A DNA stretch of 64,000 bases. Source: Sulfurovum sp. Lineage in GTDB: Bacteria; Campylobacterota; Campylobacteria; Campylobacterales; Sulfurovaceae. How positions within the stretch are numbered: position 1 is the first letter of the stretch; each line of letters opens with the position of its first letter. The notes below the pieces were generated by a model that had not been told where the DNA came from, searched no databases, and saw only the letters and a program-made list of their open reading frames with translations. Below are positions 1 to 64,000 of the stretch, in pieces. The position numbers were made by a program, and so were the translations under genes. Where the stretch lies: positions 1-64,000 of the forward strand of contig JALTVI010000068.1 in NCBI GenBank assembly GCA_027049035.1, given 5' to 3'.

Positions 1-100
1 GTCAAGCTTTTGGTGTATTGAAGAGCGGAAAAGCATTTGATAGGAATTATATGGTTTTACAGTAAAATTATTGTATTTTTACTTGACTTTTAACACAGAA

Positions 101-176
101 CATTCCTGACTTGATCAGGAATCTTTGCATCAATCAGCCAATGAGTGTCAAGATCCCGCATCAAGTGAGGGATGAC
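101..176. repeat. Double-hairpin dispersed repeat, copy A
   Basis: A left hairpin (CATTCCTGAC..TCAGGAATC) and a right hairpin (GATCCCGCATC..GGGATGAC) are joined by about 28 nt. The same order, the same linker words (ATCTTTG, AGCCAAT, GTCAAG) and the same right hairpin recur near 24.7 kb and 40.7 kb. Non-coding, upstream of the first gene. Confidence 0.8.
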
Positions 177-182
177 TTAGTC

Positions 183-231
183 ATGGAAAGGAGAATCCCT
201 CTCCGAGCGGGGAATGAATTCCCGGTTTCAG
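183..231. repeat. Degenerate copy of the GGGAAT..ATTCCC palindromic repeat
   Basis: GGGGAAT-GA-ATTCCCGG forms a tight palindrome preceded by GGAGAAT..CTCC. The order of blocks matches the two better copies at 19.55 kb and 19.78 kb. The first palindrome is decayed here. The rest of positions 1-271 shows no gene. Confidence 0.6.
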
Positions 232-271
232 TATAAAATGAAGACCACGAAAGTAGAAAAGAGTCCAAACG

Positions 272-1039
272 ATGAAACGCTCCGAAATCAAAGCGCTCCT
301 TGAAGCTGAAGCGGCAAGACGCAACGATGCTGCTGAACTCTCCTACGACCGTCCCGATCCGCTGCTGGTAGCATCCCGCTACCGTGATGAAACTGTTGCG
401 CTTGTCTGTGCACTCTTTGCCTATGGCAATGCCGGACAGATCGTCAAATTTCTCGAAAGTCTTGATTTTACCCTCCTGGATTCAGATGAGGCAGATATCA
501 AAGAGGCTCTAAAATCACATTACTACCGTTTTCAAAAACCAGAAGATGTCGCAGCACTCTTCATAGCGTTAAAGTGGCTCAAAAGCATTGGCGGCATCGA
601 GTCTCTCTTTTACGAGGGGTATAAAAAGGAGGAGAACATCCTCGATGGGTTGTGGCACTTCATCGCTACGCTAAGAGCGCGCTACCTGCACCAAAGCTAC
701 GGCTACGACTTTCTCATCGGCAAAGTACCCAAAAAACCGTTGTCGGCAGGGACATACAAACGCTATATGATGTTCCTGCGCTGGATGGTGCGCTCCGATG
801 CGCTCGATATGGGGCTCTGGTCGAAGATACCGCCGTCATCTCTTCTGATGCCCCTGGATACACACACGTTCACGGTGGCACGAAAACTGGGACTGCTCAA
901 GCGGAAAAGCTACGATATGAAGGCGGTGTTGGAGTTGACCGAACTTTTTCGAAAGTGGGATCCAGATGACCCTGTCAAATATGATTTTGCACTCTACCGC
1001 ATCGGGCAGGAGAAAATGTCACTTATTCGTCCAGATTAA
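272..1039 (+). CDS. TIGR02757 / DUF2400 family protein
   Basis: A 255-residue soluble protein with the features of the TIGR02757 (DUF2400) family: an N-terminal 'DPLLVASRYRDETVAL' region, a central 'YRFQKPEDVAALF' and the C-terminal block 'DTHTFTVARKLGLL' near residue 195. The family is widespread in Bacteroidetes and Campylobacterota. It is thought to resemble helix-hairpin-helix DNA glycosylases, but no reaction is established. Length fits the family. The ATG at 272 is the first in frame after the repeat-rich leader. It is separated from atpB by only 57 bp but atpB probably has its own promoter. Family assignment is good; function is open. Confidence 0.85.
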   Translation: MKRSEIKALLEAEAARRNDAAELSYDRPDPLLVASRYRDETVALVCALFAYGNAGQIVKFLESLDFTLLDSDEADIKEALKSHYYRFQKPEDVAALFIALKWLKSIGGIESLFYEGYKKEENILDGLWHFIATLRARYLHQSYGYDFLIGKVPKKPLSAGTYKRYMMFLRWMVRSDALDMGLWSKIPPSSLLMPLDTHTFTVARKLGLLKRKSYDMKAVLELTELFRKWDPDDPVKYDFALYRIGQEKMSLIRPD

Positions 1040-1096
1040 CCCGTAATTTAGTCCTTTTTATGTAAAATACAGCAAATTATGTAATGAGGATGTTTT

Positions 1097-1822
1097 ATGG
1101 AAGGTGTATTTACTTACCTTGGCGGTATCTTGGGAGAGCACAATCATACAGCCGTGATGATTGCACACCTGCTGCTGGTAGCGGGGATTGTTGTATGGAT
1201 CGCAAAGTCTGCAACCAAGAAGATGGAAGCGGTACCGACCGGTACACAGAATGTCATGGAAGCTTACCTTGGCGGTGTTATTGCTATGGGGAAAGATGTG
1301 ATCGGTGAAGAGATGGCGCGAAAGTACCTGCCGCTTGTTGCTGCAGTAGGTCTCTTTATCTTTGTTTCCAACGTGATTGGTATCATTCCTGGCTTCGAGT
1401 CTCCGACATCGAACATTAACATCACACTGCCGCTTGCACTGATGGTTTTCTTCTACTACAACTATGAGGGGATCAGAAAACAGGGGGTCGTACACTACTT
1501 TGCGCACTTTGCTGGACCGGTAAAGATGCTGGCGCCACTGATGTTCCCAATCGAGATCGTTTCACATATCTCAAGAATCATCTCCCTCTCGTTCCGACTC
1601 TTCGGTAACATCAAGGGTGATGACCTCTTCCTGTGGGTACTGCTGATGCTCGTACCGTTCATCGCACCGCTGCCTGCATACCTGCTGCTGACATTCTCGG
1701 CACTACTGCAGACATTTGTCTTCATGATCCTTATCTACGTCTATCTTGCAGGTGCCGTAGCGATCGATGAAGAGCATGAAAAAGCACCGGATCCTGTCAT
1801 CGATACGATGGGAGCTGTGTAA
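1097..1822 (+). CDS. atpB: F0F1 ATP synthase subunit a
   Basis: Subunit a of the membrane F0 sector. It forms the proton half-channels beside the c-ring. The 241-residue protein is strongly hydrophobic with 5-6 membrane helices. It carries the family signature 'SLSFRLFGN' near residue 165, containing the essential stator arginine, and a C-terminal helix '[17 protein letters not shown]'. Length is usual for Campylobacterota. It stands apart from other atp genes, which is the normal arrangement in this phylum. The start ATG follows a GAGG ribosome site. A small membrane protein follows 6 bp downstream and may be co-transcribed. Confidence 0.97.
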
Positions 1823-1828
1823 CCCTCT

Positions 1829-2119
1829 ATGCGACTTGAGAACGGACCGCTCGGTTTTGTGATCAATTTCCTTTTGGGTGTCTCATGGGCAATAGTGCTC
1901 ATCGGGGCAACCACCTCTTTTCTCTCCTTTTACCACGACAGTCTTCTTTTTGCCATTGTTTCCGCACTTATCGGTGCCATTCCTGGACTTATCGCTGTTG
2001 TACTGCTCGAATATTTCATTACAGACAAAGAGAAGTTGGAAGAGCTCAAAAAACAGACACGTCTGCTGGAAGAGATAGAAAAGAAGCTTCAGCACTCCCA
2101 AACTACCAAAACGGTATAA
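1829..2119 (+). CDS. Small two-helix membrane protein with C-terminal coiled coil
   Basis: A 96-residue protein starting 6 bp after atpB. Two hydrophobic segments (about residues 10-35 and 38-63) are followed by a charged, coiled-coil-like tail rich in E, K and L ('EKLEELKKQTRLLEEIEKKL'). The position next to atpB and the two-TM plan recall AtpI/AtpZ-type accessory proteins, but I see no diagnostic motif and do not assign that role. Its stop codon TAA lies inside the TATAAT box that probably drives gatB. Confidence 0.75.
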   Translation: MRLENGPLGFVINFLLGVSWAIVLIGATTSFLSFYHDSLLFAIVSALIGAIPGLIAVVLLEYFITDKEKLEELKKQTRLLEEIEKKLQHSQTTKTV

Positions 2120-2120
2120 T
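2115..2120 (+). promoter_or_regulatory. Probable -10 box for gatB
   Basis: TATAAT 43 bp before the gatB ATG, overlapping the stop codon of the preceding gene. No convincing -35 is visible, which is common in Campylobacterota promoters. Confidence 0.5.
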
Positions 2121-2162
2121 ATCTACCATTTAGCACCCCACACTTTTTCTTAAGGAAAATCG

Positions 2163-3593
2163 ATGTTTGAAACCGTGATCGGTCTTGAAGTCCATGTTCA
2201 GCTCAATACGAAGACTAAACTCTTTTGTGCCTGCCCTACCTCCTTTGCAGAGCATCAGAACAGTAACACCTGTCCTACCTGTCTGGCACTGCCCGGTGCG
2301 CTTCCTGTTGTCAACAAAGAGGCAGCCATCAAGGCGATGCGTCTTGCCAATGCAGTCGATGCCACCATCAACGAAGCGAGCCGCTTTGACAGAAAATCCT
2401 ACTTCTACCCTGACTCTCCAAGCGCCTACCAGATCACGCAGTTCTATGAGCCGATCCTGAGAGACGGGAAGATCACCATAGATCTTGAAGACGGCAGCCA
2501 GAAAACGATCAACATCACCGAAGCGCACCTGGAAGCCGATGCAGGAAAGAACATGCATGAAGGCAACCACTCCAAAGTCGATCTCAACCGTGCAGGTACA
2601 CCGCTGCTTGAGATCGTCTCAGCACCGGACTTGCGCAGCAGTGATGAAACGGTTGCCTACCTCAAGAAGCTCCATTCGATGGTCCGTTATCTTGACATCA
2701 GCGATGCAAACATGCAAGAGGGCTCTTTCCGCTGTGACGTCAACGTCTCCATTCGGCCAAAGGGTGAGGAGAAGTTCGGTACCAGAGTGGAGATCAAGAA
2801 CCTCAACTCCTTCCGCTTTGTCGCCCAGGCGATCGCGTATGAGGTGGAGCGTCAGATAGAGGCGTATGAGGACGGCGTCTATGAGCAGGAGGTGGTACAG
2901 GAGACCAGACTCTTCGATGTCGACAAATGCGAGACCCGTTCGATGCGCGGCAAGGAGGAGGCGGCTGACTACCGCTACTTCCCCGAGCCGGACCTCCGTC
3001 CGCTGGTGGTAACCGAGGAGATGAAAGAGGCTGCACGCCACATTCCCGAGATGCCCGATGAAAAGGTGGCACGCTATGTGGAGGCGCTTGGTATCAGCCG
3101 CTACGATGCACTCGTGATCACTGCAGCCAAAGAGATGGCTGCCTACTTTGAGGAGATGCTTGAAAACGGAGCAACTGCTAAAACGGCTGTGACATGGCTG
3201 ACCTCCGAGCTGCTCGGCCGCCTGAACAAAGCGGGGCTTGCCATAGAAGCGTCACCTGTCGATGCCAAGACACTCGGTACGCTCGTCTCCAAAATAGCCG
3301 ACGGTACGGTTTCGGGCAAGGGTGCCAAAGAGGTACTTGACTTCATGATGGAGAACGACAACCGTGATGTCGATGCGATCATCGAAGAGCTTGGTCTGGT
3401 ACAGGTGAGTGACGATGGTGCCATTCTGGCGATCATTGATGAAATTCTGGCAGCCAATACCGATAAAGTCGAAGAGTACAAAGCAGGCAAAGAGAAACTC
3501 TTTGGCTTCTTTGTCGGACAGACGATGAAAGCAAGCAAGGGTGCAGCAAACCCGGCCAAGGTCAACGAGCTCCTCAAACAGAGACTCTCATAA
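2163..3593 (+). CDS. gatB: Asp-tRNA(Asn)/Glu-tRNA(Gln) amidotransferase subunit B
   Basis: The tRNA-binding kinase subunit of GatCAB, which converts misacylated Glu-tRNA(Gln) or Asp-tRNA(Asn) to Gln- or Asn-tRNA. The 476-residue length is typical. The N-terminal '[18 protein letters not shown]' and the zinc-site cysteines in '[16 protein letters not shown]' are plain. The block '[14 protein letters not shown]' and the C-terminal GatB/YqeY domain ending '[16 protein letters not shown]' are also present. A strong AAGGAAAA ribosome site precedes the ATG. gatA and gatC are not adjacent, which is common. Confidence 0.98.
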
Positions 3594-3610
3594 CAGAGGG
3601 AGCTGCGGGC

Positions 3611-5146
3611 ATGAATGAAACCATCCTCAAGATTGCCCGAAAGCTTCACAACTCTTCACGCTATCGTAAAACCAAACTGCATATCCGTAATCTGCTGACA
3701 AACCCCCAGAATGATTATAAAAAATATTTTGACCTGACCATCGTCTTTCTGATCGTCACCTCCGTAGTGATCCTCATCTATGAGGTGAAGCATCCTGTAC
3801 CAATATGGATAGAGTATTACGACCTCTATTTTGTCTCCTTTGTGTTTGCCGTGGAGTATCTGCTGCGTCTCTGGGTGGTGAACGATATCTCGGAAATGGT
3901 GCTCGATGAGTATCGCGACAGCCGTTTCCTGGGTAAACCGTTCAGTGCGAAGAAGCCGCTGAAAAAGGCTTTTAGGCAGAAACTTCGCTATATGCTCACC
4001 CCCTCGGCGATCATTGACCTGCTGGCGATCTTCCCTGCTTACCGTCCGGTAAGGGTACTGCGTATCTTCGTCCTCTTCCGGGTGCTCAAACTGCTGCGTT
4101 ATACCAAGAGTATCAACCAGTTCATAGAAGTGTTGAAGAACAAGCAGTTCGAGCTCTATACACTGCTTTTCCTGCTTGCTTTTATGATGATGACTGCAGG
4201 GATTGCCATCTATGTGCTCGAGGAGCGGATCAACCCCAACATCGAATCGCTCTTCGATGCGATCTATTGGGCACTGATCACGATCTCTACGGTCGGTTTC
4301 GGTGATATCGCCCCGGTAACCGATGAGGGGCGTACCATCTCGATTGTCATCATCATATTCGGGATTGCGATGATCTCCTTTGCGACATCGGTGATCGTCT
4401 CTGCATTTTCCGAAAAACTCAATGAGGTCAAAGAGTCGAGGATCATCGAAAAGATCAACAAGAGTGAATCGTTTCTGATCATCTGCGGATACGGGCAGAT
4501 GACCAAAATGTTCCTCCGACAAGGGCACAACGGGAACAAAGACTACATCATTCTTGAAAAGGACAGTGAGCGTGTCGAAGCGGCACGCCGCATGGGGTAC
4601 GATGTTGTGCATGAAGATGCCAGCCGTACCGAAGTGCTGCAGCGCTTCAACGCCAGGTATGCCAAGATCACACTGCTCTGCCTTACAAACAGTGATGTGG
4701 AGAATATCTATATCACGCTCACTGCCAAATCGATCTCAAAAAGAATTGAAGTGATCGTGCGTGCCAATGCACAGAATATGGTCAAAAAGTTTGAATATGC
4801 AGGAGCAGATCATATTCTCCTGCCGCACGAAGTGGTCAACAATATGATCCATATTGCCATTACGCAGCCGACAATGTATAAGGCATTGCATGCTGTTTTG
4901 ACCGGGAAGGATGCAGCCCAGATTTACGAAATTCATATGCGCAGATACAGTGATCTGGCAGGAAAACAGCTTTCACAGATCGATTTCAAATCGTTCAGGC
5001 TGCTCTTTTTGGGTATCCACCGCAACGGGGACTTTCTCTTTAACCCTTCGCCGAATATCACGGTAGAGAATAACGATGTACTATTGGTGATCGGCAGAAG
5101 CATCAGTCTGGAACATTTCGAAGAGATCCACAAAGGGGCTGCGTAA
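3611..5146 (+). CDS. Voltage-gated-type potassium channel with RCK (TrkA-N/TrkA-C) domain
   Basis: Inner-membrane K+ channel, 511 residues. The first ~265 residues hold six membrane segments. These include an arginine-bearing S4-like segment 'RPVRVLRIFVLFRVLKLLR' (about 145-163) and the K+ selectivity filter 'TVGFGD' near 227-232. A cytoplasmic RCK domain follows with the dinucleotide fold 'IICGYGQMTKMFLRQG' near 290, then a TrkA-C domain. The plan resembles E. coli Kch but with a real S4-like segment. The stop codon shares its last A with the start of the next gene, which encodes a second, free-standing RCK protein. Ligand specificity cannot be read from sequence. Confidence 0.9.
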   Translation: MNETILKIARKLHNSSRYRKTKLHIRNLLTNPQNDYKKYFDLTIVFLIVTSVVILIYEVKHPVPIWIEYYDLYFVSFVFAVEYLLRLWVVNDISEMVLDEYRDSRFLGKPFSAKKPLKKAFRQKLRYMLTPSAIIDLLAIFPAYRPVRVLRIFVLFRVLKLLRYTKSINQFIEVLKNKQFELYTLLFLLAFMMMTAGIAIYVLEERINPNIESLFDAIYWALITISTVGFGDIAPVTDEGRTISIVIIIFGIAMISFATSVIVSAFSEKLNEVKESRIIEKINKSESFLIICGYGQMTKMFLRQGHNGNKDYIILEKDSERVEAARRMGYDVVHEDASRTEVLQRFNARYAKITLLCLTNSDVENIYITLTAKSISKRIEVIVRANAQNMVKKFEYAGADHILLPHEVVNNMIHIAITQPTMYKALHAVLTGKDAAQIYEIHMRRYSDLAGKQLSQIDFKSFRLLFLGIHRNGDFLFNPSPNITVENNDVLLVIGRSISLEHFEEIHKGAA

Positions 5147-5871
5147 TGTCAGTAAAGAACATTCTGGTTTTCGGTTACGGTGCGCATGGCCGTCACATCG
5201 CAAAAGGTCTGCTCGATGACGGTTACCTGCTCAAGATTGTCGAAGAGAAAGAGGAGAACTACAAACGTGCGATAGAGGATGGATTTACAGAAAGCGCCCT
5301 GATCGATATGAGCAGTGACGAGTCGCTTCTGGAGCTTGATCCGCAAAGCTATGACCAGGTTGTCTGCATTATGGATGACGAGCACTACAACGTCTTCATC
5401 ACCCTCTCACTCAGTTCTCTCTTCCCGGAACTCTCCATCGTTGCCATCTCCGACTCCATTCACACCTCGAGCAAGCTCAAACTGGCAGGTGCCACCAAGG
5501 TGATCGACCTCTATGAAGTGAGTGCAAACCGCATCCACAATATCCTCAACCGCCCTGTTGCCACACAGCTGCTCAAAGATTTTGTGATGAGCAAAACCGG
5601 TATCAGTTTTATGGAGATGGAGCTGCCGAAAGGATCGTTCCTGCACGGCAGGAAGATCGATGAGATTGACTTTTCATGCTACGATGTCCTGTTGGTGGGA
5701 CTTGTGGATACAAGTGTTAATATCCACTCTTTTGAGTTTGTTACTGCCGGACATGAGCATGTTTTGGAGAGTGGTGACATTATTGTCTGCATGGGAGAGG
5801 TGGAGAAGCTGCGAAACTTTAAAAAACTGTTGCACAAAAAAGTCGATCTGTGTCGGGAGGTGAAAGCATGA
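5146..5871 (+). CDS. Soluble RCK-type (TrkA-N/TrkA-C) K+ channel partner protein
   Basis: 241 residues without membrane segments. The N-terminal Rossmann fold 'ILVFGYGAHGRHIAKGLL' lacks one glycine of the strict GxGxxG but keeps the fold. It is followed by a TrkA-C-like domain from about residue 160 ('FMEMELPKGSFLHGRKIDEID'). The start overlaps the channel stop codon (TAATG), so the two are translationally coupled. The simplest reading is that it completes the channel's cytoplasmic gating ring. It ends in a 4-bp overlap with gpsA (ATGA). Confidence 0.85.
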   Translation: MSVKNILVFGYGAHGRHIAKGLLDDGYLLKIVEEKEENYKRAIEDGFTESALIDMSSDESLLELDPQSYDQVVCIMDDEHYNVFITLSLSSLFPELSIVAISDSIHTSSKLKLAGATKVIDLYEVSANRIHNILNRPVATQLLKDFVMSKTGISFMEMELPKGSFLHGRKIDEIDFSCYDVLLVGLVDTSVNIHSFEFVTAGHEHVLESGDIIVCMGEVEKLRNFKKLLHKKVDLCREVKA

Positions 5872-6755
5872 AAATGGCCGTAATTGGAGCCGGAAAGTGG
5901 GGACAGGCACTCTATCATGCCTACAGCCAGAAAAACGATGTGGTGATCCATTCACGCAAAGCGCGCGATATTGAAAATTTCGTATCGTTGGATGAGGCTC
6001 TGGGACATAAATATCTTGTTATGGCAATTCCGGCACAGTCTGTGCGGGAGTGGATGGAAACCCACTTTGAAGACCGGGGGCAGAAAATACTCGTTGCGGC
6101 AAAAGGTATTGAGACAAGTACAGGATCTTTTTTAAACGAGATATACGAACAGTTTATCTCAAAGGATAGACTCGCCTACATCTCAGGCCCTTCGTTTGCT
6201 GCAGAGGTGATGCAGTCACTGCCGACAGCACTGATGATCAGTTCGACGAATCTTACGCTTGCCCAAACCTTTGCCGATGCTCTGCCCGATTTTATCAAGG
6301 GGTATGTCAGTGACGATGTGGTGGGGGCTGAAGTTTCGGGTGCCTACAAGAATGTCATTGCCATTGCCGGCGGGGTGAGTGACGGACTTGGTCTGGGGAA
6401 CAATGCCCGTGCAGCGCTCATTTCACGCGGTTTGGTGGAGATGACACGTTTTGGAGAAGCCTTCGGCGCCAGGAGTGAGACCTTTCTCTCTCTTGGCGGT
6501 GCAGGCGACCTCTTTCTGACGGCAAGTTCGAAGCTATCACGAAACTACCGCGTCGGTCTGGGACTGGCCGAGGGCAAAAGCATGGATGCCATTCTGGAAG
6601 AACTTGGCGAAGTGGCCGAAGGGGTTCCTACGGCAAGAGCGCTGCATAAAATCGCACAGGAAAAAGGGCTCTACCTCCCTATTGCCGAAGAGGTCTACGC
6701 GATGATCGAAGAGGGCAAGGATCCTCGCCAAAGCGTAAGAGACCTTTTGGGATGA
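5868..6755 (+). CDS. gpsA: NAD(P)H-dependent glycerol-3-phosphate dehydrogenase
   Basis: Makes sn-glycerol 3-phosphate from dihydroxyacetone phosphate for phospholipid synthesis. 295 residues with the nucleotide fold 'AVIGAGKWGQALYHA', 'YISGPSFAAEV', the catalytic-lysine block 'GAYKNVIAIAGGVSDGLGLG' and 'SLGGAGDLFLT'. The ORF track begins at a GTG at 5850. I place the start at the ATG at 5868 because GGGAGG sits just upstream and the ATG overlaps the previous stop as ATGA. Slightly shorter than E. coli GpsA (339), as usual in this phylum. Confidence 0.95.
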   Translation: MKMAVIGAGKWGQALYHAYSQKNDVVIHSRKARDIENFVSLDEALGHKYLVMAIPAQSVREWMETHFEDRGQKILVAAKGIETSTGSFLNEIYEQFISKDRLAYISGPSFAAEVMQSLPTALMISSTNLTLAQTFADALPDFIKGYVSDDVVGAEVSGAYKNVIAIAGGVSDGLGLGNNARAALISRGLVEMTRFGEAFGARSETFLSLGGAGDLFLTASSKLSRNYRVGLGLAEGKSMDAILEELGEVAEGVPTARALHKIAQEKGLYLPIAEEVYAMIEEGKDPRQSVRDLLG

Positions 6756-6762
6756 AAAAAAT

Positions 6763-6768
6763 TATAAT
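6763..6768 (+). promoter_or_regulatory. Probable -10 box for tamA-tamB
   Basis: AAAAAATTATAAT lies 33 bp before the tamA start, just after the gpsA stop. No clear -35. Confidence 0.45.
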
Positions 6769-6801
6769 GAAGAAACTATTTGTTTTGAAAATGGAGAATA
6801 G

Positions 6802-8628
6802 ATGCAGTTAAAACGATTGGTTACGATGTTTCTTTTGGCAGGAACGCTGCTGATAGCTGAGAGTAACACGACTACACCGGAAGAGAGTACACATGATAAA
6901 GCACTGCTCGCTACAAAGCCTGTGGAGATAGAGGGTGTCGAAGCACTCGACGTCGATGCTGTCTACGATGCCATCTCGGCAGAGCATGCCAGCTTCTTCC
7001 AGTTCTGGAAGGATAAAACACCGACCATCAAGGTAAAGCTTCTTCCTACAGTACGTCCGGCGCTGCGTGCTTTTTACGATTCTGAAGGGTATTACGATGC
7101 AAAGTTCAAAATCGATACAGCAGGTTCTGTCGTCAAGATCAAGATCACCGAAGGGGAACCGGTACGCATTCATGATATCAATGTCACCGGTGATTTTGAT
7201 ATTACCGATGAAATCAAAGCGTTGAAAAAAGGTGAGGTGTTCAAAACAAGCGCCTTTACCCGGGCAAAGGCGAATATCATCAACGCACTGATGAAAGACG
7301 GCTACTGCTCGTACGAGCTTGACTCCAAAGCCTTTGTCGATCTGGACAAACATACGGTAGATATCCGTTTTATCGTCAACAAGGGAGGCGTGTGTACCTT
7401 CGGTAATATGACAGTAACAGGGACGACGACTGTCAGTGATGATGTGATCCGATCGCGTGTGCGTGCCGTTCCCGGAGACCGCTTCAGTACCGAGCGTGTG
7501 CGTGAAACCTACGATGCGCTTGGAGCGTTGAGTGCATTCGACAAGATTCAGGTGGGTGTGGACAGAAAGTTCTACAACGTCGTACCGGTCGATATTGTCG
7601 TGCGTGAGATGGAAGAGCCTTACCATGTCGAGTTTGGTGCGGGGTATGACACCTATGTAGGCGCAAGGGTGCATGGTACGTTTGTGAAGAACAATTTTTT
7701 TGGCAATGCGCAGCAGTTGCGTTTGAGAGCGGCATGGTCGCAGCGTGAGCAGCTGGCGACCGCTTCTTTTTTCAAACCGGTACTCTTCTACCCGTTTGAC
7801 TATGCTATCGATTTTGGCTTGAAACTGGGCTACTCAAATCTCGAATATGAGGGGTTCCGGGAAGAGAAAACATTCATACGTGCCTATCTGGAGCATACCG
7901 ACGAGGTGTGGCTTATCCGGCTGGGGATGGCGTTTGAGAATCCTTCTATCTCCAGTGACTCTATCAGCGAAGGCAAAACACTCTACGTCGATCCCGATAC
8001 CGGTAAAACAGTTCCCATTACCGAAGCGGATTATCTGCTTACCTACCCCTATCTGCGGATTGTGTACGATAAACGTGATGATAAGCTCAACCCGAAAAAG
8101 GGTTACTATATCGCCTACGATACCGAGTTGGGGCTGGCGACTGAAACGGAGTCGAGTTCCTACATCAGGCAGGAGCTGGAGCTGCGTGGCATCTATACAG
8201 TGGCAGATTTGACAATGGCACTTGTAGGCAAGGCAGGTGTTATCGATGATATAGACAAATCTCCGAAAGGCATTCCCGAGTCGAAGAAGTTCCTGGTAGG
8301 GGGTGTCTACTACAACCGTGCCTACGGATACCGTGAGATGGGGGTAATCATGTCGCCTACCTCCTTTGCCGTCAACGGTGCACAGACCATGGCCAACCTC
8401 TCACTTGAGCTGGATTATCCTGTCTGGGGAGACCTCTCTGCGGCGGTATTCAGCGACAATACGATGCTGGCATACGATCCTTACGATTTCAGTGGTGAAG
8501 TGATCAGTGCAGCCGGTGCAGGAGTGCGCTACCTGACACCGATCGGTCCGTTCAAATTAGATGCGGGCTTTAACGTGCATGACACGTCACAGTGGGCAGT
8601 GCATTTCCAGATTGGACAGTCGTTCTGA
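6802..8628 (+). CDS. tamA: TamA-like Omp85 outer-membrane assembly protein
   Basis: Outer-membrane member of the TAM translocation and assembly module. 608 residues: a signal peptide ('RLVTMFLLAGTLLIAES'), POTRA-like repeats over about residues 40-270 ('GYYDAKFKIDTAGSVVKIKI', 'PVRIHDINVTGDF'), and an Omp85 beta-barrel ending in phenylalanine ('WAVHFQIGQSF'), the expected barrel-insertion signal. The next gene encodes a TamB-like protein, which supports TamA rather than BamA; BamA proteins usually have five POTRA domains and are longer. Strong GGAG site before ATG. Confidence 0.9.
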   Translation: MQLKRLVTMFLLAGTLLIAESNTTTPEESTHDKALLATKPVEIEGVEALDVDAVYDAISAEHASFFQFWKDKTPTIKVKLLPTVRPALRAFYDSEGYYDAKFKIDTAGSVVKIKITEGEPVRIHDINVTGDFDITDEIKALKKGEVFKTSAFTRAKANIINALMKDGYCSYELDSKAFVDLDKHTVDIRFIVNKGGVCTFGNMTVTGTTTVSDDVIRSRVRAVPGDRFSTERVRETYDALGALSAFDKIQVGVDRKFYNVVPVDIVVREMEEPYHVEFGAGYDTYVGARVHGTFVKNNFFGNAQQLRLRAAWSQREQLATASFFKPVLFYPFDYAIDFGLKLGYSNLEYEGFREEKTFIRAYLEHTDEVWLIRLGMAFENPSISSDSISEGKTLYVDPDTGKTVPITEADYLLTYPYLRIVYDKRDDKLNPKKGYYIAYDTELGLATETESSSYIRQELELRGIYTVADLTMALVGKAGVIDDIDKSPKGIPESKKFLVGGVYYNRAYGYREMGVIMSPTSFAVNGAQTMANLSLELDYPVWGDLSAAVFSDNTMLAYDPYDFSGEVISAAGAGVRYLTPIGPFKLDAGFNVHDTSQWAVHFQIGQSF

Positions 8629-8665
8629 TGCATAGCATGAATCAAAAAAGAAACGGGGTGGAAGT

Positions 8666-11600
8666 ATGCGTATGGTAAAAAAAGTGCTGAAGTGGCTGGC
8701 GATATTCGTAGTGACGCTGGTAGCGCTGCTTGTGGTACTGGTCAACTCCTCTTTTGTCATCAAAATGGCAGCGGACAAATTTGCGCCTGACTACAACATC
8801 ACCTACAGTGATATCCGGGGAAATGTCTTTACCGGCATCACCATCGACGGACTGGCGTACAACAGGAAGCCGCTTGTCTCCAAGGTGAAGTTCCATCTTG
8901 ACCCCTCGCAGATGCTCTATAAAACGGTCAAGATCAACACCATCGCACTAGACGACGTCAATATCGATACCATCAAAGCGCTTGCCGCTTCATTCGCAAC
9001 GGATGAAGCAGAGCCTAAACCTGCCGAGAGCAACGAAAGTGCGCCGTTCCCGCTGAAGATCAAGGTGGCAACGGTCCATGTTGCGGTCTCACCGTTTAAG
9101 GAGCAGGGAATCGCATTTGAAAAGGTGGCACTCGATGCCGAAGATATCTTCTATGCTGCCGATGAGGTTGGTGTCGACATGCTCTCTTTGAAACTCGATA
9201 CCGATGTGACACGGCTAAACCTGCAGGCATCGCTCGATGACGGGATATTGAAAGTTGACGTGCTGGACCTGAGCGAAATCGACAGTGAAGCGATTGAAGC
9301 ACTTGTTGCCCGTTTCTCCCAGGAGAGCGATACTACAAAAGCCACACAGAAGAGTGTTGAAGCGAAAAGTGATGAGAAGGCAGAAGAGGCACCGCTCAAT
9401 CCTATGATACCTCGGCAGGTGCGGCTTGCACACTTCAACGCCTCGCTCAAGCAGCGTACCTATAGCGGTATCGGAATAGATAAGGTAGTACTGAGCCTGC
9501 GCGATGTCAAGGCGGATGTACCAAAACTGATGACACCTACTGCGGGTGCCGTGTCGATCGGAGAGCTCGGTGTGGACATCGATACCAACGTCACTAAAGC
9601 CACACTACGTGCCGGACTTCAGGGTGAAACGGTGACGATCGATATACTCGATATCGACCAAGTCGATACTGTGGCGCTGCAGCAGGCTTTCGCTCCGGCA
9701 GCTGAAAATAACGAAACGAATGCTACCGTTGCAGAAGCGACACCGCAGGCCAAAGAGAGCAATACGACTGCAGGAGTGCCGGACAATCCGCTCATTCCAA
9801 AGCAGCTCGAACTCAAGCATTTGCATGTCGGGCTTCTACCTGCACTCTACGATCCTGTGCAGCTGCAGCTTTTGGACCTGAATGTAAGCGATCTTCTCTT
9901 TGCCATCGATGCGTTGAAGGCCAAGACAGGAAAGGTAATGCTGCGCGGCCAGACCAATCTGGCCAACCTCAATTACGATGCCAAGATCAGTGACAACCAC
10001 CTCAAGGGGCGCATTGTAGTCACACCAAATCAGCCGCTCTTCGATACCTACAAACTGCCGCTTCGCAAAGAGGCGATCGGTGACATTGTCATCGACCTCG
10101 ATGCAAGCCAGGAGAAGATCGTTGCAGACCTGGATACCAAAATGCTGCAACTGCTGCAGCTGCCGGCAGAAAACAATATCACGGCAGAGTCCAATGCAAC
10201 GACGCTTGCCGATGCGAACGTCACTGCAGATGCCAATGCAACGGAGCCGTTCAACATCGATGTACCGCTGCTCAAGAGCCATATCGTGTTTGTTCCCAAG
10301 AGCAAAGTGCTTACGGCAGACAGCGAAGTCAAGGTCGATACACCATACGCCAAGGGGGTGCGTCTGACCAACCGTTTTGTCATGGACGGCAACATCTCCT
10401 ATCGTGGAAATCTGCGTGTACCAAAGATTATCGGCATCGATGCAAAACTGACACAGCCGCTGAACGATTTTACGGTGACATACGGCGGTACAGACAAGGC
10501 TGTCCACGTAGCGATCGATGCGGAGAATATGAAAGGAAGTTTTGTTTCGGACGATTTCAAGAAGGGACTCTTCCTGCTTTCGAACAAAAGAACGCTTCAG
10601 CTTGACAAAATGGCACCACTGCCAAAACAGCTTGCGGGGGCAAAAGCTGACTTCTCTGTCAAAATACCGCTTGATTTTGCTAAGATTACGCCGCTCGATG
10701 CTGAAGCGAAGATTACCTCGAATTTGAGCGATATCGATGTGAATGTGCACTATGCGGATACCATCAAGGCCGATGTGACGAGTATAATTCCCAAAAATTC
10801 ACTGCTGAGAAACTTCGACAAAAATCTCCACCTTGATGTCCTTTCTCCGTTGAAATTGAGTGCATCAGCCGGTAAGGAGAAGATCGATGCGAAACTGACG
10901 TCACGTGCGCTCAACGCTACCGTACACTATCTTCCCGAAAACGGTAATGTCGACGGAGTACTTCAGCTTGCCGGACTGCGTATGAATGTCAAGGGCAGCA
11001 CCAAGGGTGATATCGACATCAAGGCCAATGTCGGTTCGGTCAAGGAGATGCTTGCAAGCATCAAATCGGTCTATACTGTTCCGGCTATTCCAAAGGTGGA
11101 AGGGAAGATCGCCCTTGGACTGAAGATCAAAAAGCTCAAAGAGGCGGAACTCTCATTGAGCGCACCGCATATTGTTTATCAGACTGACCGCAAGAGTGCG
11201 ATGAAAGTGGATGATATCAGGGTCGTTCTGGCGGCAAGTACCCAAAAGGTGCAGCTCAAATCCTATACGCTTACCTATGACGGTATGAAAATCTATGCGA
11301 GCAAACCGTCAGTCATTAACCTCAAAGGCAATACCGTAGAGATCAGTCCGTTCTGGCTGAACGATCAGCTAAAAGTCGTCGGCACCTATGATCTGAAACA
11401 GGCCAAAGGCAAGATCGATGCAAATGCGGCACAACTGCACATCAAACACAAGTTTGCCGATATAAAAAGCAAGATCGATCTCAAAACACTGCTCAACGGC
11501 CCCAAAACCAATATCAAAGGTGAAGTGGTGCTGCTTGGTGGCAGGATCACCTATGATCTTGGTCAGAAGAGTTTCCCTACCGATGACGATGTGATCATTG

Positions 11601-12367
11601 TGCAGGATATCAAGAAGAAAAAAGAGGGTGCTGGTCCATCCTTCATGGATGGCTTGAGTACCAGTATTTTCATCAAGAGCAAGGAGCCTCTGCTCTACAA
11701 ACAGAGCGGTATCGATATTCAGGCAATGGTCGATTTGAGCATACAGAAGTCTGAAAATTCACCGCTTTTTGTACTGGGAGATGTCACACTGCTCGAGGGC
11801 GGCAGCTACCAGTTCCAGGAGAAGAAGTTTGTTCTTGACAAGAGCAATATCTACTTTATCGGCGACCCGTCCAAGCCGAGACTCGATATTACCGCGCACT
11901 ATACGACGCTTGATTACTTTGTGAAGATTCAGGTGACGGGTACGCCTGCCATTCCTGTTATTGAGTTCTCTTCGGTACCGCATTTGAAGCGGGAGCAGAT
12001 CCTTTCGTTGATTCTCTTTGGTACAGTCAACGAAGACAGCAGCGGCAACGGAGAGGAGATGATGAAGATGATGGGTGGCGCGATGGCCAAGTCGGCCCTG
12101 GCGAATGCCGGGGTGAAGCTTGACCATTTGGTAATCGGTTCCGGCGGCTTCGAAGTCGGTAAAAAGATTATGGACGATGTGACTGCCATCTACATTCAGG
12201 ATGAAATACCAACGATCAAGATACAGTACGACTACAGCCGTAATATCAAAGGAGATATTCAGTTCAACAGTCAGTCGACCGGGGTGGATGTGCTTTACCG
12301 AAAAGATTTCAAAGGCTTCGGTTCGGACAAAAAAGATGATGATATTGTCATTAAACGCAAAAAGTAA
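8666..12367 (+). CDS. tamB: TamB-like translocation/assembly module protein
   Basis: 1233 residues, 37 bp after tamA. One N-terminal membrane anchor (about residues 8-30) is followed by a very long beta-rich periplasmic region. The C-terminal DUF490/TamB domain includes 'GGSYQFQEKKFVLDKSNIYF' and 'PRLDITAHYTTLDYFVKIQVT'. Repeated Asn/Thr/Glu-rich spacers ('AENNETNATVAEATPQA') alternate with copies of an 'NPxIPxQ(V/L)xLxHxxxxL' block near residues 250 and 375, an internal duplication. TamB/AsmA-like proteins are thought to bridge inner and outer membranes for lipid or protein transfer. It ends at a short terminator before convergent nspC. Confidence 0.92.
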   Translation: MRMVKKVLKWLAIFVVTLVALLVVLVNSSFVIKMAADKFAPDYNITYSDIRGNVFTGITIDGLAYNRKPLVSKVKFHLDPSQMLYKTVKINTIALDDVNIDTIKALAASFATDEAEPKPAESNESAPFPLKIKVATVHVAVSPFKEQGIAFEKVALDAEDIFYAADEVGVDMLSLKLDTDVTRLNLQASLDDGILKVDVLDLSEIDSEAIEALVARFSQESDTTKATQKSVEAKSDEKAEEAPLNPMIPRQVRLAHFNASLKQRTYSGIGIDKVVLSLRDVKADVPKLMTPTAGAVSIGELGVDIDTNVTKATLRAGLQGETVTIDILDIDQVDTVALQQAFAPAAENNETNATVAEATPQAKESNTTAGVPDNPLIPKQLELKHLHVGLLPALYDPVQLQLLDLNVSDLLFAIDALKAKTGKVMLRGQTNLANLNYDAKISDNHLKGRIVVTPNQPLFDTYKLPLRKEAIGDIVIDLDASQEKIVADLDTKMLQLLQLPAENNITAESNATTLADANVTADANATEPFNIDVPLLKSHIVFVPKSKVLTADSEVKVDTPYAKGVRLTNRFVMDGNISYRGNLRVPKIIGIDAKLTQPLNDFTVTYGGTDKAVHVAIDAENMKGSFVSDDFKKGLFLLSNKRTLQLDKMAPLPKQLAGAKADFSVKIPLDFAKITPLDAEAKITSNLSDIDVNVHYADTIKADVTSIIPKNSLLRNFDKNLHLDVLSPLKLSASAGKEKIDAKLTSRALNATVHYLPENGNVDGVLQLAGLRMNVKGSTKGDIDIKANVGSVKEMLASIKSVYTVPAIPKVEGKIALGLKIKKLKEAELSLSAPHIVYQTDRKSAMKVDDIRVVLAASTQKVQLKSYTLTYDGMKIYASKPSVINLKGNTVEISPFWLNDQLKVVGTYDLKQAKGKIDANAAQLHIKHKFADIKSKIDLKTLLNGPKTNIKGEVVLLGGRITYDLGQKSFPTDDDVIIVQDIKKKKEGAGPSFMDGLSTSIFIKSKEPLLYKQSGIDIQAMVDLSIQKSENSPLFVLGDVTLLEGGSYQFQEKKFVLDKSNIYFIGDPSKPRLDITAHYTTLDYFVKIQVTGTPAIPVIEFSSVPHLKREQILSLILFGTVNEDSSGNGEEMMKMMGGAMAKSALANAGVKLDHLVIGSGGFEVGKKIMDDVTAIYIQDEIPTIKIQYDYSRNIKGDIQFNSQSTGVDVLYRKDFKGFGSDKKDDDIVIKRKK

Positions 12368-12368
12368 T

Positions 12369-12389
12369 AGAAAGTTCAAGCTTTCTTTT
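12369..12389. terminator. Short hairpin terminator between tamB and nspC
   Basis: AGAAAG-TTCAAG-CTTTCT followed by TTT. It lies in the 20-bp gap between convergent genes and reaches into the nspC stop codon. Confidence 0.6.
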
Positions 12390-13527
12390 AGGAAAGCCGG
12401 TTTTTGAAATCCTCGTATCCGAATGTTTTGAGAACCTCTATGGTGCCGTCGCATCTTTTTACAGCGATGTCGGGGAGTTTAATGCCGTTGAAAGTGGTCG
12501 CCTTGACCATTGTGTAGTGCATCTGGTCTTCGAAGATGATTCTGTCACCTAACTGCAGGGGGGTGTCGAAGCTGTAGTCTCCCATGATGTCACCTGCCAG
12601 ACAGGTGTTGCCGCCAAGTCGGTAGGTATAGGGTTTCTCTCCCGCCTCTCCTGCACCGCGCACATCAGCCCGATAGGGCATGATGATGGTGTCGGGCATA
12701 TGCGCCTCGGCAGAGGTGTCCAGAATGGCGATATCGATACCGTTGTGGACAATATCAAGCACAGTCGCCACCAGTACGCCGGTTTCCCAGCCGATCGCTT
12801 CACCCGGCTCGAGATAGACCTCTACATCATACTTCTCTTTGACATGTTTGATAAGTGCAATGAGCTTTTCGATATCGTACCCTTTTTTGGTAATGTGGTG
12901 TCCCCCACCAAAGTTGATCCACTTCATCTCTGAAAGATATTTGCCGAATTTCGCTTCAAAGTTTTCCAGCACCACTTCGAGTGCATCGCTGTCCTGTTCA
13001 CAGAGGGCATGGAGATGCAGTCCGTCAAGGCTGGGCAGCAGCTTCTCATCGAAGTTCTCCAGTGTCGTGCCGAGTCTGGAGTAGAGACCACAGGGGTTGT
13101 AGATCTCCTTTGGCGAAGCAGAGTACTCGGGGTTGACGCGCAGTCCGAGGGAGAGGTTTGGATTGGTCTCTTTTGCTTTTTGCGCAAAACGGTGAAACTG
13201 TGACGGAGTGTTGAAGACCATATGGTGCGAGATGGAGGCGATCGCTTCGATCTCTTCTTCTTTGTAGGCAGGAGAGTAGGTGTGTACCTCCTTACCGAAT
13301 TCCTCCGCAGCCAGTTTTGCTTCGTAGAGCCCGCTGGCGCAGCACCCCTCAAGATAGGGGCGGATCGTATCGAAACTTTTCCAGAGTGCATATCCTTTGA
13401 GTGCCAGCAGTACTTTCGCACCGCTTTTTTCCTTGACATATTCGATGATTTTGAGGTTCTCGATCAGCTTATTCTCTTCAAGCAGCCAGCAGGGAGAGGG
13501 GAGTGTTGTGTATATTTCATCTTTCAT
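12388..13527 (-). CDS. nspC: Carboxynorspermidine decarboxylase
   Basis: PLP enzyme of the alternative polyamine route. It decarboxylates carboxyspermidine/carboxynorspermidine to spermidine/norspermidine. 379 residues of the fold-III decarboxylase family: PLP lysine in 'KVLLALKGYALWKSF', 'INFGGGHHITKKGYD', 'EPGEAIGWETGVLVATV', and the late cysteine block 'LGGNTCLAGD'. Its partner dehydrogenase is in the same window at 57.2-58.4 kb, not adjacent. The start ATG follows an extended -10 promoter pointing leftward. Confidence 0.94.
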   Translation of the reverse strand: MKDEIYTTLPSPCWLLEENKLIENLKIIEYVKEKSGAKVLLALKGYALWKSFDTIRPYLEGCCASGLYEAKLAAEEFGKEVHTYSPAYKEEEIEAIASISHHMVFNTPSQFHRFAQKAKETNPNLSLGLRVNPEYSASPKEIYNPCGLYSRLGTTLENFDEKLLPSLDGLHLHALCEQDSDALEVVLENFEAKFGKYLSEMKWINFGGGHHITKKGYDIEKLIALIKHVKEKYDVEVYLEPGEAIGWETGVLVATVLDIVHNGIDIAILDTSAEAHMPDTIIMPYRADVRGAGEAGEKPYTYRLGGNTCLAGDIMGDYSFDTPLQLGDRIIFEDQMHYTMVKATTFNGIKLPDIAVKRCDGTIEVLKTFGYEDFKNRLS

Positions 13528-13534
13528 AGGCGCA

Positions 13535-13543
13535 TTATATCAG
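13535..13543 (-). promoter_or_regulatory. Extended -10 promoter for nspC (divergent pair)
   Basis: On the minus strand TGATATAAT lies just upstream of nspC. An identical TGATATAAT points the other way at 13561-13569, and the palindrome CAAAATATTTTG lies between them. The two face-to-face promoters probably compete or share a regulator. Confidence 0.6.
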
Positions 13544-13560
13544 CCAAAACCAAAATATTT

Positions 13561-13569
13561 TGATATAAT
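13561..13569 (+). promoter_or_regulatory. Extended -10 promoter for the 13.6-kb gene
   Basis: TGATATAAT, 40 bp before the ATG at 13609. It mirrors the nspC promoter across the palindrome CAAAATATTTTG. Confidence 0.6.
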
Positions 13570-13608
13570 TGCCCCATATACAATACTATTAAAAAAACTG
13601 GAGACTCT

Positions 13609-14088
13609 ATGATCAAGCGTGAAACAGATACGAAACGGGGATTGATTCGTTTCAACGGAGACGATATTGCACTCGCTGCTACAATGATTGAAAAGCTGTC
13701 GACGACGATTGACATTATGTATTATCTGATGAACAGACGCGAGGAGCGTTCTTTTGTAATGATGCTGATCTCCGACAGCAAGATAGATGTGGGTGAAATC
13801 GTAGCGGAGCAGAAGCGTAATACAGACATCCTTTTCAAGCTTGATGAAAGCAGGCATATCTATGCGGTGATCTGTCAGGATACGAAGATAGACGGCGGGT
13901 ACCACTTTGCCGACCGTGTCATGCGCCATATGAAGATCAATGAGGCCGAAGATCCCTATTGTGTGGAGATCGAAGTGCGTACGACGGTGCATGAGATCAA
14001 ATTTATCGTCTTCAAACTCCTAGAGGAGTACCTTAAGGCAAAAGAGGAGGGGCTTGGCGGAGAGATTGTCTTCAAGACACTCAACTAA
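13609..14088 (+). CDS. Conserved hypothetical protein (about 160 aa)
   Basis: 159 residues, no signal peptide or membrane segment. It is mixed alpha/beta with the segments 'RFNGDDIALAATMIEKL', 'FKLDESRHIYAVICQDTKIDGGYHFADRVM' and 'EVRTTVHEIKFIVFKLLEEYL'. The alternation and length faintly recall a degenerate GGDEF-like or PAS-like single domain, but no catalytic signature is present and I do not assign one. It lies upstream of rpmH with a 72-bp gap and its own promoter, so it may be a stand-alone gene. Confidence 0.75.
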   Translation: MIKRETDTKRGLIRFNGDDIALAATMIEKLSTTIDIMYYLMNRREERSFVMMLISDSKIDVGEIVAEQKRNTDILFKLDESRHIYAVICQDTKIDGGYHFADRVMRHMKINEAEDPYCVEIEVRTTVHEIKFIVFKLLEEYLKAKEEGLGGEIVFKTLN

Positions 14089-14160
14089 CCATAAGCGCAT
14101 TTTGGATAAAATCGCGTCCAAATATACCCACGCCGTGGGCAAACAAGAAGGAAAAGACAG

Positions 14161-14295
14161 ATGAAACGTACTTATCAACCGCACAACACACCAAGAAAGA
14201 GAACACACGGCTTCAGAACAAGAATGAAGACAAAGAACGGCAGAAAAGTGATCGCTGCAAGAAGAGCAAAAGGCAGAAAGAGACTGGCGGTATAA
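14161..14295 (+). CDS. rpmH: 50S ribosomal protein L34
   Basis: 44 residues, too short for the ORF track. It begins '[19 protein letters not shown]' and contains the L34 core '[20 protein letters not shown]'. The AAGGAAAAGACAG ribosome site lies just upstream. It is the first gene of the conserved rpmH-rnpA-yidC-jag-mnmE cluster, and its stop codon precedes the rnpA coding region by only a few bases. Confidence 0.98.
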
Positions 14296-14299
14296 TCCC

Positions 14300-14662
14300 A
14301 TCTCCAAGATCAAGCATTTTACACGCATAAAGACCAGCAAAGCGTTCAACGGCATCTACAAGGGTGCCGACAAAACCTGGCATACTCCCTACTTCGTACT
14401 TTTCTATCAAAAAACAGACAGCTATCAGGTAGGGTTCGTTGCCAGTAAGAAGCTGGGCAATGCGGTACACCGTAACAGGGCCAAGCGTCTTTTGCGTGCC
14501 CACTTTATAGAATTGTGTGACAGGCTTGAAAGCGGATCGTATGTGCTGGTGGCGAAACCGGCACTGCTTGATGAGGGCTACGATGCGACACACAAAGCCT
14601 TTTTGAATGCAACAAAACGTTCCGGGGCACTCAAGCGCCACAAACGTAATTTAACAGACTAA
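14300..14662 (+). CDS. rnpA: Ribonuclease P protein component, without a standard start codon
   Basis: Protein cofactor of RNase P, which trims tRNA 5' ends. It is missing from the ORF track because the frame has no ATG, GTG or TTG between the in-frame TGA at 14249 and the conserved region. The translation is unmistakable: 'KHFTRIKTSKAFNGIYKG', then the RNR motif 'KLGNAVHRNRAKRLLRAHF', ending '..KRNLTD' at 14662. Candidate starts are ATC at 14300 or 14309, or CTG at 14255 inside rpmH. 14309 best matches where other RnpA proteins begin. Translation may depend on re-initiation after the rpmH stop at 14295. A base error in the assembly is the main alternative. The 5' coordinate is therefore approximate. 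Confidence 0.9.
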   Translation: MSKIKHFTRIKTSKAFNGIYKGADKTWHTPYFVLFYQKTDSYQVGFVASKKLGNAVHRNRAKRLLRAHFIELCDRLESGSYVLVAKPALLDEGYDATHKAFLNATKRSGALKRHKRNLTD

Positions 14663-14703
14663 AGACTATACTGTCATCTTCAGATGATATCAAAGGTACT
14701 ATT

Positions 14704-16326
14704 TTGGAACAACAAGATCTCAACAAACGACTTCTCCTTGCATTGGCACTCTCCTTTCTCGTATTTGTAGGGTACAGCTACCTCTTTACACCAAAGCCGA
14801 CTCCTGCTTCAGCGGAAGCCAACGGTACCGCTGTAACACAGTCGACACCCCAAGCGCCAAAAGCGGCTTCAAAGAGTGCTGAAAAAACAGCGACACCGGC
14901 AAAGAGTGCAAACGGAATGCACACGCCACAGCACAAGGCGCTCTTTTATGTGGTCTCAAATACCTTTAAAATGACATTTGACGAGCTTGGGCGTATTGAA
15001 CAGTATGAACTGCTTGAGAAGAAGTACCAGGATGCCGAGGGGCACAACCTCAAAATTTTGGGCGCCAATGTTGCCAAACCGCTCGAGATCCGTTTCGCGG
15101 ATGCTGCGCTCAATGCCGAAGCGTTCAAGACACCCTATACGGCAACGCTTAGCGGTACGGTCGATGCGAAAAACGGTCCTGTAACGGTGACACTGACACA
15201 GAAGCTCTCCAAAGTGACGGTAACCAAAAAGGTGACCATCCAGCCAAACGGTGCCTATACACTCGACTTGCAGCTCTCCAACGACGAACCATACTTCATT
15301 ACACCCGGGCACAGACCGCTTGCAGACAACTCAATGTATATGCTGGTACGCGGAGCGCTGGTTAAAACCGCTGACGGTGTCATCACGGTCATCGAAGACG
15401 GTGATGCAAAAGGGAACGAAACGTTCAAAAATGCCAAGATCGCCTCTGCTTTCGACCGCTATGTGGCAACGATGTTCTACGACTTCAAGAAAGGGATGGA
15501 TGTTTCGGTCCTGAAAGTCGGTGAGGGCGATCCTCTCCTCTTTGTCAAGGGTAGCCAGTCGCTGCACCTTGGCGGATATGTCGGACCAAAAGAGTATACG
15601 ATTCTTAAGTCGATCAATCCTGAACTGACCGACGCGATCGAGTTTGGATGGTTCACCTTCCTCTCCTATCCGTTCTTCAAGGTACTGCTCTGGCTGCACA
15701 CCCATATCGGCAACTGGGGGTGGGCGATCATTCTCTTTACACTTTTGGTGAAGCTGGTACTCTTCCCGCTCTCCTATAAAGGTATGATGTCGATGCAGAA
15801 GCTCAAAGACCTCGCACCGAAAATGAAAGAGCTGCGTGAGAAGTACAAGGATGACCCTGCCAAGCTCAACATGAAGATGATGGAGATGTACAAGAAGCAC
15901 GGTGCCAATCCGATGGGAGGATGTCTACCGATGCTGCTGCAGATTCCGGTTTTCTTTGCACTCTACCGTGTACTGCTCAATGCTGACGAACTGCAGGGGG
16001 CTGTATGGATCCCAGGCTGGATCGACAATCTTGCGACAGCCGATCCGTACTACATCCTGCCGGTACTGATGGGTCTTTCTATGTGGTTCCAGCAGAAGAT
16101 CACACCGAACAACTTTACCGATCCGATGCAGGAGAAGATCTTCAAGTTCTTCCCGATTCTGATGGCGGGTATGTTCATTATTATGCCGTTCCCTTCAGGA
16201 CTGGTACTCTACTGGGTGGTCAACAACATCTTTACGATCGGCCAGCAGTACATCATCAACAGAGCTTACGAAAAGCATAAAGCCAAAGCGGTAGCAATGG
16301 CACACAAAAAAGGCAAGGAGAGTTAA
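14704..16326 (+). CDS. yidC: Membrane protein insertase YidC
   Basis: Inserts and folds inner-membrane proteins, with or without SecYEG. 540 residues beginning at a TTG codon. An N-terminal helix ('LLLALALSFLVFVGYSYLF') is followed by a large periplasmic domain to about residue 310. The Oxa1-like core of five helices follows, with 'FPLSYKGMMSMQKLKDLAPK' and 'PMGGCLPMLLQIPVFFALYR'. The end is lysine-rich. The yidD gene usually found between rnpA and yidC is absent; the gap is 41 bp. Confidence 0.97.
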   Translation: MEQQDLNKRLLLALALSFLVFVGYSYLFTPKPTPASAEANGTAVTQSTPQAPKAASKSAEKTATPAKSANGMHTPQHKALFYVVSNTFKMTFDELGRIEQYELLEKKYQDAEGHNLKILGANVAKPLEIRFADAALNAEAFKTPYTATLSGTVDAKNGPVTVTLTQKLSKVTVTKKVTIQPNGAYTLDLQLSNDEPYFITPGHRPLADNSMYMLVRGALVKTADGVITVIEDGDAKGNETFKNAKIASAFDRYVATMFYDFKKGMDVSVLKVGEGDPLLFVKGSQSLHLGGYVGPKEYTILKSINPELTDAIEFGWFTFLSYPFFKVLLWLHTHIGNWGWAIILFTLLVKLVLFPLSYKGMMSMQKLKDLAPKMKELREKYKDDPAKLNMKMMEMYKKHGANPMGGCLPMLLQIPVFFALYRVLLNADELQGAVWIPGWIDNLATADPYYILPVLMGLSMWFQQKITPNNFTDPMQEKIFKFFPILMAGMFIIMPFPSGLVLYWVVNNIFTIGQQYIINRAYEKHKAKAVAMAHKKGKES

Positions 16327-17199
16327 ATGACAAAGGTGGAAGCAGCGACGCTTGAAGAGGCGTATGAGCTGGCCGCGTCACAACTCTCCTGTTCTGTTAC
16401 GGAACTCAAATATGAGATCATCCAGTACCCAAGTAAAGGGATTTTCGGACTCTTTGGCAAAAAAGCGATCATTGTAGCGACTGTCCATCCCAATGTGATA
16501 CAGAAAAGAGAAGTGCCACCTCAGGCAGAAGAGACACCTGCACCTACCATCGAAGAGACGGTAGCGGCAGTGATCATTGAAACCGTTCAGGAGACGCCGC
16601 AGGAGCGTGAAGAAAACACTCCAAAGCCGTCTGAAACAGACAACATAGTTGAGCAGTTTTTCGATGCCGATACGGACAAGAAAGCTGCTGTTTCTGAAGC
16701 TGACGAAGCTGTGACAGAGAGCGGATTTGAAGACAGAGAGCTGGCACAGAGCATTGAAGAGAGCCTGAAGCACCTGATGGAGCTTTCCTGCTTCGATATC
16801 GACGTGGTCGAGGTCGATGTGGTGGACAACACCGCGCTCATCTTCATCGACGGTGAGGATGCCGCGCTGCTGATAGGCAAAGAGGGGTACCGCTACAATG
16901 CACTCTCCTACATGCTCTTCAACTGGCTGCACAGCAAATACCAGCTCTACATCAAGCTGGAGATTGCAGAGTTCCTTACCACACAGCAGGAGATGATACG
17001 CAACTACATTCAGCCGGTCATTGAGAATGTAGAGAAGTACGGAAAGGGTAAAACCCGTTTCCTTGACGGGATTCTGGTACAGATTGCACTCGAGCAGCTG
17101 CGTGAAGTCTTCCCTGACAAATATGTGGCGATCAAAACCGGAAAGTCTGGCAAGAAGTTCGTCGTCATCAACGAGTTCAACTCCAAGCGTAATGGCTGA
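16327..17199 (+). CDS. jag: Jag/KhpB-type RNA-binding protein
   Basis: 290 residues starting at the base after the yidC stop. An N-terminal Jag domain (1-50; 'GIFGLFGKKAIIVATV') is followed by a Glu/Thr-rich variable linker (about 60-140). A KH-type RNA-binding domain (about 150-215; 'LLIGKEGYRYNALSYM') and a C-terminal R3H-like part come next. Family members bind RNA and affect cell envelope growth; the targets here are unknown. It overlaps mnmE by 8 bp, so the two are coupled. Confidence 0.92.
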   Translation: MTKVEAATLEEAYELAASQLSCSVTELKYEIIQYPSKGIFGLFGKKAIIVATVHPNVIQKREVPPQAEETPAPTIEETVAAVIIETVQETPQEREENTPKPSETDNIVEQFFDADTDKKAAVSEADEAVTESGFEDRELAQSIEESLKHLMELSCFDIDVVEVDVVDNTALIFIDGEDAALLIGKEGYRYNALSYMLFNWLHSKYQLYIKLEIAEFLTTQQEMIRNYIQPVIENVEKYGKGKTRFLDGILVQIALEQLREVFPDKYVAIKTGKSGKKFVVINEFNSKRNG

Positions 17200-18532
17200 G
17201 ACAATCACTGCCATTGCCACTGCGCACGGTGTCTCCTCCATTTCCATTATCCGCGTCAGCGGTCCGCGTGCGCTTGAAGCGGCACGGCAGCTCTCCAAGA
17301 AAGAGACCATCAAACCCCGCTATGCCCATCTTGTCTCTCTCTATAACAAAGAGAATGATCTGATCGACCAGGCGATCCTCATCTACTTTGCCGCCCCCAA
17401 CAGTTTTACCGGGGAAGAGATCGTCGAATTCCAGTGTCACGGCGGTATGATCGTAGCACAGGAGGTCCTCGATACGATTCTGGCGATGGGCATCAGGCTT
17501 GCACAACCTGGAGAGTTCTCCAAACGCGCGTTTCTGAATGGAAAGATCGACCTCACCGAAGCGGAAGCGATCTCCAAACTCATCGAAGCCAAGAGTGTCG
17601 ATGCGGCGAAGATCCTTGCCAAGCAGATGAAGGGTGAGCTGCGCCATTTTGTTGACGAGAGCAGGGAGGCGCTGCTGCGTTCGCTTGCCTACTCTGAAGT
17701 GATGATCGACTATGCCGAAGAGGATATTCCTGATGACATTATGGAAAGTATCCTCACGCAGCTCGATGGGCTCATAGCACAGATAGAGCAGATTGTCGAA
17801 GCGAGCCACAGAAGAAGAGGGCTTATCGAGGGTTTCAAGGTGGCGATCATTGGAAAGCCCAATGTGGGTAAAAGTTCGCTGCTTAACGCACTGCTCAGCT
17901 ACGAGCGTGCCATTGTCAGCGACATTGCCGGTACGACACGTGATACCATCGAAGAGCAGGTGCGTATCGGATCACATATTATCCGCCTGGTCGATACCGC
18001 CGGTATCCGCAACTCGGAAGATACGATAGAGAAGATAGGTATCGAGCGATCCGAGCAATCGGCTGAGGATGCCGATGTGATCATCGCGCTCTTTGACGGG
18101 TCGCGTCCGCTGGATGAAGAGGATGCACGCATTATTTCTATGATAGAAGCTGCCAAAGAGAAGCATGTGATTGTCGCGATTAATAAGTCGGACCTTCCTG
18201 CCGTGCTTGAACGGGAGAAACTTACTGCGTTCAATCCGATAGAGGTGAGTGCGAAGATGGGATTTGCACGGCTGACTGAAGCGCTGGAAAAGCTGCTTGA
18301 CGGCATTGGCGAGGGGGAGGAGCTGATGCTCATCTCCACACGCCAGATCGAAGCGGTCGAAGCGGCCAAGCGTGCCATTATGGAGGCGAAGATACCGCTT
18401 GAGAATGGGGAGCTTGAGTTCTTCTCCTATCATCTGCAAGAAGCGGTCAAGGCACTCTCATCTATCTCGAAACCGTACGACAGTGAAGAGATACTCGACA
18501 AGATGTTTGGCGAATTCTGTCTGGGGAAATAG
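17192..18532 (+). CDS. mnmE: tRNA uridine-5-carboxymethylaminomethyl modification GTPase
   Basis: With MnmG, modifies U34 of tRNAs. The real start is the ATG at 17192 ('MAETITAIATAHGVSSISII'), not the ORF-track start at 17063, which reads 43 codons of jag out of frame. 446 residues: N-terminal folate domain, then a G domain with 'GKPNVGKSSLLN', 'DIAGTTRD', 'DTAGIR' and 'NKSDL'. The C-terminal 'FCLGK' is the conserved active-site cysteine motif. Overlaps jag by 8 bp. Confidence 0.97.
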   Translation: MAETITAIATAHGVSSISIIRVSGPRALEAARQLSKKETIKPRYAHLVSLYNKENDLIDQAILIYFAAPNSFTGEEIVEFQCHGGMIVAQEVLDTILAMGIRLAQPGEFSKRAFLNGKIDLTEAEAISKLIEAKSVDAAKILAKQMKGELRHFVDESREALLRSLAYSEVMIDYAEEDIPDDIMESILTQLDGLIAQIEQIVEASHRRRGLIEGFKVAIIGKPNVGKSSLLNALLSYERAIVSDIAGTTRDTIEEQVRIGSHIIRLVDTAGIRNSEDTIEKIGIERSEQSAEDADVIIALFDGSRPLDEEDARIISMIEAAKEKHVIVAINKSDLPAVLEREKLTAFNPIEVSAKMGFARLTEALEKLLDGIGEGEELMLISTRQIEAVEAAKRAIMEAKIPLENGELEFFSYHLQEAVKALSSISKPYDSEEILDKMFGEFCLGK

Positions 18533-18534
18533 GG

Positions 18535-18834
18535 ATGGGTGATATAGAGATTTATATTTTCGGGGCTTTGGCACTCTTTACCCTCTGGTTCATCCGAAAT
18601 ACGATCAACTACTACCGTGGAGAAAAACGCAAGCTCAAGCATATGCACCGCTTTGCCAAAGAGGGGGATGTGGAAGCGCAGCGTCATCTTGCCAAGCGCT
18701 ACAAAAAGGGTGATATGGTTAAAAAGAGCTGCCAGCAGGCGGCCTTTTGGTATCAGAAAGCGGCATTCAGCGGTGATGAGGATGCCAAGGGCTTTTTGGA
18801 AAAGTATATGGAGAACAAACGCAAGAAGTGCTGA
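18535..18834 (+). CDS. Membrane-anchored Sel1-like repeat protein
   Basis: 99 residues, two bases after mnmE. One N-terminal membrane helix ('IYIFGALALFTLWFI') is followed by a charged stretch and one Sel1-like repeat, 'GDVEAQRHLAKRYKKGDMV' and 'AAFWYQKAAFSGDEDAKGFL'. Sel1 repeats mediate protein contacts; no partner can be named. Likely the last gene of the rpmH operon. Confidence 0.8.
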   Translation: MGDIEIYIFGALALFTLWFIRNTINYYRGEKRKLKHMHRFAKEGDVEAQRHLAKRYKKGDMVKKSCQQAAFWYQKAAFSGDEDAKGFLEKYMENKRKKC

Positions 18835-18854
18835 TGTTTCAGCATGTAGTAGTG

Positions 18855-18860
18855 TATAAT
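18855..18860 (+). promoter_or_regulatory. Probable -10 box for the 18.9-kb lipoprotein gene
   Basis: GTGTATAAT 26 bp before the lipoprotein ATG. No clear -35. Confidence 0.45.
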
Positions 18861-18885
18861 ACCAAAACAAAATGAGGAAGTGAAC

Positions 18886-19530
18886 ATGAAAAAAATCTAT
18901 ATCAATCTTTTTGCAGCACTGATGGCAGTGCTGTTTCTCTCCGGCTGTGTCGAAAGAAACTTGCCTGTACTCCCGGGTGACCAGAGCGGTTACGGACAGA
19001 GCGGCTGGGGTTCAAGTGAGGATGATGAGGAGAATATCGACATCTCCGACCTTGATGACAATATGACCGAAAGCGGCGCGGTACTCAATGAGGATGGGCA
19101 GAAAGTGGCACGCATCGCGTTCCCGGTCTCCGAATATGCCAAACTTGCCAGAACGGGAAAAGGGACGATCAAGGGGCAGATCTATGTCAGTGACGGCGGT
19201 GGTCAGAGAATCCCGGGTAAGGGTACCAGACTCTACCTCAATCCCAAAACAAGCTACTCCGACCAGTGGTACCGGGAGAGCTACATCGGCGGACACAAAA
19301 TGCAAAAGGCTGACGACAGACTCTTCAACTACCTGCGCTTCACCTCCTCCGATGCGAATGGGAATTTCGCTTTTTACGGTGTACCAAGCGGCAGCTACTA
19401 TCTCATAGGTACCGTCAAGTGCGGTACGGAGTGTGGCTATGACACCCCGAAGAATATCCGTATCGCTACCCTTGTAACGGTCAAAGGAAATCAGGTTGTC
19501 AAGAAAGACCTTGTGGGGAGTATGTACTAA
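18886..19530 (+). CDS. Secreted lipoprotein of unknown function
   Basis: 214 residues. The signal peptide ends in a lipobox 'LFLSGC', followed by an acidic Gly/Ser-rich linker ('SSEDDEENIDISDLDDN'). A beta-rich domain follows with 'GTIKGQIYVSDGGGQRIPGKG' and 'FTSSDANGNFAFYGVPSGSYY', the pattern of a carboxypeptidase-regulatory-like (CarboxypepD_reg, Ig-type) domain. The ORF track begins at a GTG at 18880; the ATG at 18886 is better because TGAGGAAG lies at the right distance. Likely surface or periplasmic; role unknown. Confidence 0.85.
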   Translation: MKKIYINLFAALMAVLFLSGCVERNLPVLPGDQSGYGQSGWGSSEDDEENIDISDLDDNMTESGAVLNEDGQKVARIAFPVSEYAKLARTGKGTIKGQIYVSDGGGQRIPGKGTRLYLNPKTSYSDQWYRESYIGGHKMQKADDRLFNYLRFTSSDANGNFAFYGVPSGSYYLIGTVKCGTECGYDTPKNIRIATLVTVKGNQVVKKDLVGSMY

Positions 19531-19548
19531 GCAGGAAGAGGAGAAAGG

Positions 19549-19597
19549 AAGCGAGAATTCATTCTCGCCAAGGCCGGGAATCAATTCCCGGTTCCGA
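19549..19597. repeat. Double-palindrome repeat, copy 1
   Basis: GCGAGAAT-TC-ATTCTCGC followed by CCGGGAAT-CA-ATTCCCGG. Two perfect 8-bp stems with 2-nt loops, side by side. The same unit follows 232 bp downstream. Confidence 0.85.
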
Positions 19598-19697
19598 AAG
19601 TCTTGAAAGCGAAGATTCATTGGTGTCTAAACTCTTGTGTAAACTTGCCAATGCGTGTCACGAATTCGTATCAAATGTGGATGATGAGGGAAAAGGA

Positions 19698-19778
19698 ACC
19701 GAAAGCTTCAGCTTCGGCCGAACGTTAAATGGACAAATAACGTTTAGCGGGGCTGAAGCCTCCGATTCCAAGAGAAGT
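19698..19778. repeat. Imperfect inverted repeat between the two double-palindrome copies
   Basis: Arms GGAACCGAAAGCTTCAGC and GCTGAAGCCTCCGATTCC pair with few mismatches. An inner AACGTTA..TAACGTT stem closes a short loop. Unrelated in sequence to its neighbours. Confidence 0.6.
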
Positions 19779-19780
19779 TG

Positions 19781-19829
19781 GAAGCGAGAATTCATTCTCG
19801 CCAGAGCCGGGAATAAATTCCCGGTTCCG
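19781..19829. repeat. Double-palindrome repeat, copy 2
   Basis: GCGAGAAT-TC-ATTCTCGC then CCGGGAAT-AA-ATTCCCGG. Nearly identical to copy 1 and in the same orientation, including the preceding GGAA. Confidence 0.85.
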
Positions 19830-19847
19830 GAAACCATATATCAAAAC

Positions 19848-20525
19848 TTACGCCGGATACGCCTCTTCGAGCTTTTGGTACAATTCCTCCGGTGATATCT
19901 GCGGCGTCTCGTCCAGAATGCGCTGCATCGTCACATTATCTTCTTCGCCGTTCCATGTTTTGATGTAGCTCCCCTCTTTGTAGCCGTGGTCCTGTCTGAA
20001 CTGGTTGAGGATGTTTTTGCCGATGTAGAGTTTGTAGAGGCTGTCTAGGTTGAGCCCCGACTGCATCGCGACATCGATAAACTGCATTACGAGCTTCTCC
20101 GTCGAACCGCCGCAGAGCAGGGTGCGCATCATCTCCTCTACCGTTTCGATCTGTTCGTAGTTGTCTTTTTCGGTCGTCACCGTCGGTTCACGGAACGCAT
20201 CGAAGTTGGGCAGATTGATAATGTTGTCCGCCAGCTCCTCAACCGTGCCAAGCTCTTTGGTTTTGTAATCGGCCAGCGCCTGTGACATGATGAAGTGCCA
20301 GATGTCCACCGCTTCGATCTTGATGTTCTCGAAATCCGGATTGGCATCGATATTCTTCCAGTGCTTCCAAGGATAGCTCTCGATCAGTTCGGCGCACTCA
20401 AGATAGGCGCAGCGTTTCCAGTCTATCAGTTTGCCGTTTTTGGTAATACCGTTTTCCCATCCTTCTCCGTTGGTAGCGTCATTGAGCTTCTGTTGGAGAT
20501 TGAGCATTTGGAGTATCTCTGTCAT
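19848..20525 (-). CDS. dut: Dimeric dUTP diphosphatase (all-alpha NTP pyrophosphatase)
   Basis: Hydrolyses dUTP (and dUDP) to dUMP, keeping uracil out of DNA. 225 residues of the MazG-related dimeric dUTPase type found in Campylobacter, not the usual trimeric Dut. The metal-binding pairs appear as 'ECAELIE' and 'IKIEAVDIWHFIM', the ExxE-ExxD pattern. The ORF track starts 33 codons upstream; the ATG at 20525 ('MTEILQMLNLQQKLND') is chosen because AAAGG lies before it and the upstream extension looks non-coding. Divergent from purL. Confidence 0.92.
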   Translation of the reverse strand: MTEILQMLNLQQKLNDATNGEGWENGITKNGKLIDWKRCAYLECAELIESYPWKHWKNIDANPDFENIKIEAVDIWHFIMSQALADYKTKELGTVEELADNIINLPNFDAFREPTVTTEKDNYEQIETVEEMMRTLLCGGSTEKLVMQFIDVAMQSGLNLDSLYKLYIGKNILNQFRQDHGYKEGSYIKTWNGEEDNVTMQRILDETPQISPEELYQKLEEAYPA

Positions 20526-20674
20526 AGTGCAGCCTTTGGGGTTATCTTTTCTGTGCATAATGATACCACGTCTTCTTAAACATAGGCTATGCCGGGCCTT
20601 GCTCAAACAGCGCATATTTAGCACATTTTGAGTAAAATAGTACCCTTATTCTACCCGCACAAAGGACACATTTT

Positions 20675-22900
20675 ATGTCACAACCAGTTGAAAATCTAGA
20701 TGAAGTACTCAAGAGCCACAAGCTCTCCAAAGAGGAGTATGAAGATATCCTCCGTATTCTCGACGGGCGCCATCCCAATATCGTCGAGATCGGTATCTTC
20801 TCCGCAATGTGGTCGGAGCACTGTTCGTACAAATCGAGCAAAAAATATCTCAATGGTTTCCCTACCAAAGCACCGTGGGTCATACAGGGACCGGGTGAGA
20901 ATGCCGGCGTCATCGACATCGGTGACGGTATGGCGGCGGTATTCAAAATGGAGAGCCATAACCACCCAAGTTACATCGAGCCGTTTCAGGGGGCTGCAAC
21001 AGGTGTGGGCGGCATCTTGCGTGACATCTTCACGATGGGTGCAAGACCGGTTGCCAACCTCAATGCGCTACGTTTCGGTAAGGTAAGAGGCAACGATGAG
21101 ACCGCCAAATACCAGCGCCACCTGGTTCGCGGTGTGGTTGACGGTATCGGAAGCTACGGTAACTGTATGGGGGTGCCTACCATCGGCGGTGAAGTGAGCT
21201 TCGATGAAAGCTACAACGGCAATATCCTTGTCAATGCCTTCTCTCTGGGGCTTGTCAAAACTGACGAGATTTTCCTCGGTGTCGCTTCGGGTGTAGGCAA
21301 CCCGGTCATGTATGTCGGTTCAAAGACCGGACGTGACGGCCTTGGCGGTGCGGTGATGAGTTCCGACTCCTTTACAGAAGAGTCCAAGTCTCTGCGACCG
21401 ACTGTACAGGTGGGTGACCCTTTCACCGAAAAACTGCTGCTTGAGGCGTGTCTTGAACTCTTCAAGACCGATGCGATTGTAGGGATCCAGGACATGGGTG
21501 CGGCCGGACTCACCTCAAGCTCTTTCGAGATGGCGGGCAAGACCGGTGCGGGGCTTAGAATGGACCTTGACAAAGTGCCTGCGCGTGAAGAGGGGATGAC
21601 CCCGTATGACTTTATGCTTTCAGAATCACAGGAGCGTATGCTCATCTGTGCCAAAAAGGGGCGTGAGCAGGAGATCATCGATATCTTCGAGAAGTGGGAA
21701 CTGGATGTGGCGGTTATCGGTGAAGTGACTGATACAGCACGTATGGAGCTCTTCTGGCATGGAGAGAAGGTGTGTGATATGCCGATTGCGCCAGTGAGTG
21801 AAGAGGCTCCTGTACTTGACAGGCCGACAAAAAGACCGGCGTATCTTGACGAGGTCAATGCCAAGAGTGTCGATGATTTCACACCGATTGAAAATCAGGA
21901 AGCCTATGAAAAACTGCTTGCATCACTTGAAGTGGTGGACAAAGCATGGGTATACAATCAGTATGACTCCATGGTACAGACCAACACGACCAAACACCCC
22001 GGAAGCCTCGATGCTTCTGCCATCCGTGTCAAAGAGAACGGCAAAGCATTGGCAATGAGTTCAGATTGTAATCCACGCTACTGCTACATCGATCCCAAAG
22101 GTGGTGCGGCACTGGCGGTGGTAGAGTCCGGTCGTAACGTTGCAATGACGGGAGCAAGACCACTCTCCATTACCGACTGTCTGAACTACGGGAACCCGGA
22201 AAACCCTGAAGTAATGTGGCAGTTCGCCGAGGGATGTGAGGGGATCAAAGAGGCGTGTAGTGCGCTCGACACGCCGGTCGTCTCCGGAAACGTCTCGCTC
22301 TACAATGAAACCAACGGTGTCTCTGTCTTCCCGACACCTGCCATTGCGATGGTAGGTCTCAATGACGATGAGAATAAAGTGCTGCCTTCATCTTTCCAGA
22401 AAGAGGGATCGCACATCATTCTTGTGGGTGAGACCAAAGGGGAGTTTGGCGGATCGCTCTACATCAAAGAGCTCTACGGCGAGACAGTAGGCAAACTGCC
22501 AAGTTTCGACTACGAAAAGGAGCTTGCGCTTTGGGAACTTGTCATCGAAGCGAACAAAAAAGGCTTGCTGCTCTCTGCCAAAGATGTCAACCTCGGTGGA
22601 ATTGCCATTGCACTGAGCAAGATGGCGGCAGTGGGCGACAAGGGTGTCTTTGTTGACTTTGAACTGGAGAACGCCAGAGATATCTTTGATGAGTCACAAA
22701 GCCGTGCCCTGCTTGAAGTAGGCAGCATCGAAGATCTCGACGCGGTGATGGCGATGGCAAACGAGCTTGGCCTCAAAGCGGAAGTGATCGGGAATGTCGG
22801 CGGTAAAGATGTGAAGGTCAATGAGGTGGTGATGCCGCTGGATCGTGTCAAAGATATTTATTTCAATACCTTTGCTAGAACCATTGAACAAGATCTGTAA
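20675..22900 (+). CDS. purL: Phosphoribosylformylglycinamidine synthase, PurL subunit
   Basis: Fourth step of purine synthesis: FGAR to FGAM using ATP and glutamine-derived ammonia. 741 residues is the small PurL type that works with separate PurS and PurQ. Motifs include '[17 protein letters not shown]', 'GIGGILRD'-like '[16 protein letters not shown]', '[20 protein letters not shown]' and '[13 protein letters not shown]'. AAAGGA precedes the ATG. purH follows after 168 bp containing a large hairpin element. Confidence 0.96.
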
Positions 22901-22913
22901 ATTGTAGTTTCTT

Positions 22914-22938
22914 CCTACTTTTTTTAGAAAAAAGTAGG
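22914..22938. terminator. Perfect 11-bp hairpin after purL
   Basis: CCTACTTTTTT-TAG-AAAAAAGTAGG. A perfect AT-rich stem with a 3-nt loop, 13 bp after the purL stop. It could end the purL transcript or act as processing signal; no U-tract follows. Confidence 0.55.
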
Positions 22939-22947
22939 CAAAAAATC

Positions 22948-23037
22948 GGTCACTTCGCAAGTCTGCTTCGATGACTCCGGCGCCGTGCTTCGCACATATG
23001 GGCGCCTACGCATCGGCAGACCCGGTGCTCAGTGACC
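22948..23037. repeat. Nested inverted-repeat element between purL and purH
   Basis: Four nested stems in order: GGTCACT/AGTGACC (outer), GTCTGCTTCGATG/CATCGGCAGAC, GGCGCC/GGCGCC, and the tip GTGC-TTC-GCAC. The 90-bp unit is GC-rich compared with its flanks. It may be a structured RNA in the purH leader or a mobile palindromic element. No second copy was seen in the window. Confidence 0.75.
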
Positions 23038-23068
23038 AAAGACTAAATTGTATGAAAAGTGAGAGAAA

Positions 23069-24601
23069 ATGAGAGCATTATTGAGTGTGAGTGACAAGAG
23101 TGGGATCGTTGAGTTTGCCAAGGGGCTTGAGAAGCTTGGATGGGAGATTATCTCTACAGGCGGTACCTACAAGAAACTGAGTGAGGCGGGTGTGAAGGTC
23201 ATCGAGATCGATGAAGTGACAAAGTTCCCCGAGTGTTTCGAAGGGCGCGTGAAGACGCTCAACCCGTATGTACACGGTGGTATTCTGCACAAGCGTGGTG
23301 ACGAGGCGCATGTGGCGCAGGCAAAAGAGCTTGGGGTAGAGGGCATCGACCTTGTCTGCGTCAACCTCTATCCGTTCAAGGCAACCATCGAGCGTACCGA
23401 TGATTTCGATGAGATTATCGAGAACATCGACATTGGCGGTCCAACGATGGTACGCTCCGCCGCGAAGAACTTCAATGATGTACTCATCGTTACAGATGCA
23501 GCGGACTATACTCCTGTGCTTGAAGCGATTGAAAAGGGTGAGGACAGCTTCGAGTTCAGACGCGATCTGATGATCAAAGCCTTTGAACATACCGCAGCCT
23601 ATGACAGTATGATCGCCAACTACATGAATGGACGTTTCAACAACGGCTTTGGGGAGTATCAGTTTATCACAGGTAAAAAAGCGTTCCAGACACGCTACGG
23701 AGAGAACCCTCACCAGGATGGGGCACTCTATGAGTTTGACGGTTTCTTCAGCGAGAACTTCAAACAGCTCAAGGGTGAAGCAAGCTTCAACAACCTCACC
23801 GATGTCAACGGGGCGCTCAAAATTGCTTCAAGTTTCGGGGATGAGAATGCTGTCTGTATCGTCAAGCACGGCAACCCGTGCGGCTTTGCCATCAAAGAGA
23901 CCCTGCTTGAGAGCTACACCGAAGCGCTCAAGTGTGACCCGGTATCTGCCTTTGGCGGTGTGGTAGCGGTCAACGGTGTGGTAGACAAGCCGCTGGCAGA
24001 GAAGATGAACGAAATCTTTCTTGAAGTGATCATGGCGGCAGACTTCACGCCTGACGCACTGGAGGTATTTGAGAAGAAAAAGCGTATCAAACTCTTTGCA
24101 CAGGGTGGCGAAAAGCTTGTGATGGCAGGCGACAAGTACGACTTCAAACATGTTGACGGCGGTTTTGTCTTCCAGAACGCTGACTGCATCTGTGACAACG
24201 AAGTGCATAACGCACAGCTCAAGTCTAAAAAAGAGGCGACAGCACAGGAGATGAAAGACCTTGAGATCGCCTGGAAGGTAGCAGGGCTTACCAAGTCCAA
24301 CTGTGTCGTCTACGTCAAAGACTCGGCAATGGTAGCCGTAGGTATGGGTATGACAAGCCGTGTCGATGCGGCACAGTGTGCACTCAAGAAAGCCAAAGAG
24401 ATGGGACTCGATGTCACCGGTGCGGCAATGGCATCCGAAGCTTTCTTCCCGTTCCGTGACTCTGTCGATGCAGCGGCCAAGGCAGGCGTAAGTGCCATCA
24501 TCGAACCGGGCGGCTCCATCCGTGATGATGAGGTCATCGAAGCTGCAAACGAGCACGGTATTGCGCTTTACTTTACGACGGTAAGACACTTCTTGCACTA
24601 A
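23069..24601 (+). CDS. purH: Bifunctional AICAR transformylase / IMP cyclohydrolase
   Basis: Last two steps of IMP synthesis. 510 residues: an N-terminal MGS-like cyclohydrolase domain ('[21 protein letters not shown]', '[15 protein letters not shown]') and a C-terminal transformylase domain with '[14 protein letters not shown]', the catalytic 'VKHGNPCG' and '[12 protein letters not shown]'. It ends 'TTVRHFLH', the typical terminus. Its stop codon lies inside a perfect hairpin. Confidence 0.97.
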
Positions 24602-24621
24602 AAAGCGGATGCTTTTTAGTG
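24596..24621. terminator. Hairpin overlapping the purH stop
   Basis: CACTAAAAAGC-GGAT-GCTTTTTAGTG, a perfect 11-bp stem enclosing the purH stop codon. Together with the next hairpin it probably forms a tandem terminator. Confidence 0.6.
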
Positions 24622-24660
24622 AGGGAGGAGTGAGGAAGTAGGAGGTAGGAGTGTCGGTAT

Positions 24661-24682
24661 GCTTTGCTGTGCAAAGCTTTTA
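24661..24682 (+). terminator. Rho-independent terminator downstream of purH
   Basis: GCTTTGC-TGT-GCAAAGC followed by TTTTATT. A compact GC-containing stem with a U-run. Confidence 0.75.
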
Positions 24683-24698
24683 TTGATGATTAATGATA

Positions 24699-24775
24699 GT
24701 CATCCCACACTTGATGCGGGATCTTGACGTTGATTGGCTAAATGACGCAAAGATTCCTGCTTTCGAAGGGATGAC
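24699..24775. repeat. Double-hairpin dispersed repeat, copy B (inverted)
   Basis: Reverse orientation relative to copies A and C. It keeps GTCATCCCACACTTGATGCG and the AGGAATC hairpin with the same ~30-nt linker. Confidence 0.85.
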
Positions 24776-24814
24776 CCATTTTTCAGCTTCACTTCAAGCA
24801 ATCTATGCAAAATT

Positions 24815-24863
24815 TGCTCACTGCTCACTGCTCACTGCTCACTGCTCACTGCTCACTGCTCAC
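24815..24863. repeat. Seven tandem copies of TGCTCAC
   Basis: Seven perfect 7-bp units with no interruption. The right end runs into the last codons of the methyltransferase gene on the minus strand and supplies its stop codon. Confidence 0.95.
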
Positions 24864-25634
24864 TCTTTTGAATTGATACATCATAATCGAAGCCGCAATC
24901 GCCACATTAAAACTCTTGATCTCCGGTTCCATCTCTATGGTGACCACTTCATCACACAATGCCAGAATATCTTCAGCAATACCTAACTGTTCGTGTCCCA
25001 TAAGCAGCACCCATTTCTGAGGAACTTTGACCTGTGAGAGCGGGGTGGAGTCTGGGATGACCTCTGCGGCGAAGATGCGGTAGCCAAGCTGCTTGAGTGC
25101 TTTGAGGGTCTCTTTGATGTCGCTGTAGCGGTGGTAGTGCAGTTTGCCGATGTGGCCCATGCTGATACGCACGGCGCGTCTGGCGTAGGGGTGGGGGCCG
25201 TGTGTCGGGACGAGGTAGGAGTCTACTCCCAGCGCGGCGGCACTGCGGGCGATGGCACCGACATTGTCGGAGTTGCTGATTTCATCGAGCATGATGATAT
25301 GATCGCCTAAAGCCTCAAGCGGTGTCTCTTCGGGGCGCAGGGCGTGCATCATGACATTGTGGTGCAGGCGGTGGCCGACGATCTGTTCGAGTACCGCTTT
25401 GGGGGCGACGTAGGCAACGGGGATGTTGTATTTTGAAAGCCACTCAATGTTTTCGTCATAGTAGCTTTGTGTGGCGAAGATGCTTTTGATTTCCACACCG
25501 GCTTCGATGATGAGTTTGACCACTTTGGGGCTGTCGGCGACAAAGGAACCATCCTTGCCAAATGCATTCTCTCTGAATCGCTGATATATTTGAAGTTCGG
25601 GCAGGTCGAGGCTCTCTACGGGTACTATTTTCAT
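24846..25634 (-). CDS. TrmH/SpoU-family RNA 2'-O-methyltransferase
   Basis: 262-residue SPOUT methyltransferase using SAM, with motif 1 'SNSDNVGAIARSAAALGVDS', motif 2 'VLLMGHEQLGIAEDILALCD' and motif 3 'IEMEPEIKSFNVAIAASIMMY'. An N-terminal substrate-binding part precedes the knot. The target (tRNA or rRNA ribose) cannot be set from sequence. The last five residues and the stop come from the GTGAGCA tandem array. The start is taken at the ATG at 25634; a TACAAT -10-like box lies only 7 bp upstream, so the message may be nearly leaderless. The ORF-track start at 25649 is a GTG. Confidence 0.88.
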   Translation of the reverse strand: MKIVPVESLDLPELQIYQRFRENAFGKDGSFVADSPKVVKLIIEAGVEIKSIFATQSYYDENIEWLSKYNIPVAYVAPKAVLEQIVGHRLHHNVMMHALRPEETPLEALGDHIIMLDEISNSDNVGAIARSAAALGVDSYLVPTHGPHPYARRAVRISMGHIGKLHYHRYSDIKETLKALKQLGYRIFAAEVIPDSTPLSQVKVPQKWVLLMGHEQLGIAEDILALCDEVVTIEMEPEIKSFNVAIAASIMMYQFKRVSSEQ

Positions 25635-25705
25635 AGTGGTATTGTACACAAAAGCGGACTATTTTTACAACAGTAAAAAAAAGTGTAAAAAAAGCTTAAA
25701 GTTGA

Positions 25706-25735
25706 TTGACATTGACTAAACTTTTCTGATATAAT
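25706..25735 (+). promoter_or_regulatory. Sigma-70 promoter for cbpA-hspR
   Basis: TTGACA, an 18-bp spacer, then TATAAT. One of the two best-matched full promoters in the window. It implies a leader of about 170 nt before cbpA. I could not find a clear HspR inverted repeat (CTTGAGT-type) here. Confidence 0.8.
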
Positions 25736-25781
25736 ACGTCTAAAATTAAAGTTACATTAAGAAGTTCTTTAGCTCCTGAGG

Positions 25782-25867
25782 TATTTTATAACAACACTCC
25801 TGCACCTTGCAAACGGCAGAGCCGCCCTTCGGGTTGGGTGCAAGGTTTGTCGCATTGTCATAAAATA
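25782..25867 (+). ncRNA. Candidate structured leader RNA, copy 1 (cbpA-hspR leader)
   Basis: An outer stem of 13 bp with one mismatch (TATTTTATAACAA / TTGTCATAAAATA), a second stem ACCTTGCA/TGCAAGGT, then mini-hairpins CGGC-AGA-GCCG and CCC-TTC-GGG. It ends 45 nt before the cbpA ATG, downstream of the promoter. A related element in the same sense lies in the pta leader. Core words GCAAACGGCA, GCCGCCCT, GGGTTG and TTTGTCGC are shared. Confidence 0.65.
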
Positions 25868-25912
25868 TTGTCTGTTGGAGTATTGATCTGATAAGTAGGA
25901 AGAGGTTTAGCC

Positions 25913-26800
25913 ATGTCAAAAAGTCTATATGAAACATTGGGCGTCAGCGAAAATGCGAGTGCTGACGAGATAAAAAAAGCGTATCGAAAACTCGCAAGAA
26001 AATATCATCCGGATATCAACAAAGACCCGGAGGCGCAGGATAAATTCAAGGAGATCAACGCAGCGTACGAAGTGCTGAGTGATCCTGAGAAGAAAGCGCA
26101 GTACGATCAGTTTGGCGACCAGATGTTCGGCGGTCAGAATTTCCATGACTTTGCACGCGGTCAGGGTGCAGAAGTTGACCTTGAAGAGATTCTGCGTCAA
26201 ATGTTCGGCGGAGGCGGAGGTGCCGGCGGCTTTGGCGGATTCGGCGGAGGAAGTGCCCGAGGCGGCTTCGGCGGTAGTGGCGGTTTCGGCGGCGGATACC
26301 AGGCGCCGGATCTGGATATACACGCACGTATCACCGTACCGTTCCTTGTGGCTGTAAATGGCGGGAAACACCATATCTCCATCAATGGAGAGAGTTTCGA
26401 TATCAAGATCCCTGCAGGTATCAAAAACGGTGAAACCCTGCGTGTCAGAGGAAAAGGGAAAAAGGCAGGCGGCCAGAGCGGCGACCTGCTTATCAAGGTA
26501 GAGGTGGCAGATTCACCGGAGTATGAGCGAAAAGGAAACGATCTGTACAAAACCTTCGATGTGCCGCTGAAAACGGCACTCTTTGGCGGTAAGGTACAGG
26601 TACAGACACCGGAGAAAGAGGTCTCTTTGAAAGTACCCAAAAACACCAAGAATGGACAGAAGTTCAGACTTAAAGGCAAAGGGGTACCGGACAGAAAAAC
26701 AGCGTTGAGAGGCGATCTCTACCTCATAGCCAACATTGTTCTGCCGGATGTCGATTCGCTCGATCCTGAGCTTAGAAAAATGTGTGAAGAGAAACTGTAA
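25913..26800 (+). CDS. cbpA: DnaJ-family co-chaperone CbpA
   Basis: Hsp40 that stimulates DnaK and protects proteins under stress. 295 residues: J domain 1-70 with the HPD motif in '[20 protein letters not shown]', then a Gly/Phe-rich linker (about 95-130; '[17 protein letters not shown]'), then the two-part DnaJ C-terminal domain. The cysteine-rich zinc domain of true DnaJ is absent, which marks the CbpA type. It sits directly upstream of hspR, a known arrangement in Helicobacter and Campylobacter. Confidence 0.94.
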
Positions 26801-26812
26801 AAGGAGTTGATG

Positions 26813-27184
26813 ATGCATAGTTATGATGAGCCCGTTTATCTGATCTCGGTGGTAGCATCCATGCTCGACATTCACCCACAGACGCTCAGGCAGTATGAGC
26901 GTGAGGGGCTGGTAGAACCCTCCAGAACACAGGGGCGTATGCGTCTCTACTCTCAGCGTGATATTGACCGGATGAAGCTCATTTTGCGTCTGACACGCCA
27001 GCTTGGGGTGAACCTTGCCGGTGTCGACATCATTCTGCAGCTCAAAGAGCAGATCAACCAGATGCAAGAGGAGATCGATCAACTGCGTGAAGAGCTGAGC
27101 AAGGTTAACCGTAACGGCTCTGTGCACAGTTCCAAGGCACTTGTAGCAAAAAACAGTTATGACATCATCATTTTTGAAGAGTAG
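26813..27184 (+). CDS. hspR: MerR-family heat-shock repressor HspR
   Basis: Represses chaperone operons, usually its own, by binding inverted repeats with DnaK as co-repressor in known cases. 123 residues: N-terminal winged helix with 'YLISVVASMLDIHPQTLRQY' and 'RLYSQRDIDRMKLI', then a coiled coil ('LKEQINQMQEEIDQLREEL'). Three start codons in a row are possible (TTG 26807, ATG 26810, ATG 26813). The last gives the best spacing from AAGGAG. It follows cbpA by 12 bp, so the pair is one operon. Confidence 0.93.
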   Translation: MHSYDEPVYLISVVASMLDIHPQTLRQYEREGLVEPSRTQGRMRLYSQRDIDRMKLILRLTRQLGVNLAGVDIILQLKEQINQMQEEIDQLREELSKVNRNGSVHSSKALVAKNSYDIIIFEE

Positions 27185-27201
27185 TGAGGAAGGTTAAAAG
27201 A

Positions 27202-27227
27202 GAAAGGTGCAGCTTTCTGCACCTTTC
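27202..27227. terminator. Bidirectional terminator between hspR and the 27.2-kb lipoprotein gene
   Basis: GAAAGGTGCAG-CTTT-CTGCACCTTTC, a perfect 11-bp stem in the gap between convergent genes. Confidence 0.8.
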
Positions 27228-27230
27228 GGA

Positions 27231-27530
27231 TTACCTGGTATAGACGGCACGTCCATTGCTGTCGATGTAGTAGGTTCGGCCGTACTGGTCTCTGTAATAT
27301 TTGCGCTGGCTGTCCTGATGCGCACCGTATGCCGCACCGGAGACACCGCCGAGCGCTGCACCTACTGCTGCACCTCTGCCCCCGTCAACCAGTCCACCAA
27401 TAATGGCACCGCCAGTAGCACCTATGAGTGCTTTCTCTTCAGGGTTGCTCAGCTGTCCGTTGGTACATCCCGTGAGTCCAAGCAGTGCAATGCTCGCTGT
27501 ACTCAAAATCATTAATTGCATCTTTTTCAT
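27231..27530 (-). CDS. Glycine-zipper lipoprotein
   Basis: 99 residues. The signal peptide ends at the lipobox 'LLGLTGC', then a glycine-zipper double helix 'ALIGATGGAIIGGLVDGGRG' / 'AAVGAALGGVSGAAYGA' of the kind in SlyB/OmpA-like and 17-kDa antigen proteins, and a charged Tyr-rich tail. Such proteins sit in the outer membrane and affect envelope integrity. Likely outer-membrane; partner unknown. Confidence 0.88.
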   Translation of the reverse strand: MKKMQLMILSTASIALLGLTGCTNGQLSNPEEKALIGATGGAIIGGLVDGGRGAAVGAALGGVSGAAYGAHQDSQRKYYRDQYGRTYYIDSNGRAVYTR

Positions 27531-27588
27531 TTATTCTCCTTTAAGTATCTTTAATCTATTCTACCACAAATTCAGGCTCAGTGCAAAC

Positions 27589-27969
27589 TTACATCACGCA
27601 GTTGTTGCCGCGTGATCCCCAATGTACGATGTTGCCTTTTTTGTTGACTTCCAGAAAGAGTTTGCAGGTTTTGTAGTCAATGTCTGTACCGTAGGTGACC
27701 ATCATGCCGCCGTAGTAGCCTCCCCACCCGTAGCCGAATGTCGGTGCCATTTGCGGGTAGGAGTCGATACGGGTCTTTTCATAGACATAAACCTCATTGC
27801 CGTTTGGCAGTTTGTAGGTGGTATCGGGGTAGCCGTAGGAGGCGGTAAAGTAGTGAATGTTCTTGCCTACCCACGTATCGTAGTGTTTGGCAAAGTTTTC
27901 GTGGCTGGCACATCCGGCAAGCAAAAGCAGCGAGAGTGCCGCCAAAAGGGTCTTGAAGTAGCTGCGCAT
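27589..27969 (-). CDS. Small lipoprotein of unknown function
   Basis: 126 residues. Lipobox 'LLLLAGCAS' after a short signal. The mature part has 'VGKNIHYFTASYGYPDTTYKL' and a Gly/Tyr-rich centre 'PTFGYGWGGYYGGMM', ending with a cysteine-containing 'NNCVM'. The ORF-track start at 28143 lies 58 codons too far up; the ATG at 27969 is preceded by AAGGAG. Last in a minus-strand run of export genes but with its own ribosome site. Confidence 0.82.
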   Translation of the reverse strand: MRSYFKTLLAALSLLLLAGCASHENFAKHYDTWVGKNIHYFTASYGYPDTTYKLPNGNEVYVYEKTRIDSYPQMAPTFGYGWGGYYGGMMVTYGTDIDYKTCKLFLEVNKKGNIVHWGSRGNNCVM

Positions 27970-27995
27970 CTTGTGGCTCCTTTGTGCTTTTAAGG

Positions 27996-28904
27996 TTATT
28001 TTATCGCAGAATCGTGTACTGAACGTGAACGGCTGCGTTGAAGTACCTGCACCGAAGCGGTCATTCCTACACGAAGTTTGATGTTTTCGGGCAGCGGATC
28101 GAGCTTGATGCGTACGGGAATACGCTGGGCAAGGCGTATCCACTGAAAGACCGGCTTGACGTTTGGCAACAGGTTGGGGCCGGGATTGCCGTCAGAGGGG
28201 GAGATGCCCCATGCGATCGATTCCACTTTGCCTTTGAGCGGTGTGTCTGGGTAGGCCATAAGGGTTACGACAGCATCGTCACCGACACGTACTTCCGGGA
28301 TGGCATCCTCCTTGAAGAAACCGAATACCCAGAAGGAGGCGGTATCGACAAGGGCAAGCAGCGGTTTGTTGGCTGTCGCCTGTGTACCTATCTGGAAGTT
28401 GATATTGGAGACGTAGCCGTCCACTTCGGCATACACCTTGGTATAGGTGAGGTTGAGTTTGGCAACATTGAGTGCTTCGGTACTGGAGTCGATATCGGCA
28501 AGTGACTTGAAGTAATTGGTCTGACTGCGCACATAGTCTTTCTGTGAGACGGCACCCCTGTCCTTTTCATAAATCTTCTTGATACGCTCATACTCTATCT
28601 TTGTTCCTTTGGCCGCTTCGAGGGTACGCTTCAGGCGTGCTTCGGCCTGTTTGACCTTCAGTTCGTACTGTGAAGGGTCTATCTCGAAGAGCAGGTCACC
28701 CTTTTTGACCTTCTGGTTGTCTTTGACATGAATTTTGGTCACCATTCCCGTTACACGCGGTGCGATCTGGATCACCTGTGTACGCACCTGCCCGTCCCGT
28801 GTCCAGGGATTGTCTGTATACTCCCTGTATTTGCTGTATCCAAAGTAGAGTGCCGCGCCGAGAATCGCCGCTGTCAAAAGCAGTTTGATGATATTTTTTG
28901 CCAT
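27996..28904 (-). CDS. HlyD/AaeA-type periplasmic adaptor of an efflux system
   Basis: Membrane-fusion protein linking an inner-membrane pump to an outer-membrane factor. 302 residues: one N-terminal helix, then biotinyl-lipoyl halves 'PRVTGMVTKIHVKDNQKVKKG' and 'AEVDGYVSNINFQIGTQATAN', a hairpin between them, and a beta-barrel domain ending 'LRVGMTASVQVL'. It closely follows the AaeA (p-hydroxybenzoate efflux) pattern. The neighbours are AaeX-like and AaeB/FUSC-like genes. Confidence 0.9.
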   Translation of the reverse strand: MAKNIIKLLLTAAILGAALYFGYSKYREYTDNPWTRDGQVRTQVIQIAPRVTGMVTKIHVKDNQKVKKGDLLFEIDPSQYELKVKQAEARLKRTLEAAKGTKIEYERIKKIYEKDRGAVSQKDYVRSQTNYFKSLADIDSSTEALNVAKLNLTYTKVYAEVDGYVSNINFQIGTQATANKPLLALVDTASFWVFGFFKEDAIPEVRVGDDAVVTLMAYPDTPLKGKVESIAWGISPSDGNPGPNLLPNVKPVFQWIRLAQRIPVRIKLDPLPENIKLRVGMTASVQVLQRSRSRSVHDSAIK

Positions 28905-28913
28905 AGGTGTTCC

Positions 28914-29129
28914 TTAAAATTTGATCCAGAGTGTATCGATGAGCACCAGGTAGAGTGCCATGATTGCGATGAAGACATATGCCGGTGCATAGAAGAAGCG
29001 TGAGAGCTTCAGCCTATTGAGTAGCATGACTGTGATGACTGCAGCTAGAAATGCCAGCAGCACGGCAGGCAGCAAGGGAGAGAAATAGACATCACCGATA
29101 CTTAGTTCGTGCGGAAAAGGGTTACTCAT
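28914..29129 (-). CDS. DUF1656 (AaeX-like) small membrane protein
   Basis: 71 residues with two membrane helices ('LLPAVLLAFLAAVITVML', 'YVFIAIMALYLVLIDTLW'), starting 'MSNPFPHELSIGDVYFSPLL'. DUF1656 proteins accompany AaeAB-type efflux operons; their role is unclear. The start at 29129 is chosen over the upstream ORF-track start. The gene begins inside the last 8 bp of the preceding outer-membrane-factor gene. Confidence 0.88.
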   Translation of the reverse strand: MSNPFPHELSIGDVYFSPLLPAVLLAFLAAVITVMLLNRLKLSRFFYAPAYVFIAIMALYLVLIDTLWIKF

Positions 29130-30717
29130 GGGTAAATCCTTTCGGCAGTATGGTTGCGTTGCCGTCAAGCATGCTGCCCCAGTCGGTACGTGCCTTCATG
29201 CGTGCTGCAGTCTCCTTGCTGAGGTAGCGTTTGCCTCTGCTGATCTGCCAGCCGCCGCCAAGCGCCTTGTAGAGTGCCACGGCATTGAGTGCGACATTTC
29301 CCTTGATGGTGGCGTAGCGGTCCTGCGTACTGGTGAGCTTCTCGATCGTTGTCAGCAGACGCTGGTAGTTGACCAGACCGTCGTTGTACTGGATGACGGA
29401 GAGGTTGAAGGCGCGCAGCGTCGCGGCAACGGCTTTTTGGTTCTCTTTTTGCTGTTTGAGTGTGAGCGCATACCCCTCAAGCGCGTTGGAGACTTCGGCA
29501 ACGGCACCCAGAACAGCTTTGTTGTAGTTGACAAGGCTCTCTTCGAAGATGGCGTCTTTGAGCCGTATCTGATTTTTGATCTGTCCGTAGTTGAGGATGT
29601 TCCACGAAAACGACGGCCCGATGGTGATGCCAAGCGGATTGTTGCCGTTCAGCCAGCTGCCGTACTGGTTGGTGTTGTGATAGCCGATAGAACCGAATAT
29701 GGAGAAGCTTGGGTAGAGGTCTGCCATACTTGAACCCAGTTTTGCCGCATTGGCATGTACCAGATGTTCAGCGGCCTTGAGGTCGGGGCGCTGTGTGATG
29801 AGGTTTGCGTCGATTCGGTAGTTGGGATTGAGCTTCGCCTTTGGTACCATGTTGACATCGACCAGGCCCTTGAGACCTTCGTTGAGCTGAATGACCCCTT
29901 TATGCATGGCGATGAAGCGGCTGGCATCGGTGTAGGTGCGGCTGTTTCCGTGCTGCAGCATGCGTTCGACAGCCGCCGCGTCCATACCAAGCAGCAGCGC
30001 CATCGCGTTGCGCGCTTTGGCCTTGTTCAGCTCCACGGCGGGAATGCTGGTTCGGGTATTGTAGAGCTGTGTGCGTGCCTGCTGCACATCGAGTTCGGAG
30101 ACATTTCCGGAGTTGAACTGCACCTCCGTCATCTTCGTAACACGCTCCTGGATGATGACGTTGCGTTTCGCATAGGCCAGACGCTCCTGTGCGGTACGGT
30201 AGTTGATGTAGTTGCGTGCCACTTCGGCAATGACAGAGACCATAATGTTGTCATAGGTGGCGACACTCGCATAGAGCCCCGCTTCACCCGCTTCGATACT
30301 GCGTGCGTATTTGCCCCACAAATCAAGCTCCCAGCCCATATCGAAACTCACATCGGCGGTGGCGACATCGCCAAGGCCTGTGCGTGTCGAGGATGCTTTC
30401 GCATTGATCTTCTGTGACTGCGGAAAGGCAAGCCCCTCGGCAATGCCAAGTGCTGCACGCGCCTGGGCGATGCGCAGCCCGGCACTTTTGATATCGAGGT
30501 TCTGTGCGTATGCTTTCTGGACAAGATCGTTGAGTACCGGGTCATTGAAGGTGCGCCACCAGCGTACCACGGGGCTTTTGGATGCTGTATGCTTTTTCCA
30601 TTTCTTGGGAACGGGCGGGTTCTCTATGCCGCTGAAGTCAGGGCCCAGTTTGGCGCAGCCGCCAAGCAGCAGCAAAGCGGCGGTAGCGGTGAGTGTGTGT
30701 AAAACGGGTTTTTTCAT
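29122..30717 (-). CDS. NodT-family outer-membrane efflux lipoprotein
   Basis: TolC-like exit duct. 531 residues: lipobox 'LLLLGGCAKLG', then two OEP repeats with the long alpha-barrel hairpins ('NLDIKSAGLRIAQARAALGI', 'AEHLVHANAAKLGSSMADLY'). The C-terminal extension to 'ATILPKGFTHE' is longer than usual. The ATG at 30717 shares one base with the stop of the FUSC gene. It belongs to the AaeAXB-like export operon. Confidence 0.92.
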   Translation of the reverse strand: MKKPVLHTLTATAALLLLGGCAKLGPDFSGIENPPVPKKWKKHTASKSPVVRWWRTFNDPVLNDLVQKAYAQNLDIKSAGLRIAQARAALGIAEGLAFPQSQKINAKASSTRTGLGDVATADVSFDMGWELDLWGKYARSIEAGEAGLYASVATYDNIMVSVIAEVARNYINYRTAQERLAYAKRNVIIQERVTKMTEVQFNSGNVSELDVQQARTQLYNTRTSIPAVELNKAKARNAMALLLGMDAAAVERMLQHGNSRTYTDASRFIAMHKGVIQLNEGLKGLVDVNMVPKAKLNPNYRIDANLITQRPDLKAAEHLVHANAAKLGSSMADLYPSFSIFGSIGYHNTNQYGSWLNGNNPLGITIGPSFSWNILNYGQIKNQIRLKDAIFEESLVNYNKAVLGAVAEVSNALEGYALTLKQQKENQKAVAATLRAFNLSVIQYNDGLVNYQRLLTTIEKLTSTQDRYATIKGNVALNAVALYKALGGGWQISRGKRYLSKETAARMKARTDWGSMLDGNATILPKGFTHE

Positions 30718-32882
30718 CAAAATCTGCTCTCTTTGAGTGAGGTGAGGTTCAGGTATGCCATTTTTCTCTCCAGGTCAAAAAAGGTGTGCCAGATGTGCCG
30801 ATACAGAGAGATGGTTTCGTAAAAAGAGACCACCGATTCTCTCTCGTAGCGCTCGGGATTCTCTTTTTTGAAAAAGTCCGAAAGCTCATTTTCAAATCTC
30901 TCTGTCGCAGTCTGCAGGTCGGAAGCGGATGCTGTAAAGGGGTTGTCTGCAAGGTGTTCAAGCGCTTTGGCAAGCGTAGCGTTGTGCCGCTTTAGCAGGT
31001 ATGCCTGCAGCAGCGGATTGTGCTTTTGCGCATCGATGGTGCGGGTGTGTATGAGCAGCAGTGTAGCAAAGCGCTCACAGTTGCGCACATAGGCAAGCAG
31101 CGCCTCTTTCTCTACGTCGTCGAAGTAGCCGGTATCTATCTGCGCGGCCCAGAGCTTCATCTTGGAAACGGTGTTCATCAGGTAGCGAGCGTTGTAGCGC
31201 GCCGCGATCTTTTGCCAGAAGCGTGCTTTGCCCTTTATGAGAGCGTAGTGGTAGCGTGCCAGCTGGAGCGACTGGTTGAAAAAGCGCTTTTGGAAAATGA
31301 GAAAAAGGCGTTCAGGTTTTGTTGAGAACGGCAGGTAGTAAAAGAGAAGCAGCAGAGAGAGAAAGGCGTAGAACATCGTCAATATCAAGAGAAAAATGTC
31401 GAAGGCGTAATACATCTGGTTGGCGATGTTCATCGTTACCAGCCCCAGCAGAAAGAAGATGGAGAGCTGCGCGGGCAGGAAATAGAAGCCAATGAATCCA
31501 TAGAGAAACAAAAAGAGTGCCAGTTCGGCACCGTGGTTGAGATGCGGCAGTACCCCTACATAGGCAGCGGCGGCAAAGAGAAAGGAGAGGGTAAAGACGA
31601 TGATCAGCAGTGAGGGTTTGACGGGGCTGAAAGCGGTAATGACGCTCAGTCCCGTAGCCAGTACGACGACCATGAATCCGCCCGGAGGGTTGAAGAGAAT
31701 CCAGCATGCTACGGCTGTCCAGAAGATGAGAAAGGTCACGACGGAGGCTTTGAGGTGTTCGGGATCGAGCAGGTCGAATGCGCGCGTCTTGACGGGTTCA
31801 TCATCGACAAAGTGTGTTGGTTCCGGGCGGTGCAGTGCATTGAGTTTCCTTGCGATGCGCGAAAGCAGTGCATGAAGCTTTTTTGTCTCGAGCGCAAGGC
31901 TACCAAGTGTGGCGCGCTGCAGCTGGGAGAGTGCATCGGTCGTATCGAAATCGACAGAGAGTTTCGCCTCTTTTGGGATGTCGATAATGCGCTTCTTGTG
32001 CCACCCCTTTACGATGTCATCGAAGAGTGTGTCGATCTGGCTGCGAACACTCTCATACCCTTTGAGATAGTGTGAAGCCGGTTTGGGCAGATCAGAAAGC
32101 TCTGCGGAGGTGGGCAAAAGAGAAAGAAGCGTGTCGAGTGCCTTGAAGTCCCGCATCAGACTGCGCCACTGTGCAGGAGAGAAGTTCGTCTCCATGGTTC
32201 CGGGGATCTGGGGAATGCTTTTAAGCAGCAGCTCCTGAGCCTGCAGCGCTTCGTTGTGGAGCCGGCTCTGTGTCGCCTCATCCTCAAGGCGTGCTTCGTA
32301 GCGATTTTGAAGTGCCCGGGCAAGCTGTTGGGCGTGTTCGAATTCTCTCTTTTTGCCGCTTACCGGCCAGACGAGAATGCCCACCAGTGTATAGACGGCA
32401 ATGCCAAAAAGGGTCATAAATGCCTTGTCTACACCGTAGAGAAAGACATTGTCGGTATCGCCGTTTTGAAACATCATCATCATCGTCATACCGGTCAGCA
32501 TAAAGACGGTCATATCGCCTTTGTAGGTGCGTGTAAGGTGCAGCACGAAGGTGACGGCGATCGAGAGGAGCAGCAGGTACAAAAAGCGCTCCTGCGGAAA
32601 GAGAGCGATGAGCACCATGCCGATAACGGCACCGATGATGGAGCCAAGTACACGCAGCAGTCCGTTCATCACCGCATTCTCAAGCGATCCGACTGCGGCG
32701 ATGAGCATGACGGTTGTGGCGGCTGTGGTGATGTTGCTCCACCCCTGCGCGAAACCGATGAGGTAGACCAGCACCAGGCTGGCGGCAGCCTTGATGGCGA
32801 ACTTCATTTTGTCGTTCAGCAGCGGTGTGGTCTTTGCTTTGCCTTCAGTGTTGCCGTGCAGTGTCGCTTGCGCTGTTGCCAT
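30717..32882 (-). CDS. FUSC/AaeB-like inner-membrane efflux protein
   Basis: 721 residues with two membrane blocks of about six helices each (about 30-165 and 375-525), separated and followed by cytoplasmic alpha-helical domains. This is the FUSC / aromatic-acid exporter plan of E. coli AaeB. The segment 'VFMLTGMTMMMMFQNGDTDN' is characteristic of the first membrane block. With the HlyD and DUF1656 partners and the NodT duct it makes a complete tripartite exporter, probably for aromatic or other weak organic acids. Substrate is inferred from family only. Confidence 0.9.
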   Translation of the reverse strand: MATAQATLHGNTEGKAKTTPLLNDKMKFAIKAAASLVLVYLIGFAQGWSNITTAATTVMLIAAVGSLENAVMNGLLRVLGSIIGAVIGMVLIALFPQERFLYLLLLSIAVTFVLHLTRTYKGDMTVFMLTGMTMMMMFQNGDTDNVFLYGVDKAFMTLFGIAVYTLVGILVWPVSGKKREFEHAQQLARALQNRYEARLEDEATQSRLHNEALQAQELLLKSIPQIPGTMETNFSPAQWRSLMRDFKALDTLLSLLPTSAELSDLPKPASHYLKGYESVRSQIDTLFDDIVKGWHKKRIIDIPKEAKLSVDFDTTDALSQLQRATLGSLALETKKLHALLSRIARKLNALHRPEPTHFVDDEPVKTRAFDLLDPEHLKASVVTFLIFWTAVACWILFNPPGGFMVVVLATGLSVITAFSPVKPSLLIIVFTLSFLFAAAAYVGVLPHLNHGAELALFLFLYGFIGFYFLPAQLSIFFLLGLVTMNIANQMYYAFDIFLLILTMFYAFLSLLLLFYYLPFSTKPERLFLIFQKRFFNQSLQLARYHYALIKGKARFWQKIAARYNARYLMNTVSKMKLWAAQIDTGYFDDVEKEALLAYVRNCERFATLLLIHTRTIDAQKHNPLLQAYLLKRHNATLAKALEHLADNPFTASASDLQTATERFENELSDFFKKENPERYERESVVSFYETISLYRHIWHTFFDLERKMAYLNLTSLKESRF

Positions 32883-32888
32883 AAAAAG

Positions 32889-33557
32889 TCAGCTCCGCTT
32901 CTTTTCGATGCTGTTGAGCCTCAGGCTGATGAGACTTGAGACGATGATGGCCATGTAGAAGACGCCGATGACCGCTTCCATGTAGGCGAAGAATTCGGCA
33001 ATGTGGTTCTTTGGCAGAATGTCGCCGTAACCAAGTGTGGTCAGTGTCACGAAGCTGTAGTAGGCCATGCGCGAAAAGCCCGCCTGCCAGCTTGTCACCT
33101 CTATGCCGCTGAACGCGGTCGGGTCAAAGAGCATAATGATCATGTAAATCACTGCCCAGACAAGCCCAAAAAGCATATAGAGCGTCAGCGATCCGATGAT
33201 CTTGTTGGCATCGATATCCCCTTCGAAGAGTACCTGCCAAAACGCTTTGGCGATGAGGCCGATGAAGAAGACAAGCAGTGTTAGAAGTACCAGGAAGAGG
33301 TAGATTTTTCCGGGAAAAATATGTTCGAGTACGTTGAGTGTGACAAAGACAGGCACAAGAAAGAAGATGACGTTCCTCCAGCTCTTGTCCGTATGCAGGC
33401 TTCTAATGCTAGCGACAAGCATCAGTACTATAATAAGGCCAAAGGCGCCTTTGCTGAAGAGGTTGGTGAACTCTGCGACGATCGCGCCGCTGAGCAGAAA
33501 GAGCAGCAGCGAGACAAAGAGGTAGAGAAAGTTGTTTTCCCGGCTGAGTGGTTTCAT
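32889..33557 (-). CDS. Ion-channel protein with K+ filter
   Basis: 222 residues, hydrophobic. About four helices come first, then a pore loop with 'SFVTLTTLGYGDILPK' (filter TLGYGD) and a last helix. No RCK or cyclic-nucleotide domain is visible, so gating is unknown. The start overlaps the stop of the upstream AI-2E-family gene by 4 bp (ATGA), and FUSC follows 6 bp later, so it is part of the same transcript. Confidence 0.88.
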   Translation of the reverse strand: MKPLSRENNFLYLFVSLLLFLLSGAIVAEFTNLFSKGAFGLIIVLMLVASIRSLHTDKSWRNVIFFLVPVFVTLNVLEHIFPGKIYLFLVLLTLLVFFIGLIAKAFWQVLFEGDIDANKIIGSLTLYMLFGLVWAVIYMIIMLFDPTAFSGIEVTSWQAGFSRMAYYSFVTLTTLGYGDILPKNHIAEFFAYMEAVIGVFYMAIIVSSLISLRLNSIEKKRS

Positions 33558-34639
33558 GATGCCTGTTTCGCTTCCTCTTCCTCTTTGACCTCCGCAATCC
33601 AGAGTTCGAAGAGTTTGTAGGCAAGGGCGAAGATGACCGCGCCGATGAAGAGGCCGATCATTCCCATGAGCATCATACCGCCGATGGCACCGATGAGGAT
33701 GACCAGCATCGGAATGTCCACGCCGCGCCCCATCAGCATCGGTTTGAGCACGCCGTCAAGTGCACCGACGATGAGCATGTAGACCGTAAAGACCACTTCG
33801 GGCGTTCCGCTTCCCTGCGAGAATACCCATGCGATGATGGGAGCGATGACGAGGAGGGCGGGCATCTGGATGATGGTCAGGAACATAATGACAAGGGCCC
33901 AGACGATGGCAAAAGGGACTCCCATGAGTACCAGTCCGATGAAGGCGAAGAATGCCTGAATAACGGCGACACCTATCACTCCTGTGACAACGGAGCGTAT
34001 GGTAAGTGTGGAGAGATTCGCCCACTCATCGCCTTTGTCTCCAAGCAGACGGCGCATGATGGTCTTGTAGAAGCGCTCTCCTTCCTCAGCACCCATCAGG
34101 AAAAAGGCGGCGATGACCATGGCGGCGATGAACATCAAAATGGTACCAAGACCGCTGCCCAGTGCGGAGAAGACCGAACCGGCGATGTGTTTGATTTCAT
34201 TCTTGAACGGGGCAAGCGTTTTGGCAAGGTTATGGGAGGCCGAGTTCCATAGTGTGTAGGTCTTCTCCCCGATAAGCGGCCACTCTTTGACCTTTTCTGT
34301 CGGGGGAGGGATGTCGATGGAGCCGTCCTGCAGGGCAGCAGCGAGCTCCTGGCCCGTTTCGACAACCGTATCGGAGAGCGTGTAGGTAGGGACTGCAAGT
34401 GCAGTCACGACGATGGCGGTAAGGGCAATGATGATCTTCTTGCGGTTGCCAAAGCGTTTTTCCAGCATCGCTATTACCGGCTGCAGCGCGACTGCGATAA
34501 TGACAGCCCAGATAATGAGGGCCAAAAAGGGTTTGGCGATAAGGTAGGAGATGTAGATGACAAGGAAGAGAAGACCCAGTTTGATGGCGATCTCTATGGC
34601 AATTGCCACCTTCTCCTCTTTTTCGAGTCTGTCAGGCAT
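33554..34639 (-). CDS. AI-2E family transporter (PerM/YdiK type)
   Basis: 361 residues. The family's helix plan is visible: an N-terminal helix pair ('LLFLVIYISYLIAKPFLALI'), a cytoplasmic/periplasmic insert around residues 85-130, and the C-terminal helix bundle 'FFAFIGLVLMGVPFAIVWAL' to 'GGMMLMGMIGLFIGAVIFAL'. Members have been proposed to export AI-2 or to act as Na+/H+ antiporters; sequence does not decide. First gene of the minus-strand operon running down to 27.6 or 28.0 kb. Confidence 0.9.
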   Translation of the reverse strand: MPDRLEKEEKVAIAIEIAIKLGLLFLVIYISYLIAKPFLALIIWAVIIAVALQPVIAMLEKRFGNRKKIIIALTAIVVTALAVPTYTLSDTVVETGQELAAALQDGSIDIPPPTEKVKEWPLIGEKTYTLWNSASHNLAKTLAPFKNEIKHIAGSVFSALGSGLGTILMFIAAMVIAAFFLMGAEEGERFYKTIMRRLLGDKGDEWANLSTLTIRSVVTGVIGVAVIQAFFAFIGLVLMGVPFAIVWALVIMFLTIIQMPALLVIAPIIAWVFSQGSGTPEVVFTVYMLIVGALDGVLKPMLMGRGVDIPMLVILIGAIGGMMLMGMIGLFIGAVIFALAYKLFELWIAEVKEEEEAKQAS

Positions 34640-34707
34640 AAGATTTCCTTTTGGTTGAAAATTTAAGAATAAAATGTGTACCTATAGCGGAAGTGCACAG
34701 AAAATTT

Positions 34708-34719
34708 CTATAATTATAG
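34708..34719. promoter_or_regulatory. CTATAATTATAG palindrome in a divergent gap
   Basis: A perfect 12-bp palindrome containing TATAAT on both strands, 69 bp upstream of the AI-2E-family gene. A likely -10 region for the leftward operon and possibly a regulator site. Confidence 0.45.
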
Positions 34720-34774
34720 CGTAGAAGACTGTATTTTTGCGGGTAGATTTCGCCTCTAATTAAGTGGAATGGGA

Positions 34775-34780
34775 TATAAT
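34775..34780 (+). promoter_or_regulatory. Probable -10 box for the 34.8-kb gene
   Basis: GGGATATAATG, 39 bp before the ATG at 34820. No clear -35. Confidence 0.5.
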
Positions 34781-34819
34781 GTTTACCATAGACAATACCA
34801 CAAATGTGAGGGGTCCCGA

Positions 34820-35440
34820 ATGAAAACACTGAAGTATGTAGGTGCCAAACCGAAAGTCTCCCAAAAAGGGGTTAGTTTCGATGCCTCCAAACCTGACAGC
34901 TATACCTTTTTGAGTGCTGCAGTAGAACTGCTTGAAACACTTGATTTTACAGGAACTGAGGGAAAAGAGATCAACCTCCATGAGATTCGTGCCAAAGAGT
35001 ATAACGGCAAGGAGCTTGTCGAACTGGTAGGCAAGTACTGCGAGAATATCGATGCGATTTTCGATGAGGGGCAGGCCGGTACGGATGCGCTTGTTTCCCA
35101 GTACCGCAAAAAGGTCGAGGAGAATCCGAACCTCTCCTACGACGAGCGTCAGGCGTGGCTTGGCAACATCGACATCATGCACGACTACTATCTGCAGTAT
35201 ATGACCAATGAGCGCGCCTACCGCTGCCTGCTGCATGTACTGGCTGACAAGATTCACCAAAACCACATCGAGAGTGTGGTGGTGCCGCTTGGTCGAAACT
35301 ATGGACTGGTGCTCGGTGACCTCGCCGATGTACTGCGTGACCATAAACCGCCCTACGATGCGACGATGCGTATTGAGCAGAAGGGCGGCATCGGATATGC
35401 GATACTGGATATGAACCGTCCCGCACCGCTGGACATATAA
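34820..35440 (+). CDS. Conserved hypothetical protein
   Basis: 206 residues, soluble, mixed alpha/beta, acidic. Notable stretches are 'AKEYNGKELVELVGKYCENI', 'MHDYYLQYMTNERAYRC' and 'VVVPLGRNYGLVLGDLADVL'. I recognise no domain. The start at 34820 is preceded by GAGGGG and is preferred over the ORF-track start, which lies in the -10 region. It is followed after 9 bp by the glutamate-synthase-like gene, so the two are probably co-transcribed. Confidence 0.78.
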   Translation: MKTLKYVGAKPKVSQKGVSFDASKPDSYTFLSAAVELLETLDFTGTEGKEINLHEIRAKEYNGKELVELVGKYCENIDAIFDEGQAGTDALVSQYRKKVEENPNLSYDERQAWLGNIDIMHDYYLQYMTNERAYRCLLHVLADKIHQNHIESVVVPLGRNYGLVLGDLADVLRDHKPPYDATMRIEQKGGIGYAILDMNRPAPLDI

Positions 35441-35449
35441 GGATAGCGC

Positions 35450-37174
35450 ATGATTGACCGCATTTGGGAGTTTCTCGGCAACTTCACCGAACTGATACTG
35501 GTACTGCTCTTTATCGGGCTGGTGCTGCTGTTCATTTACGACCGCTATGTGCAGCGCAAACACCAGCTGCTGATCAACTATCCTGTCATCGGCCGTTTCC
35601 GCTACCTCTTCGAAGCGCTGCGTGAACCGCTGCGTCAGTACTTTGCCGAAGAGACCTTTTACGAGTCGCGCGACAAGGTCGAGTGGGTCTACAAGGCGGC
35701 AAAAGATGTACCAAACTACCAGTCTTTCTCTGTCTCCCAGCCCTTTTCTGGGTCGCGTTTCGTGCTCAAGCACTCGGCGAATGTGAAAAACGAAGATGAA
35801 GTCTCCGAAGAGATGTCCGTCACTTTTGGAGAGAATCGCCCCATCCCATTTGTTGCCAAAACACCCATTATCCGTTCAGCCATGAGTGACGGTGCGCTCA
35901 GTCCCGAAGCGGTGCGTGCCTTTTCACTTGGTGCCAAACTTTCAGGCTTTACGGTCAATACCGGCGAGGGGAGCCTGACCTCCAACCACCTCTATACGCT
36001 TGAACCCGGCAAAGAGGATATTGGTTATCTTGAAGTGGTCAAGAGCACGCCGTTTGCCGAATTTGTTTTCAAAGTGTTAGACAAGGTATTCAACCGTGCA
36101 ATGGCACTCAAGGCGTACCGCAAGATTCTACTGAACAAGAAGACAAGCAACACCTACCTCTATGACAAGAAGAGCCATATGCTCTACCGCATTAACTGGA
36201 ATGCACCGCTGGAAGCCTTTCCAAAAGAGGTGCCGGAATCACTGCCCGATATTATTTTCCAGATGAGTTCAGGACTCTACGGTGTGCGTGACAAAGATGG
36301 AAATTTCGATGAAGATCGCTATGCGAAGGTGATGCGTTTCTGCCGCATGACGGAGATAAAGATCGCACAGGGGGCCAAGCAGACGGGCGGCAAGCTTTCA
36401 GGCAAGAAGGTTTCTGCAGATATCGCCTACTACCGTGGTGTAGAAGAGGGCAAGGATCTTTTCTCGCCAAACCGTTTTCCCTATGCCGATACGATCGATC
36501 ATCTGCTCGATTTTGTCGGACGGCTTCAGGAGATTTCCAAAAAGCCGGTGGGGCTCAAAATCGTTATCTCCGATGCGAATTCTGTCGAACAGGTGGTGGC
36601 AAAAGCTGCCATTCGAAAAGAGCTCGGCCAGGCGCTGCCGGACTTTTTGACTGTCGACAGCGGGGATGGGGGAAGTGCTACCGCACCGCTTGAAATGATG
36701 GAGTCTGTCGGGCTTACGACCAACAATGCACTCTATATTTTGGATTCGGCACTGCGCAAGCACGGTCTGCGTGATGACATCAAGATCATCGCCAGCGGGA
36801 AGCTGCTGACACCCGATGACGTGCTTATCACCATGTCGATGGGGGCTGATGCGGTAGGTATCGCGCGCGGCTTCATGATGAGCGGCGGGTGCATCAGGGC
36901 GCGTCTATGTTCAGGGTACGGGTCACATCAGTGTCCGGTAGGGATGGCGACGCAGGATCCAAAGCGAAGAGCCTCCTACCTCGTTGTTAAAAAGGGGCAC
37001 GAGATTGCCAATTATCACAAGAATCTCATCAAGGGGATGCGTACACTGCTTGCCATTATGGGGTTTGATCACATCTCCCAAGTGAGCAGAAAGAACCTCA
37101 CCTATAAAGAGGAGAGCGGTGAGATCTATTTTGACGTGGACAGTTACTTCAAACAGAAGCTCCATCTCAAATAG
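35450..37174 (+). CDS. Membrane-anchored FMN-binding glutamate synthase-like protein
   Basis: 574 residues. One N-terminal helix ('LILVLLFIGLVLLFIYDRY') anchors a GltB-type (alpha/beta)8 FMN domain: 'AKTPIIRSAMSDGALSPEAV', 'IAQGAKQTGGKLSGKKV', 'TVDSGDGGSATAPLEMMESV'. A cysteine cluster 'CIRARLCSGYGSHQCPVG' resembles the [3Fe-4S] site of GOGAT but with a longer gap. There is no N-terminal glutamine amidotransferase domain and no beta subunit nearby, so full glutamate synthase activity is doubtful. Similar stand-alone proteins are common; substrate unknown. Confidence 0.88.
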   Translation: MIDRIWEFLGNFTELILVLLFIGLVLLFIYDRYVQRKHQLLINYPVIGRFRYLFEALREPLRQYFAEETFYESRDKVEWVYKAAKDVPNYQSFSVSQPFSGSRFVLKHSANVKNEDEVSEEMSVTFGENRPIPFVAKTPIIRSAMSDGALSPEAVRAFSLGAKLSGFTVNTGEGSLTSNHLYTLEPGKEDIGYLEVVKSTPFAEFVFKVLDKVFNRAMALKAYRKILLNKKTSNTYLYDKKSHMLYRINWNAPLEAFPKEVPESLPDIIFQMSSGLYGVRDKDGNFDEDRYAKVMRFCRMTEIKIAQGAKQTGGKLSGKKVSADIAYYRGVEEGKDLFSPNRFPYADTIDHLLDFVGRLQEISKKPVGLKIVISDANSVEQVVAKAAIRKELGQALPDFLTVDSGDGGSATAPLEMMESVGLTTNNALYILDSALRKHGLRDDIKIIASGKLLTPDDVLITMSMGADAVGIARGFMMSGGCIRARLCSGYGSHQCPVGMATQDPKRRASYLVVKKGHEIANYHKNLIKGMRTLLAIMGFDHISQVSRKNLTYKEESGEIYFDVDSYFKQKLHLK

Positions 37175-37190
37175 GCAGGGGGTGGGAAAG

Positions 37191-37814
37191 ATGGCCGAGA
37201 AGATGGTGTGCTGCCATGAGTGTGACGAATTACTCCATATTCCCCAAACGCAAAAAGAGGGCCGGTTGAAGTGTCCGCGCTGCGGTACCGTGCTGCTGCG
37301 GCAGAAAAAAGGAATGGTGGAGATTATGTATGCGCTCTCCATCGCTGCAGCCATCCTCTTTTTGCTGACCAACTACTTTCCCTTTCTCTCCTTTCATGTT
37401 GTAGGCAATACATCGCATGCGAACTTCATGACCAGCATCGTCTACTTGTTTGGAGAGGGTGATTGGCTCATAGGTATAGCGGTACTGATGACAACGGTGG
37501 TCGTACCGCTGATCCGCATCGGGCTGATGCTGAGTCTCTTCGGGCCGATCTATCATGGCATCATACCGCCCTATACGGTGCTCGCACTCAAGGTGCTTTC
37601 ACACTCGCTTCCCTGGGCGATGCTCGATGTCTTTCTGGTGGGTGTCTTCGTTTCGATGGTTAAACTGGTGAAGATGGGAACGATTGTTCCCGGACTCTCA
37701 CTCTGGGCCTTCATGGTGATGGTTTTTGTGATGGCGGCGATGCAGGTGGTGTTCGATCCGCATCCGCTGTGGGAGAAGGTTGATGAACGGCGCCGGCAAA
37801 AAGGTATGGCATGA
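37191..37814 (+). CDS. pqiA: PqiA family protein, first half-size copy
   Basis: Inner-membrane partner of the PqiB MCE lipid-transport machine. 207 residues: an N-terminal zinc ribbon 'CCHECDELL..CPRCGTVL' followed by four membrane helices. E. coli PqiA is one protein with two such halves; here each half is its own gene. The ORF-track start at 37119 is inside the preceding gene. The ATG at 37191 follows GGGGGTGGG. It overlaps the second copy by 4 bp (ATGA). Confidence 0.9.
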   Translation: MAEKMVCCHECDELLHIPQTQKEGRLKCPRCGTVLLRQKKGMVEIMYALSIAAAILFLLTNYFPFLSFHVVGNTSHANFMTSIVYLFGEGDWLIGIAVLMTTVVVPLIRIGLMLSLFGPIYHGIIPPYTVLALKVLSHSLPWAMLDVFLVGVFVSMVKLVKMGTIVPGLSLWAFMVMVFVMAAMQVVFDPHPLWEKVDERRRQKGMA

Positions 37815-38455
37815 GAGCGATTGAACTGGGGATGACCAATTGCCATGTATGTAATCAGGTGGTCAAACTCCCGAAGCACAAAGGTGAAGGCACGGTTCTC
37901 TGTCCCCGATGCGGGGAAGAGGTGCATCTGCGCAAACCCAACAGCATTCAGTACACATGGGCGCTGGTTATTGCCAGCATCATTCTGTACATTCCTGCAA
38001 ACGTACTGCCGATGATGGAGGTGGAGACCTTTGCCGGCACACAGGCCGATACGATCATCAGCGGGGTAATCTACTTTCTGGAGACAGGCTCCTATCTGAT
38101 CGCTTCGGTGATCTTCATTGCCAGTATTATCGTACCGATCACGAAGCTGATCATCCTGATCTATCTGCTCGTTTCGGTACAGAAAAAGAGTCCGCTGCAT
38201 AAAAAGAAGCGTAAAAAACTGTATGTGTTGACAGAGCTTATCGGAAAGTGGTCAATGGTCGATGTCTATGTGGTCGCCATTATGATTGCACTGGTCCACT
38301 TCGGCGGTTTGACGGAGATCAAAGCGGGGGATGGTGCAACCTACTTTCTGCTGGTGGTCGTTGTGACGATGATCGCTGCGATGCAGTTTGATCCCAAACT
38401 GATATGGGATACGGAAATTCAAGAAAAGAGGGAAACAGATGCAGGAAACGCATGA
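37811..38455 (+). CDS. pqiA: PqiA family protein, second half-size copy
   Basis: 214 residues with the same plan as its neighbour: zinc ribbon 'CHVCNQVVKL..CPRCGEEV' and four helices, including 'LIASVIFIASIIVPITKLII'. The two copies are clearly paralogous but well diverged. Overlaps pqiB by 17 bp, so the four genes are tightly coupled. Confidence 0.9.
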   Translation: MRAIELGMTNCHVCNQVVKLPKHKGEGTVLCPRCGEEVHLRKPNSIQYTWALVIASIILYIPANVLPMMEVETFAGTQADTIISGVIYFLETGSYLIASVIFIASIIVPITKLIILIYLLVSVQKKSPLHKKKRKKLYVLTELIGKWSMVDVYVVAIMIALVHFGGLTEIKAGDGATYFLLVVVVTMIAAMQFDPKLIWDTEIQEKRETDAGNA

Positions 38456-40022
38456 GAAAAGCAAAATAGAAGAGGCGGTCTGGGTGGAGAAGAAAAAGGG
38501 CATCTCCGCTGTCTGGATCGTACCTATTGTTGCATTGGTGATCGGAATGTGGCTTTTTTACCAGTCCTGGAGCGAAAAGGGACCGGAGATTGTCATCAAC
38601 TTCAAGTCCGCAGCGGGCATTCAGGCGGGGAAAACGCCCATCAAATACAAAGATGTGGTTGTAGGAAAGGTGACTGATGTGACCTTTGGTGAAGCACTGA
38701 AGACTGTCAAGGTTTCTGCGGAGTTGAAGAAAAACATGAAACCTTTCCTCAGTGAAAATACCCGTTTCTGGGTAGTGCAGGCACGCCTTGGAGTAGGGGA
38801 AGTGCAGGGACTCGATACATTGCTTTCGGGGGTCTATATTGTCATCGATCCGCATGAAGGGAAAGAGAAGGTACGCCAATTCGAGGGGCTTGACCATATT
38901 CCGGTTGTGACTGCGGGAGAGAAGGGACGGACATTTAAACTCAAAGCCGATACCATCGGATCGCTCAGTATCGGTTCTCCTATCTATTACAAGCGTCTGC
39001 GTGCGGGAAGTGTTGCCTCCTATGAACTCGATGCTGACGGAAAATATGTTACGATAGAAGTTTTTGTCAAAGCACCGTTTGACAAACTCATTGATAGCAA
39101 GACGCGCTTTTTCAATGCCAGCGGGATAGATGTCAACGTAGGTGCAAACGGGTTTGAACTGCAGACAGAGTCGCTCATTTCGGTGATGATGGGTGGACTT
39201 GCCTTTGAAAACTTTCCTGAATTCGGCAAGGGAACACCTGTTTCTAAAGGACATCTCTTCAGACTCTATGCCAATAAGCAGGAGGCGAAAAAACGTGAGT
39301 ATAAGCGTGCTCTCTATTTCTGGGTCTATTTTGACGAATCGATCAGAGGACTTTCTGTGGGGGCTCCTGTAGAGTTTCATGGGCTTGAAATTGGAGAGGT
39401 GGTCAACTATTCTCTCGTAGGAAATGCCGATACGGCGGAGTTTAAGATACCGATTTTGATAAAAATAGAGCCTGAACGCTTTACGATATTGGAGCAAAAA
39501 AGCACTGATGATGTGGTTGATCTCTCTGTTTTCAAAAAACTGCTGGACAAGGGGTTCAGAGCGCAGCTTCAGACGGGAAATCTTATTACAGGAGAGCTCT
39601 TTATTGATCTCAGTTTCCATACTGATGCGCCCAAAGCCGAGCTTAGAAAAGAGTACAACTACTATGTGATTCCAAGCGTACCGGCGACGATGGCTTCACT
39701 CAAGTCTGATCTGCAGACAATTCTGAAACGTATTGCGGCTATTCCGTTTGAAGAGATTGGCAAAGAGTTGAATGCAACGCTGAAAGATGCACGCGGTGAA
39801 ACACTGCCGAAACTGAACCAGTCTCTTGACGGATTCTCGAAACTGATTAAAGATACCAATACATTGATGAATGAAGCGCGAAAGAACTATGTTGACAGCA
39901 ATGCGCAGTTGAACAAAAAAATACAGAAGCTGCTTGACGAAGCAACCCGTGCAACGCGTTCGATAAAGAACTTGACAGACTATCTTGAACGCCATCCCGA
40001 ATCACTGCTGAAAGGAAAATAG
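38439..40022 (+). CDS. pqiB: PqiB-like MCE (MlaD) protein
   Basis: 527 residues. One N-terminal helix ('AVWIVPIVALVIGMWLFY') is followed by three successive MCE domains, beginning 'GPEIVINFKSAAGIQAGKTP', 'GRTFKLKADTIGSLSIGSPI' and 'KREYKRALYFWVYFDESIRG'. A long C-terminal helix follows ('LPKLNQSLDGFSKLIKDTN'). This matches E. coli PqiB, whose stacked MCE rings and helical needle form a channel across the periplasm for lipids. Confidence 0.94.
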   Translation: MQETHEKSKIEEAVWVEKKKGISAVWIVPIVALVIGMWLFYQSWSEKGPEIVINFKSAAGIQAGKTPIKYKDVVVGKVTDVTFGEALKTVKVSAELKKNMKPFLSENTRFWVVQARLGVGEVQGLDTLLSGVYIVIDPHEGKEKVRQFEGLDHIPVVTAGEKGRTFKLKADTIGSLSIGSPIYYKRLRAGSVASYELDADGKYVTIEVFVKAPFDKLIDSKTRFFNASGIDVNVGANGFELQTESLISVMMGGLAFENFPEFGKGTPVSKGHLFRLYANKQEAKKREYKRALYFWVYFDESIRGLSVGAPVEFHGLEIGEVVNYSLVGNADTAEFKIPILIKIEPERFTILEQKSTDDVVDLSVFKKLLDKGFRAQLQTGNLITGELFIDLSFHTDAPKAELRKEYNYYVIPSVPATMASLKSDLQTILKRIAAIPFEEIGKELNATLKDARGETLPKLNQSLDGFSKLIKDTNTLMNEARKNYVDSNAQLNKKIQKLLDEATRATRSIKNLTDYLERHPESLLKGK

Positions 40023-40607
40023 ATGAAATTACGAGTCTTGTTTACCGCCATACTGCTGGGAGTGCTGCTTGGCGGCTGCAGCAGCAAGTCAAACTTTTAC
40101 CAGCTCCATACGGCAAGTATTGATGATGTGCAGCATACCAAACACATCAAGAAAACGGTCGTCGGCATCGCAGAAGTCGGTCTGCCGGAGTATCTTGACA
40201 AGCCGCAGATAGTGACACGTCTTTCTGCCAGCAGACTTAAGATAAATGAAACAGAGCGCTGGGTGGGTGCCTTTGACAAGAATATTCAGATGGTATTGGC
40301 AGATAACCTCTCCAGGATGCTGCCGCAGTACAGTTTTCTGGTACGTCCATGGGAAGACCCGGTCAATGACCGCTATCGTATTTACCTCAGTGTCGAACGC
40401 TTCGACGGTGACGCCCAGACGGGTGTGGTCACTTTCAGCGGCCGATGGAGCCTGGTCGATGTGGAGAACAACAGGCTGATTGTTGGGGAAAATATAGGAT
40501 ACCGTGAGCGCGGCGGTGTGAGTGTCGACGCACTTGTCGACACCCAGAGCAGACTGCTCGAGCGTCTGAGCCGGCATATTGCGCAGCGGGTGAAGCGCTA
40601 TCTGTAA
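40023..40607 (+). CDS. pqiC: PqiC-like outer-membrane lipoprotein
   Basis: 194 residues starting at the base after the pqiB stop. Lipobox 'LLGVLLGGCSS', then the ABC-type transport auxiliary (PqiC/DUF330) domain with 'FYQLHTASID', 'VVGIAEVGLPEYLDKPQIVT' and the end 'LSRHIAQRVKR'. It docks the PqiB needle at the outer membrane in the E. coli system. Last gene of the operon. Confidence 0.92.
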   Translation: MKLRVLFTAILLGVLLGGCSSKSNFYQLHTASIDDVQHTKHIKKTVVGIAEVGLPEYLDKPQIVTRLSASRLKINETERWVGAFDKNIQMVLADNLSRMLPQYSFLVRPWEDPVNDRYRIYLSVERFDGDAQTGVVTFSGRWSLVDVENNRLIVGENIGYRERGGVSVDALVDTQSRLLERLSRHIAQRVKRYL

Positions 40608-40613
40608 CGTTAA

Positions 40614-40762
40614 GATCCCGGATCAGGTCCGGAATGACGTGGTTAACGTCATTTCTGCGAAAACAGGAATCTTTGTGTCAATGAGCTAATAAACGTCAAG
40701 ATCCCGCATCAAGTGCGGGATGACAAATGTTCCACACCGTCATTCCTGTGAAAGCAGGAATC
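40614..40762. repeat. Double-hairpin dispersed repeat, copy C (two repeats of the pattern)
   Basis: Four hairpins alternate: GATCCCGGATC..GGAATGAC, GTCATTTCTGCG..AGGAATC, GATCCCGCATCAAGTGCGGG, GTCATTCCTGTG..AGGAATC. The middle two match copies A and B with the same linker. It fills the gap between convergent pqiC and ackA and may also act as terminator. Confidence 0.88.
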
Positions 40763-40776
40763 TTGGTGTCAGGTCT

Positions 40777-41958
40777 CTATATTTCGTCTATCACCTTTTC
40801 GCACTGCCGTACAATCTCAAGCTCTTCGTTGGTCGGTACGACAAGCAGTGTGACCCTGCTTGTTTGTGTTGAGATCATACCGCCACTCTCCACAGCCTTC
40901 TTATTGGCTTCAGTATCCAGCTCCACTCCCATCCATTCCATCTTGTCACATACCATTGAACGCACCTTTGATGCATGCTCCCCTATGCCGCCGGTAAAGA
41001 CAACAGCATCGACACCGCCCATGGCTGCCGTGTAGGCACCGATGTACTTTTTGATTCTGTAAACATACATCACAAGCGCAAGTTTGGCGTTCTCATCCTT
41101 CTCTTCTGCACGTACAGTGACATCGCGCATGTCATTGGTGCCGCAGATGCCTTTCAAGCCGCTGGCTTTGTTGAGCATTGTCTCGATCGCTTCAATCTCA
41201 AATCCGTTGCGTACGAGGTAGGGGATGATCGCCGGGTCCATATCGCCGCTGCGGGTACCCATCATCAACCCTTCAAGCGGGGTCATCCCCATGGAGGTAT
41301 CGATGCTCTTCCCGTAAGCGACGGCTGCTGCGCTGGCACCGTTGCCAAGATGCAGTGTGATCAACCGCAGTGCTTCAAGCGGTTTGCCCACTATTTTTGC
41401 CGCCTCTTTGGCTACATAGCTGTGCGAGGTGCCGTGAAAACCGTAGCGCCGTACGGCATATTTCTCTTTAAGCTCCAGCGGAATGGCATAATGGTAGGCA
41501 TGTGCGGGCATACTCTGGTGAAAGGCGGTATCGAAGACTGCAATCTGTGGAATAGTGGGGTAGTGGGCCGCAAATGCGTGAATCGCTTCGAGATTGGAGG
41601 GGTTGTGCAGCGGTGCCAGAGGGATGACACGTTCAATCGTTGCAATCACTTCAGGAGTGATCTTTACCGGCTTGGAGAAGTGCTCTCCTCCATGCACCAC
41701 ACGATGGCCGATGGCATCGAGGATATGAAACTCCTCCAGAATACGCTCACTTTTGAAAAGTTCAACAAGCAGAGCAAGTGCTTCATGGTGATTGGCAATC
41801 TGTTTGGAGACGATGTGTGTTTCTTCAGCATACTGCAGCGTTGCCCTGCTCTGCGCCTCACCGATGCGTTCAATGTGCAGCGAGGCAACACTCTTTTGTG
41901 CAACATAGTACTGGCACTTCAGTGAAGAGCTTCCTGAATTAATGACAAGAATTTTCAC
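40777..41958 (-). CDS. ackA: Acetate kinase
   Basis: Interconverts acetyl phosphate + ADP and acetate + ATP. 393 residues with 'ILVINSGSSSLKCQYY', 'GHRVVHGGEHF', 'HLGNGASAAAVAYGKSIDTS' and 'VFTGGIGEHASKVR'. It begins at a GTG that overlaps the pta stop (GTGA), so it is translated by coupling from pta. Confidence 0.98.
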   Translation of the reverse strand: MKILVINSGSSSLKCQYYVAQKSVASLHIERIGEAQSRATLQYAEETHIVSKQIANHHEALALLVELFKSERILEEFHILDAIGHRVVHGGEHFSKPVKITPEVIATIERVIPLAPLHNPSNLEAIHAFAAHYPTIPQIAVFDTAFHQSMPAHAYHYAIPLELKEKYAVRRYGFHGTSHSYVAKEAAKIVGKPLEALRLITLHLGNGASAAAVAYGKSIDTSMGMTPLEGLMMGTRSGDMDPAIIPYLVRNGFEIEAIETMLNKASGLKGICGTNDMRDVTVRAEEKDENAKLALVMYVYRIKKYIGAYTAAMGGVDAVVFTGGIGEHASKVRSMVCDKMEWMGVELDTEANKKAVESGGMISTQTSRVTLLVVPTNEELEIVRQCEKVIDEI

Positions 41959-44051
41959 ACTCTAACCTTTGACTGTGCCTGAATGGCGGTGATGGCGACG
42001 GTGTTGACGATATCATCCACACTGCATCCGCGGCTCAGGTCGTTTACCGGAAGTCTCAACCCCTGCAGTACAGGACCGATGGCAAGTGCACCGGTGGCAC
42101 GCTGAACGGCTTTGTAGGTGTTGTTGCCTGTATTGAGATCCGGGAAAATGAATACTGTGGCATGTCCGGCCACTTTGCTGTCGGGCAGTTTTTTCCTGGC
42201 CACCTCCTCATCGATGGCGGCATCGTACTGGATGGGACCCTCAATGAGCAGGTCGGGGCGCATCTGCTGTGCGAGCTGTGTTGCCCTGCGTACCTTCTCT
42301 ACATCGGGCCCGTGGCCGGAACTGCCTGTGGAGTAGGAGAGCATCGCCACCTTTGGATCGATGCCAAACTGTTTGGCTGTATCGGCAGAAGAGATGGCGA
42401 TCTGTGCAAGCTCTTCGGCGGTAGGATCGAGGTTGACCGCACAGTCGCCGTAGACCAGCACGCGGGTATCCAGACACATGAAAAAGACCGATGAGACGAT
42501 CTTCACTCCGGGTGACGTTTTGATGATCTGCAGGGCCGGGCGGATGGTGTCAGCAGTCGTGTGTGTCGCACCCGAGACCATACCGTCGGCCATCCCCTCA
42601 TAGACCATCATCGTTGCAAAGTAGCTAAGGTGCGCCATGGCATCTCTGGCAGCATTCAGTGTGAGCCCTTTTGCTTTTCGCATCTCATAGAAGCGCTGTG
42701 CGAAGCTCTCCTGCATGGCTGCATCGTTCGGATCGGCAATCTGCACGCTGCCAAGGTCGATACCAAGCGCCTTACAGCGATGCAGGATCTGCTCTTCATT
42801 CCCAAGCAGTGTGATGTCGGCAATGCTGCGATGGGTGATAATCTCCGCTGCTCTCAGAATGCGTTCATCGTCACTTTCGGGGAGCACGATGCGCTGTTTG
42901 TCACTGCGTGCCTTTTCGACAAGGCGGTAGAGAAACATCGTGGGTGTCAAAATCTCTTCAGGCTGTTTTCTAAAAAGCGAGCGCAGCTTCTCCTTGTCTA
43001 CCGCTTCGTCAAAGAGCGCTTTTGCCAGTGTGATTTTTTGCGTACTGCCTGTTGCGATACGCGGAGGGATCCGCTCCATTCTTAGGGCGGTTTGGTAACT
43101 GTCGCTTTCGACAAGCATCATCGGAATGGTATGCGCTTCGAAATCCTCTATGAGTGCCATGATGGCACTGTGCGGTTCGATGCCGCCGCTAAGCACGATG
43201 GCTGCAATGTTGGGATGGTTCCTGCCGTAGTAGGAGAGCAGAGAGAGCATGATGATCTCGCTACGGTCGCCGGGTACGATGACCAGGTCATGGTTTTCGA
43301 TGTGTGCAAGAAAGTTTTCCGCTCCCATGGCGGCAATCTTGTACCCATGGACAATGCGCTGCAGGTCTTTTGGCTCTCCTGCAAGCGGTTTTGCATCCAG
43401 ATGCGCCTGGATCTCACTGAGGGTAGGCCTGTCGAGCTGCGGATGTTCGGGAATGAAAAAGGCATTGAGGTTATGCTTCTCTTTTTCGAATCTCTCTTTG
43501 AGGCTTTTCAACGTTTTCGGGTTACAGCGGTTGACGAACGATGCAAGGTGGTAGCACCCCTCCTGACGGATGATCTCGTCTGTTATCTGCAGCTCCTGTA
43601 ATATCTGCTCTGTACTCTTGCCGTGGGCGTTGAGGACGGGAATGTAGGCAGTACCCAAATTCCTTGCAATGGCAAGATTGATATCGAAATCGAAGAGGTG
43701 GGAGAATGCTTCACGGGGATAGCCTTCTATAAGCACGAAGTCGTACGCTTCATGCAGCGTGCTGAGCTTTCCGATGAGGGCTTCGAGGAGCTCTTCCTGT
43801 CTGTTTTGTGCAAAGGCCTCGACATACCTGCCTGCTTCAAATCCTACACACGCCTCATATGCTATCTTTAGGCCAAAGTGCTCGAGCATAAAGGTGACAC
43901 TCTCATCCTCTTTGCTACCGTCGGCGATGATAGGACGGAAAAAGGCGACCTTTTCGTAGTGCCCTTTGAGCATCTCCATGATGCCGATGGAGACGAGCAG
44001 GCTTCCCGAACGCGGTTCGACAGGTGCAACGTAAATACTCTGATGCTGCAT
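41955..44051 (-). CDS. pta: Phosphate acetyltransferase (long type)
   Basis: Interconverts acetyl-CoA and acetyl phosphate. 698 residues: an N-terminal P-loop/BioD-like domain ('IYVAPVEPRSGSLLVSIGIM'), a DRTGG domain (about 215-330), and the catalytic domain ('RIVLPESDDERILRAAEII', 'GLTLNAARDAMAHLSYFATM'). AAGGAG precedes the ATG. Its leader holds the second copy of the candidate structured RNA. Together with ackA it links acetyl-CoA and acetate. Confidence 0.97.
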   Translation of the reverse strand: MQHQSIYVAPVEPRSGSLLVSIGIMEMLKGHYEKVAFFRPIIADGSKEDESVTFMLEHFGLKIAYEACVGFEAGRYVEAFAQNRQEELLEALIGKLSTLHEAYDFVLIEGYPREAFSHLFDFDINLAIARNLGTAYIPVLNAHGKSTEQILQELQITDEIIRQEGCYHLASFVNRCNPKTLKSLKERFEKEKHNLNAFFIPEHPQLDRPTLSEIQAHLDAKPLAGEPKDLQRIVHGYKIAAMGAENFLAHIENHDLVIVPGDRSEIIMLSLLSYYGRNHPNIAAIVLSGGIEPHSAIMALIEDFEAHTIPMMLVESDSYQTALRMERIPPRIATGSTQKITLAKALFDEAVDKEKLRSLFRKQPEEILTPTMFLYRLVEKARSDKQRIVLPESDDERILRAAEIITHRSIADITLLGNEEQILHRCKALGIDLGSVQIADPNDAAMQESFAQRFYEMRKAKGLTLNAARDAMAHLSYFATMMVYEGMADGMVSGATHTTADTIRPALQIIKTSPGVKIVSSVFFMCLDTRVLVYGDCAVNLDPTAEELAQIAISSADTAKQFGIDPKVAMLSYSTGSSGHGPDVEKVRRATQLAQQMRPDLLIEGPIQYDAAIDEEVARKKLPDSKVAGHATVFIFPDLNTGNNTYKAVQRATGALAIGPVLQGLRLPVNDLSRGCSVDDIVNTVAITAIQAQSKVRV

Positions 44052-44105
44052 GGTACTCCTTATTTAGACTCTCACTTAATACATCTGAACAAAATCTGCT
44101 GTAAA

Positions 44106-44188
44106 GGTTTCATTCGATGGCGACAAAGGAGCACTCAACCCATAGGGCGGCTTGCCGTTTGCGACTGCCAGAGCTATCGAATGAAACC
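44106..44188 (-). ncRNA. Candidate structured leader RNA, copy 2 (pta-ackA leader)
   Basis: A perfect 13-bp outer stem GGTTTCATTCGAT / ATCGAATGAAACC. Read on the minus strand the interior shows GCAAACGGCA, the mini-hairpins CGGC-AA-GCCG and CCC-TAT-GGG, GGGTTG, and TTTGTCGC, in the same order as the cbpA leader copy. It ends 54 nt before the pta ATG. It also contains CTCCTTT, complementary to the pta ribosome site AAGGAG. Confidence 0.65.
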
Positions 44189-44216
44189 GTAGATGGCTTT
44201 TAAAAGATATCGATTT

Positions 44217-44225
44217 ATTCTATCA
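44217..44225 (-). promoter_or_regulatory. Extended -10 promoter for pta-ackA
   Basis: On the minus strand TGATAGAAT, an extended -10. It would start a leader of about 155 nt that includes the structured element. Confidence 0.5.
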
Positions 44226-44247
44226 TAAAAGTACAGAAAGCAAAAGG

Positions 44248-44253
44248 TATAAT
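44248..44253 (+). promoter_or_regulatory. Probable -10 box for the RelA/SpoT-domain gene
   Basis: GGTATAATG. The ATG at 44252 used by the ORF track lies inside this box, so the true start is more likely the ATG at 44285. Confidence 0.5.
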
Positions 44254-44284
44254 GTCACACAACATCCACATTTTCAGGACATCC

Positions 44285-46438
44285 ATGCACTCCTACATCG
44301 ATATTTTCAATTTTACCCCGCCTGCGCGTTTCAAACCGCTTGAGTTACTCGAAGATGAGGTGCGTCAGCGAATGGCGGAGCAGGGGGTGGAGAGGAAGCT
44401 CAGTGAAGAGGAGTCCGAACGCTTTGTTGAAAAGATGATGGCGTGTATGGGAGGCTATTACCGTCTTGTCGGCTTGAATGCACCTTTGTCGCCATCGCGT
44501 GAAACCTCCGTACCGATGGATGGTACTGCCGTTGAACCCAACGGCCTGCTGCCGCGTTTTGCCGGTGTGCTTACAGCCTACTTCAAGAGGCTTGCTTCCC
44601 TGCCTGAGGGCAACAAGGAGATCGCCGTACTGCAGGCTTCGGGAGTGACGACTATCAAGGTGCGCTACAAATACACCGACAGTGTCATCAAAAAGCTTGT
44701 CAAGCTGGGACTGCGCGATATGTCGGTACTGGACGATCCGATAGGTGTCTTTCTCAAAGGTGGTGCGCTGCATGACCTTATCGGGATGCAGTTTGTCTGC
44801 TCGAGCCCCTATGAGCGCGAGTGGGTCGCCAGGGCACTCTACAGCTTTTTCGAGTACGACCACCGCACCGACGATCACCTGCTCTATGGCTTTTACAGCG
44901 TCAGGCGAGAGAGCGGCTACCGTGCGTTGCACTGTGACCACACTACCTTTTATCCGCGTTTCGATGAAAGGGTGGCGAAGGATGATGTTGACAGCACTAT
45001 GTCGGTAGAAACCTACGACACTACAATGGATGACAGAGAGGTACTGAGACGTTTCAGAACGCTTTTCAATGTAGAACTGCAGCTGCACACTGCTTTTGAG
45101 AACCTCTGGGCGGGAATGGAGCATCGCAACAGCTACAATGTACAGGCAAAAGGGGCAGGGCGCAGCGAAAAGATCGCCGTGCAGTGGAATATGCTCTCCG
45201 ATGCCATGAAAAACCTTGAAGCCCAGTTTGAACGGCTGCAGGTCGACACCGAACAGGCACGTTTTGAGGTGGGGTACCGCCACGGCTACACCTTCGTTGC
45301 CAGTGTGCTCAAGCGTCTGGATGAAAAGGCGTACGATACCTACCGTGAGTTTGTCGCCAGAAGCGAGTCGCTCGAGACGCTGCTGCACCACCACGAAATC
45401 TCCAGACAGGCGTATGTGGAGGAGTCACTTGCCACGGCAAAGGAGATAGAAGTGGTCGCGGCCACACAGAGCTACCCCACACTCAAGATTCTCTTTTTGA
45501 TGCAGAGCGCCTTCATCCGCTACGGTCTTGCCAACCACCGCAACTACTTCAACTTCGAAGATATCTACCGTTTCGTTCAGGAGGCGCTGAAGTACTACCT
45601 ATCCATCTACGATATGCTTAAAGCCGATGAGAGCATCTACAAGAGCAATCTGCTAAAAATCATCGTGATTCTGCGCTATCAGCAGCTTGCACAGCAGTAC
45701 GGTCTGGGGCTTATCCATACGGGTGAGGGGGTGATGAGTGAAGCGGAGCGGAAGCTTGCCAACTACGATACCAACTTCGCCCTTTTCAAGGACGTGCTCG
45801 AACAGCTCAACGAACTTACACCCGAAGAGCTGAGCGAGATCAAAGCCGACGATGCCGCATTTTTGAAGATGGTACACCGTACCGACGTGCTGGCGCGTGA
45901 ATGGGAGCTGCTGGTCAACGAACCTCCTAAAGAGCATGCGCGTATCGTAAGAGAGGTAGCACGTTTCAGAGCGCGCTACATTACCCCCGAACTTGCCGAA
46001 CACTTCGAAACGCTGCTGGCGCACAACAAGATCAAAAACGTCAGCTATGTGGTCAAGTTCTACACCACGCTGTTGTGGCACGGGCTGATTCTGCCGCTTG
46101 ACGCATTGCGGCAGATCATCCGTTTCTCCGCCTACGACAAGATAAAGACCAGTGATCTTTTTTACTATGAGCTTGCAGCCTATAAATTCCTTGTGGTAGA
46201 AAGGTGTGAAAGCCTTTCGGAGTGTCGGGAGGAGAAAGAGAACCGCCCCATGAGTGCGCGAAGAGGGGCACATTTTGAGGATTTTCACCGAAAGAATATG
46301 ATACGCCAACTCTTCAAAATCTACAAGAACGAATCACGCTTTGATTTTCTGCGTGCGAAGTTCCGTTTCGAACACTTGACCGGTACGCAGTTCAAGATGG
46401 ACCACTTCAGCGAGAAGTTGAGCAGCACTGTCGCATAA
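44285..46438 (+). CDS. Large RelA/SpoT-domain protein, no HD hydrolase domain
   Basis: 717 residues. Between about 110 and 290 lies a RelA/SpoT nucleotidyltransferase-type domain: 'TTIKVRYKYTDSVIKKL' (G-loop-like), 'LHDLIGMQFVC', 'ESGYRALHCDHTTF' and 'NVELQLHTAFENLWAGMEH'. There is no HD hydrolase domain before it and no TGS or ACT domain after it. About 400 helix-rich residues follow that I do not recognise. Some catalytic-type positions differ from classical RelA: Q where R is usual after DLIGM, and H where R is usual in VELQLHT. It may make (p)ppGpp or a related alarmone, or be a degenerate regulator. The start is chosen downstream of a TATAAT box. The ORF track extends 11 codons further. 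Confidence 0.8.
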   Translation: MHSYIDIFNFTPPARFKPLELLEDEVRQRMAEQGVERKLSEEESERFVEKMMACMGGYYRLVGLNAPLSPSRETSVPMDGTAVEPNGLLPRFAGVLTAYFKRLASLPEGNKEIAVLQASGVTTIKVRYKYTDSVIKKLVKLGLRDMSVLDDPIGVFLKGGALHDLIGMQFVCSSPYEREWVARALYSFFEYDHRTDDHLLYGFYSVRRESGYRALHCDHTTFYPRFDERVAKDDVDSTMSVETYDTTMDDREVLRRFRTLFNVELQLHTAFENLWAGMEHRNSYNVQAKGAGRSEKIAVQWNMLSDAMKNLEAQFERLQVDTEQARFEVGYRHGYTFVASVLKRLDEKAYDTYREFVARSESLETLLHHHEISRQAYVEESLATAKEIEVVAATQSYPTLKILFLMQSAFIRYGLANHRNYFNFEDIYRFVQEALKYYLSIYDMLKADESIYKSNLLKIIVILRYQQLAQQYGLGLIHTGEGVMSEAERKLANYDTNFALFKDVLEQLNELTPEELSEIKADDAAFLKMVHRTDVLAREWELLVNEPPKEHARIVREVARFRARYITPELAEHFETLLAHNKIKNVSYVVKFYTTLLWHGLILPLDALRQIIRFSAYDKIKTSDLFYYELAAYKFLVVERCESLSECREEKENRPMSARRGAHFEDFHRKNMIRQLFKIYKNESRFDFLRAKFRFEHLTGTQFKMDHFSEKLSSTVA

Positions 46439-46440
46439 AT

Positions 46441-46469
46441 TTGACATGGGGAGATCTTTTATATATAAT
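46441..46469 (+). promoter_or_regulatory. Consensus sigma-70 promoter of a toxin-antitoxin operon
   Basis: TTGACA, exactly 17 bp, TATAAT: a full consensus match, starting 3 bases after the upstream stop. AT-rich inverted words (TATATAATT..AATTAGAATATATA) overlap the -10 and are the likely autoregulatory operator. Confidence 0.85.
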
Positions 46470-46497
46470 TAAATTAGAATATATAAAAGGACTTTCT

Positions 46498-46749
46498 ATG
46501 CATACGGTATCCATTGGTGAAATTCAGAAAAACATTACACTGATTACGCAACTGGACGAAGCGGTGACCATTATGGACAGGCGGCGAAACAGGCAGGTGG
46601 CTGTCGTCTATCCGATGGAGACGCAAAACGTTGTCTCAGCGCTTGCCGGAAAATACCGTAAGAGGGTAAAACCGCAGGAAGATCTGCAACAGGCAAAAGA
46701 AGAGGCGATGCGTGAAGCGATGGCGGAGAAGTATGGTTTATCTGATTGA
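46498..46749 (+). CDS. Phd/YefM-like antitoxin
   Basis: 83 residues, N-terminal DNA-binding type 'VSIGEIQKNITLITQLDEAV' and a basic patch 'MDRRRNRQVAVVYP', then a helical Glu/Ala/Lys-rich tail expected to cover the toxin. The start at 46498 follows AAAAGGA. The ORF-track start at 46441 is the promoter -35. It overlaps the toxin gene by 17 bp. Confidence 0.85.
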   Translation: MHTVSIGEIQKNITLITQLDEAVTIMDRRRNRQVAVVYPMETQNVVSALAGKYRKRVKPQEDLQQAKEEAMREAMAEKYGLSD

Positions 46750-47125
46750 TGCAAATGTGATCATACGCTTTCTGGTAGGAGACCATCCGGAACACCTCGA
46801 GGTATCCGTAAAGATTTTTGAAAAAATAGAAAGAGGGGAGTTGAGGGTAGAGATCCTGGAGTCTGTCCTGATGGAAGTCTATTTTGTGATGACAAAATTC
46901 TATAAACTTCCAAAGCAGGAAGTGATAGCGGACTTGAAAAAGATCATTGCCCTGCCGGGGGTAGTGGGAGAGAAGATAGTGTTGATCGAGACACTGCATC
47001 TGGTAGAAAGCAAAAATATCGATTTTGTCGATGCCCTTATCTGTGCGAAAAGTACACTGTATGGTTACGGGAAACTGAGTTTCGATACCGATGTAACCAG
47101 AAAGTGCCAAGCAGGAGTCAGTTGA
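46733..47125 (+). CDS. PIN-domain toxin
   Basis: 130 residues, a PIN-fold ribonuclease. Acidic metal-binding residues appear in 'YLIDANVIIRFLVGDHPEHL', in 'VLMEVYFVMTKFYKLP', in 'NIDFVDALICAKS', and as the late Asp of 'LSFDTDVTRK'. The family (VapC-like) cuts tRNA or mRNA when freed from antitoxin. The start at 46733 is chosen from the overlap with the antitoxin gene and the canonical 'MVYLIDANV' beginning. Confidence 0.9.
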   Translation: MVYLIDANVIIRFLVGDHPEHLEVSVKIFEKIERGELRVEILESVLMEVYFVMTKFYKLPKQEVIADLKKIIALPGVVGEKIVLIETLHLVESKNIDFVDALICAKSTLYGYGKLSFDTDVTRKCQAGVS

Positions 47126-47138
47126 ACTGCCCCTCTTG

Positions 47139-48353
47139 CTATTCGCTCTTGTCTGCAGGGTGGCTCTTGGCGTACAGAACTGCCAGCGGCTGTGCACTGA
47201 AGCCGTGCAGGAAGATGCTCAGTACAACTGTCAGTGAGGCAACAGCGAAGATGGTCTCATGCCCCTTTACACCGCCAAGCTGATGGACCGCTACAAGGAT
47301 GTAGAGGATGGAGGCGATGCCCCGTGGACCGAACCAGCCGTAGAAGAGGCGGGTTGCGAAGTCGACCTTGAAGAAAGCGAAACTGAGTACGACAGGCAGC
47401 ATGCGCAGTACCGTAAGGCTCAGCAGTGCGAATGCGAAAGCTTTGAGGTCCCAGTAGGGCAGAGAAGTGGGAACGAAGACCATACCGAAGATGAGAAAGG
47501 AGACCATAATGAAGAGTTCTCCCTCGCTTTCGGCAAAACTCTCCACATGTTCACGCAGCACTGCACTGGTGTTGCCCAGAAAGAGTCCGGAAAAGAAGGC
47601 GGCGATGTAGCCGTTGCCGCCAAAGTGTTCCGAAAAGTAAAATGAGAGAACGGCCAGCGCAATGGGGGCGAGGTTGCTGTACTGGTGTACCATCCAGCCT
47701 CTCTTGAGGGCTTTCATCATCACCACAGCACCCGCCCAGCCCATAAAGGCACCCGCAACGGCACCGATGGCGATCTGCTGGGCGATGTATGTCATCCAAC
47801 CGCTTTCGGCCGTGGTACTGTTGGAGGCAATCATCGCCAGCACCGTAAGCAGCACAGGAAAGACAATGCCGTCATTGAGACCGCTTTCTACATTGATGGT
47901 GTTTCGCACCGTTGAAGGAATACGCTCGTCACTGACGACAATCTTCCCCAGCGCGGCATCGGTGGGGGCGAGAATGAGTGCCAGCAGCAGCGCGTAGAGT
48001 GTCTGTTCGTTGGGGTAGAACCACATTGCCGTCAGGGTAGCAAGCACAATGGTAATCGGCAGTGCGACAAAGAGCAGACGCGTGGGCAGCCGCCAGTGGG
48101 CTTTTAGCTGCTGCAGGTTGAGGGCTGCCGCATCACTGAAGAGCACGATGATCAGCGTTATTTCAGCCAATATCTGTACCGATTCGGCATTGGCATGAAT
48201 TTGTTTTTCGCCAAAGGCGAGCGGAGAGATGAGCACCCCGACGATCGTAAAAATCATCGGGCCTGAGATATTGTATTTTGCCAGCACTTTCGAGAAGAGC
48301 CCATAGCCGAGAATAACGATGCTGATTCCCAGAAAGATGAGATGTTCATGCAT
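47139..48353 (-). CDS. CPA1-type cation:proton antiporter
   Basis: 404 residues, about 12 helices. Signature blocks 'SPLAFGEKQIHANAESVQIL', 'LILAPTDAALGKIVVSDERI' and the paired 'NVESGLNDGIVFPVLLTVL' fit NhaP-type Na+/H+ or K+/H+ exchangers, with the ND pair at the ion site. The start at 48353 ('MHEHLIFLGISIVILGYGL') is preferred; the ORF track runs 44 codons into the upstream gene. Two bases after the outer-membrane factor gene. Fourth gene of the export operon. Confidence 0.9.
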   Translation of the reverse strand: MHEHLIFLGISIVILGYGLFSKVLAKYNISGPMIFTIVGVLISPLAFGEKQIHANAESVQILAEITLIIVLFSDAAALNLQQLKAHWRLPTRLLFVALPITIVLATLTAMWFYPNEQTLYALLLALILAPTDAALGKIVVSDERIPSTVRNTINVESGLNDGIVFPVLLTVLAMIASNSTTAESGWMTYIAQQIAIGAVAGAFMGWAGAVVMMKALKRGWMVHQYSNLAPIALAVLSFYFSEHFGGNGYIAAFFSGLFLGNTSAVLREHVESFAESEGELFIMVSFLIFGMVFVPTSLPYWDLKAFAFALLSLTVLRMLPVVLSFAFFKVDFATRLFYGWFGPRGIASILYILVAVHQLGGVKGHETIFAVASLTVVLSIFLHGFSAQPLAVLYAKSHPADKSE

Positions 48354-48355
48354 CG

Positions 48356-49753
48356 TTATTTGCCTTTGGAAGCGGGTTTGCTTTTTGGCCTGTCGAAACT
48401 GCCGCCAAGGGCAAGGTGCAGGTTGACGCGGTTGACCAGACGCTCTTTGTGAACCTGCAGTTTGAGAATCTGTGCGCCGATCCACTTCGCCTGTACGGTC
48501 AGCACATCGATGTAGGTACCCTGGCCGATCTCATAGTTGGCCTTGGTCATGTCGTAGGTGGTTTTGTACTCTCTGACCATCGTACTGATGTAGGCGTAAC
48601 GTGTAGCAAGCTGCCTTTCAAGGGCAAGAAAGTTTTCAACCTCCTGATAGGCATTGAGTACCGTGCTGCGGTAGTTCTCGATGGCGATCTTCTGCTCGGC
48701 AGTAGCGGCATCGATCTGTGCCTGGATGGCGCCTGCATCGAAGACGGGCATAAAGAGACCTGCAATGATGCGTGAGAGTGTATCCTGGAGTATACTGGCA
48801 CCTGCCTGCGCATTGAGAGTAATGCTTGGCAGTCTTAACAGTTTGACCGCTTTGACATTGTGGAATGCCGCAGCCATCTGATACTGCGCGGCGATGATAT
48901 CCGGTCTGCGGTTTAGCAGGTCTGCCGGTACACCGGCAGGCACACGGGCGGGTACCGGAGGGAGCCGTTTGGCGTGCAGGGCATTGGCGGGGTAGCGACC
49001 TATGAGCACCTCGAGTGCACGGGTGTCGCGCTCTTTTGCCGAGAGTGCCGCCGTACGGTTCTCTTTGGCTTCGGCGACCATCGCGCGGGACATATGCACA
49101 TCACGCTTGGTGCCCTGTCCGATCTTTGCGCGCTGGTCGAGGATATGCTGCGCCTTGGTCTGAATGGCGACGACCTGATCGGTAAATTCGTAGATCATCC
49201 TGTCCGATGCGACAAGAAACCAGAGCTTTGCAGTATTGGCAGAGAGCGACTGGCGTGCCCATTCGTAGTACGCTCCCTGCGCCTGCATGGTAAAGGCGTC
49301 ACGTTTTGTCTGATGGGCGACCTTCCCCCATATATCGGGTTCCCAATCCAGTGAAAGCACAAGGCTTCCCGTTCCCCTGTCTCCATTGACATCGAATGTT
49401 CTGTCGCTGTAGTAACTTCCCCGAATGTTCAGTTTAGGCATCATGCCTGTACTTGTATAACGCATGATCGCTTCTGCCTGAGCGATGCGCTGTGCAGCGA
49501 TCTTGATGTCGGGGTTGTTCTGCTGTGCTTCACGGACCAGCTGGTTTAGTGTATTGTCGCGGAATGTACGAAGCCAGTTGTCCTGCACCTTTCCGCCGAC
49601 ATAGCTGCTGGCGTAGTGTGCAGGGTGCGGCTGCTTTGCCTGGAGTGCGGCGACATCCTCTTTTGGCATCACCGCATCGGTGGCACAGCCGCCAAGCAGC
49701 AGGGCCGCTGCAGCAGAGAGCAGAAAGGGGAGTGTTCTGTTTCGTGTTTGCAT
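48356..49753 (-). CDS. NodT-family outer-membrane efflux lipoprotein (second system)
   Basis: 465 residues. Lipobox 'ALLLGGCAT', then two OEP repeats with 'NPDIKIAAQRIAQAEAIMRY' and 'LNRRPDIIAAQYQMAAAF'. Similar in type to the 29-30 kb protein but clearly different. The ATG at 49753 has AAGGAG at good spacing; the ORF-track GTG at 49759 is too close. Works with the adjacent HlyD protein. Confidence 0.9.
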   Translation of the reverse strand: MQTRNRTLPFLLSAAAALLLGGCATDAVMPKEDVAALQAKQPHPAHYASSYVGGKVQDNWLRTFRDNTLNQLVREAQQNNPDIKIAAQRIAQAEAIMRYTSTGMMPKLNIRGSYYSDRTFDVNGDRGTGSLVLSLDWEPDIWGKVAHQTKRDAFTMQAQGAYYEWARQSLSANTAKLWFLVASDRMIYEFTDQVVAIQTKAQHILDQRAKIGQGTKRDVHMSRAMVAEAKENRTAALSAKERDTRALEVLIGRYPANALHAKRLPPVPARVPAGVPADLLNRRPDIIAAQYQMAAAFHNVKAVKLLRLPSITLNAQAGASILQDTLSRIIAGLFMPVFDAGAIQAQIDAATAEQKIAIENYRSTVLNAYQEVENFLALERQLATRYAYISTMVREYKTTYDMTKANYEIGQGTYIDVLTVQAKWIGAQILKLQVHKERLVNRVNLHLALGGSFDRPKSKPASKGK

Positions 49754-49765
49754 CTTCACTCCTTC

Positions 49766-50722
49766 TTAGTGGAAGCGCAGGAAGTACTGCCAGCTCATCA
49801 TACGAAGGAGTACTTTACGGATAATTGCCACATGGCTCCAGAAGCCCTCATGTGCACCGTAGACAGCAGCAACGGCATCGACTCCCAGCGGCAGCCCAAG
49901 TTCCTTGAACGGTTTGTCAAGCTTGATGACCACCGGTATCTGTCCTTCAGGCAGTGCACGGTTGAGCGAATACATGTTACGATTGATATTGAGCTCTCCC
50001 TCAGCAAGGGCGGGTAGCATTTTGACCACCTTGCCCTGGAACGTACGTCCGGGAATACTTGGAAAGATCACCTCCGCAGGGTCTCCGGGCTTGATGTTCT
50101 GTACCGGTTCGGGACCAAATCCTGCAATGAGTGTGGCCGAAGAGGTATCGACAAAGGTCATTGCCGGCAGGGCGGGAATAGTTACTGCCATCTGCCCCGG
50201 GCGCACACGCATATGAGCTACAAAGCCGTCGGTTGGTGCTTTGATGACGGTGCTGTTAAGATCGAACATTGCATCGGCAAGCTGCGCTTTGGCGGTTGCA
50301 ACTTGTTTTTCCCACTCGTAGACATCGAACTTCGATCCTCCGGCTGTTTCAAGAAGTCTTTTTGTGTCTGCAAGACGCTTCTGTGCAAACTCCAGCTGTG
50401 CTTTGATCTCGTCCACTTTCGCCTGGTAGGGGGTCGGGTCAATTTTTAAGAGTACCGTTCCCTTTTTGACAGGCTCGTTGGGCTTGACATCGATCTCGAT
50501 GACCTTGCCGCGTACGTTTGGCACGATACCGGTACTTACAAAGTAGGTACGTGCCGTCTTTGAGCCCGGATGAAAATAGGCCATTCCCATCAGCATAGAG
50601 CCAATAAGCGCCACACCGCCCAGAATGGCAGTGGTGATGGACCACTTGTTGACCGGGATTCTGAAAACCTTGAAGATGATCCAGCAGAAGGTGATGTAGG
50701 TTAAGAGCATTAACGTTTCCAT
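49766..50722 (-). CDS. HlyD-family adaptor (YibH/YiaV type)
   Basis: 318 residues. Two N-terminal hydrophobic helices ('LLTYITFCWIIFKVFRI', 'AILGGVALIGSMLMGMAYF'), then the lipoyl half-motifs 'VPNVRGKVIEIDVKPNEPVKKG' shortened here to its core, a coiled-coil hairpin, and the second half 'VIKAPTDGFVAHMRVRPGQM'. The DUF3302 gene upstream is the usual partner of this subtype in enterobacteria. It overlaps that gene by one base. Substrate unknown. Confidence 0.9.
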   Translation of the reverse strand: METLMLLTYITFCWIIFKVFRIPVNKWSITTAILGGVALIGSMLMGMAYFHPGSKTARTYFVSTGIVPNVRGKVIEIDVKPNEPVKKGTVLLKIDPTPYQAKVDEIKAQLEFAQKRLADTKRLLETAGGSKFDVYEWEKQVATAKAQLADAMFDLNSTVIKAPTDGFVAHMRVRPGQMAVTIPALPAMTFVDTSSATLIAGFGPEPVQNIKPGDPAEVIFPSIPGRTFQGKVVKMLPALAEGELNINRNMYSLNRALPEGQIPVVIKLDKPFKELGLPLGVDAVAAVYGAHEGFWSHVAIIRKVLLRMMSWQYFLRFH

Positions 50723-51159
50723 TACTTTTCACCTCCTTCGTTTTTCGTGTCGTTCCCGGTGATGCTGTCCACCTTATGTTCGTAGCTGTCAATGCCGTTT
50801 TGGGCACTTTCAAGCTGCTTCTCCAGTGTTTCGACCTTTTCACTGAGCTTCTCTATGAGCTTGAGCTGCCCTTTGAGCTCTTCAGAGGGCTCTATCTGTA
50901 CGGTTTCCATGCCCCAGCCTCTGCCGGGTTTGTAGAGATAGGCCCATATCCACAAAAAGGGCCAGATGACATGGAGCAGAAAGAGGCTCACCCATCCGGC
51001 GATATGTATGGCGTCTTGATGGGGATGCTGCCGCTTCTTGGCAATCTCATAGGGTATGTCGTGAATGTAGATGACAAGGTAGATAAGAAAAATAGAGACG
51101 GTGACGAATACGCCAAGCGCCACGTAGTCGAGTGTTCTGGGGTCGATCGCTAAAGCCAT
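50722..51159 (-). CDS. DUF3302 membrane protein (YiaW/YibI type)
   Basis: 145 residues: two membrane helices ('VALGVFVTVSIFLIYLVIYI', 'WVSLFLLHVIWPFLWIWAYL') with the family word 'HDIPYEIAKKRQHPHQDAI' between them, and a C-terminal coiled coil ('LIEKLSEKVETLEKQLESA'). The family accompanies YibH/YiaV HlyD proteins; no function proven. The start at 51159 is set by AAAGG; the ORF-track TTG at 51165 is less likely. Confidence 0.88.
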   Translation of the reverse strand: MALAIDPRTLDYVALGVFVTVSIFLIYLVIYIHDIPYEIAKKRQHPHQDAIHIAGWVSLFLLHVIWPFLWIWAYLYKPGRGWGMETVQIEPSEELKGQLKLIEKLSEKVETLEKQLESAQNGIDSYEHKVDSITGNDTKNEGGEK

Positions 51160-51298
51160 GAACAACCTTTCAGTGTAAGATTAGAATTGGTAAATTATAG
51201 CCAAATAATCTTTATGGATTTTCTTTTATGGATAAAAGCGGCTTTTGTAAGTCGAATATCGGTAGAATTATCCAATAAATTAAAAAAGGAAAAGAGAT

Positions 51299-52063
51299 AT
51301 GCATTGGAAAAAGCCTTTTTTTGCAGTGGCGGCAGGTGTACTGCTGCTGGTTGGCAATGCATCGGCAGCGGAGTTGAAAAAACCGAAGCTGATGGAGAAC
51401 GTCGCCCCCGTACCGTCAGCACTGCTGATGAACTCCTACCGTTACATGGGAAAGCTCAAGCGCTTTTCCATCGATGCGGTCACGACGAGTGACGATACCT
51501 GGCTGGATAAGATGGTGGTCACCTACACGCATCACATCCACATCGACCTCAAGCGTCCGGGGCAGCTTCGCATCATCACCACTGGCGACCTCAAAGAGAA
51601 AGAGTACTACCTCAACAGCGGACACTTTACGGTCTACGATGCCCTGACAAACTATTATGGAGAGCTGGAAGTCCCCAAAACCGTAGACAGGGCACTCGAC
51701 TTTCTTTTTGAGAAGTACGATGTCAAGTCACCGCTGGCGAACATTCTCTACACGGACCTGGAGAGGCGCATTCCTCCTACCAGCAAAGGGTACTACTTCG
51801 GTATGTCCGACGTGGATGATGTCGCCTGTCACCATATCGGTTTTGTCTCTGCAACACAGGAGTATCAGGTATGGATTGAGGCCGATGAGAAGCCGCTGAT
51901 CCGAAAGTTCGTCATCATCGACAAGACAGAGCCCGAACTGCTGCGAAGCGGCACGCTGCTGCGCTGGAAGCTTGATGAGCAGCTCGATGACGGGCTTTTC
52001 TATTTCCATCCGCCAAAGGGTGCTATCAAGATCGACATTGAACCGGCAGGGGAGGGAGCGTAA
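51299..52063 (+). CDS. DUF2092 periplasmic protein
   Basis: 254 residues with a cleavable signal peptide ending 'LLLVGNASA-AE'. The mature part has the DUF2092 pattern: 'YRYMGKLKRFSIDAVTTSDD', 'LKRPGQLRIITTGDLKEKEY' and 'FGMSDVDDVACHHIGFVSAT'. The fold is related to LolA/LolB-like lipoprotein carriers, but lipid binding is only an inference. Its stop shares the A of the next start codon (TAATG), so both are translated together. Confidence 0.88.
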   Translation: MHWKKPFFAVAAGVLLLVGNASAAELKKPKLMENVAPVPSALLMNSYRYMGKLKRFSIDAVTTSDDTWLDKMVVTYTHHIHIDLKRPGQLRIITTGDLKEKEYYLNSGHFTVYDALTNYYGELEVPKTVDRALDFLFEKYDVKSPLANILYTDLERRIPPTSKGYYFGMSDVDDVACHHIGFVSATQEYQVWIEADEKPLIRKFVIIDKTEPELLRSGTLLRWKLDEQLDDGLFYFHPPKGAIKIDIEPAGEGA

Positions 52064-53070
52064 TGAAAATGAAATGGTTTATGGTTAAATTCATTGTCGT
52101 GTTTGCCGCCATCGGTTTCTTCTCTCCTACGGTGGAGGTAGAGACAGATGCGCAGACAGGTTTTCAGGAGGTGCACTTTCTGCTGCTCAACAGTGCCGAT
52201 GCCAGACGCGGTGGCGGTATGCGCCGAAGCGGCGGCTTCAACAGGGGCGGCGGACGGAGTTTCAACCGCGGCAGTTTTAATCGCGGCAGTTTCAACAGAA
52301 GCAGCTTCAACCGCAGCAGCATGCGCAGACCATCACCAAGCAGAAGCCGCTACCAGGGCGGTAACTTCCCCAAAAGCAAACGCCCTGCCGTAAGCAGACC
52401 CAAGAGTACCAGACCGGTTTCGAGTAGACCCAAGACACAGCCGGTAAGCAGACCATCGACACGGCCTGCCAAACGTCCAAGTACGCGTCCGGCCAAACGG
52501 CCGACGACCCGGCCTGTAAGCAAACCGGGCAACAGACCTGTTACAAGACCTGTGCAAAAGCCAAGCACGCGTCCATCGACAAGACCCGTTCAAAAGCCAA
52601 GTACGCGCCCCATCCAGCGTCCGGGGACTCCGGCAAAACCGGGAAGACCCAAACCGCCAAGCGGCAAGCCGATTCCTGGCAAGCCTGTAACACCGGTAAG
52701 ACCGGGGCAGCCTGCCAAACCTGTCAAACCGGGAAGACCGGGCATCAACCCTCCTGGTAACCGTCCTCCGGGAGGAGGTCACCGACCACCGAACCACAGA
52801 CCTCCTGGACATGGCGGCGGACACCATCCGCACCATGGACACCACCATCACCACTACCACCACTATCCGTACTACGGATGGGGCGGCTACTGGCCATGGT
52901 TCTGGGGAAGCGCCATCACCATCGGCGCCATCGTCTCCACCATCCCGGACAACGACTGTACCGACATCCATATCGACGGCAAATGGTACAAAGAGTGTAA
53001 CGGTGTCCTCTTCGAGCCTGTCTATCAGGGCGATAATGTAGAGTATAAGGTTGTTGAGATCAAGAAATAG
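52063..53070 (+). CDS. Arg/Pro/His-rich secreted low-complexity protein
   Basis: 335 residues, coupled to the DUF2092 gene. An N-terminal hydrophobic signal or anchor (residues 5-24) is followed by layers of low complexity: Gly/Arg/Ser/Asn with 'FNRGSFNR' repeats (about 45-85), then ~100 residues built from 'KPSTRPVQ' / 'AKRPSTRP' style repeats. A Pro/Gly/His stretch follows ('HGGGHHPHHGHHHHHYHH'), then an aromatic patch 'YYGWGGYWPWFWG' and a short ordered-looking end with two cysteines ('DCTDIHIDGKWYKECNG'). The very basic repeats and His run suggest binding to anionic polymers or metals; not shown. Strong terminator downstream. Confidence 0.85.
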   Translation: MKMKWFMVKFIVVFAAIGFFSPTVEVETDAQTGFQEVHFLLLNSADARRGGGMRRSGGFNRGGGRSFNRGSFNRGSFNRSSFNRSSMRRPSPSRSRYQGGNFPKSKRPAVSRPKSTRPVSSRPKTQPVSRPSTRPAKRPSTRPAKRPTTRPVSKPGNRPVTRPVQKPSTRPSTRPVQKPSTRPIQRPGTPAKPGRPKPPSGKPIPGKPVTPVRPGQPAKPVKPGRPGINPPGNRPPGGGHRPPNHRPPGHGGGHHPHHGHHHHHYHHYPYYGWGGYWPWFWGSAITIGAIVSTIPDNDCTDIHIDGKWYKECNGVLFEPVYQGDNVEYKVVEIKK

Positions 53071-53084
53071 GTTTCAGCTTATTT

Positions 53085-53111
53085 AGAAAAGAGGTGCCTT
53101 GCCTCTTTTCT
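53085..53111 (+). terminator. Terminator after the Arg/Pro/His-rich gene
   Basis: AGAAAAGAGG-TGCCTTG-CCTCTTTTCT, a perfect 10-bp stem with T-rich right arm, 14 bp after the stop. Confidence 0.8.
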
Positions 53112-53124
53112 GTATCATTTCGTT

Positions 53125-53475
53125 TTACTTGATTTTATGCATTATCAAGTCAGCTTGCTCACGCGTTAAACTTCGTTTGTCCTGTTCAATAATCAATTCA
53201 TTGTTATCGAGTTTAAAATAGAATACATCTTGTATGTGATGTTTCCCATGTGTGAAGGAAACAGAACAGTTTATGGGATCCCAGGTACATTCATTTTCTG
53301 AAGTGACTATTTTTTTCTTTTTTGTAAGGATGCACCTTCCATTTTTTTTGAAGGTCATCTCCACTTTACCGTCATCACTTTCCCATATACCTGCATAGTT
53401 ATATGGTTCATTTGCAGAAGATGGTGAAAGTATACTGAGTATCAGACCAAGAGTAAGAAATGTATGTTTTTTCAA
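53125..53475 (-). CDS. Small secreted protein of unknown function
   Basis: 116 residues starting at TTG. Signal peptide 'FLTLGLILSILSPSSA', mature part begins 'NEPYNYAGIWESDDGKVEMTF' with a 'NGRCILTKKKKIVTSENECTW' strand pair and two or three cysteines. The 'GxWESDDGKVEMTFKKNG' start resembles lipocalin-like or META-type small beta domains, but I make no assignment. The region is more AT-rich than its neighbours, so it may be a recent arrival. AAGGG lies before the TTG. Confidence 0.7.
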   Translation of the reverse strand: MKKHTFLTLGLILSILSPSSANEPYNYAGIWESDDGKVEMTFKKNGRCILTKKKKIVTSENECTWDPINCSVSFTHGKHHIQDVFYFKLDNNELIIEQDKRSLTREQADLIMHKIK

Positions 53476-53522
53476 TCAAGATCCCTTTGTATTATTGCTT
53501 GGAATGGGTAGTATTTTGTAGG

Positions 53523-53599
53523 TGGTGGGTCCTCCGAGACTCGAACTCGGGACCGCCCGGTTATGAGCCGGGAGCTCTAACCAACTGAGCTAAAGACCC
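53523..53599 (-). tRNA. tRNA with CAU anticodon (Met or Ile2)
   Basis: A complete cloverleaf read on the minus strand: acceptor GGGTCTT/AGGACCC, D arm with AGCTCAGTTGGTTAGAGCT, anticodon stem CCCGG/CCGGG around CTCATAA, and T arm with GTTCGAGTC. CCA is encoded. It has no initiator-type mismatch at position 1-72, so it is elongator Met or lysidine-modified Ile2. Its 5' base directly follows the rodA stop codon. Confidence 0.95.
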
Positions 53600-54748
53600 T
53601 TATTTGGGAGTGATTGCAGCTTTGGGCTGCATAGTAAGTTTTTCGTCGGAAGTATAACGACTGTAGTCTTTGAATGCAATTAAATTTTCCAAAATTCCGA
53701 AGATGACGGCAAAGATGATAAACGAGGTTCCGCCGTGGCTGAACATAGGCAGTGGCAGCCCTACAACGGGGGCAAGGCCGATGATCATGAAGATATTGAC
53801 CCCCATGTAGACAAAGAAAAGAAATGCCAGTCCCCCCGCAAAGGTTTTGATGTAGTAGTCGCGTTTGTATTTCCACGAGATGTAGAGCAGGTTGAGAATG
53901 AGCAGGATGTAGAGGCCGATGACGGTGACCATCCCTTTGAAGCCAAGACGCTCCCCAAGGTAGGCGAAGATGAAGTCGGTCGAGGAGACAGGCAGGAACT
54001 TCAGCTGTGTCTGCGTAGCATCCTCTTTGGGTTTGCCTTCCATACCGCCGCTTCCGATGGCGATGAGTGCCTGGCGCACCTGGTAGCTTGGTTTGTTGAG
54101 CATGTCGTGAATACGCTTCTTCTGGTAGGGCTTGAGACCTTTTTCATAGATAACAGGTGCACTGACGCCTGCAACAATGGCGATGGTCACCCAGATCTTC
54201 CAGTCTACACCGATGAGAAAGAGAATACCGTACCCGGTAATGAGCAGCACCAGTGCGGTTCCCAGGTCTGGCTCCTTGGCGATAACGAGAAAGGGAATGA
54301 CAATAATGAGTGAGAGTTTGATGAACTGAAAAAGCCCGTAGCCGCTCTCCGGTGGCGGCTTTTTGTGGATGAGGTAGGCAAGCATCATGATGACGTTGAC
54401 CTTGATGAATTCCGAGGGCTGGATGGTCACATGGATGCCCGGAAGTTCAATCCACCGTTTGGCACCTAGGATCGTTTTACCGACAAACTCCACTGCAATG
54501 AGCAGAGCAAGGTTGACAAGGTAGAAGAGCGGTGCGAACCACCACATGATACGACGCCACGGAATAACAACAGCTACGGAGAAGGCAACGAATGCGATGA
54601 AGTAGTAGATCATCTGTTTGTTGAAGAGGTGGCGGTTGATCTCATAGACAAGGTAGGAGGAGATGGCAAAAATGGGGATGAGCTGGAGTATCAACAGATA
54701 GCTGAAGTGCTTGAAGATACGTTTGTCGATATCAAGCCAAGAGTCCAT
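53600..54748 (-). CDS. rodA: Rod-shape SEDS protein RodA
   Basis: Peptidoglycan glycosyltransferase of the elongasome. 382 residues, about ten helices, with SEDS blocks 'LGAKRWIELPGIHVTIQPSE', 'IAKEPDLGTALVLLITGYGI' and 'GLPLPMFSHGGTSFI'. The assignment to RodA over FtsW is from 'KEPDLGTAL' and the C-terminal segment. The tRNA gene begins at the next base after its stop codon. Divergent from pgeF. Confidence 0.94.
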   Translation of the reverse strand: MDSWLDIDKRIFKHFSYLLILQLIPIFAISSYLVYEINRHLFNKQMIYYFIAFVAFSVAVVIPWRRIMWWFAPLFYLVNLALLIAVEFVGKTILGAKRWIELPGIHVTIQPSEFIKVNVIMMLAYLIHKKPPPESGYGLFQFIKLSLIIVIPFLVIAKEPDLGTALVLLITGYGILFLIGVDWKIWVTIAIVAGVSAPVIYEKGLKPYQKKRIHDMLNKPSYQVRQALIAIGSGGMEGKPKEDATQTQLKFLPVSSTDFIFAYLGERLGFKGMVTVIGLYILLILNLLYISWKYKRDYYIKTFAGGLAFLFFVYMGVNIFMIIGLAPVVGLPLPMFSHGGTSFIIFAVIFGILENLIAFKDYSRYTSDEKLTMQPKAAITPK

Positions 54749-54779
54749 GCGTCTATTCCCCGTTAAACTAAATTAGCGT

Positions 54780-54785
54780 ATTATA
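54780..54785 (-). promoter_or_regulatory. Probable -10 box for rodA
   Basis: On the minus strand ATATAATAC, 32 bp before the rodA ATG in the 62-bp divergent gap. No -35. Confidence 0.4.
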
Positions 54786-54810
54786 TCGTAAAGTAATAAG
54801 AGGGGAAAGT

Positions 54811-55584
54811 ATGGAGCCGTTCTTCCGTTTTGAAAATCTGGGCCGACAGCCGGGGTGTCTGCATGGTGTTACGATGAAGAGCCAGAGCCATCCGCTGGGC
54901 TTCTCTATGGCGCTGCATACGGGTGAGCCAAAAGAGGCGGTTGTATCCAACCGAAAAGTGGTTGAAGCACTTTTTGAAAAGAAAGAGGTGTGCTACTTTG
55001 TGCTTGCCAACCAGACACACAGTGACCATGTCCATGTGGTAAAGGAGCCCAATACCAAAGGCTGGGAGAGCCTTGAGAGTGCCGTTGCAGACTGTGATGC
55101 ACTTGTAACAAACCTGAAAAGCGTTGTGCTTGGTGTTTTGACAGCTGACTGCGTACCGGTTTTGCTCTATGATCCGCAGAGTGAAGCGGTTGCCGCCATA
55201 CACGCAGGATGGAAAGGTACCAAAGCCAATATCGTACTAAAAACTGTGCAGAGGATGCAGCATGAGTTTGGCACAAAACCGGAGAACATTATTGCAGGTA
55301 TCGCACCCTCCATTGGGCAGTGCTGCTACGAAGTGGGAGAGGATGTCGCATCGCACTTTATTGAGATGCCGGAAGTGCTGCAGCATAAAGGCAACGGCAA
55401 AGCTATGCTGGACCTTCCTTTGGCAAACAAAGTGCAGTTAATGCAAGCCGGTATTACTGAAGAGAATATTGAAATGAGTGGCATCTGCACCGCATGTGAT
55501 GTGGAACATTTTTTCTCTTACCGGAAAGAGAACGGATGCAACGGGAGGTTTATGAGTCTTATAGGAATGCAATTGGATATGTAG
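54811..55584 (+). CDS. pgeF: Peptidoglycan editing factor PgeF (laccase-domain, YfiH)
   Basis: Cytosolic enzyme that keeps wrong amino acids out of the peptidoglycan stem. 257 residues with the Cys/His zinc-type site: 'ANQTHSDHVHVV', 'GVLTADCVPVLLYDP', 'AAIHAGWKGTKANIVLKTVQ' and 'GIAPSIGQCCYEVGEDV'. The neighbour rodA also serves wall synthesis. Stop codon lies in the first palindrome of a downstream repeat. Confidence 0.94.
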   Translation: MEPFFRFENLGRQPGCLHGVTMKSQSHPLGFSMALHTGEPKEAVVSNRKVVEALFEKKEVCYFVLANQTHSDHVHVVKEPNTKGWESLESAVADCDALVTNLKSVVLGVLTADCVPVLLYDPQSEAVAAIHAGWKGTKANIVLKTVQRMQHEFGTKPENIIAGIAPSIGQCCYEVGEDVASHFIEMPEVLQHKGNGKAMLDLPLANKVQLMQAGITEENIEMSGICTACDVEHFFSYRKENGCNGRFMSLIGMQLDM

Positions 55585-55674
55585 GGTGCGTATTCACGCA
55601 CCTTTTAAAAGAGCTTTTGGAAAATATTAAATTTTGTATCGTAATTTACGTGGTGCATGGTTACGCACCCTACA
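55580..55674. repeat. GTAGGGTGCGT inverted-repeat element
   Basis: TGTAGGGTGCGT at the left and ACGCACCCTACA at the right form perfect 12-bp arms. Each end is also a small palindrome on its own (GGTGCGT-ATTC-ACGCACC). It fills the gap between convergent pgeF and the DUF2461 gene and overlaps the pgeF stop codon. Similar TAGGGTGCG..CGCACC palindromes are common in many bacterial genomes. Confidence 0.85.
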
Positions 55675-55680
55675 TGGTTG

Positions 55681-56388
55681 TTACCTGAAAACATCAAGCT
55701 CCGTATCACATGTCAGCGTCAATTCATAGACCCACTGCTGAAGGTCGAACATCTCTTCGTATATTTTGAAATTTCTGTCGATGATCGCTTCGGAGTGGAA
55801 GGTATTGTCCGGCGGGAAGGTGGTGTAGGCGTAGACGGCTCCCATTTTGTAGAGGTAGCTATGCTCATCATCACCATCACACCCTCTTGGGAACTTCTTG
55901 TATTTTGGTTCGGGTAGCTGGTAGCCTTTTTCTTTCAGTGCTTCAAGAATGGCGTGAAGTTCCTGACGGCGTGCGTCGGTTTGGATGTAGGCCCGGTAAG
56001 CTTTGAGCAGGGTGGGTTTGAAGTTGCGAATGCCCGTGGCGACAAAGACTTCGTTTGGGTCGTAGTGCATATAGAAACTGCTGCTTTGCATCCGGTGCCC
56101 GCTGCCCTGCCACATGATGATGCCAATGCGTGTCTTGATGGGGTCGTCAAGGTGGAAGCGTGCGTCACGGTAGATACGAAAGAGTGAGCGGTTGGTTTTT
56201 GGTTCGGCATGTATGGTGGGAACGAGTATCTGCAAGTGTTCACCCATCTCTTCAACGTAGGCTTTGTTGGGTGCGACAATGTAACGCTCATACTCCTCTC
56301 TGTGGGCATCGAGCCACTCTTTGGAGTTGTTGGCAATGATTTGCGAGAGGAACTGTAACCCCTCTTTGGGAAAACCGTTGAAAGACAC
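55681..56388 (-). CDS. DUF2461 family protein
   Basis: 235 residues starting at GTG. Family words: 'FNGFPKEGLQFLSQIIANNS', 'LFRIYRDARFHLDDPIKTRI' and 'FYMHYDPNEVFVATGI'. Function is unknown. The GTG follows the upstream stop at once (TAAGTG) with AAAGGAG before it, so it is coupled to the ElyC-like gene. Confidence 0.88.
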   Translation of the reverse strand: MSFNGFPKEGLQFLSQIIANNSKEWLDAHREEYERYIVAPNKAYVEEMGEHLQILVPTIHAEPKTNRSLFRIYRDARFHLDDPIKTRIGIIMWQGSGHRMQSSSFYMHYDPNEVFVATGIRNFKPTLLKAYRAYIQTDARRQELHAILEALKEKGYQLPEPKYKKFPRGCDGDDEHSYLYKMGAVYAYTTFPPDNTFHSEAIIDRNFKIYEEMFDLQQWVYELTLTCDTELDVFR

Positions 56389-57150
56389 TTAGACTCCTTT
56401 TATCTTTTGCCAGAGTATGCCAAGATACTCATGGAATGCAATGGTCGACTTTTTAAGTGCATTGGCTGAGAAAATTTCAAAATAGTGAGGGTGTGTCAGG
56501 CTTGAGAGATGGTATGTCGGGGCAGGGTAGGGGTGCAGCCCCTCTTGTTGAAACCAGCCAATCGCGCGTGGCAGATGGTAGGCAGAGGAGACCAGGGCGA
56601 GCGGTGCTTTTCCTGCTATGAGCTTGGCTGCTTCGGCTTCATCCTGTGTATCCTGTGCGCCGGGAACAAGAAGTATATCCTTTGGGGGAATGCCCAAAGC
56701 GATAGCGAGCTGCTGTTCCATTCTGGCATGGGTTGTCGGATCATTGAGACCTTTATAGCCTGAAACAATGAGTCTGGTACGGTCATTCAATGCATGGTAG
56801 AGGCGGATGCCCTCACTGAGCCGTACCACAGACTCGGGAACCACCTGTGAGGTCAAAGGAAGCGTTGCATCGGTGTGGTGACCACCGCCAAGCACATAGA
56901 TGTAGCGGGTCTCTTTTGGTGGTTGCAGCAGTGCCGGGTAACGGTGTTCGATGGGGTAAAGCAGCAGGTTGGCAAAAGGGTCATAGGAGAGTAGAAAAAG
57001 CCATCCCAGACCGGCAAGTACCATTTTTTTGCCTGTTTTGGCTTTGTTACGGTAGAGCAGCCAAAGCCCCATAGTGATAATGAGTACACCAAGAGGAAGG
57101 GGCATCAGAAAGGTCGAGATGAACTTCTTCAGCAAAAAAGCGGCGTTCAA
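56389..57150 (-). CDS. ElyC/SanA/YdcF-family membrane protein
   Basis: 253 residues, TTG start. Two N-terminal helices ('MPLPLGVLIITMGLWLLY', 'MVLAGLGWLFLLSYDPFANL') and a DUF218 domain with 'YIYVLGGGHHTD', 'LIVSGYKGLNDPTTHA' and 'VPGAQDTQDEAEAAKLIAG'. This is the ElyC arrangement; E. coli ElyC affects peptidoglycan precursor handling at low temperature. It lies two bases after the dehydrogenase gene. Confidence 0.88.
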   Translation of the reverse strand: MNAAFLLKKFISTFLMPLPLGVLIITMGLWLLYRNKAKTGKKMVLAGLGWLFLLSYDPFANLLLYPIEHRYPALLQPPKETRYIYVLGGGHHTDATLPLTSQVVPESVVRLSEGIRLYHALNDRTRLIVSGYKGLNDPTTHARMEQQLAIALGIPPKDILLVPGAQDTQDEAEAAKLIAGKAPLALVSSAYHLPRAIGWFQQEGLHPYPAPTYHLSSLTHPHYFEIFSANALKKSTIAFHEYLGILWQKIKGV

Positions 57151-57152
57151 GT

Positions 57153-58376
57153 TTAGTTCTCTTTCACTTCCAGCGTCGCATCGGCGTCAAGCTCCATCAC
57201 TTTCCACGGCAGTCCCTGTATATTGAGCTCCTCCATGAACGGGTCCGGGTCGAACTCTTCCATGTTGTGTACCCCCTCTTCGTACCACCTCTTCTCAAGC
57301 ATCAGTTTTGCACCGATCATCGCCGGTACGCCTGTGGTGTAGCTGACCGCCTGGCTCATCACCTCTTCGTAGCACTTCTCATGGTCGCTGACCTGGTAGA
57401 TGTAAACCGTTTTGGGCTCACCGTTTTTGATACCCTTGACAAAGACACCGATGTTGGTCTTGCCTTTGGTGCGGGGACCAAGACTGGCAGGGTCTGGCAG
57501 CAGGGTTTTGAGAAACTCGATGGGGATGATTTTCTGCCCCTGATGCTCGACCGGTTCGATGCCGAGCATACCGACATTCTCCAGTACTTTCATATGGGTC
57601 AGGTAGCTCTCGCCAAAGGTCATAAAGAAGCGGATGCGTTTGAGGTGCGGAATGTTCTTCACCAGTGATTCCATCTCTTCGTGGTAGAGGAGGTAGCTGT
57701 CTTTTGGACCCACTTCCGGGTAGTCCCACACCTGTTTGATCTCCATCGGTTCAGTCTCTATCCACTCACCGTTTTCCCAATATCTTCCTTTGGCACTCAC
57801 TTCACGCAGGTTGATTTCGGGGTTGAAGTTGGTCGCAAAGGGGTAGCCGTGGTCACCGGCGTTGCAGTCGAGGATGTCGATGGTGTGGATCTCGTCAAAG
57901 TAGTGCTTCTGTGCATAGGCGACAAAGACGTTGGTCACTCCGGGGTCGAACCCGCTGCCGAGCAGTCCCATGATGTGCTGCTCTCTAAAGAGCTGATCGC
58001 GTGCCCATTGCTCTTTGTATTCGAACTTCGCCTCATCGGGGTGTTCGTAGTTGGCAGTGTCGAGGTAATCCACCTGGCACGCCGCACAGGCATCCATGAT
58101 GGTGAGGTCCTGATAGGGGAGTGCGACATTGATGACGATATCCGCTTCAGTCTCTCTGATAAGCGTAACGAGCTCCTCAACACTGTCTGCATCGACTTGT
58201 GCAGTATTGATGGTAACACCTGTTTTTGCCTTGACATTTTCGGCGATGGCGTCGCACTTGCTTTTGGTACGGCTGGCAAGGGTGATTTCTCCGAATGTGT
58301 CGGCATTCATCGCACACTTGAAGGCGACAACATTTCCAACACCGCCGGCACCGATGATGAGGGTTTTGTTTGACAT
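57153..58376 (-). CDS. Carboxynorspermidine / carboxyspermidine dehydrogenase (saccharopine dehydrogenase family)
   Basis: Joins diaminopropane or putrescine to aspartate semialdehyde with NADPH. NspC (12.4 kb) then decarboxylates the product. 407 residues: Rossmann start 'LIIGAGGVGNVVAFKCAMN', 'DADIVINVALPYQDL'-like 'EADIVINVALPYQDLTIMDA', 'LGSGFDPGVTNVFVAYAQ', and 'VSYTTGVPAMIGAKLMLEKR'. The presence of nspC argues for this role over lysine metabolism. Confidence 0.88.
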   Translation of the reverse strand: MSNKTLIIGAGGVGNVVAFKCAMNADTFGEITLASRTKSKCDAIAENVKAKTGVTINTAQVDADSVEELVTLIRETEADIVINVALPYQDLTIMDACAACQVDYLDTANYEHPDEAKFEYKEQWARDQLFREQHIMGLLGSGFDPGVTNVFVAYAQKHYFDEIHTIDILDCNAGDHGYPFATNFNPEINLREVSAKGRYWENGEWIETEPMEIKQVWDYPEVGPKDSYLLYHEEMESLVKNIPHLKRIRFFMTFGESYLTHMKVLENVGMLGIEPVEHQGQKIIPIEFLKTLLPDPASLGPRTKGKTNIGVFVKGIKNGEPKTVYIYQVSDHEKCYEEVMSQAVSYTTGVPAMIGAKLMLEKRWYEEGVHNMEEFDPDPFMEELNIQGLPWKVMELDADATLEVKEN

Positions 58377-58441
58377 GGCTGCTCCTTAAAATAACAAGGT
58401 TGAAAACTGTTGGGCTATTGTAGCACAATCTGTTTGCACGG

Positions 58442-58470
58442 TTGCTTTTTGAGAATAGCTATGTTATAGT
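58442..58470 (+). promoter_or_regulatory. vapBC promoter and operator
   Basis: TTGCTT, 17 bp, TATAGT, followed by GTATACACATAGATATAC, an inverted repeat that probably binds the VapBC complex. Confidence 0.6.
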
Positions 58471-58500
58471 ATACACATAGATATACACAAAGGAGTGAGT

Positions 58501-58710
58501 ATGAGAACCAATATTGTCATTGATGACCAGCTGCTTGAAGAGGCGTTTCGCTACTCCAACTTGAAGACAAAGAAAGAGCTTGTCAACCTTGCTCTAAAGG
58601 AGTTTGTGGAGAATGCGAAGAAGCTTTCCCTGATGGAGCTGAAAGGGAAGATTGCCTTTGATGATACATACGATTACAAAGAGGCAAGGAGAGGACATGT
58701 ATCTGATTGA
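58501..58710 (+). CDS. vapB: VapB-type antitoxin
   Basis: 69 residues. Ribbon-helix-helix type start 'MRTNIVIDDQLLEEAFRYSN', then 'KTKKELVNLALKEFVENAKK' and an acidic tail. The ATG at 58501 follows AAAGGAG; the ORF-track GTG at 58495 overlaps that site. It overlaps vapC by 14 bp. Confidence 0.93.
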   Translation: MRTNIVIDDQLLEEAFRYSNLKTKKELVNLALKEFVENAKKLSLMELKGKIAFDDTYDYKEARRGHVSD

Positions 58711-59086
58711 TACATCCGTTCTAATCGATTTCTTCAAAGGGAAAGAGACAAAGCAAACCAAGAAACTTGAAAACATACTGCTTCACAAGATCCCTTTTGG
58801 TATTTCGGCACTGACCTATCAGGAGTTGCTGCAGGGAGCAAAAGATAGAAGAGAGTATGAAATATTGCGAAAATATCTCACTACCCAGAAGATATACTAT
58901 CCCGGGTTTGAAACATACGATGCGGCAGCAGATCTTTTTTTTAGCTGTCGCAAAAAGGGTATCACCATTCGAAGCAGTATTGATGCACTCATTGCCGCTA
59001 CGGCCATTGAGAATGATTTGATTCTACTTTGCAGTGACAGGGACTTTGCATATATTGCAAAGGTAGTGGCATTAAAAGTGGAATAG
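58697..59086 (+). CDS. vapC: VapC-type PIN ribonuclease toxin
   Basis: 129 residues beginning 'MYLIDTSVLIDFFKGKET'. PIN-domain acidic residues are at D5, in 'ALTYQELLQGAKD', in 'SIDALIAATAIEN', and in the late 'LCSDRDFAYIA'. All catalytic positions appear intact, so the toxin is probably active. Chosen start gives the usual overlap with vapB. Confidence 0.94.
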   Translation: MYLIDTSVLIDFFKGKETKQTKKLENILLHKIPFGISALTYQELLQGAKDRREYEILRKYLTTQKIYYPGFETYDAAADLFFSCRKKGITIRSSIDALIAATAIENDLILLCSDRDFAYIAKVVALKVE

Positions 59087-59152
59087 TGCGATTCACTGGT
59101 ACACCAGTATGTTACAGAGAAGCTGAAACCCACATTGTGACAGTGTGGTTCG

Positions 59153-60070
59153 CTAATTCGTATAAAGTGGAACAACCCACATTGTAAAGAGAAACAGTAC
59201 GGGAATGAAAAGCAGCGTACTTAGCAAAATAAGCGCAGTGACATCCTGCGGGCGGCAGTCGTAGAGTGAGGCGAGGTTGATGTTGGCGACGGCAAGCGGG
59301 GTTGTCATCTCCATCAAAACGACAGCTTGCACAAAGAGAGGCAGGTCGGTCAGCGAGAGGATGAGCGCGCTGAAAAAGGGAACGAAGAGAAACTTCTGGC
59401 TGAGTGTACCGGCAAAGAGTTTGGGGTGGACTTCGCGGATCTTGATACCGTAGAGAAAGGTACCCAGCAGAAAGAGCTGTAGCACGATGCCGGCATAGGC
59501 ACCCATTTTGAAAAACTCCAGAATCTCTGCGGGCAGTGATACCTGTGTGAGGTTGAGTACCATTGCAATAGCCGAAGCGGGGATGATGGGGATCTTGATG
59601 ATGTTTAGAAGTGAAGTTCTGACATCGAAACTGCCGCGTGAGTAGATGTAGGCTCCCAGCACATAGACCACCACCACATTGGCGAGGTTGATGAGCGTCG
59701 TGTAGATGACGCTCTGCTCCCCAAAGAGGGCGATGCCAAGCGGGATGCCGATGTTGCCGGTGTTGCCCACAAAGCCGGCAATGGAGAAGATGGAGCGCTT
59801 TTTGGGGTCGTTGAAGATGAGTTTAGCAATAAAAATAGATGGAATGAGCAGAATGAAGATGATACCAAAGTAGATACCTACGACACTGAAGTGCTCCCAG
59901 TGCAGCTTTGCCGTACTGAACCCCCAGACACTCACAAAGGGCTGCATGAAGTAGACTGACATCAGCGTAAGGGTCTTTGGGTCCATCTGTGTTTTGAAGA
60001 GACGTTTGGCTGTGTAGCCAAGGGCGATGAAGACATAGACAAAGAGAATGGAGAGGAGTGTATTTATCAT
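59153..60070 (-). CDS. AEC family transporter
   Basis: 305 residues, about ten helices, of the auxin-efflux-carrier / malonate-type family: 'LTLMSVYFMQPFVSVWGF', 'SIAGFVGNTGNIGIPLGIAL' (the conserved N-G-N crossing region) and 'VVLMEMTTPLAVANINLASL'. Family members move organic acids or amino acids; substrate not readable. Confidence 0.9.
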   Translation of the reverse strand: MINTLLSILFVYVFIALGYTAKRLFKTQMDPKTLTLMSVYFMQPFVSVWGFSTAKLHWEHFSVVGIYFGIIFILLIPSIFIAKLIFNDPKKRSIFSIAGFVGNTGNIGIPLGIALFGEQSVIYTTLINLANVVVVYVLGAYIYSRGSFDVRTSLLNIIKIPIIPASAIAMVLNLTQVSLPAEILEFFKMGAYAGIVLQLFLLGTFLYGIKIREVHPKLFAGTLSQKFLFVPFFSALILSLTDLPLFVQAVVLMEMTTPLAVANINLASLYDCRPQDVTALILLSTLLFIPVLFLFTMWVVPLYTN

Positions 60071-60092
60071 AGGCGGTATTATAGCAGAGGTT

Positions 60093-60146
60093 CAGTGATA
60101 GTGGGGAGTGATAGTGATAGTGAAAAGTGATAGTGATAGTGATAGA
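60093..60146. repeat. Short imperfect tandem array of AGTGAT
   Basis: About seven AGTGAT units in three clusters (TAGTGATAGTGA) separated by GGGG and AAA. It lies in the gap between the divergent AEC transporter and DedA genes. Confidence 0.8.
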
Positions 60147-60208
60147 GGGGGGAGGGGCTGTGTTAGTGAAGTTTTGGTAAGATACCCCATTCTATTCGAG
60201 GTTGGATT

Positions 60209-60763
60209 ATGGACTTTTCTTCACTGGAGACCTGGGGATATCTGGCGGTGGCCTTTTTCTCGTTTGGCGGCTCCTTTTTCATCGTTGCAGCAGCAGGGGT
60301 CTTCTCCTATATGGGGCATATGGACCTGGCGACGGCACTGGTGGTCGCGGCAGTTGCAAACTTTATGGGCGACAACTTTCTTTTTTACCTTGGCAAGTAC
60401 CAGAAAAAAGAGGTAATGCCGTACTTCAAAAAGCACAAGCGCAAGCTGGCGCTGGCGACACTGATTATGCGAAAGTACGGTGTGCTGGCGATCTTCATAC
60501 AGAAGTTCATTTACGGGGTCAAGACACTGGTGCCCATCTCTATGGCGCTCTCCAAATATGATTTCAGAAAGTTTGTCTTTTTCAACTTCTTCGCGTCGAT
60601 CGTTTTTGTCTGTGTGATCGGGCTGAGTGCCTACTTTGCGAGTGAAACGATCATTTCGATGTTCGAGGGGCTCAAGCACCGCCCGTGGCTGGCACCGCTC
60701 TTTGCCGTTGCGGTACTGGGCACGCTGTGGTATGTGATGACACGCTTTACAAAAAAGCGCTGA
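60209..60763 (+). CDS. DedA family membrane protein
   Basis: 184 residues. SNARE-associated/DedA plan with 'FMGDNFLFYLGKYQKKE', an amphipathic 'ALATLIMRKYGVLAIFIQKF' and conserved Arg/Lys before 'FVFFNFFASIVFVCVIGL'. DedA proteins flip undecaprenyl phosphate or other lipids. A bit shorter than usual (200-220). Stops 3 bp before the convergent patatin gene. Confidence 0.88.
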   Translation: MDFSSLETWGYLAVAFFSFGGSFFIVAAAGVFSYMGHMDLATALVVAAVANFMGDNFLFYLGKYQKKEVMPYFKKHKRKLALATLIMRKYGVLAIFIQKFIYGVKTLVPISMALSKYDFRKFVFFNFFASIVFVCVIGLSAYFASETIISMFEGLKHRPWLAPLFAVAVLGTLWYVMTRFTKKR

Positions 60764-60766
60764 GTT

Positions 60767-62863
60767 CTAGCGGCTTAGCCAGTATATGAGGCTTGGCAGG
60801 TTCTCTACGCCGAAGTAGAGGTAGTTGTTGTCTTGCACGTTGCCGTGTCGGTAGACATAGGTCATACGGAAGATATCCATGACATCGAGGTAGAGATTTC
60901 CACCGTACGCGCTCTCTCTGTCATAGAATCGGCGCTCCACATTCCCAAAGGCGCTGACTCCCGCACCCACGGTCAGAAAGTCGTTGTATTCGCTGAACGC
61001 ATCGGCATCGAACCTCACAAAATCACCGTCACTTCCGTGGACATTGTAGGAGGCTTTGAAGTCCAGACCGTTAAGGAAGCCCATTTTACGGTACCAGTAA
61101 GCTTCATAGGCGAAGGAGAAGCCGCCGTTGACCGTATCGACGGCGAGTTCCGTAGGAAGAAAGCGCAGCATATTTCTGTAAGCGGCCTCCTTAGGGTCGT
61201 AGGGGGCATTGATTGGTAGAATATCCCACCCCTCCTGCTCTTTGAGCATGCCCGACGCCAGCCATGCACCAAGTCCCATTGCCTTGGCGGTTGGTTTGTA
61301 GCCCGGGTAGACTTTGGCGCGTTCGTTCTCAAGGTAGGTGACACGGTCGACAAGGTAGCGTAGCGGGCGTTTGTACCAGTTGTCGACATCTTTTCTGGCG
61401 TAGTAGAGAAACGTTCCCTTTTTGACGGGCAGATAGCGCATATCGAGTTTGCCAAGAAAGGTTTTGAATGCATCTGCACTGTAGCGTTTGCTGTCTGGAA
61501 GCTTTCGGTCGAATGCGTAGTAGATGGCCCCGTAGCGGTTGTTTCTGTCCGGTTTTTCCAGGTGGAACTCCGTAGCCTTGAAGAAGCGGTAGGCGGTGTA
61601 GGCCTCTTTGCTCTTGTCTATTTCAAGTTTTTGCATCAGCAGGTCCATACGCTCTGGCTGGGAGAGCTCAGTGTAGATACCGATTTTTCCCAGTTTGTCG
61701 GCAAGCTGGTAGATGGCGTCATAGACACCGACGTGGTAGTCGTAGAGGCGGAAGTTTCTGTCCAGAAATGCACCAAAGTGCTCAAGAAAGCCTGCTGTTA
61801 GCGGGTGGTAGCGTGAGGAGAGAATGAGTTTTCGCTCCGGATGGTTTCTGAAGTAGCGGTTGATTGCCTGGTAGAGTTTCATCTGTTGTAGAATTTCTAC
61901 GGAATTGACCAGAGGAATGAGACTTGAAGAGAAAAAACCTATAGGAGGCTCTTCCTCATCTTCATCTGAAGACGGCGGCTCCTTACGCATATTGTTGGGG
62001 TCGATCAGCAGGAAGTTGTTCGCTTTTGGATTGAGCACCGTTGCTAACCCTAAGGGAATATTGTCGTAAACGCCACCATCAATGAAGTAGCTTTCACGTA
62101 CCCTGCCTTTGTAGGTATACCGCAGTTTGACCTGTTCGAACGCGCCGGGAAAGGCGGAAGAAGCAAAGAGGACATTGACAATCCTGGTATAGTCCTTTTC
62201 GATACCAGGGATGGAGAGGTAAAAGAGGGTACTCTTTTCCGGCATTGTTTTGTTTCGTATAGTTACTTTGCCTTGGTGTACAGTGAAATCGAAAGGTACC
62301 GAAAAGTTCTGATTTTTGATAGGGATGTTCTCATAGGTTTCGACAATGGGTGTGACCTTGGTAACGGTGAAGCCCATAGGGACGCTGCACTCCTCCTTGA
62401 AGACAGGTTTTCCCAAATGGGCCATAATCTTGTCAGCCTTTTTCCTCAGCGCCTTGCGGCTGAAAAGTGTGCTCTTGTTGTGAGGGTCGCTGCCTTTGAT
62501 GATGAGGTCCTCAAGTCCAAGATTGACCCAGGTTTCAAAAAAGAGGTTGTCTTCGACACTGTTCTGGTAGCTGTTGGTGGGTTTCTGGCACCAGTAGGTG
62601 GCTATCAGTAGTGCATTGATGGAGCCTGCCGAAGCACCTGCAACAGAGCGGAGATTGGGTTTTATGTGCCATTTGGGTGAAGTGTTGAGGGTGTTGAGCA
62701 TCTTGATCATCGCCCAGTTGTAACCCGATTCATAGGCACCAAGGCTTACGCCGCCGCTGATGACCGTGGCAAAATCGACACTTCTTGGTTGGGGTTGCGT
62801 TGCGTTAAGAGAGATAAGAGAGAGTGACAGGAAAAACAGTGACCTTGAAAAAAACGTTTTCAT
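60767..62863 (-). CDS. Patatin-like phospholipase with C-terminal outer-membrane-type region
   Basis: 698 residues. Signal peptide 'LFFLSLSLISLNA', then a patatin domain with oxyanion loop 'ISGGVSLGAYESG', nucleophile elbow 'GASAGSI' and catalytic 'DGGVYDNIPLG'. A helical middle follows. The last ~130 residues are beta-strand-like and rich in Tyr, Gly and Asp ('GGFSFAYEAYWYRKMGFLNG'). The order recalls PlpD-type autotransported lipases but no POTRA domain is clear. Predicted serine acyl hydrolase of the outer envelope. Confidence 0.87.
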   Translation of the reverse strand: MKTFFSRSLFFLSLSLISLNATQPQPRSVDFATVISGGVSLGAYESGYNWAMIKMLNTLNTSPKWHIKPNLRSVAGASAGSINALLIATYWCQKPTNSYQNSVEDNLFFETWVNLGLEDLIIKGSDPHNKSTLFSRKALRKKADKIMAHLGKPVFKEECSVPMGFTVTKVTPIVETYENIPIKNQNFSVPFDFTVHQGKVTIRNKTMPEKSTLFYLSIPGIEKDYTRIVNVLFASSAFPGAFEQVKLRYTYKGRVRESYFIDGGVYDNIPLGLATVLNPKANNFLLIDPNNMRKEPPSSDEDEEEPPIGFFSSSLIPLVNSVEILQQMKLYQAINRYFRNHPERKLILSSRYHPLTAGFLEHFGAFLDRNFRLYDYHVGVYDAIYQLADKLGKIGIYTELSQPERMDLLMQKLEIDKSKEAYTAYRFFKATEFHLEKPDRNNRYGAIYYAFDRKLPDSKRYSADAFKTFLGKLDMRYLPVKKGTFLYYARKDVDNWYKRPLRYLVDRVTYLENERAKVYPGYKPTAKAMGLGAWLASGMLKEQEGWDILPINAPYDPKEAAYRNMLRFLPTELAVDTVNGGFSFAYEAYWYRKMGFLNGLDFKASYNVHGSDGDFVRFDADAFSEYNDFLTVGAGVSAFGNVERRFYDRESAYGGNLYLDVMDIFRMTYVYRHGNVQDNNYLYFGVENLPSLIYWLSR

Positions 62864-62887
62864 AGTGGGAGGGAAGAGAAGAGGGGC

Positions 62888-64000
62888 TTACGCCTCCTTT
62901 CTCTTCTTCACGAACTTTTCGATACGTCTGATACCCTCACGGATGGTCGTGATATCGGTGGCGAACGAGAAGCGGAAGTAGCCTTCGCTTCCAAAGCCGA
63001 TACCAGGAACCACCGCCACGCCTGTTTCCTGCAGCAGCTCCTTGCAGAACGCGATGGAGTCGCTGGAGATATCCTTTGTATTGACAAAGAGGTAGAACGC
63101 ACCCTGCGGCGCAACCACGGAGAGACCATCGATGTCGTTGAAGAGTTTGACCGCCTCAACTGCACGCGCCTCGAACGCCTGACGCATCGTCTCTATCTCA
63201 TCGTCCACTTCGCCAAGCAATGCCGGGATGGCCGCTTTTTGGGTAATGGAGTTGATGTTGGAGGTACTCTGGCTCTGAAGCTTGTTCATCGCCGCAATGA
63301 GCTCCTTGTTCGGGGTGGCAAGATAGCCAAAACGCCATCCGGTCATCGCGACCGATTTGCTGAGCCCGTTGATAGTGACGGTACGCCGGTACATATCCTC
63401 ACTGATGCTTGCCGCAGCGGTAAAGTCAACACCGTAGACAAGCTTTTCATACATTTCGTCGCTGGCGACCAGAATGTCGGTGCCCTCAAGCACCTTCGCG
63501 ATCGCTTCAAGCTCCTCTTTGGTGTAGACCGAACCTGTGGGGTTCGACGGTGAGGTGAGAATGAGCATCTTTGTCTTTGGTGTGATGGCCGCTTCAAGCT
63601 GGTCGGCGGTGATCTTGAACTTGGTCATATCGTTAGTTTCGATAATGACGGGTTTCCCGGCGGCATACTTGACCAGTTCGGGGTAAGTGACCCAGTAGGG
63701 TGCCGGGATGATCACTTCATCACCGGGATTGATGGTCGCCTGAAAGAGGTTGAAGAGCGACTGCTTCGCACCGTTGCTGACAATGATGTCCGAGGGCGCG
63801 TACTCAAGGTTGTTGTCTCTTTTGAGTTTGGTAGCCACCGCTTCGAGCAGTTCGGGGATGCCCGGTACGGCTGTGTACTGGGTAAAGCCTTCGTTGATCG
63901 CCTTGATGGCCTCCTCTTTGATGCGCTGCGGCGTACCGAAGTCGGGTTCGCCTGCGGAGAATGAGAGGATGTCCTTGCCTTCTGCTTTGAGCTCACGCGC
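62888..64000 (-). CDS. aspC: Aspartate aminotransferase (class I), 5' end outside window
   Basis: 370 residues are visible; the N-terminus lies beyond position 64000. Fold-type-I PLP enzyme: 'LSFSAGEPDFGTPQRIKEEA', 'VSNGAKQSLFNLFQATINPG', 'LTSPSNPTGSVYTKEEL', PLP lysine in 'INGLSKSVAMTGWRFGY' and the substrate arginine in 'GSEGYFRFSFA'. The ORF track begins at an internal GTG at 63838, but the frame stays open to the edge. Makes aspartate from oxaloacetate and glutamate. Confidence 0.95.
   Translation of the reverse strand, partial: ARELKAEGKDILSFSAGEPDFGTPQRIKEEAIKAINEGFTQYTAVPGIPELLEAVATKLKRDNNLEYAPSDIIVSNGAKQSLFNLFQATINPGDEVIIPAPYWVTYPELVKYAAGKPVIIETNDMTKFKITADQLEAAITPKTKMLILTSPSNPTGSVYTKEELEAIAKVLEGTDILVASDEMYEKLVYGVDFTAAASISEDMYRRTVTINGLSKSVAMTGWRFGYLATPNKELIAAMNKLQSQSTSNINSITQKAAIPALLGEVDDEIETMRQAFEARAVEAVKLFNDIDGLSVVAPQGAFYLFVNTKDISSDSIAFCKELLQETGVAVVPGIGFGSEGYFRFSFATDITTIREGIRRIEKFVKKRKEA

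Follow-up and report, generated by a model that had tools for sequence, protein, structure and literature searches.

The inverted repeat upstream of pta in this Sulfurovum sp. genome (G000, with G002 as its sister genome) was carried to its present site within an inserted segment of about 143 bp, and it is not particular to pta. The inserted unit has ends in common with the IS5 family, its fold covaries, and that fold shows a strand preference. The unit is probably an IS5-type MITE carrying a core that has been selected to fold on the + strand, most likely as RNA. MITEs are usually regarded as passive hairpins; the interior of this one covaries in the manner of an RNA, favours one strand, and has a fixed core common to different carriers. 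Do small transposons spread functional RNA modules? Covariation, strand preference and shared core together make this element a clear test case.

The features of the locus are listed below, with positions given in the window, which is the whole stretch of 64,000 nucleotides analysed.

Features of the pta locus, of the hairpin element and of two further copies in the window
Feature	Position	Strand	Details
Copy 1, solitary	25782-25867	-	covariance model score 79.6 bits; arms and P2 pairing differ from the pta copy; precedes a DnaJ-like gene
pta, phosphate acetyltransferase	41955-44051	-	PTA_PTB 2.7e-134, DRTGG, AAA_26 (Pfam)
pta ATG	44051	-	
pta ribosome-binding site	44056-44061	-	AAGGAG; AAGGGG in G002, AAAGGG in G084
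Complete insertion (family A MITE; ends decayed)	44071-44213	+	~143 bp; borders uncertain by ~4 bp
Left terminal repeat, degenerate	44076-44095	+	by-eye alignment to the 52-copy consensus
Inverted repeat, 83 nt	44106-44188		between pta (minus strand) and the divergent gene 44252-46438
P1 5' arm	44106-44121	+	sequence free, pairing kept; covariation
Internal loop, 5' strand	44122-44126	+	GACAA; GACAAA (loop and next base) in 166/193 copies
P2 5' strand	44127-44133	+	AGGAGCA; pairs with 44160-44166
P3 hairpin, three-way junction	44139-44147	+	fold and covariation
P4 hairpin, three-way junction	44148-44157	+	~80 nt instead in the long form
P2 3' strand	44160-44166	+	TGCGACT; partner of 44127-44133
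Internal loop, 3' strand	44167-44172	+	GCCAGA; 148/193 copies
P1 3' arm	44173-44188	+	pairs with 44106-44121; covariation
Right terminal repeat, degenerate	44193-44213	-	by-eye alignment to the consensus and to L104
Probable pta -10 box	44222-44227	-	TATGAT; just upstream of the insertion; putative promoter role
Remnant of another copy, 36 bp	44471-44506	-	lies within the divergent gene 44252-46438, in frame

At pta, P1 is made of 16 pairs: 13 are perfect, the fourteenth is a G.T wobble, and two more follow, so that the 16-nt arms are 94% complementary. The perfect 13-bp outer stem had already been picked out by the first-pass annotation, and the structure does go far beyond chance: not one of 200 shuffled sequences folds as well as the element. 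Across the family, P3 often ends in a GAA loop, while 103 of the 193 copies have G[CTTG]C in P4, a loop known for its stability in RNA. P2 comes in several matched versions, including GGAGC/GCGAC (with tandem G.A), GGTGC/GCACC, GATGC/GCATC, CCTTG/CAAGG and other matched pairs.

The hairpin is present in about 30–35 copies in the source genome. A BLAST search with the pta element returns 41 pieces, which resolve into some 20 short copies (83–85 nt) plus about a dozen of the long form (~163 nt), which has some 80 nt in place of P4; a covariance model recovers 25 places, the long forms being additional. The model also matches in 32 of the 78 genomes of the genus and in 15 of the 298 genomes of the phylum, the named records being metagenome-assembled genomes of Sulfurovum, Nitratifractor, Campylobacteraceae and one Sulfurimonas. 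Among the phylum matches, those in distant genera have only the three-way junction in common (E 1e-6 to 1e-3), and one of them, L241, looks false. At L236, L238, L240 and related loci of such genera (G039, G053, G308), the junction is kept while loops, arms and some terminal repeats differ. Across Campylobacterota, the core occurs in two settings, inside different MITEs and on its own in solitary copies. A search of Rfam at gathering and permissive thresholds gave nothing relevant, viral contigs, plasmids and phages held no match, and a literature search found no account of the element: the family is apparently undescribed. One site carries the long form in G000 (L026) and the short form in G002 (L109), which indicates that the P4 extension was gained or lost in place. 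A single origin of the copies between batC and batD was considered and rejected, their patchy presence on the BatD tree calling for at least five changes.

The mobile origin of the pta copy is well supported. The orthologous site is empty in G084 and G079, whose Pta proteins are 81% and 80% identical to that of the source over the N-terminal 250 residues; it reads TTTAGACTGCTGATTATTCTATCATAAAA, and G000 and G002 are about 143 bp longer at this point. Two other filled and empty pairs (L306/L287 and L022/L115) agree with insertion. Where the arms are GGTTTCA, most copies end in AATTGAAYCCTCTGAATAAT ... TTTTTCAGAGAWCTCAATT at fixed distances, and the ends of the unit at pta resemble this family A consensus. 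They are matched by the ends ATTGAACCCTCTGAAAAACC / ATAGAACCCTCTGATTAACC of L347, an IS5-family element of the relative G023 (NCBIfam transpos_IS5_4, 3.9e-64). The element is short, non-coding and multicopy within one genome, has clean empty sites in relatives, and shares its terminal repeats with an IS5-type element, all of which are traits of a MITE. A second carrier, family B, has ends GGGCACCTCTAAAAAT and readable 4-bp target duplications (TTAA, TAAA, ATAA, TTTA, ATCT); none could be read for family A, and none is visible at the pta copy, where the terminal repeats have decayed. Two loci of G023, L338 and L346, hold a MITE of about 266 bp with GGGCACCTCTAAAAAT ends and a larger interior, with GCCCGTAGGGTGGGC and TCTCACATTTGC stretches in common.

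The first-pass annotation had also offered a small mobile element inserted into an older palindrome, in which case the core alone would have moved and the arms would belong to the site. Mobility stood up to comparison; the older palindrome did not. More than 20 different arm sequences surround the one core, as this reading would have it, but the empty pta sites of G084 and G079 contain no palindrome, nor do the other empty sites. The arms travel with the core, families A and B bringing near-identical arms to unrelated sites, and at orthologous sites they change by paired substitutions. No short GGTTTCA...TGAAACC palindrome without the core occurs in the source genome. For solitary copies, the sites in relatives are too diverged for an exact empty-site comparison. 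A pre-existing palindrome is contradicted at pta by the empty sites and is hardly credible.

In the history that we favour, an IS5-type MITE some 143 bp long, itself non-autonomous, entered between the pta promoter and pta in ancestry common to G000 and G002, presumably with an IS5-family transposase supplied in trans. The core that it carries, found throughout the family, begins with P1, whose sequence is free; a fixed internal loop separates P1 from P2, and a three-way junction bearing P3 and P4 completes it. By sequence comparison, TTCTATCATAAAA around the TATGAT box is kept in G000, G002, G084, G079 and G076. Since this box lies directly upstream of the insertion, the element is expected in the pta leader transcript. 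The insertion lengthens the leader, and pta may be affected only through this longer, structured leader, for example by processing of the long stem or a change in mRNA stability.

The pattern of substitutions gives good support for selection on the fold. When the alignment is made without fitting to the structure, both partners are seen to change in 22 of 30 pairs; covarying cells number 96 vs. 18 in shuffles (0/500), and all versions with slid partners fail. At orthologous sites (batC-batD, dnaJ-like, gltX and the infB region), the arms retain about half identity, with 74–93% for the core and wider flanks, and most changed arm pairs are altered on both sides and still paired. The mismatches tolerated in P1 are asymmetric when read on the + strand, with 79 G.T against 18 A.C. 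A strand-neutral recount, in which the arms were set by their offset from the core without any model, gives 58 against 17 (p=2e-6). In that recount the excess is 85 to 1 in the two pairs next to the internal loop; among solitary copies G.T outnumbers A.C by 31 to 4. Transcription-coupled mutation can be dismissed as the cause, since G.T prevails whichever way the genes are oriented. This preponderance of G.T indicates that selection acts on the strand antisense to pta, as a single strand, and in 161 of 187 copies it is the + strand whose RNA fold is the more stable.

Could the arms stay paired without any function? Hairpin template switching, a known mutational process in palindromes, would keep repairing them, and the arms do diverge as freely as unconstrained DNA. 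This process predicts no strand preference, yet G.T exceeds A.C; it also leaves unexplained the fixed internal loop, the P2 exchange from G.A/G.A to G.C/U.A and the orientation bias of solitary copies. We consider it quite improbable as the source of the pairing.

More serious is the proposal that the active molecule is single-stranded DNA, its hairpin being recognised, for instance, by a recombinase or a single-strand transposase. Triloops of the type C(GAA)G are very stable in DNA too, as are tandem G.A pairs. The context is mobile, no promoter signature accompanies the fold, and GTAG and CGTC palindromic repeats have been reported from Sulfurovum (PMC3733652). A single-stranded DNA hairpin could moreover produce the preference for G.T over A.C, and the transcript read into pta is of the other strand; both points count against RNA. 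On the other side, the ends and target duplications are of the double-stranded, cut-and-paste type, and no regular GTAG or CGTC tag is found. Long after their insertion, solitary copies still pair in a G.T-tolerant way, and most of them precede a gene in one orientation. We regard a DNA role as rather unlikely, and the selected + strand fold is likely RNA, judging from these sequence patterns.

By 32:4, solitary copies are placed upstream of the gene to their left and, within tandem gene pairs, are antisense in a ratio of 23:4, counts thinned for shared flanks though not fully for ancestry, and based on gene calls by a simple codon-score script that makes distances approximate. MITE copies show a weak orientation bias in tandem pairs, or none. 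A further reading, which we put forward only tentatively, is that the element represents an undescribed structured RNA class of Campylobacterota which spreads in several unrelated MITEs, and whose solitary copies are then kept upstream of genes (batD, gltX, dnaJ-like, hypC), acting antisense to the gene. A self-contained sRNA gene was also considered; promoter and terminator signatures do not support it for the solitary copies. A scan of the sequence preceding the + strand fold showed no enrichment of promoter-like motifs, and solitary copies lack a terminator tail. In family A, a T run lies about 5 nt after the stem.

It had been suggested from the sequence that the element works in cis as a riboregulator: opening of P1 would free CTCCTTT on the pta strand, which would pair with the AAGGAG before the pta ATG and turn off translation of pta-ackA. 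Both segments are present and exactly complementary, CTCCTTT being the complement of the start of P2 and the two A before it (AAAGGAG on the + strand, 44125–44131). AAGGAG is a generic ribosome-binding motif, so that a 6-nt match alone is weak evidence. Alternative folds of the leader gave a divided answer. When the G000 leader is folded from its inferred start site, the blocked fold takes up about 40% of the ensemble at an energy near-equal to that of the open fold, and blocking of the 5' arm does make the ribosome site pair with CTCCTTT. If the folded stretch is extended slightly upstream, however, the blocked fold falls below 1% even in G000, and in G002, where the site reads AAGGGG, its probability is 0 at a cost of 6 kcal/mol. 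The alternative pairing is not conserved in relatives (G002, G084), and the empty relative has no such arm.

Nor is CTCC any commoner in leaders, where it occurs in 65 of 99 copies vs. 44 of 61 of those adjoining a gene end, and P2 variants without it, such as that of copy 1, are also found upstream of genes. The on/off switch at pta is therefore not supported, and we rate it very unlikely; the match looks like a coincidence. CTCCTT is a strand of the P2 helix in the family-wide core, and across the family the constraint on this segment is that of P2 and not of pairing with a ribosome site. A striking match of this kind can be the by-product of a mobile element.

How does the element compare with known systems? 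Like the bacterial MITEs NEMIS/Correia, ERIC, RUP and Nezha, it is short, lacks coding capacity and folds strongly, has inverted terminal repeats as in an insertion sequence, and has many copies adjoining genes. Unlike them, its family places the same covarying core in MITEs with different ends and in solitary copies without visible ends. The IS5-family element L347 has ends matching family A but encodes a transposase and has no core; belonging to the relative G023, it is a candidate partner. The REP-type repeats with GTAG or CGTC tags (PMC3733652) are likewise palindromic, intergenic and from Sulfurovum, but measure 20–40 nt, whereas the element has 83 nt, a complex interior and no constant tetranucleotide tag. 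Membership of that group was rejected, the tag not being constant in the flanks and GTAG(T) standing beside a few solitary copies only. Like the riboswitches and leader RNAs of Rfam, the pta element is structured and lies in a leader; unlike them, it has no Rfam match, its constraint is on the antisense strand, and it has no fixed gene partner. Rickettsia palindromic elements, from an unrelated host group and likened here by description, resemble it in that a copy can stand in frame inside a protein gene.

Such a case is found next to pta. In G002 (L151), a complete long-form copy stands in frame inside the homologue of the divergent gene, where it is read as about 70 extra residues; the source has the 36-bp remnant, and G084 has neither. 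The product of this gene (44252–46438, + strand) is a protein of 728 aa with no confident Pfam or NCBIfam match, parts of which resemble RelA/SpoT-type sequence by eye (ELQLHTAFENLWAGMEHR). Elsewhere in the window, positions 22930–23040 hold another stem-loop (GGTCACTTCGCAAGTCTGC ... GCAGACCCGGTGCTCAGTGACC) at a place where the relatives L089, L111 and L120 carry the hairpin element.
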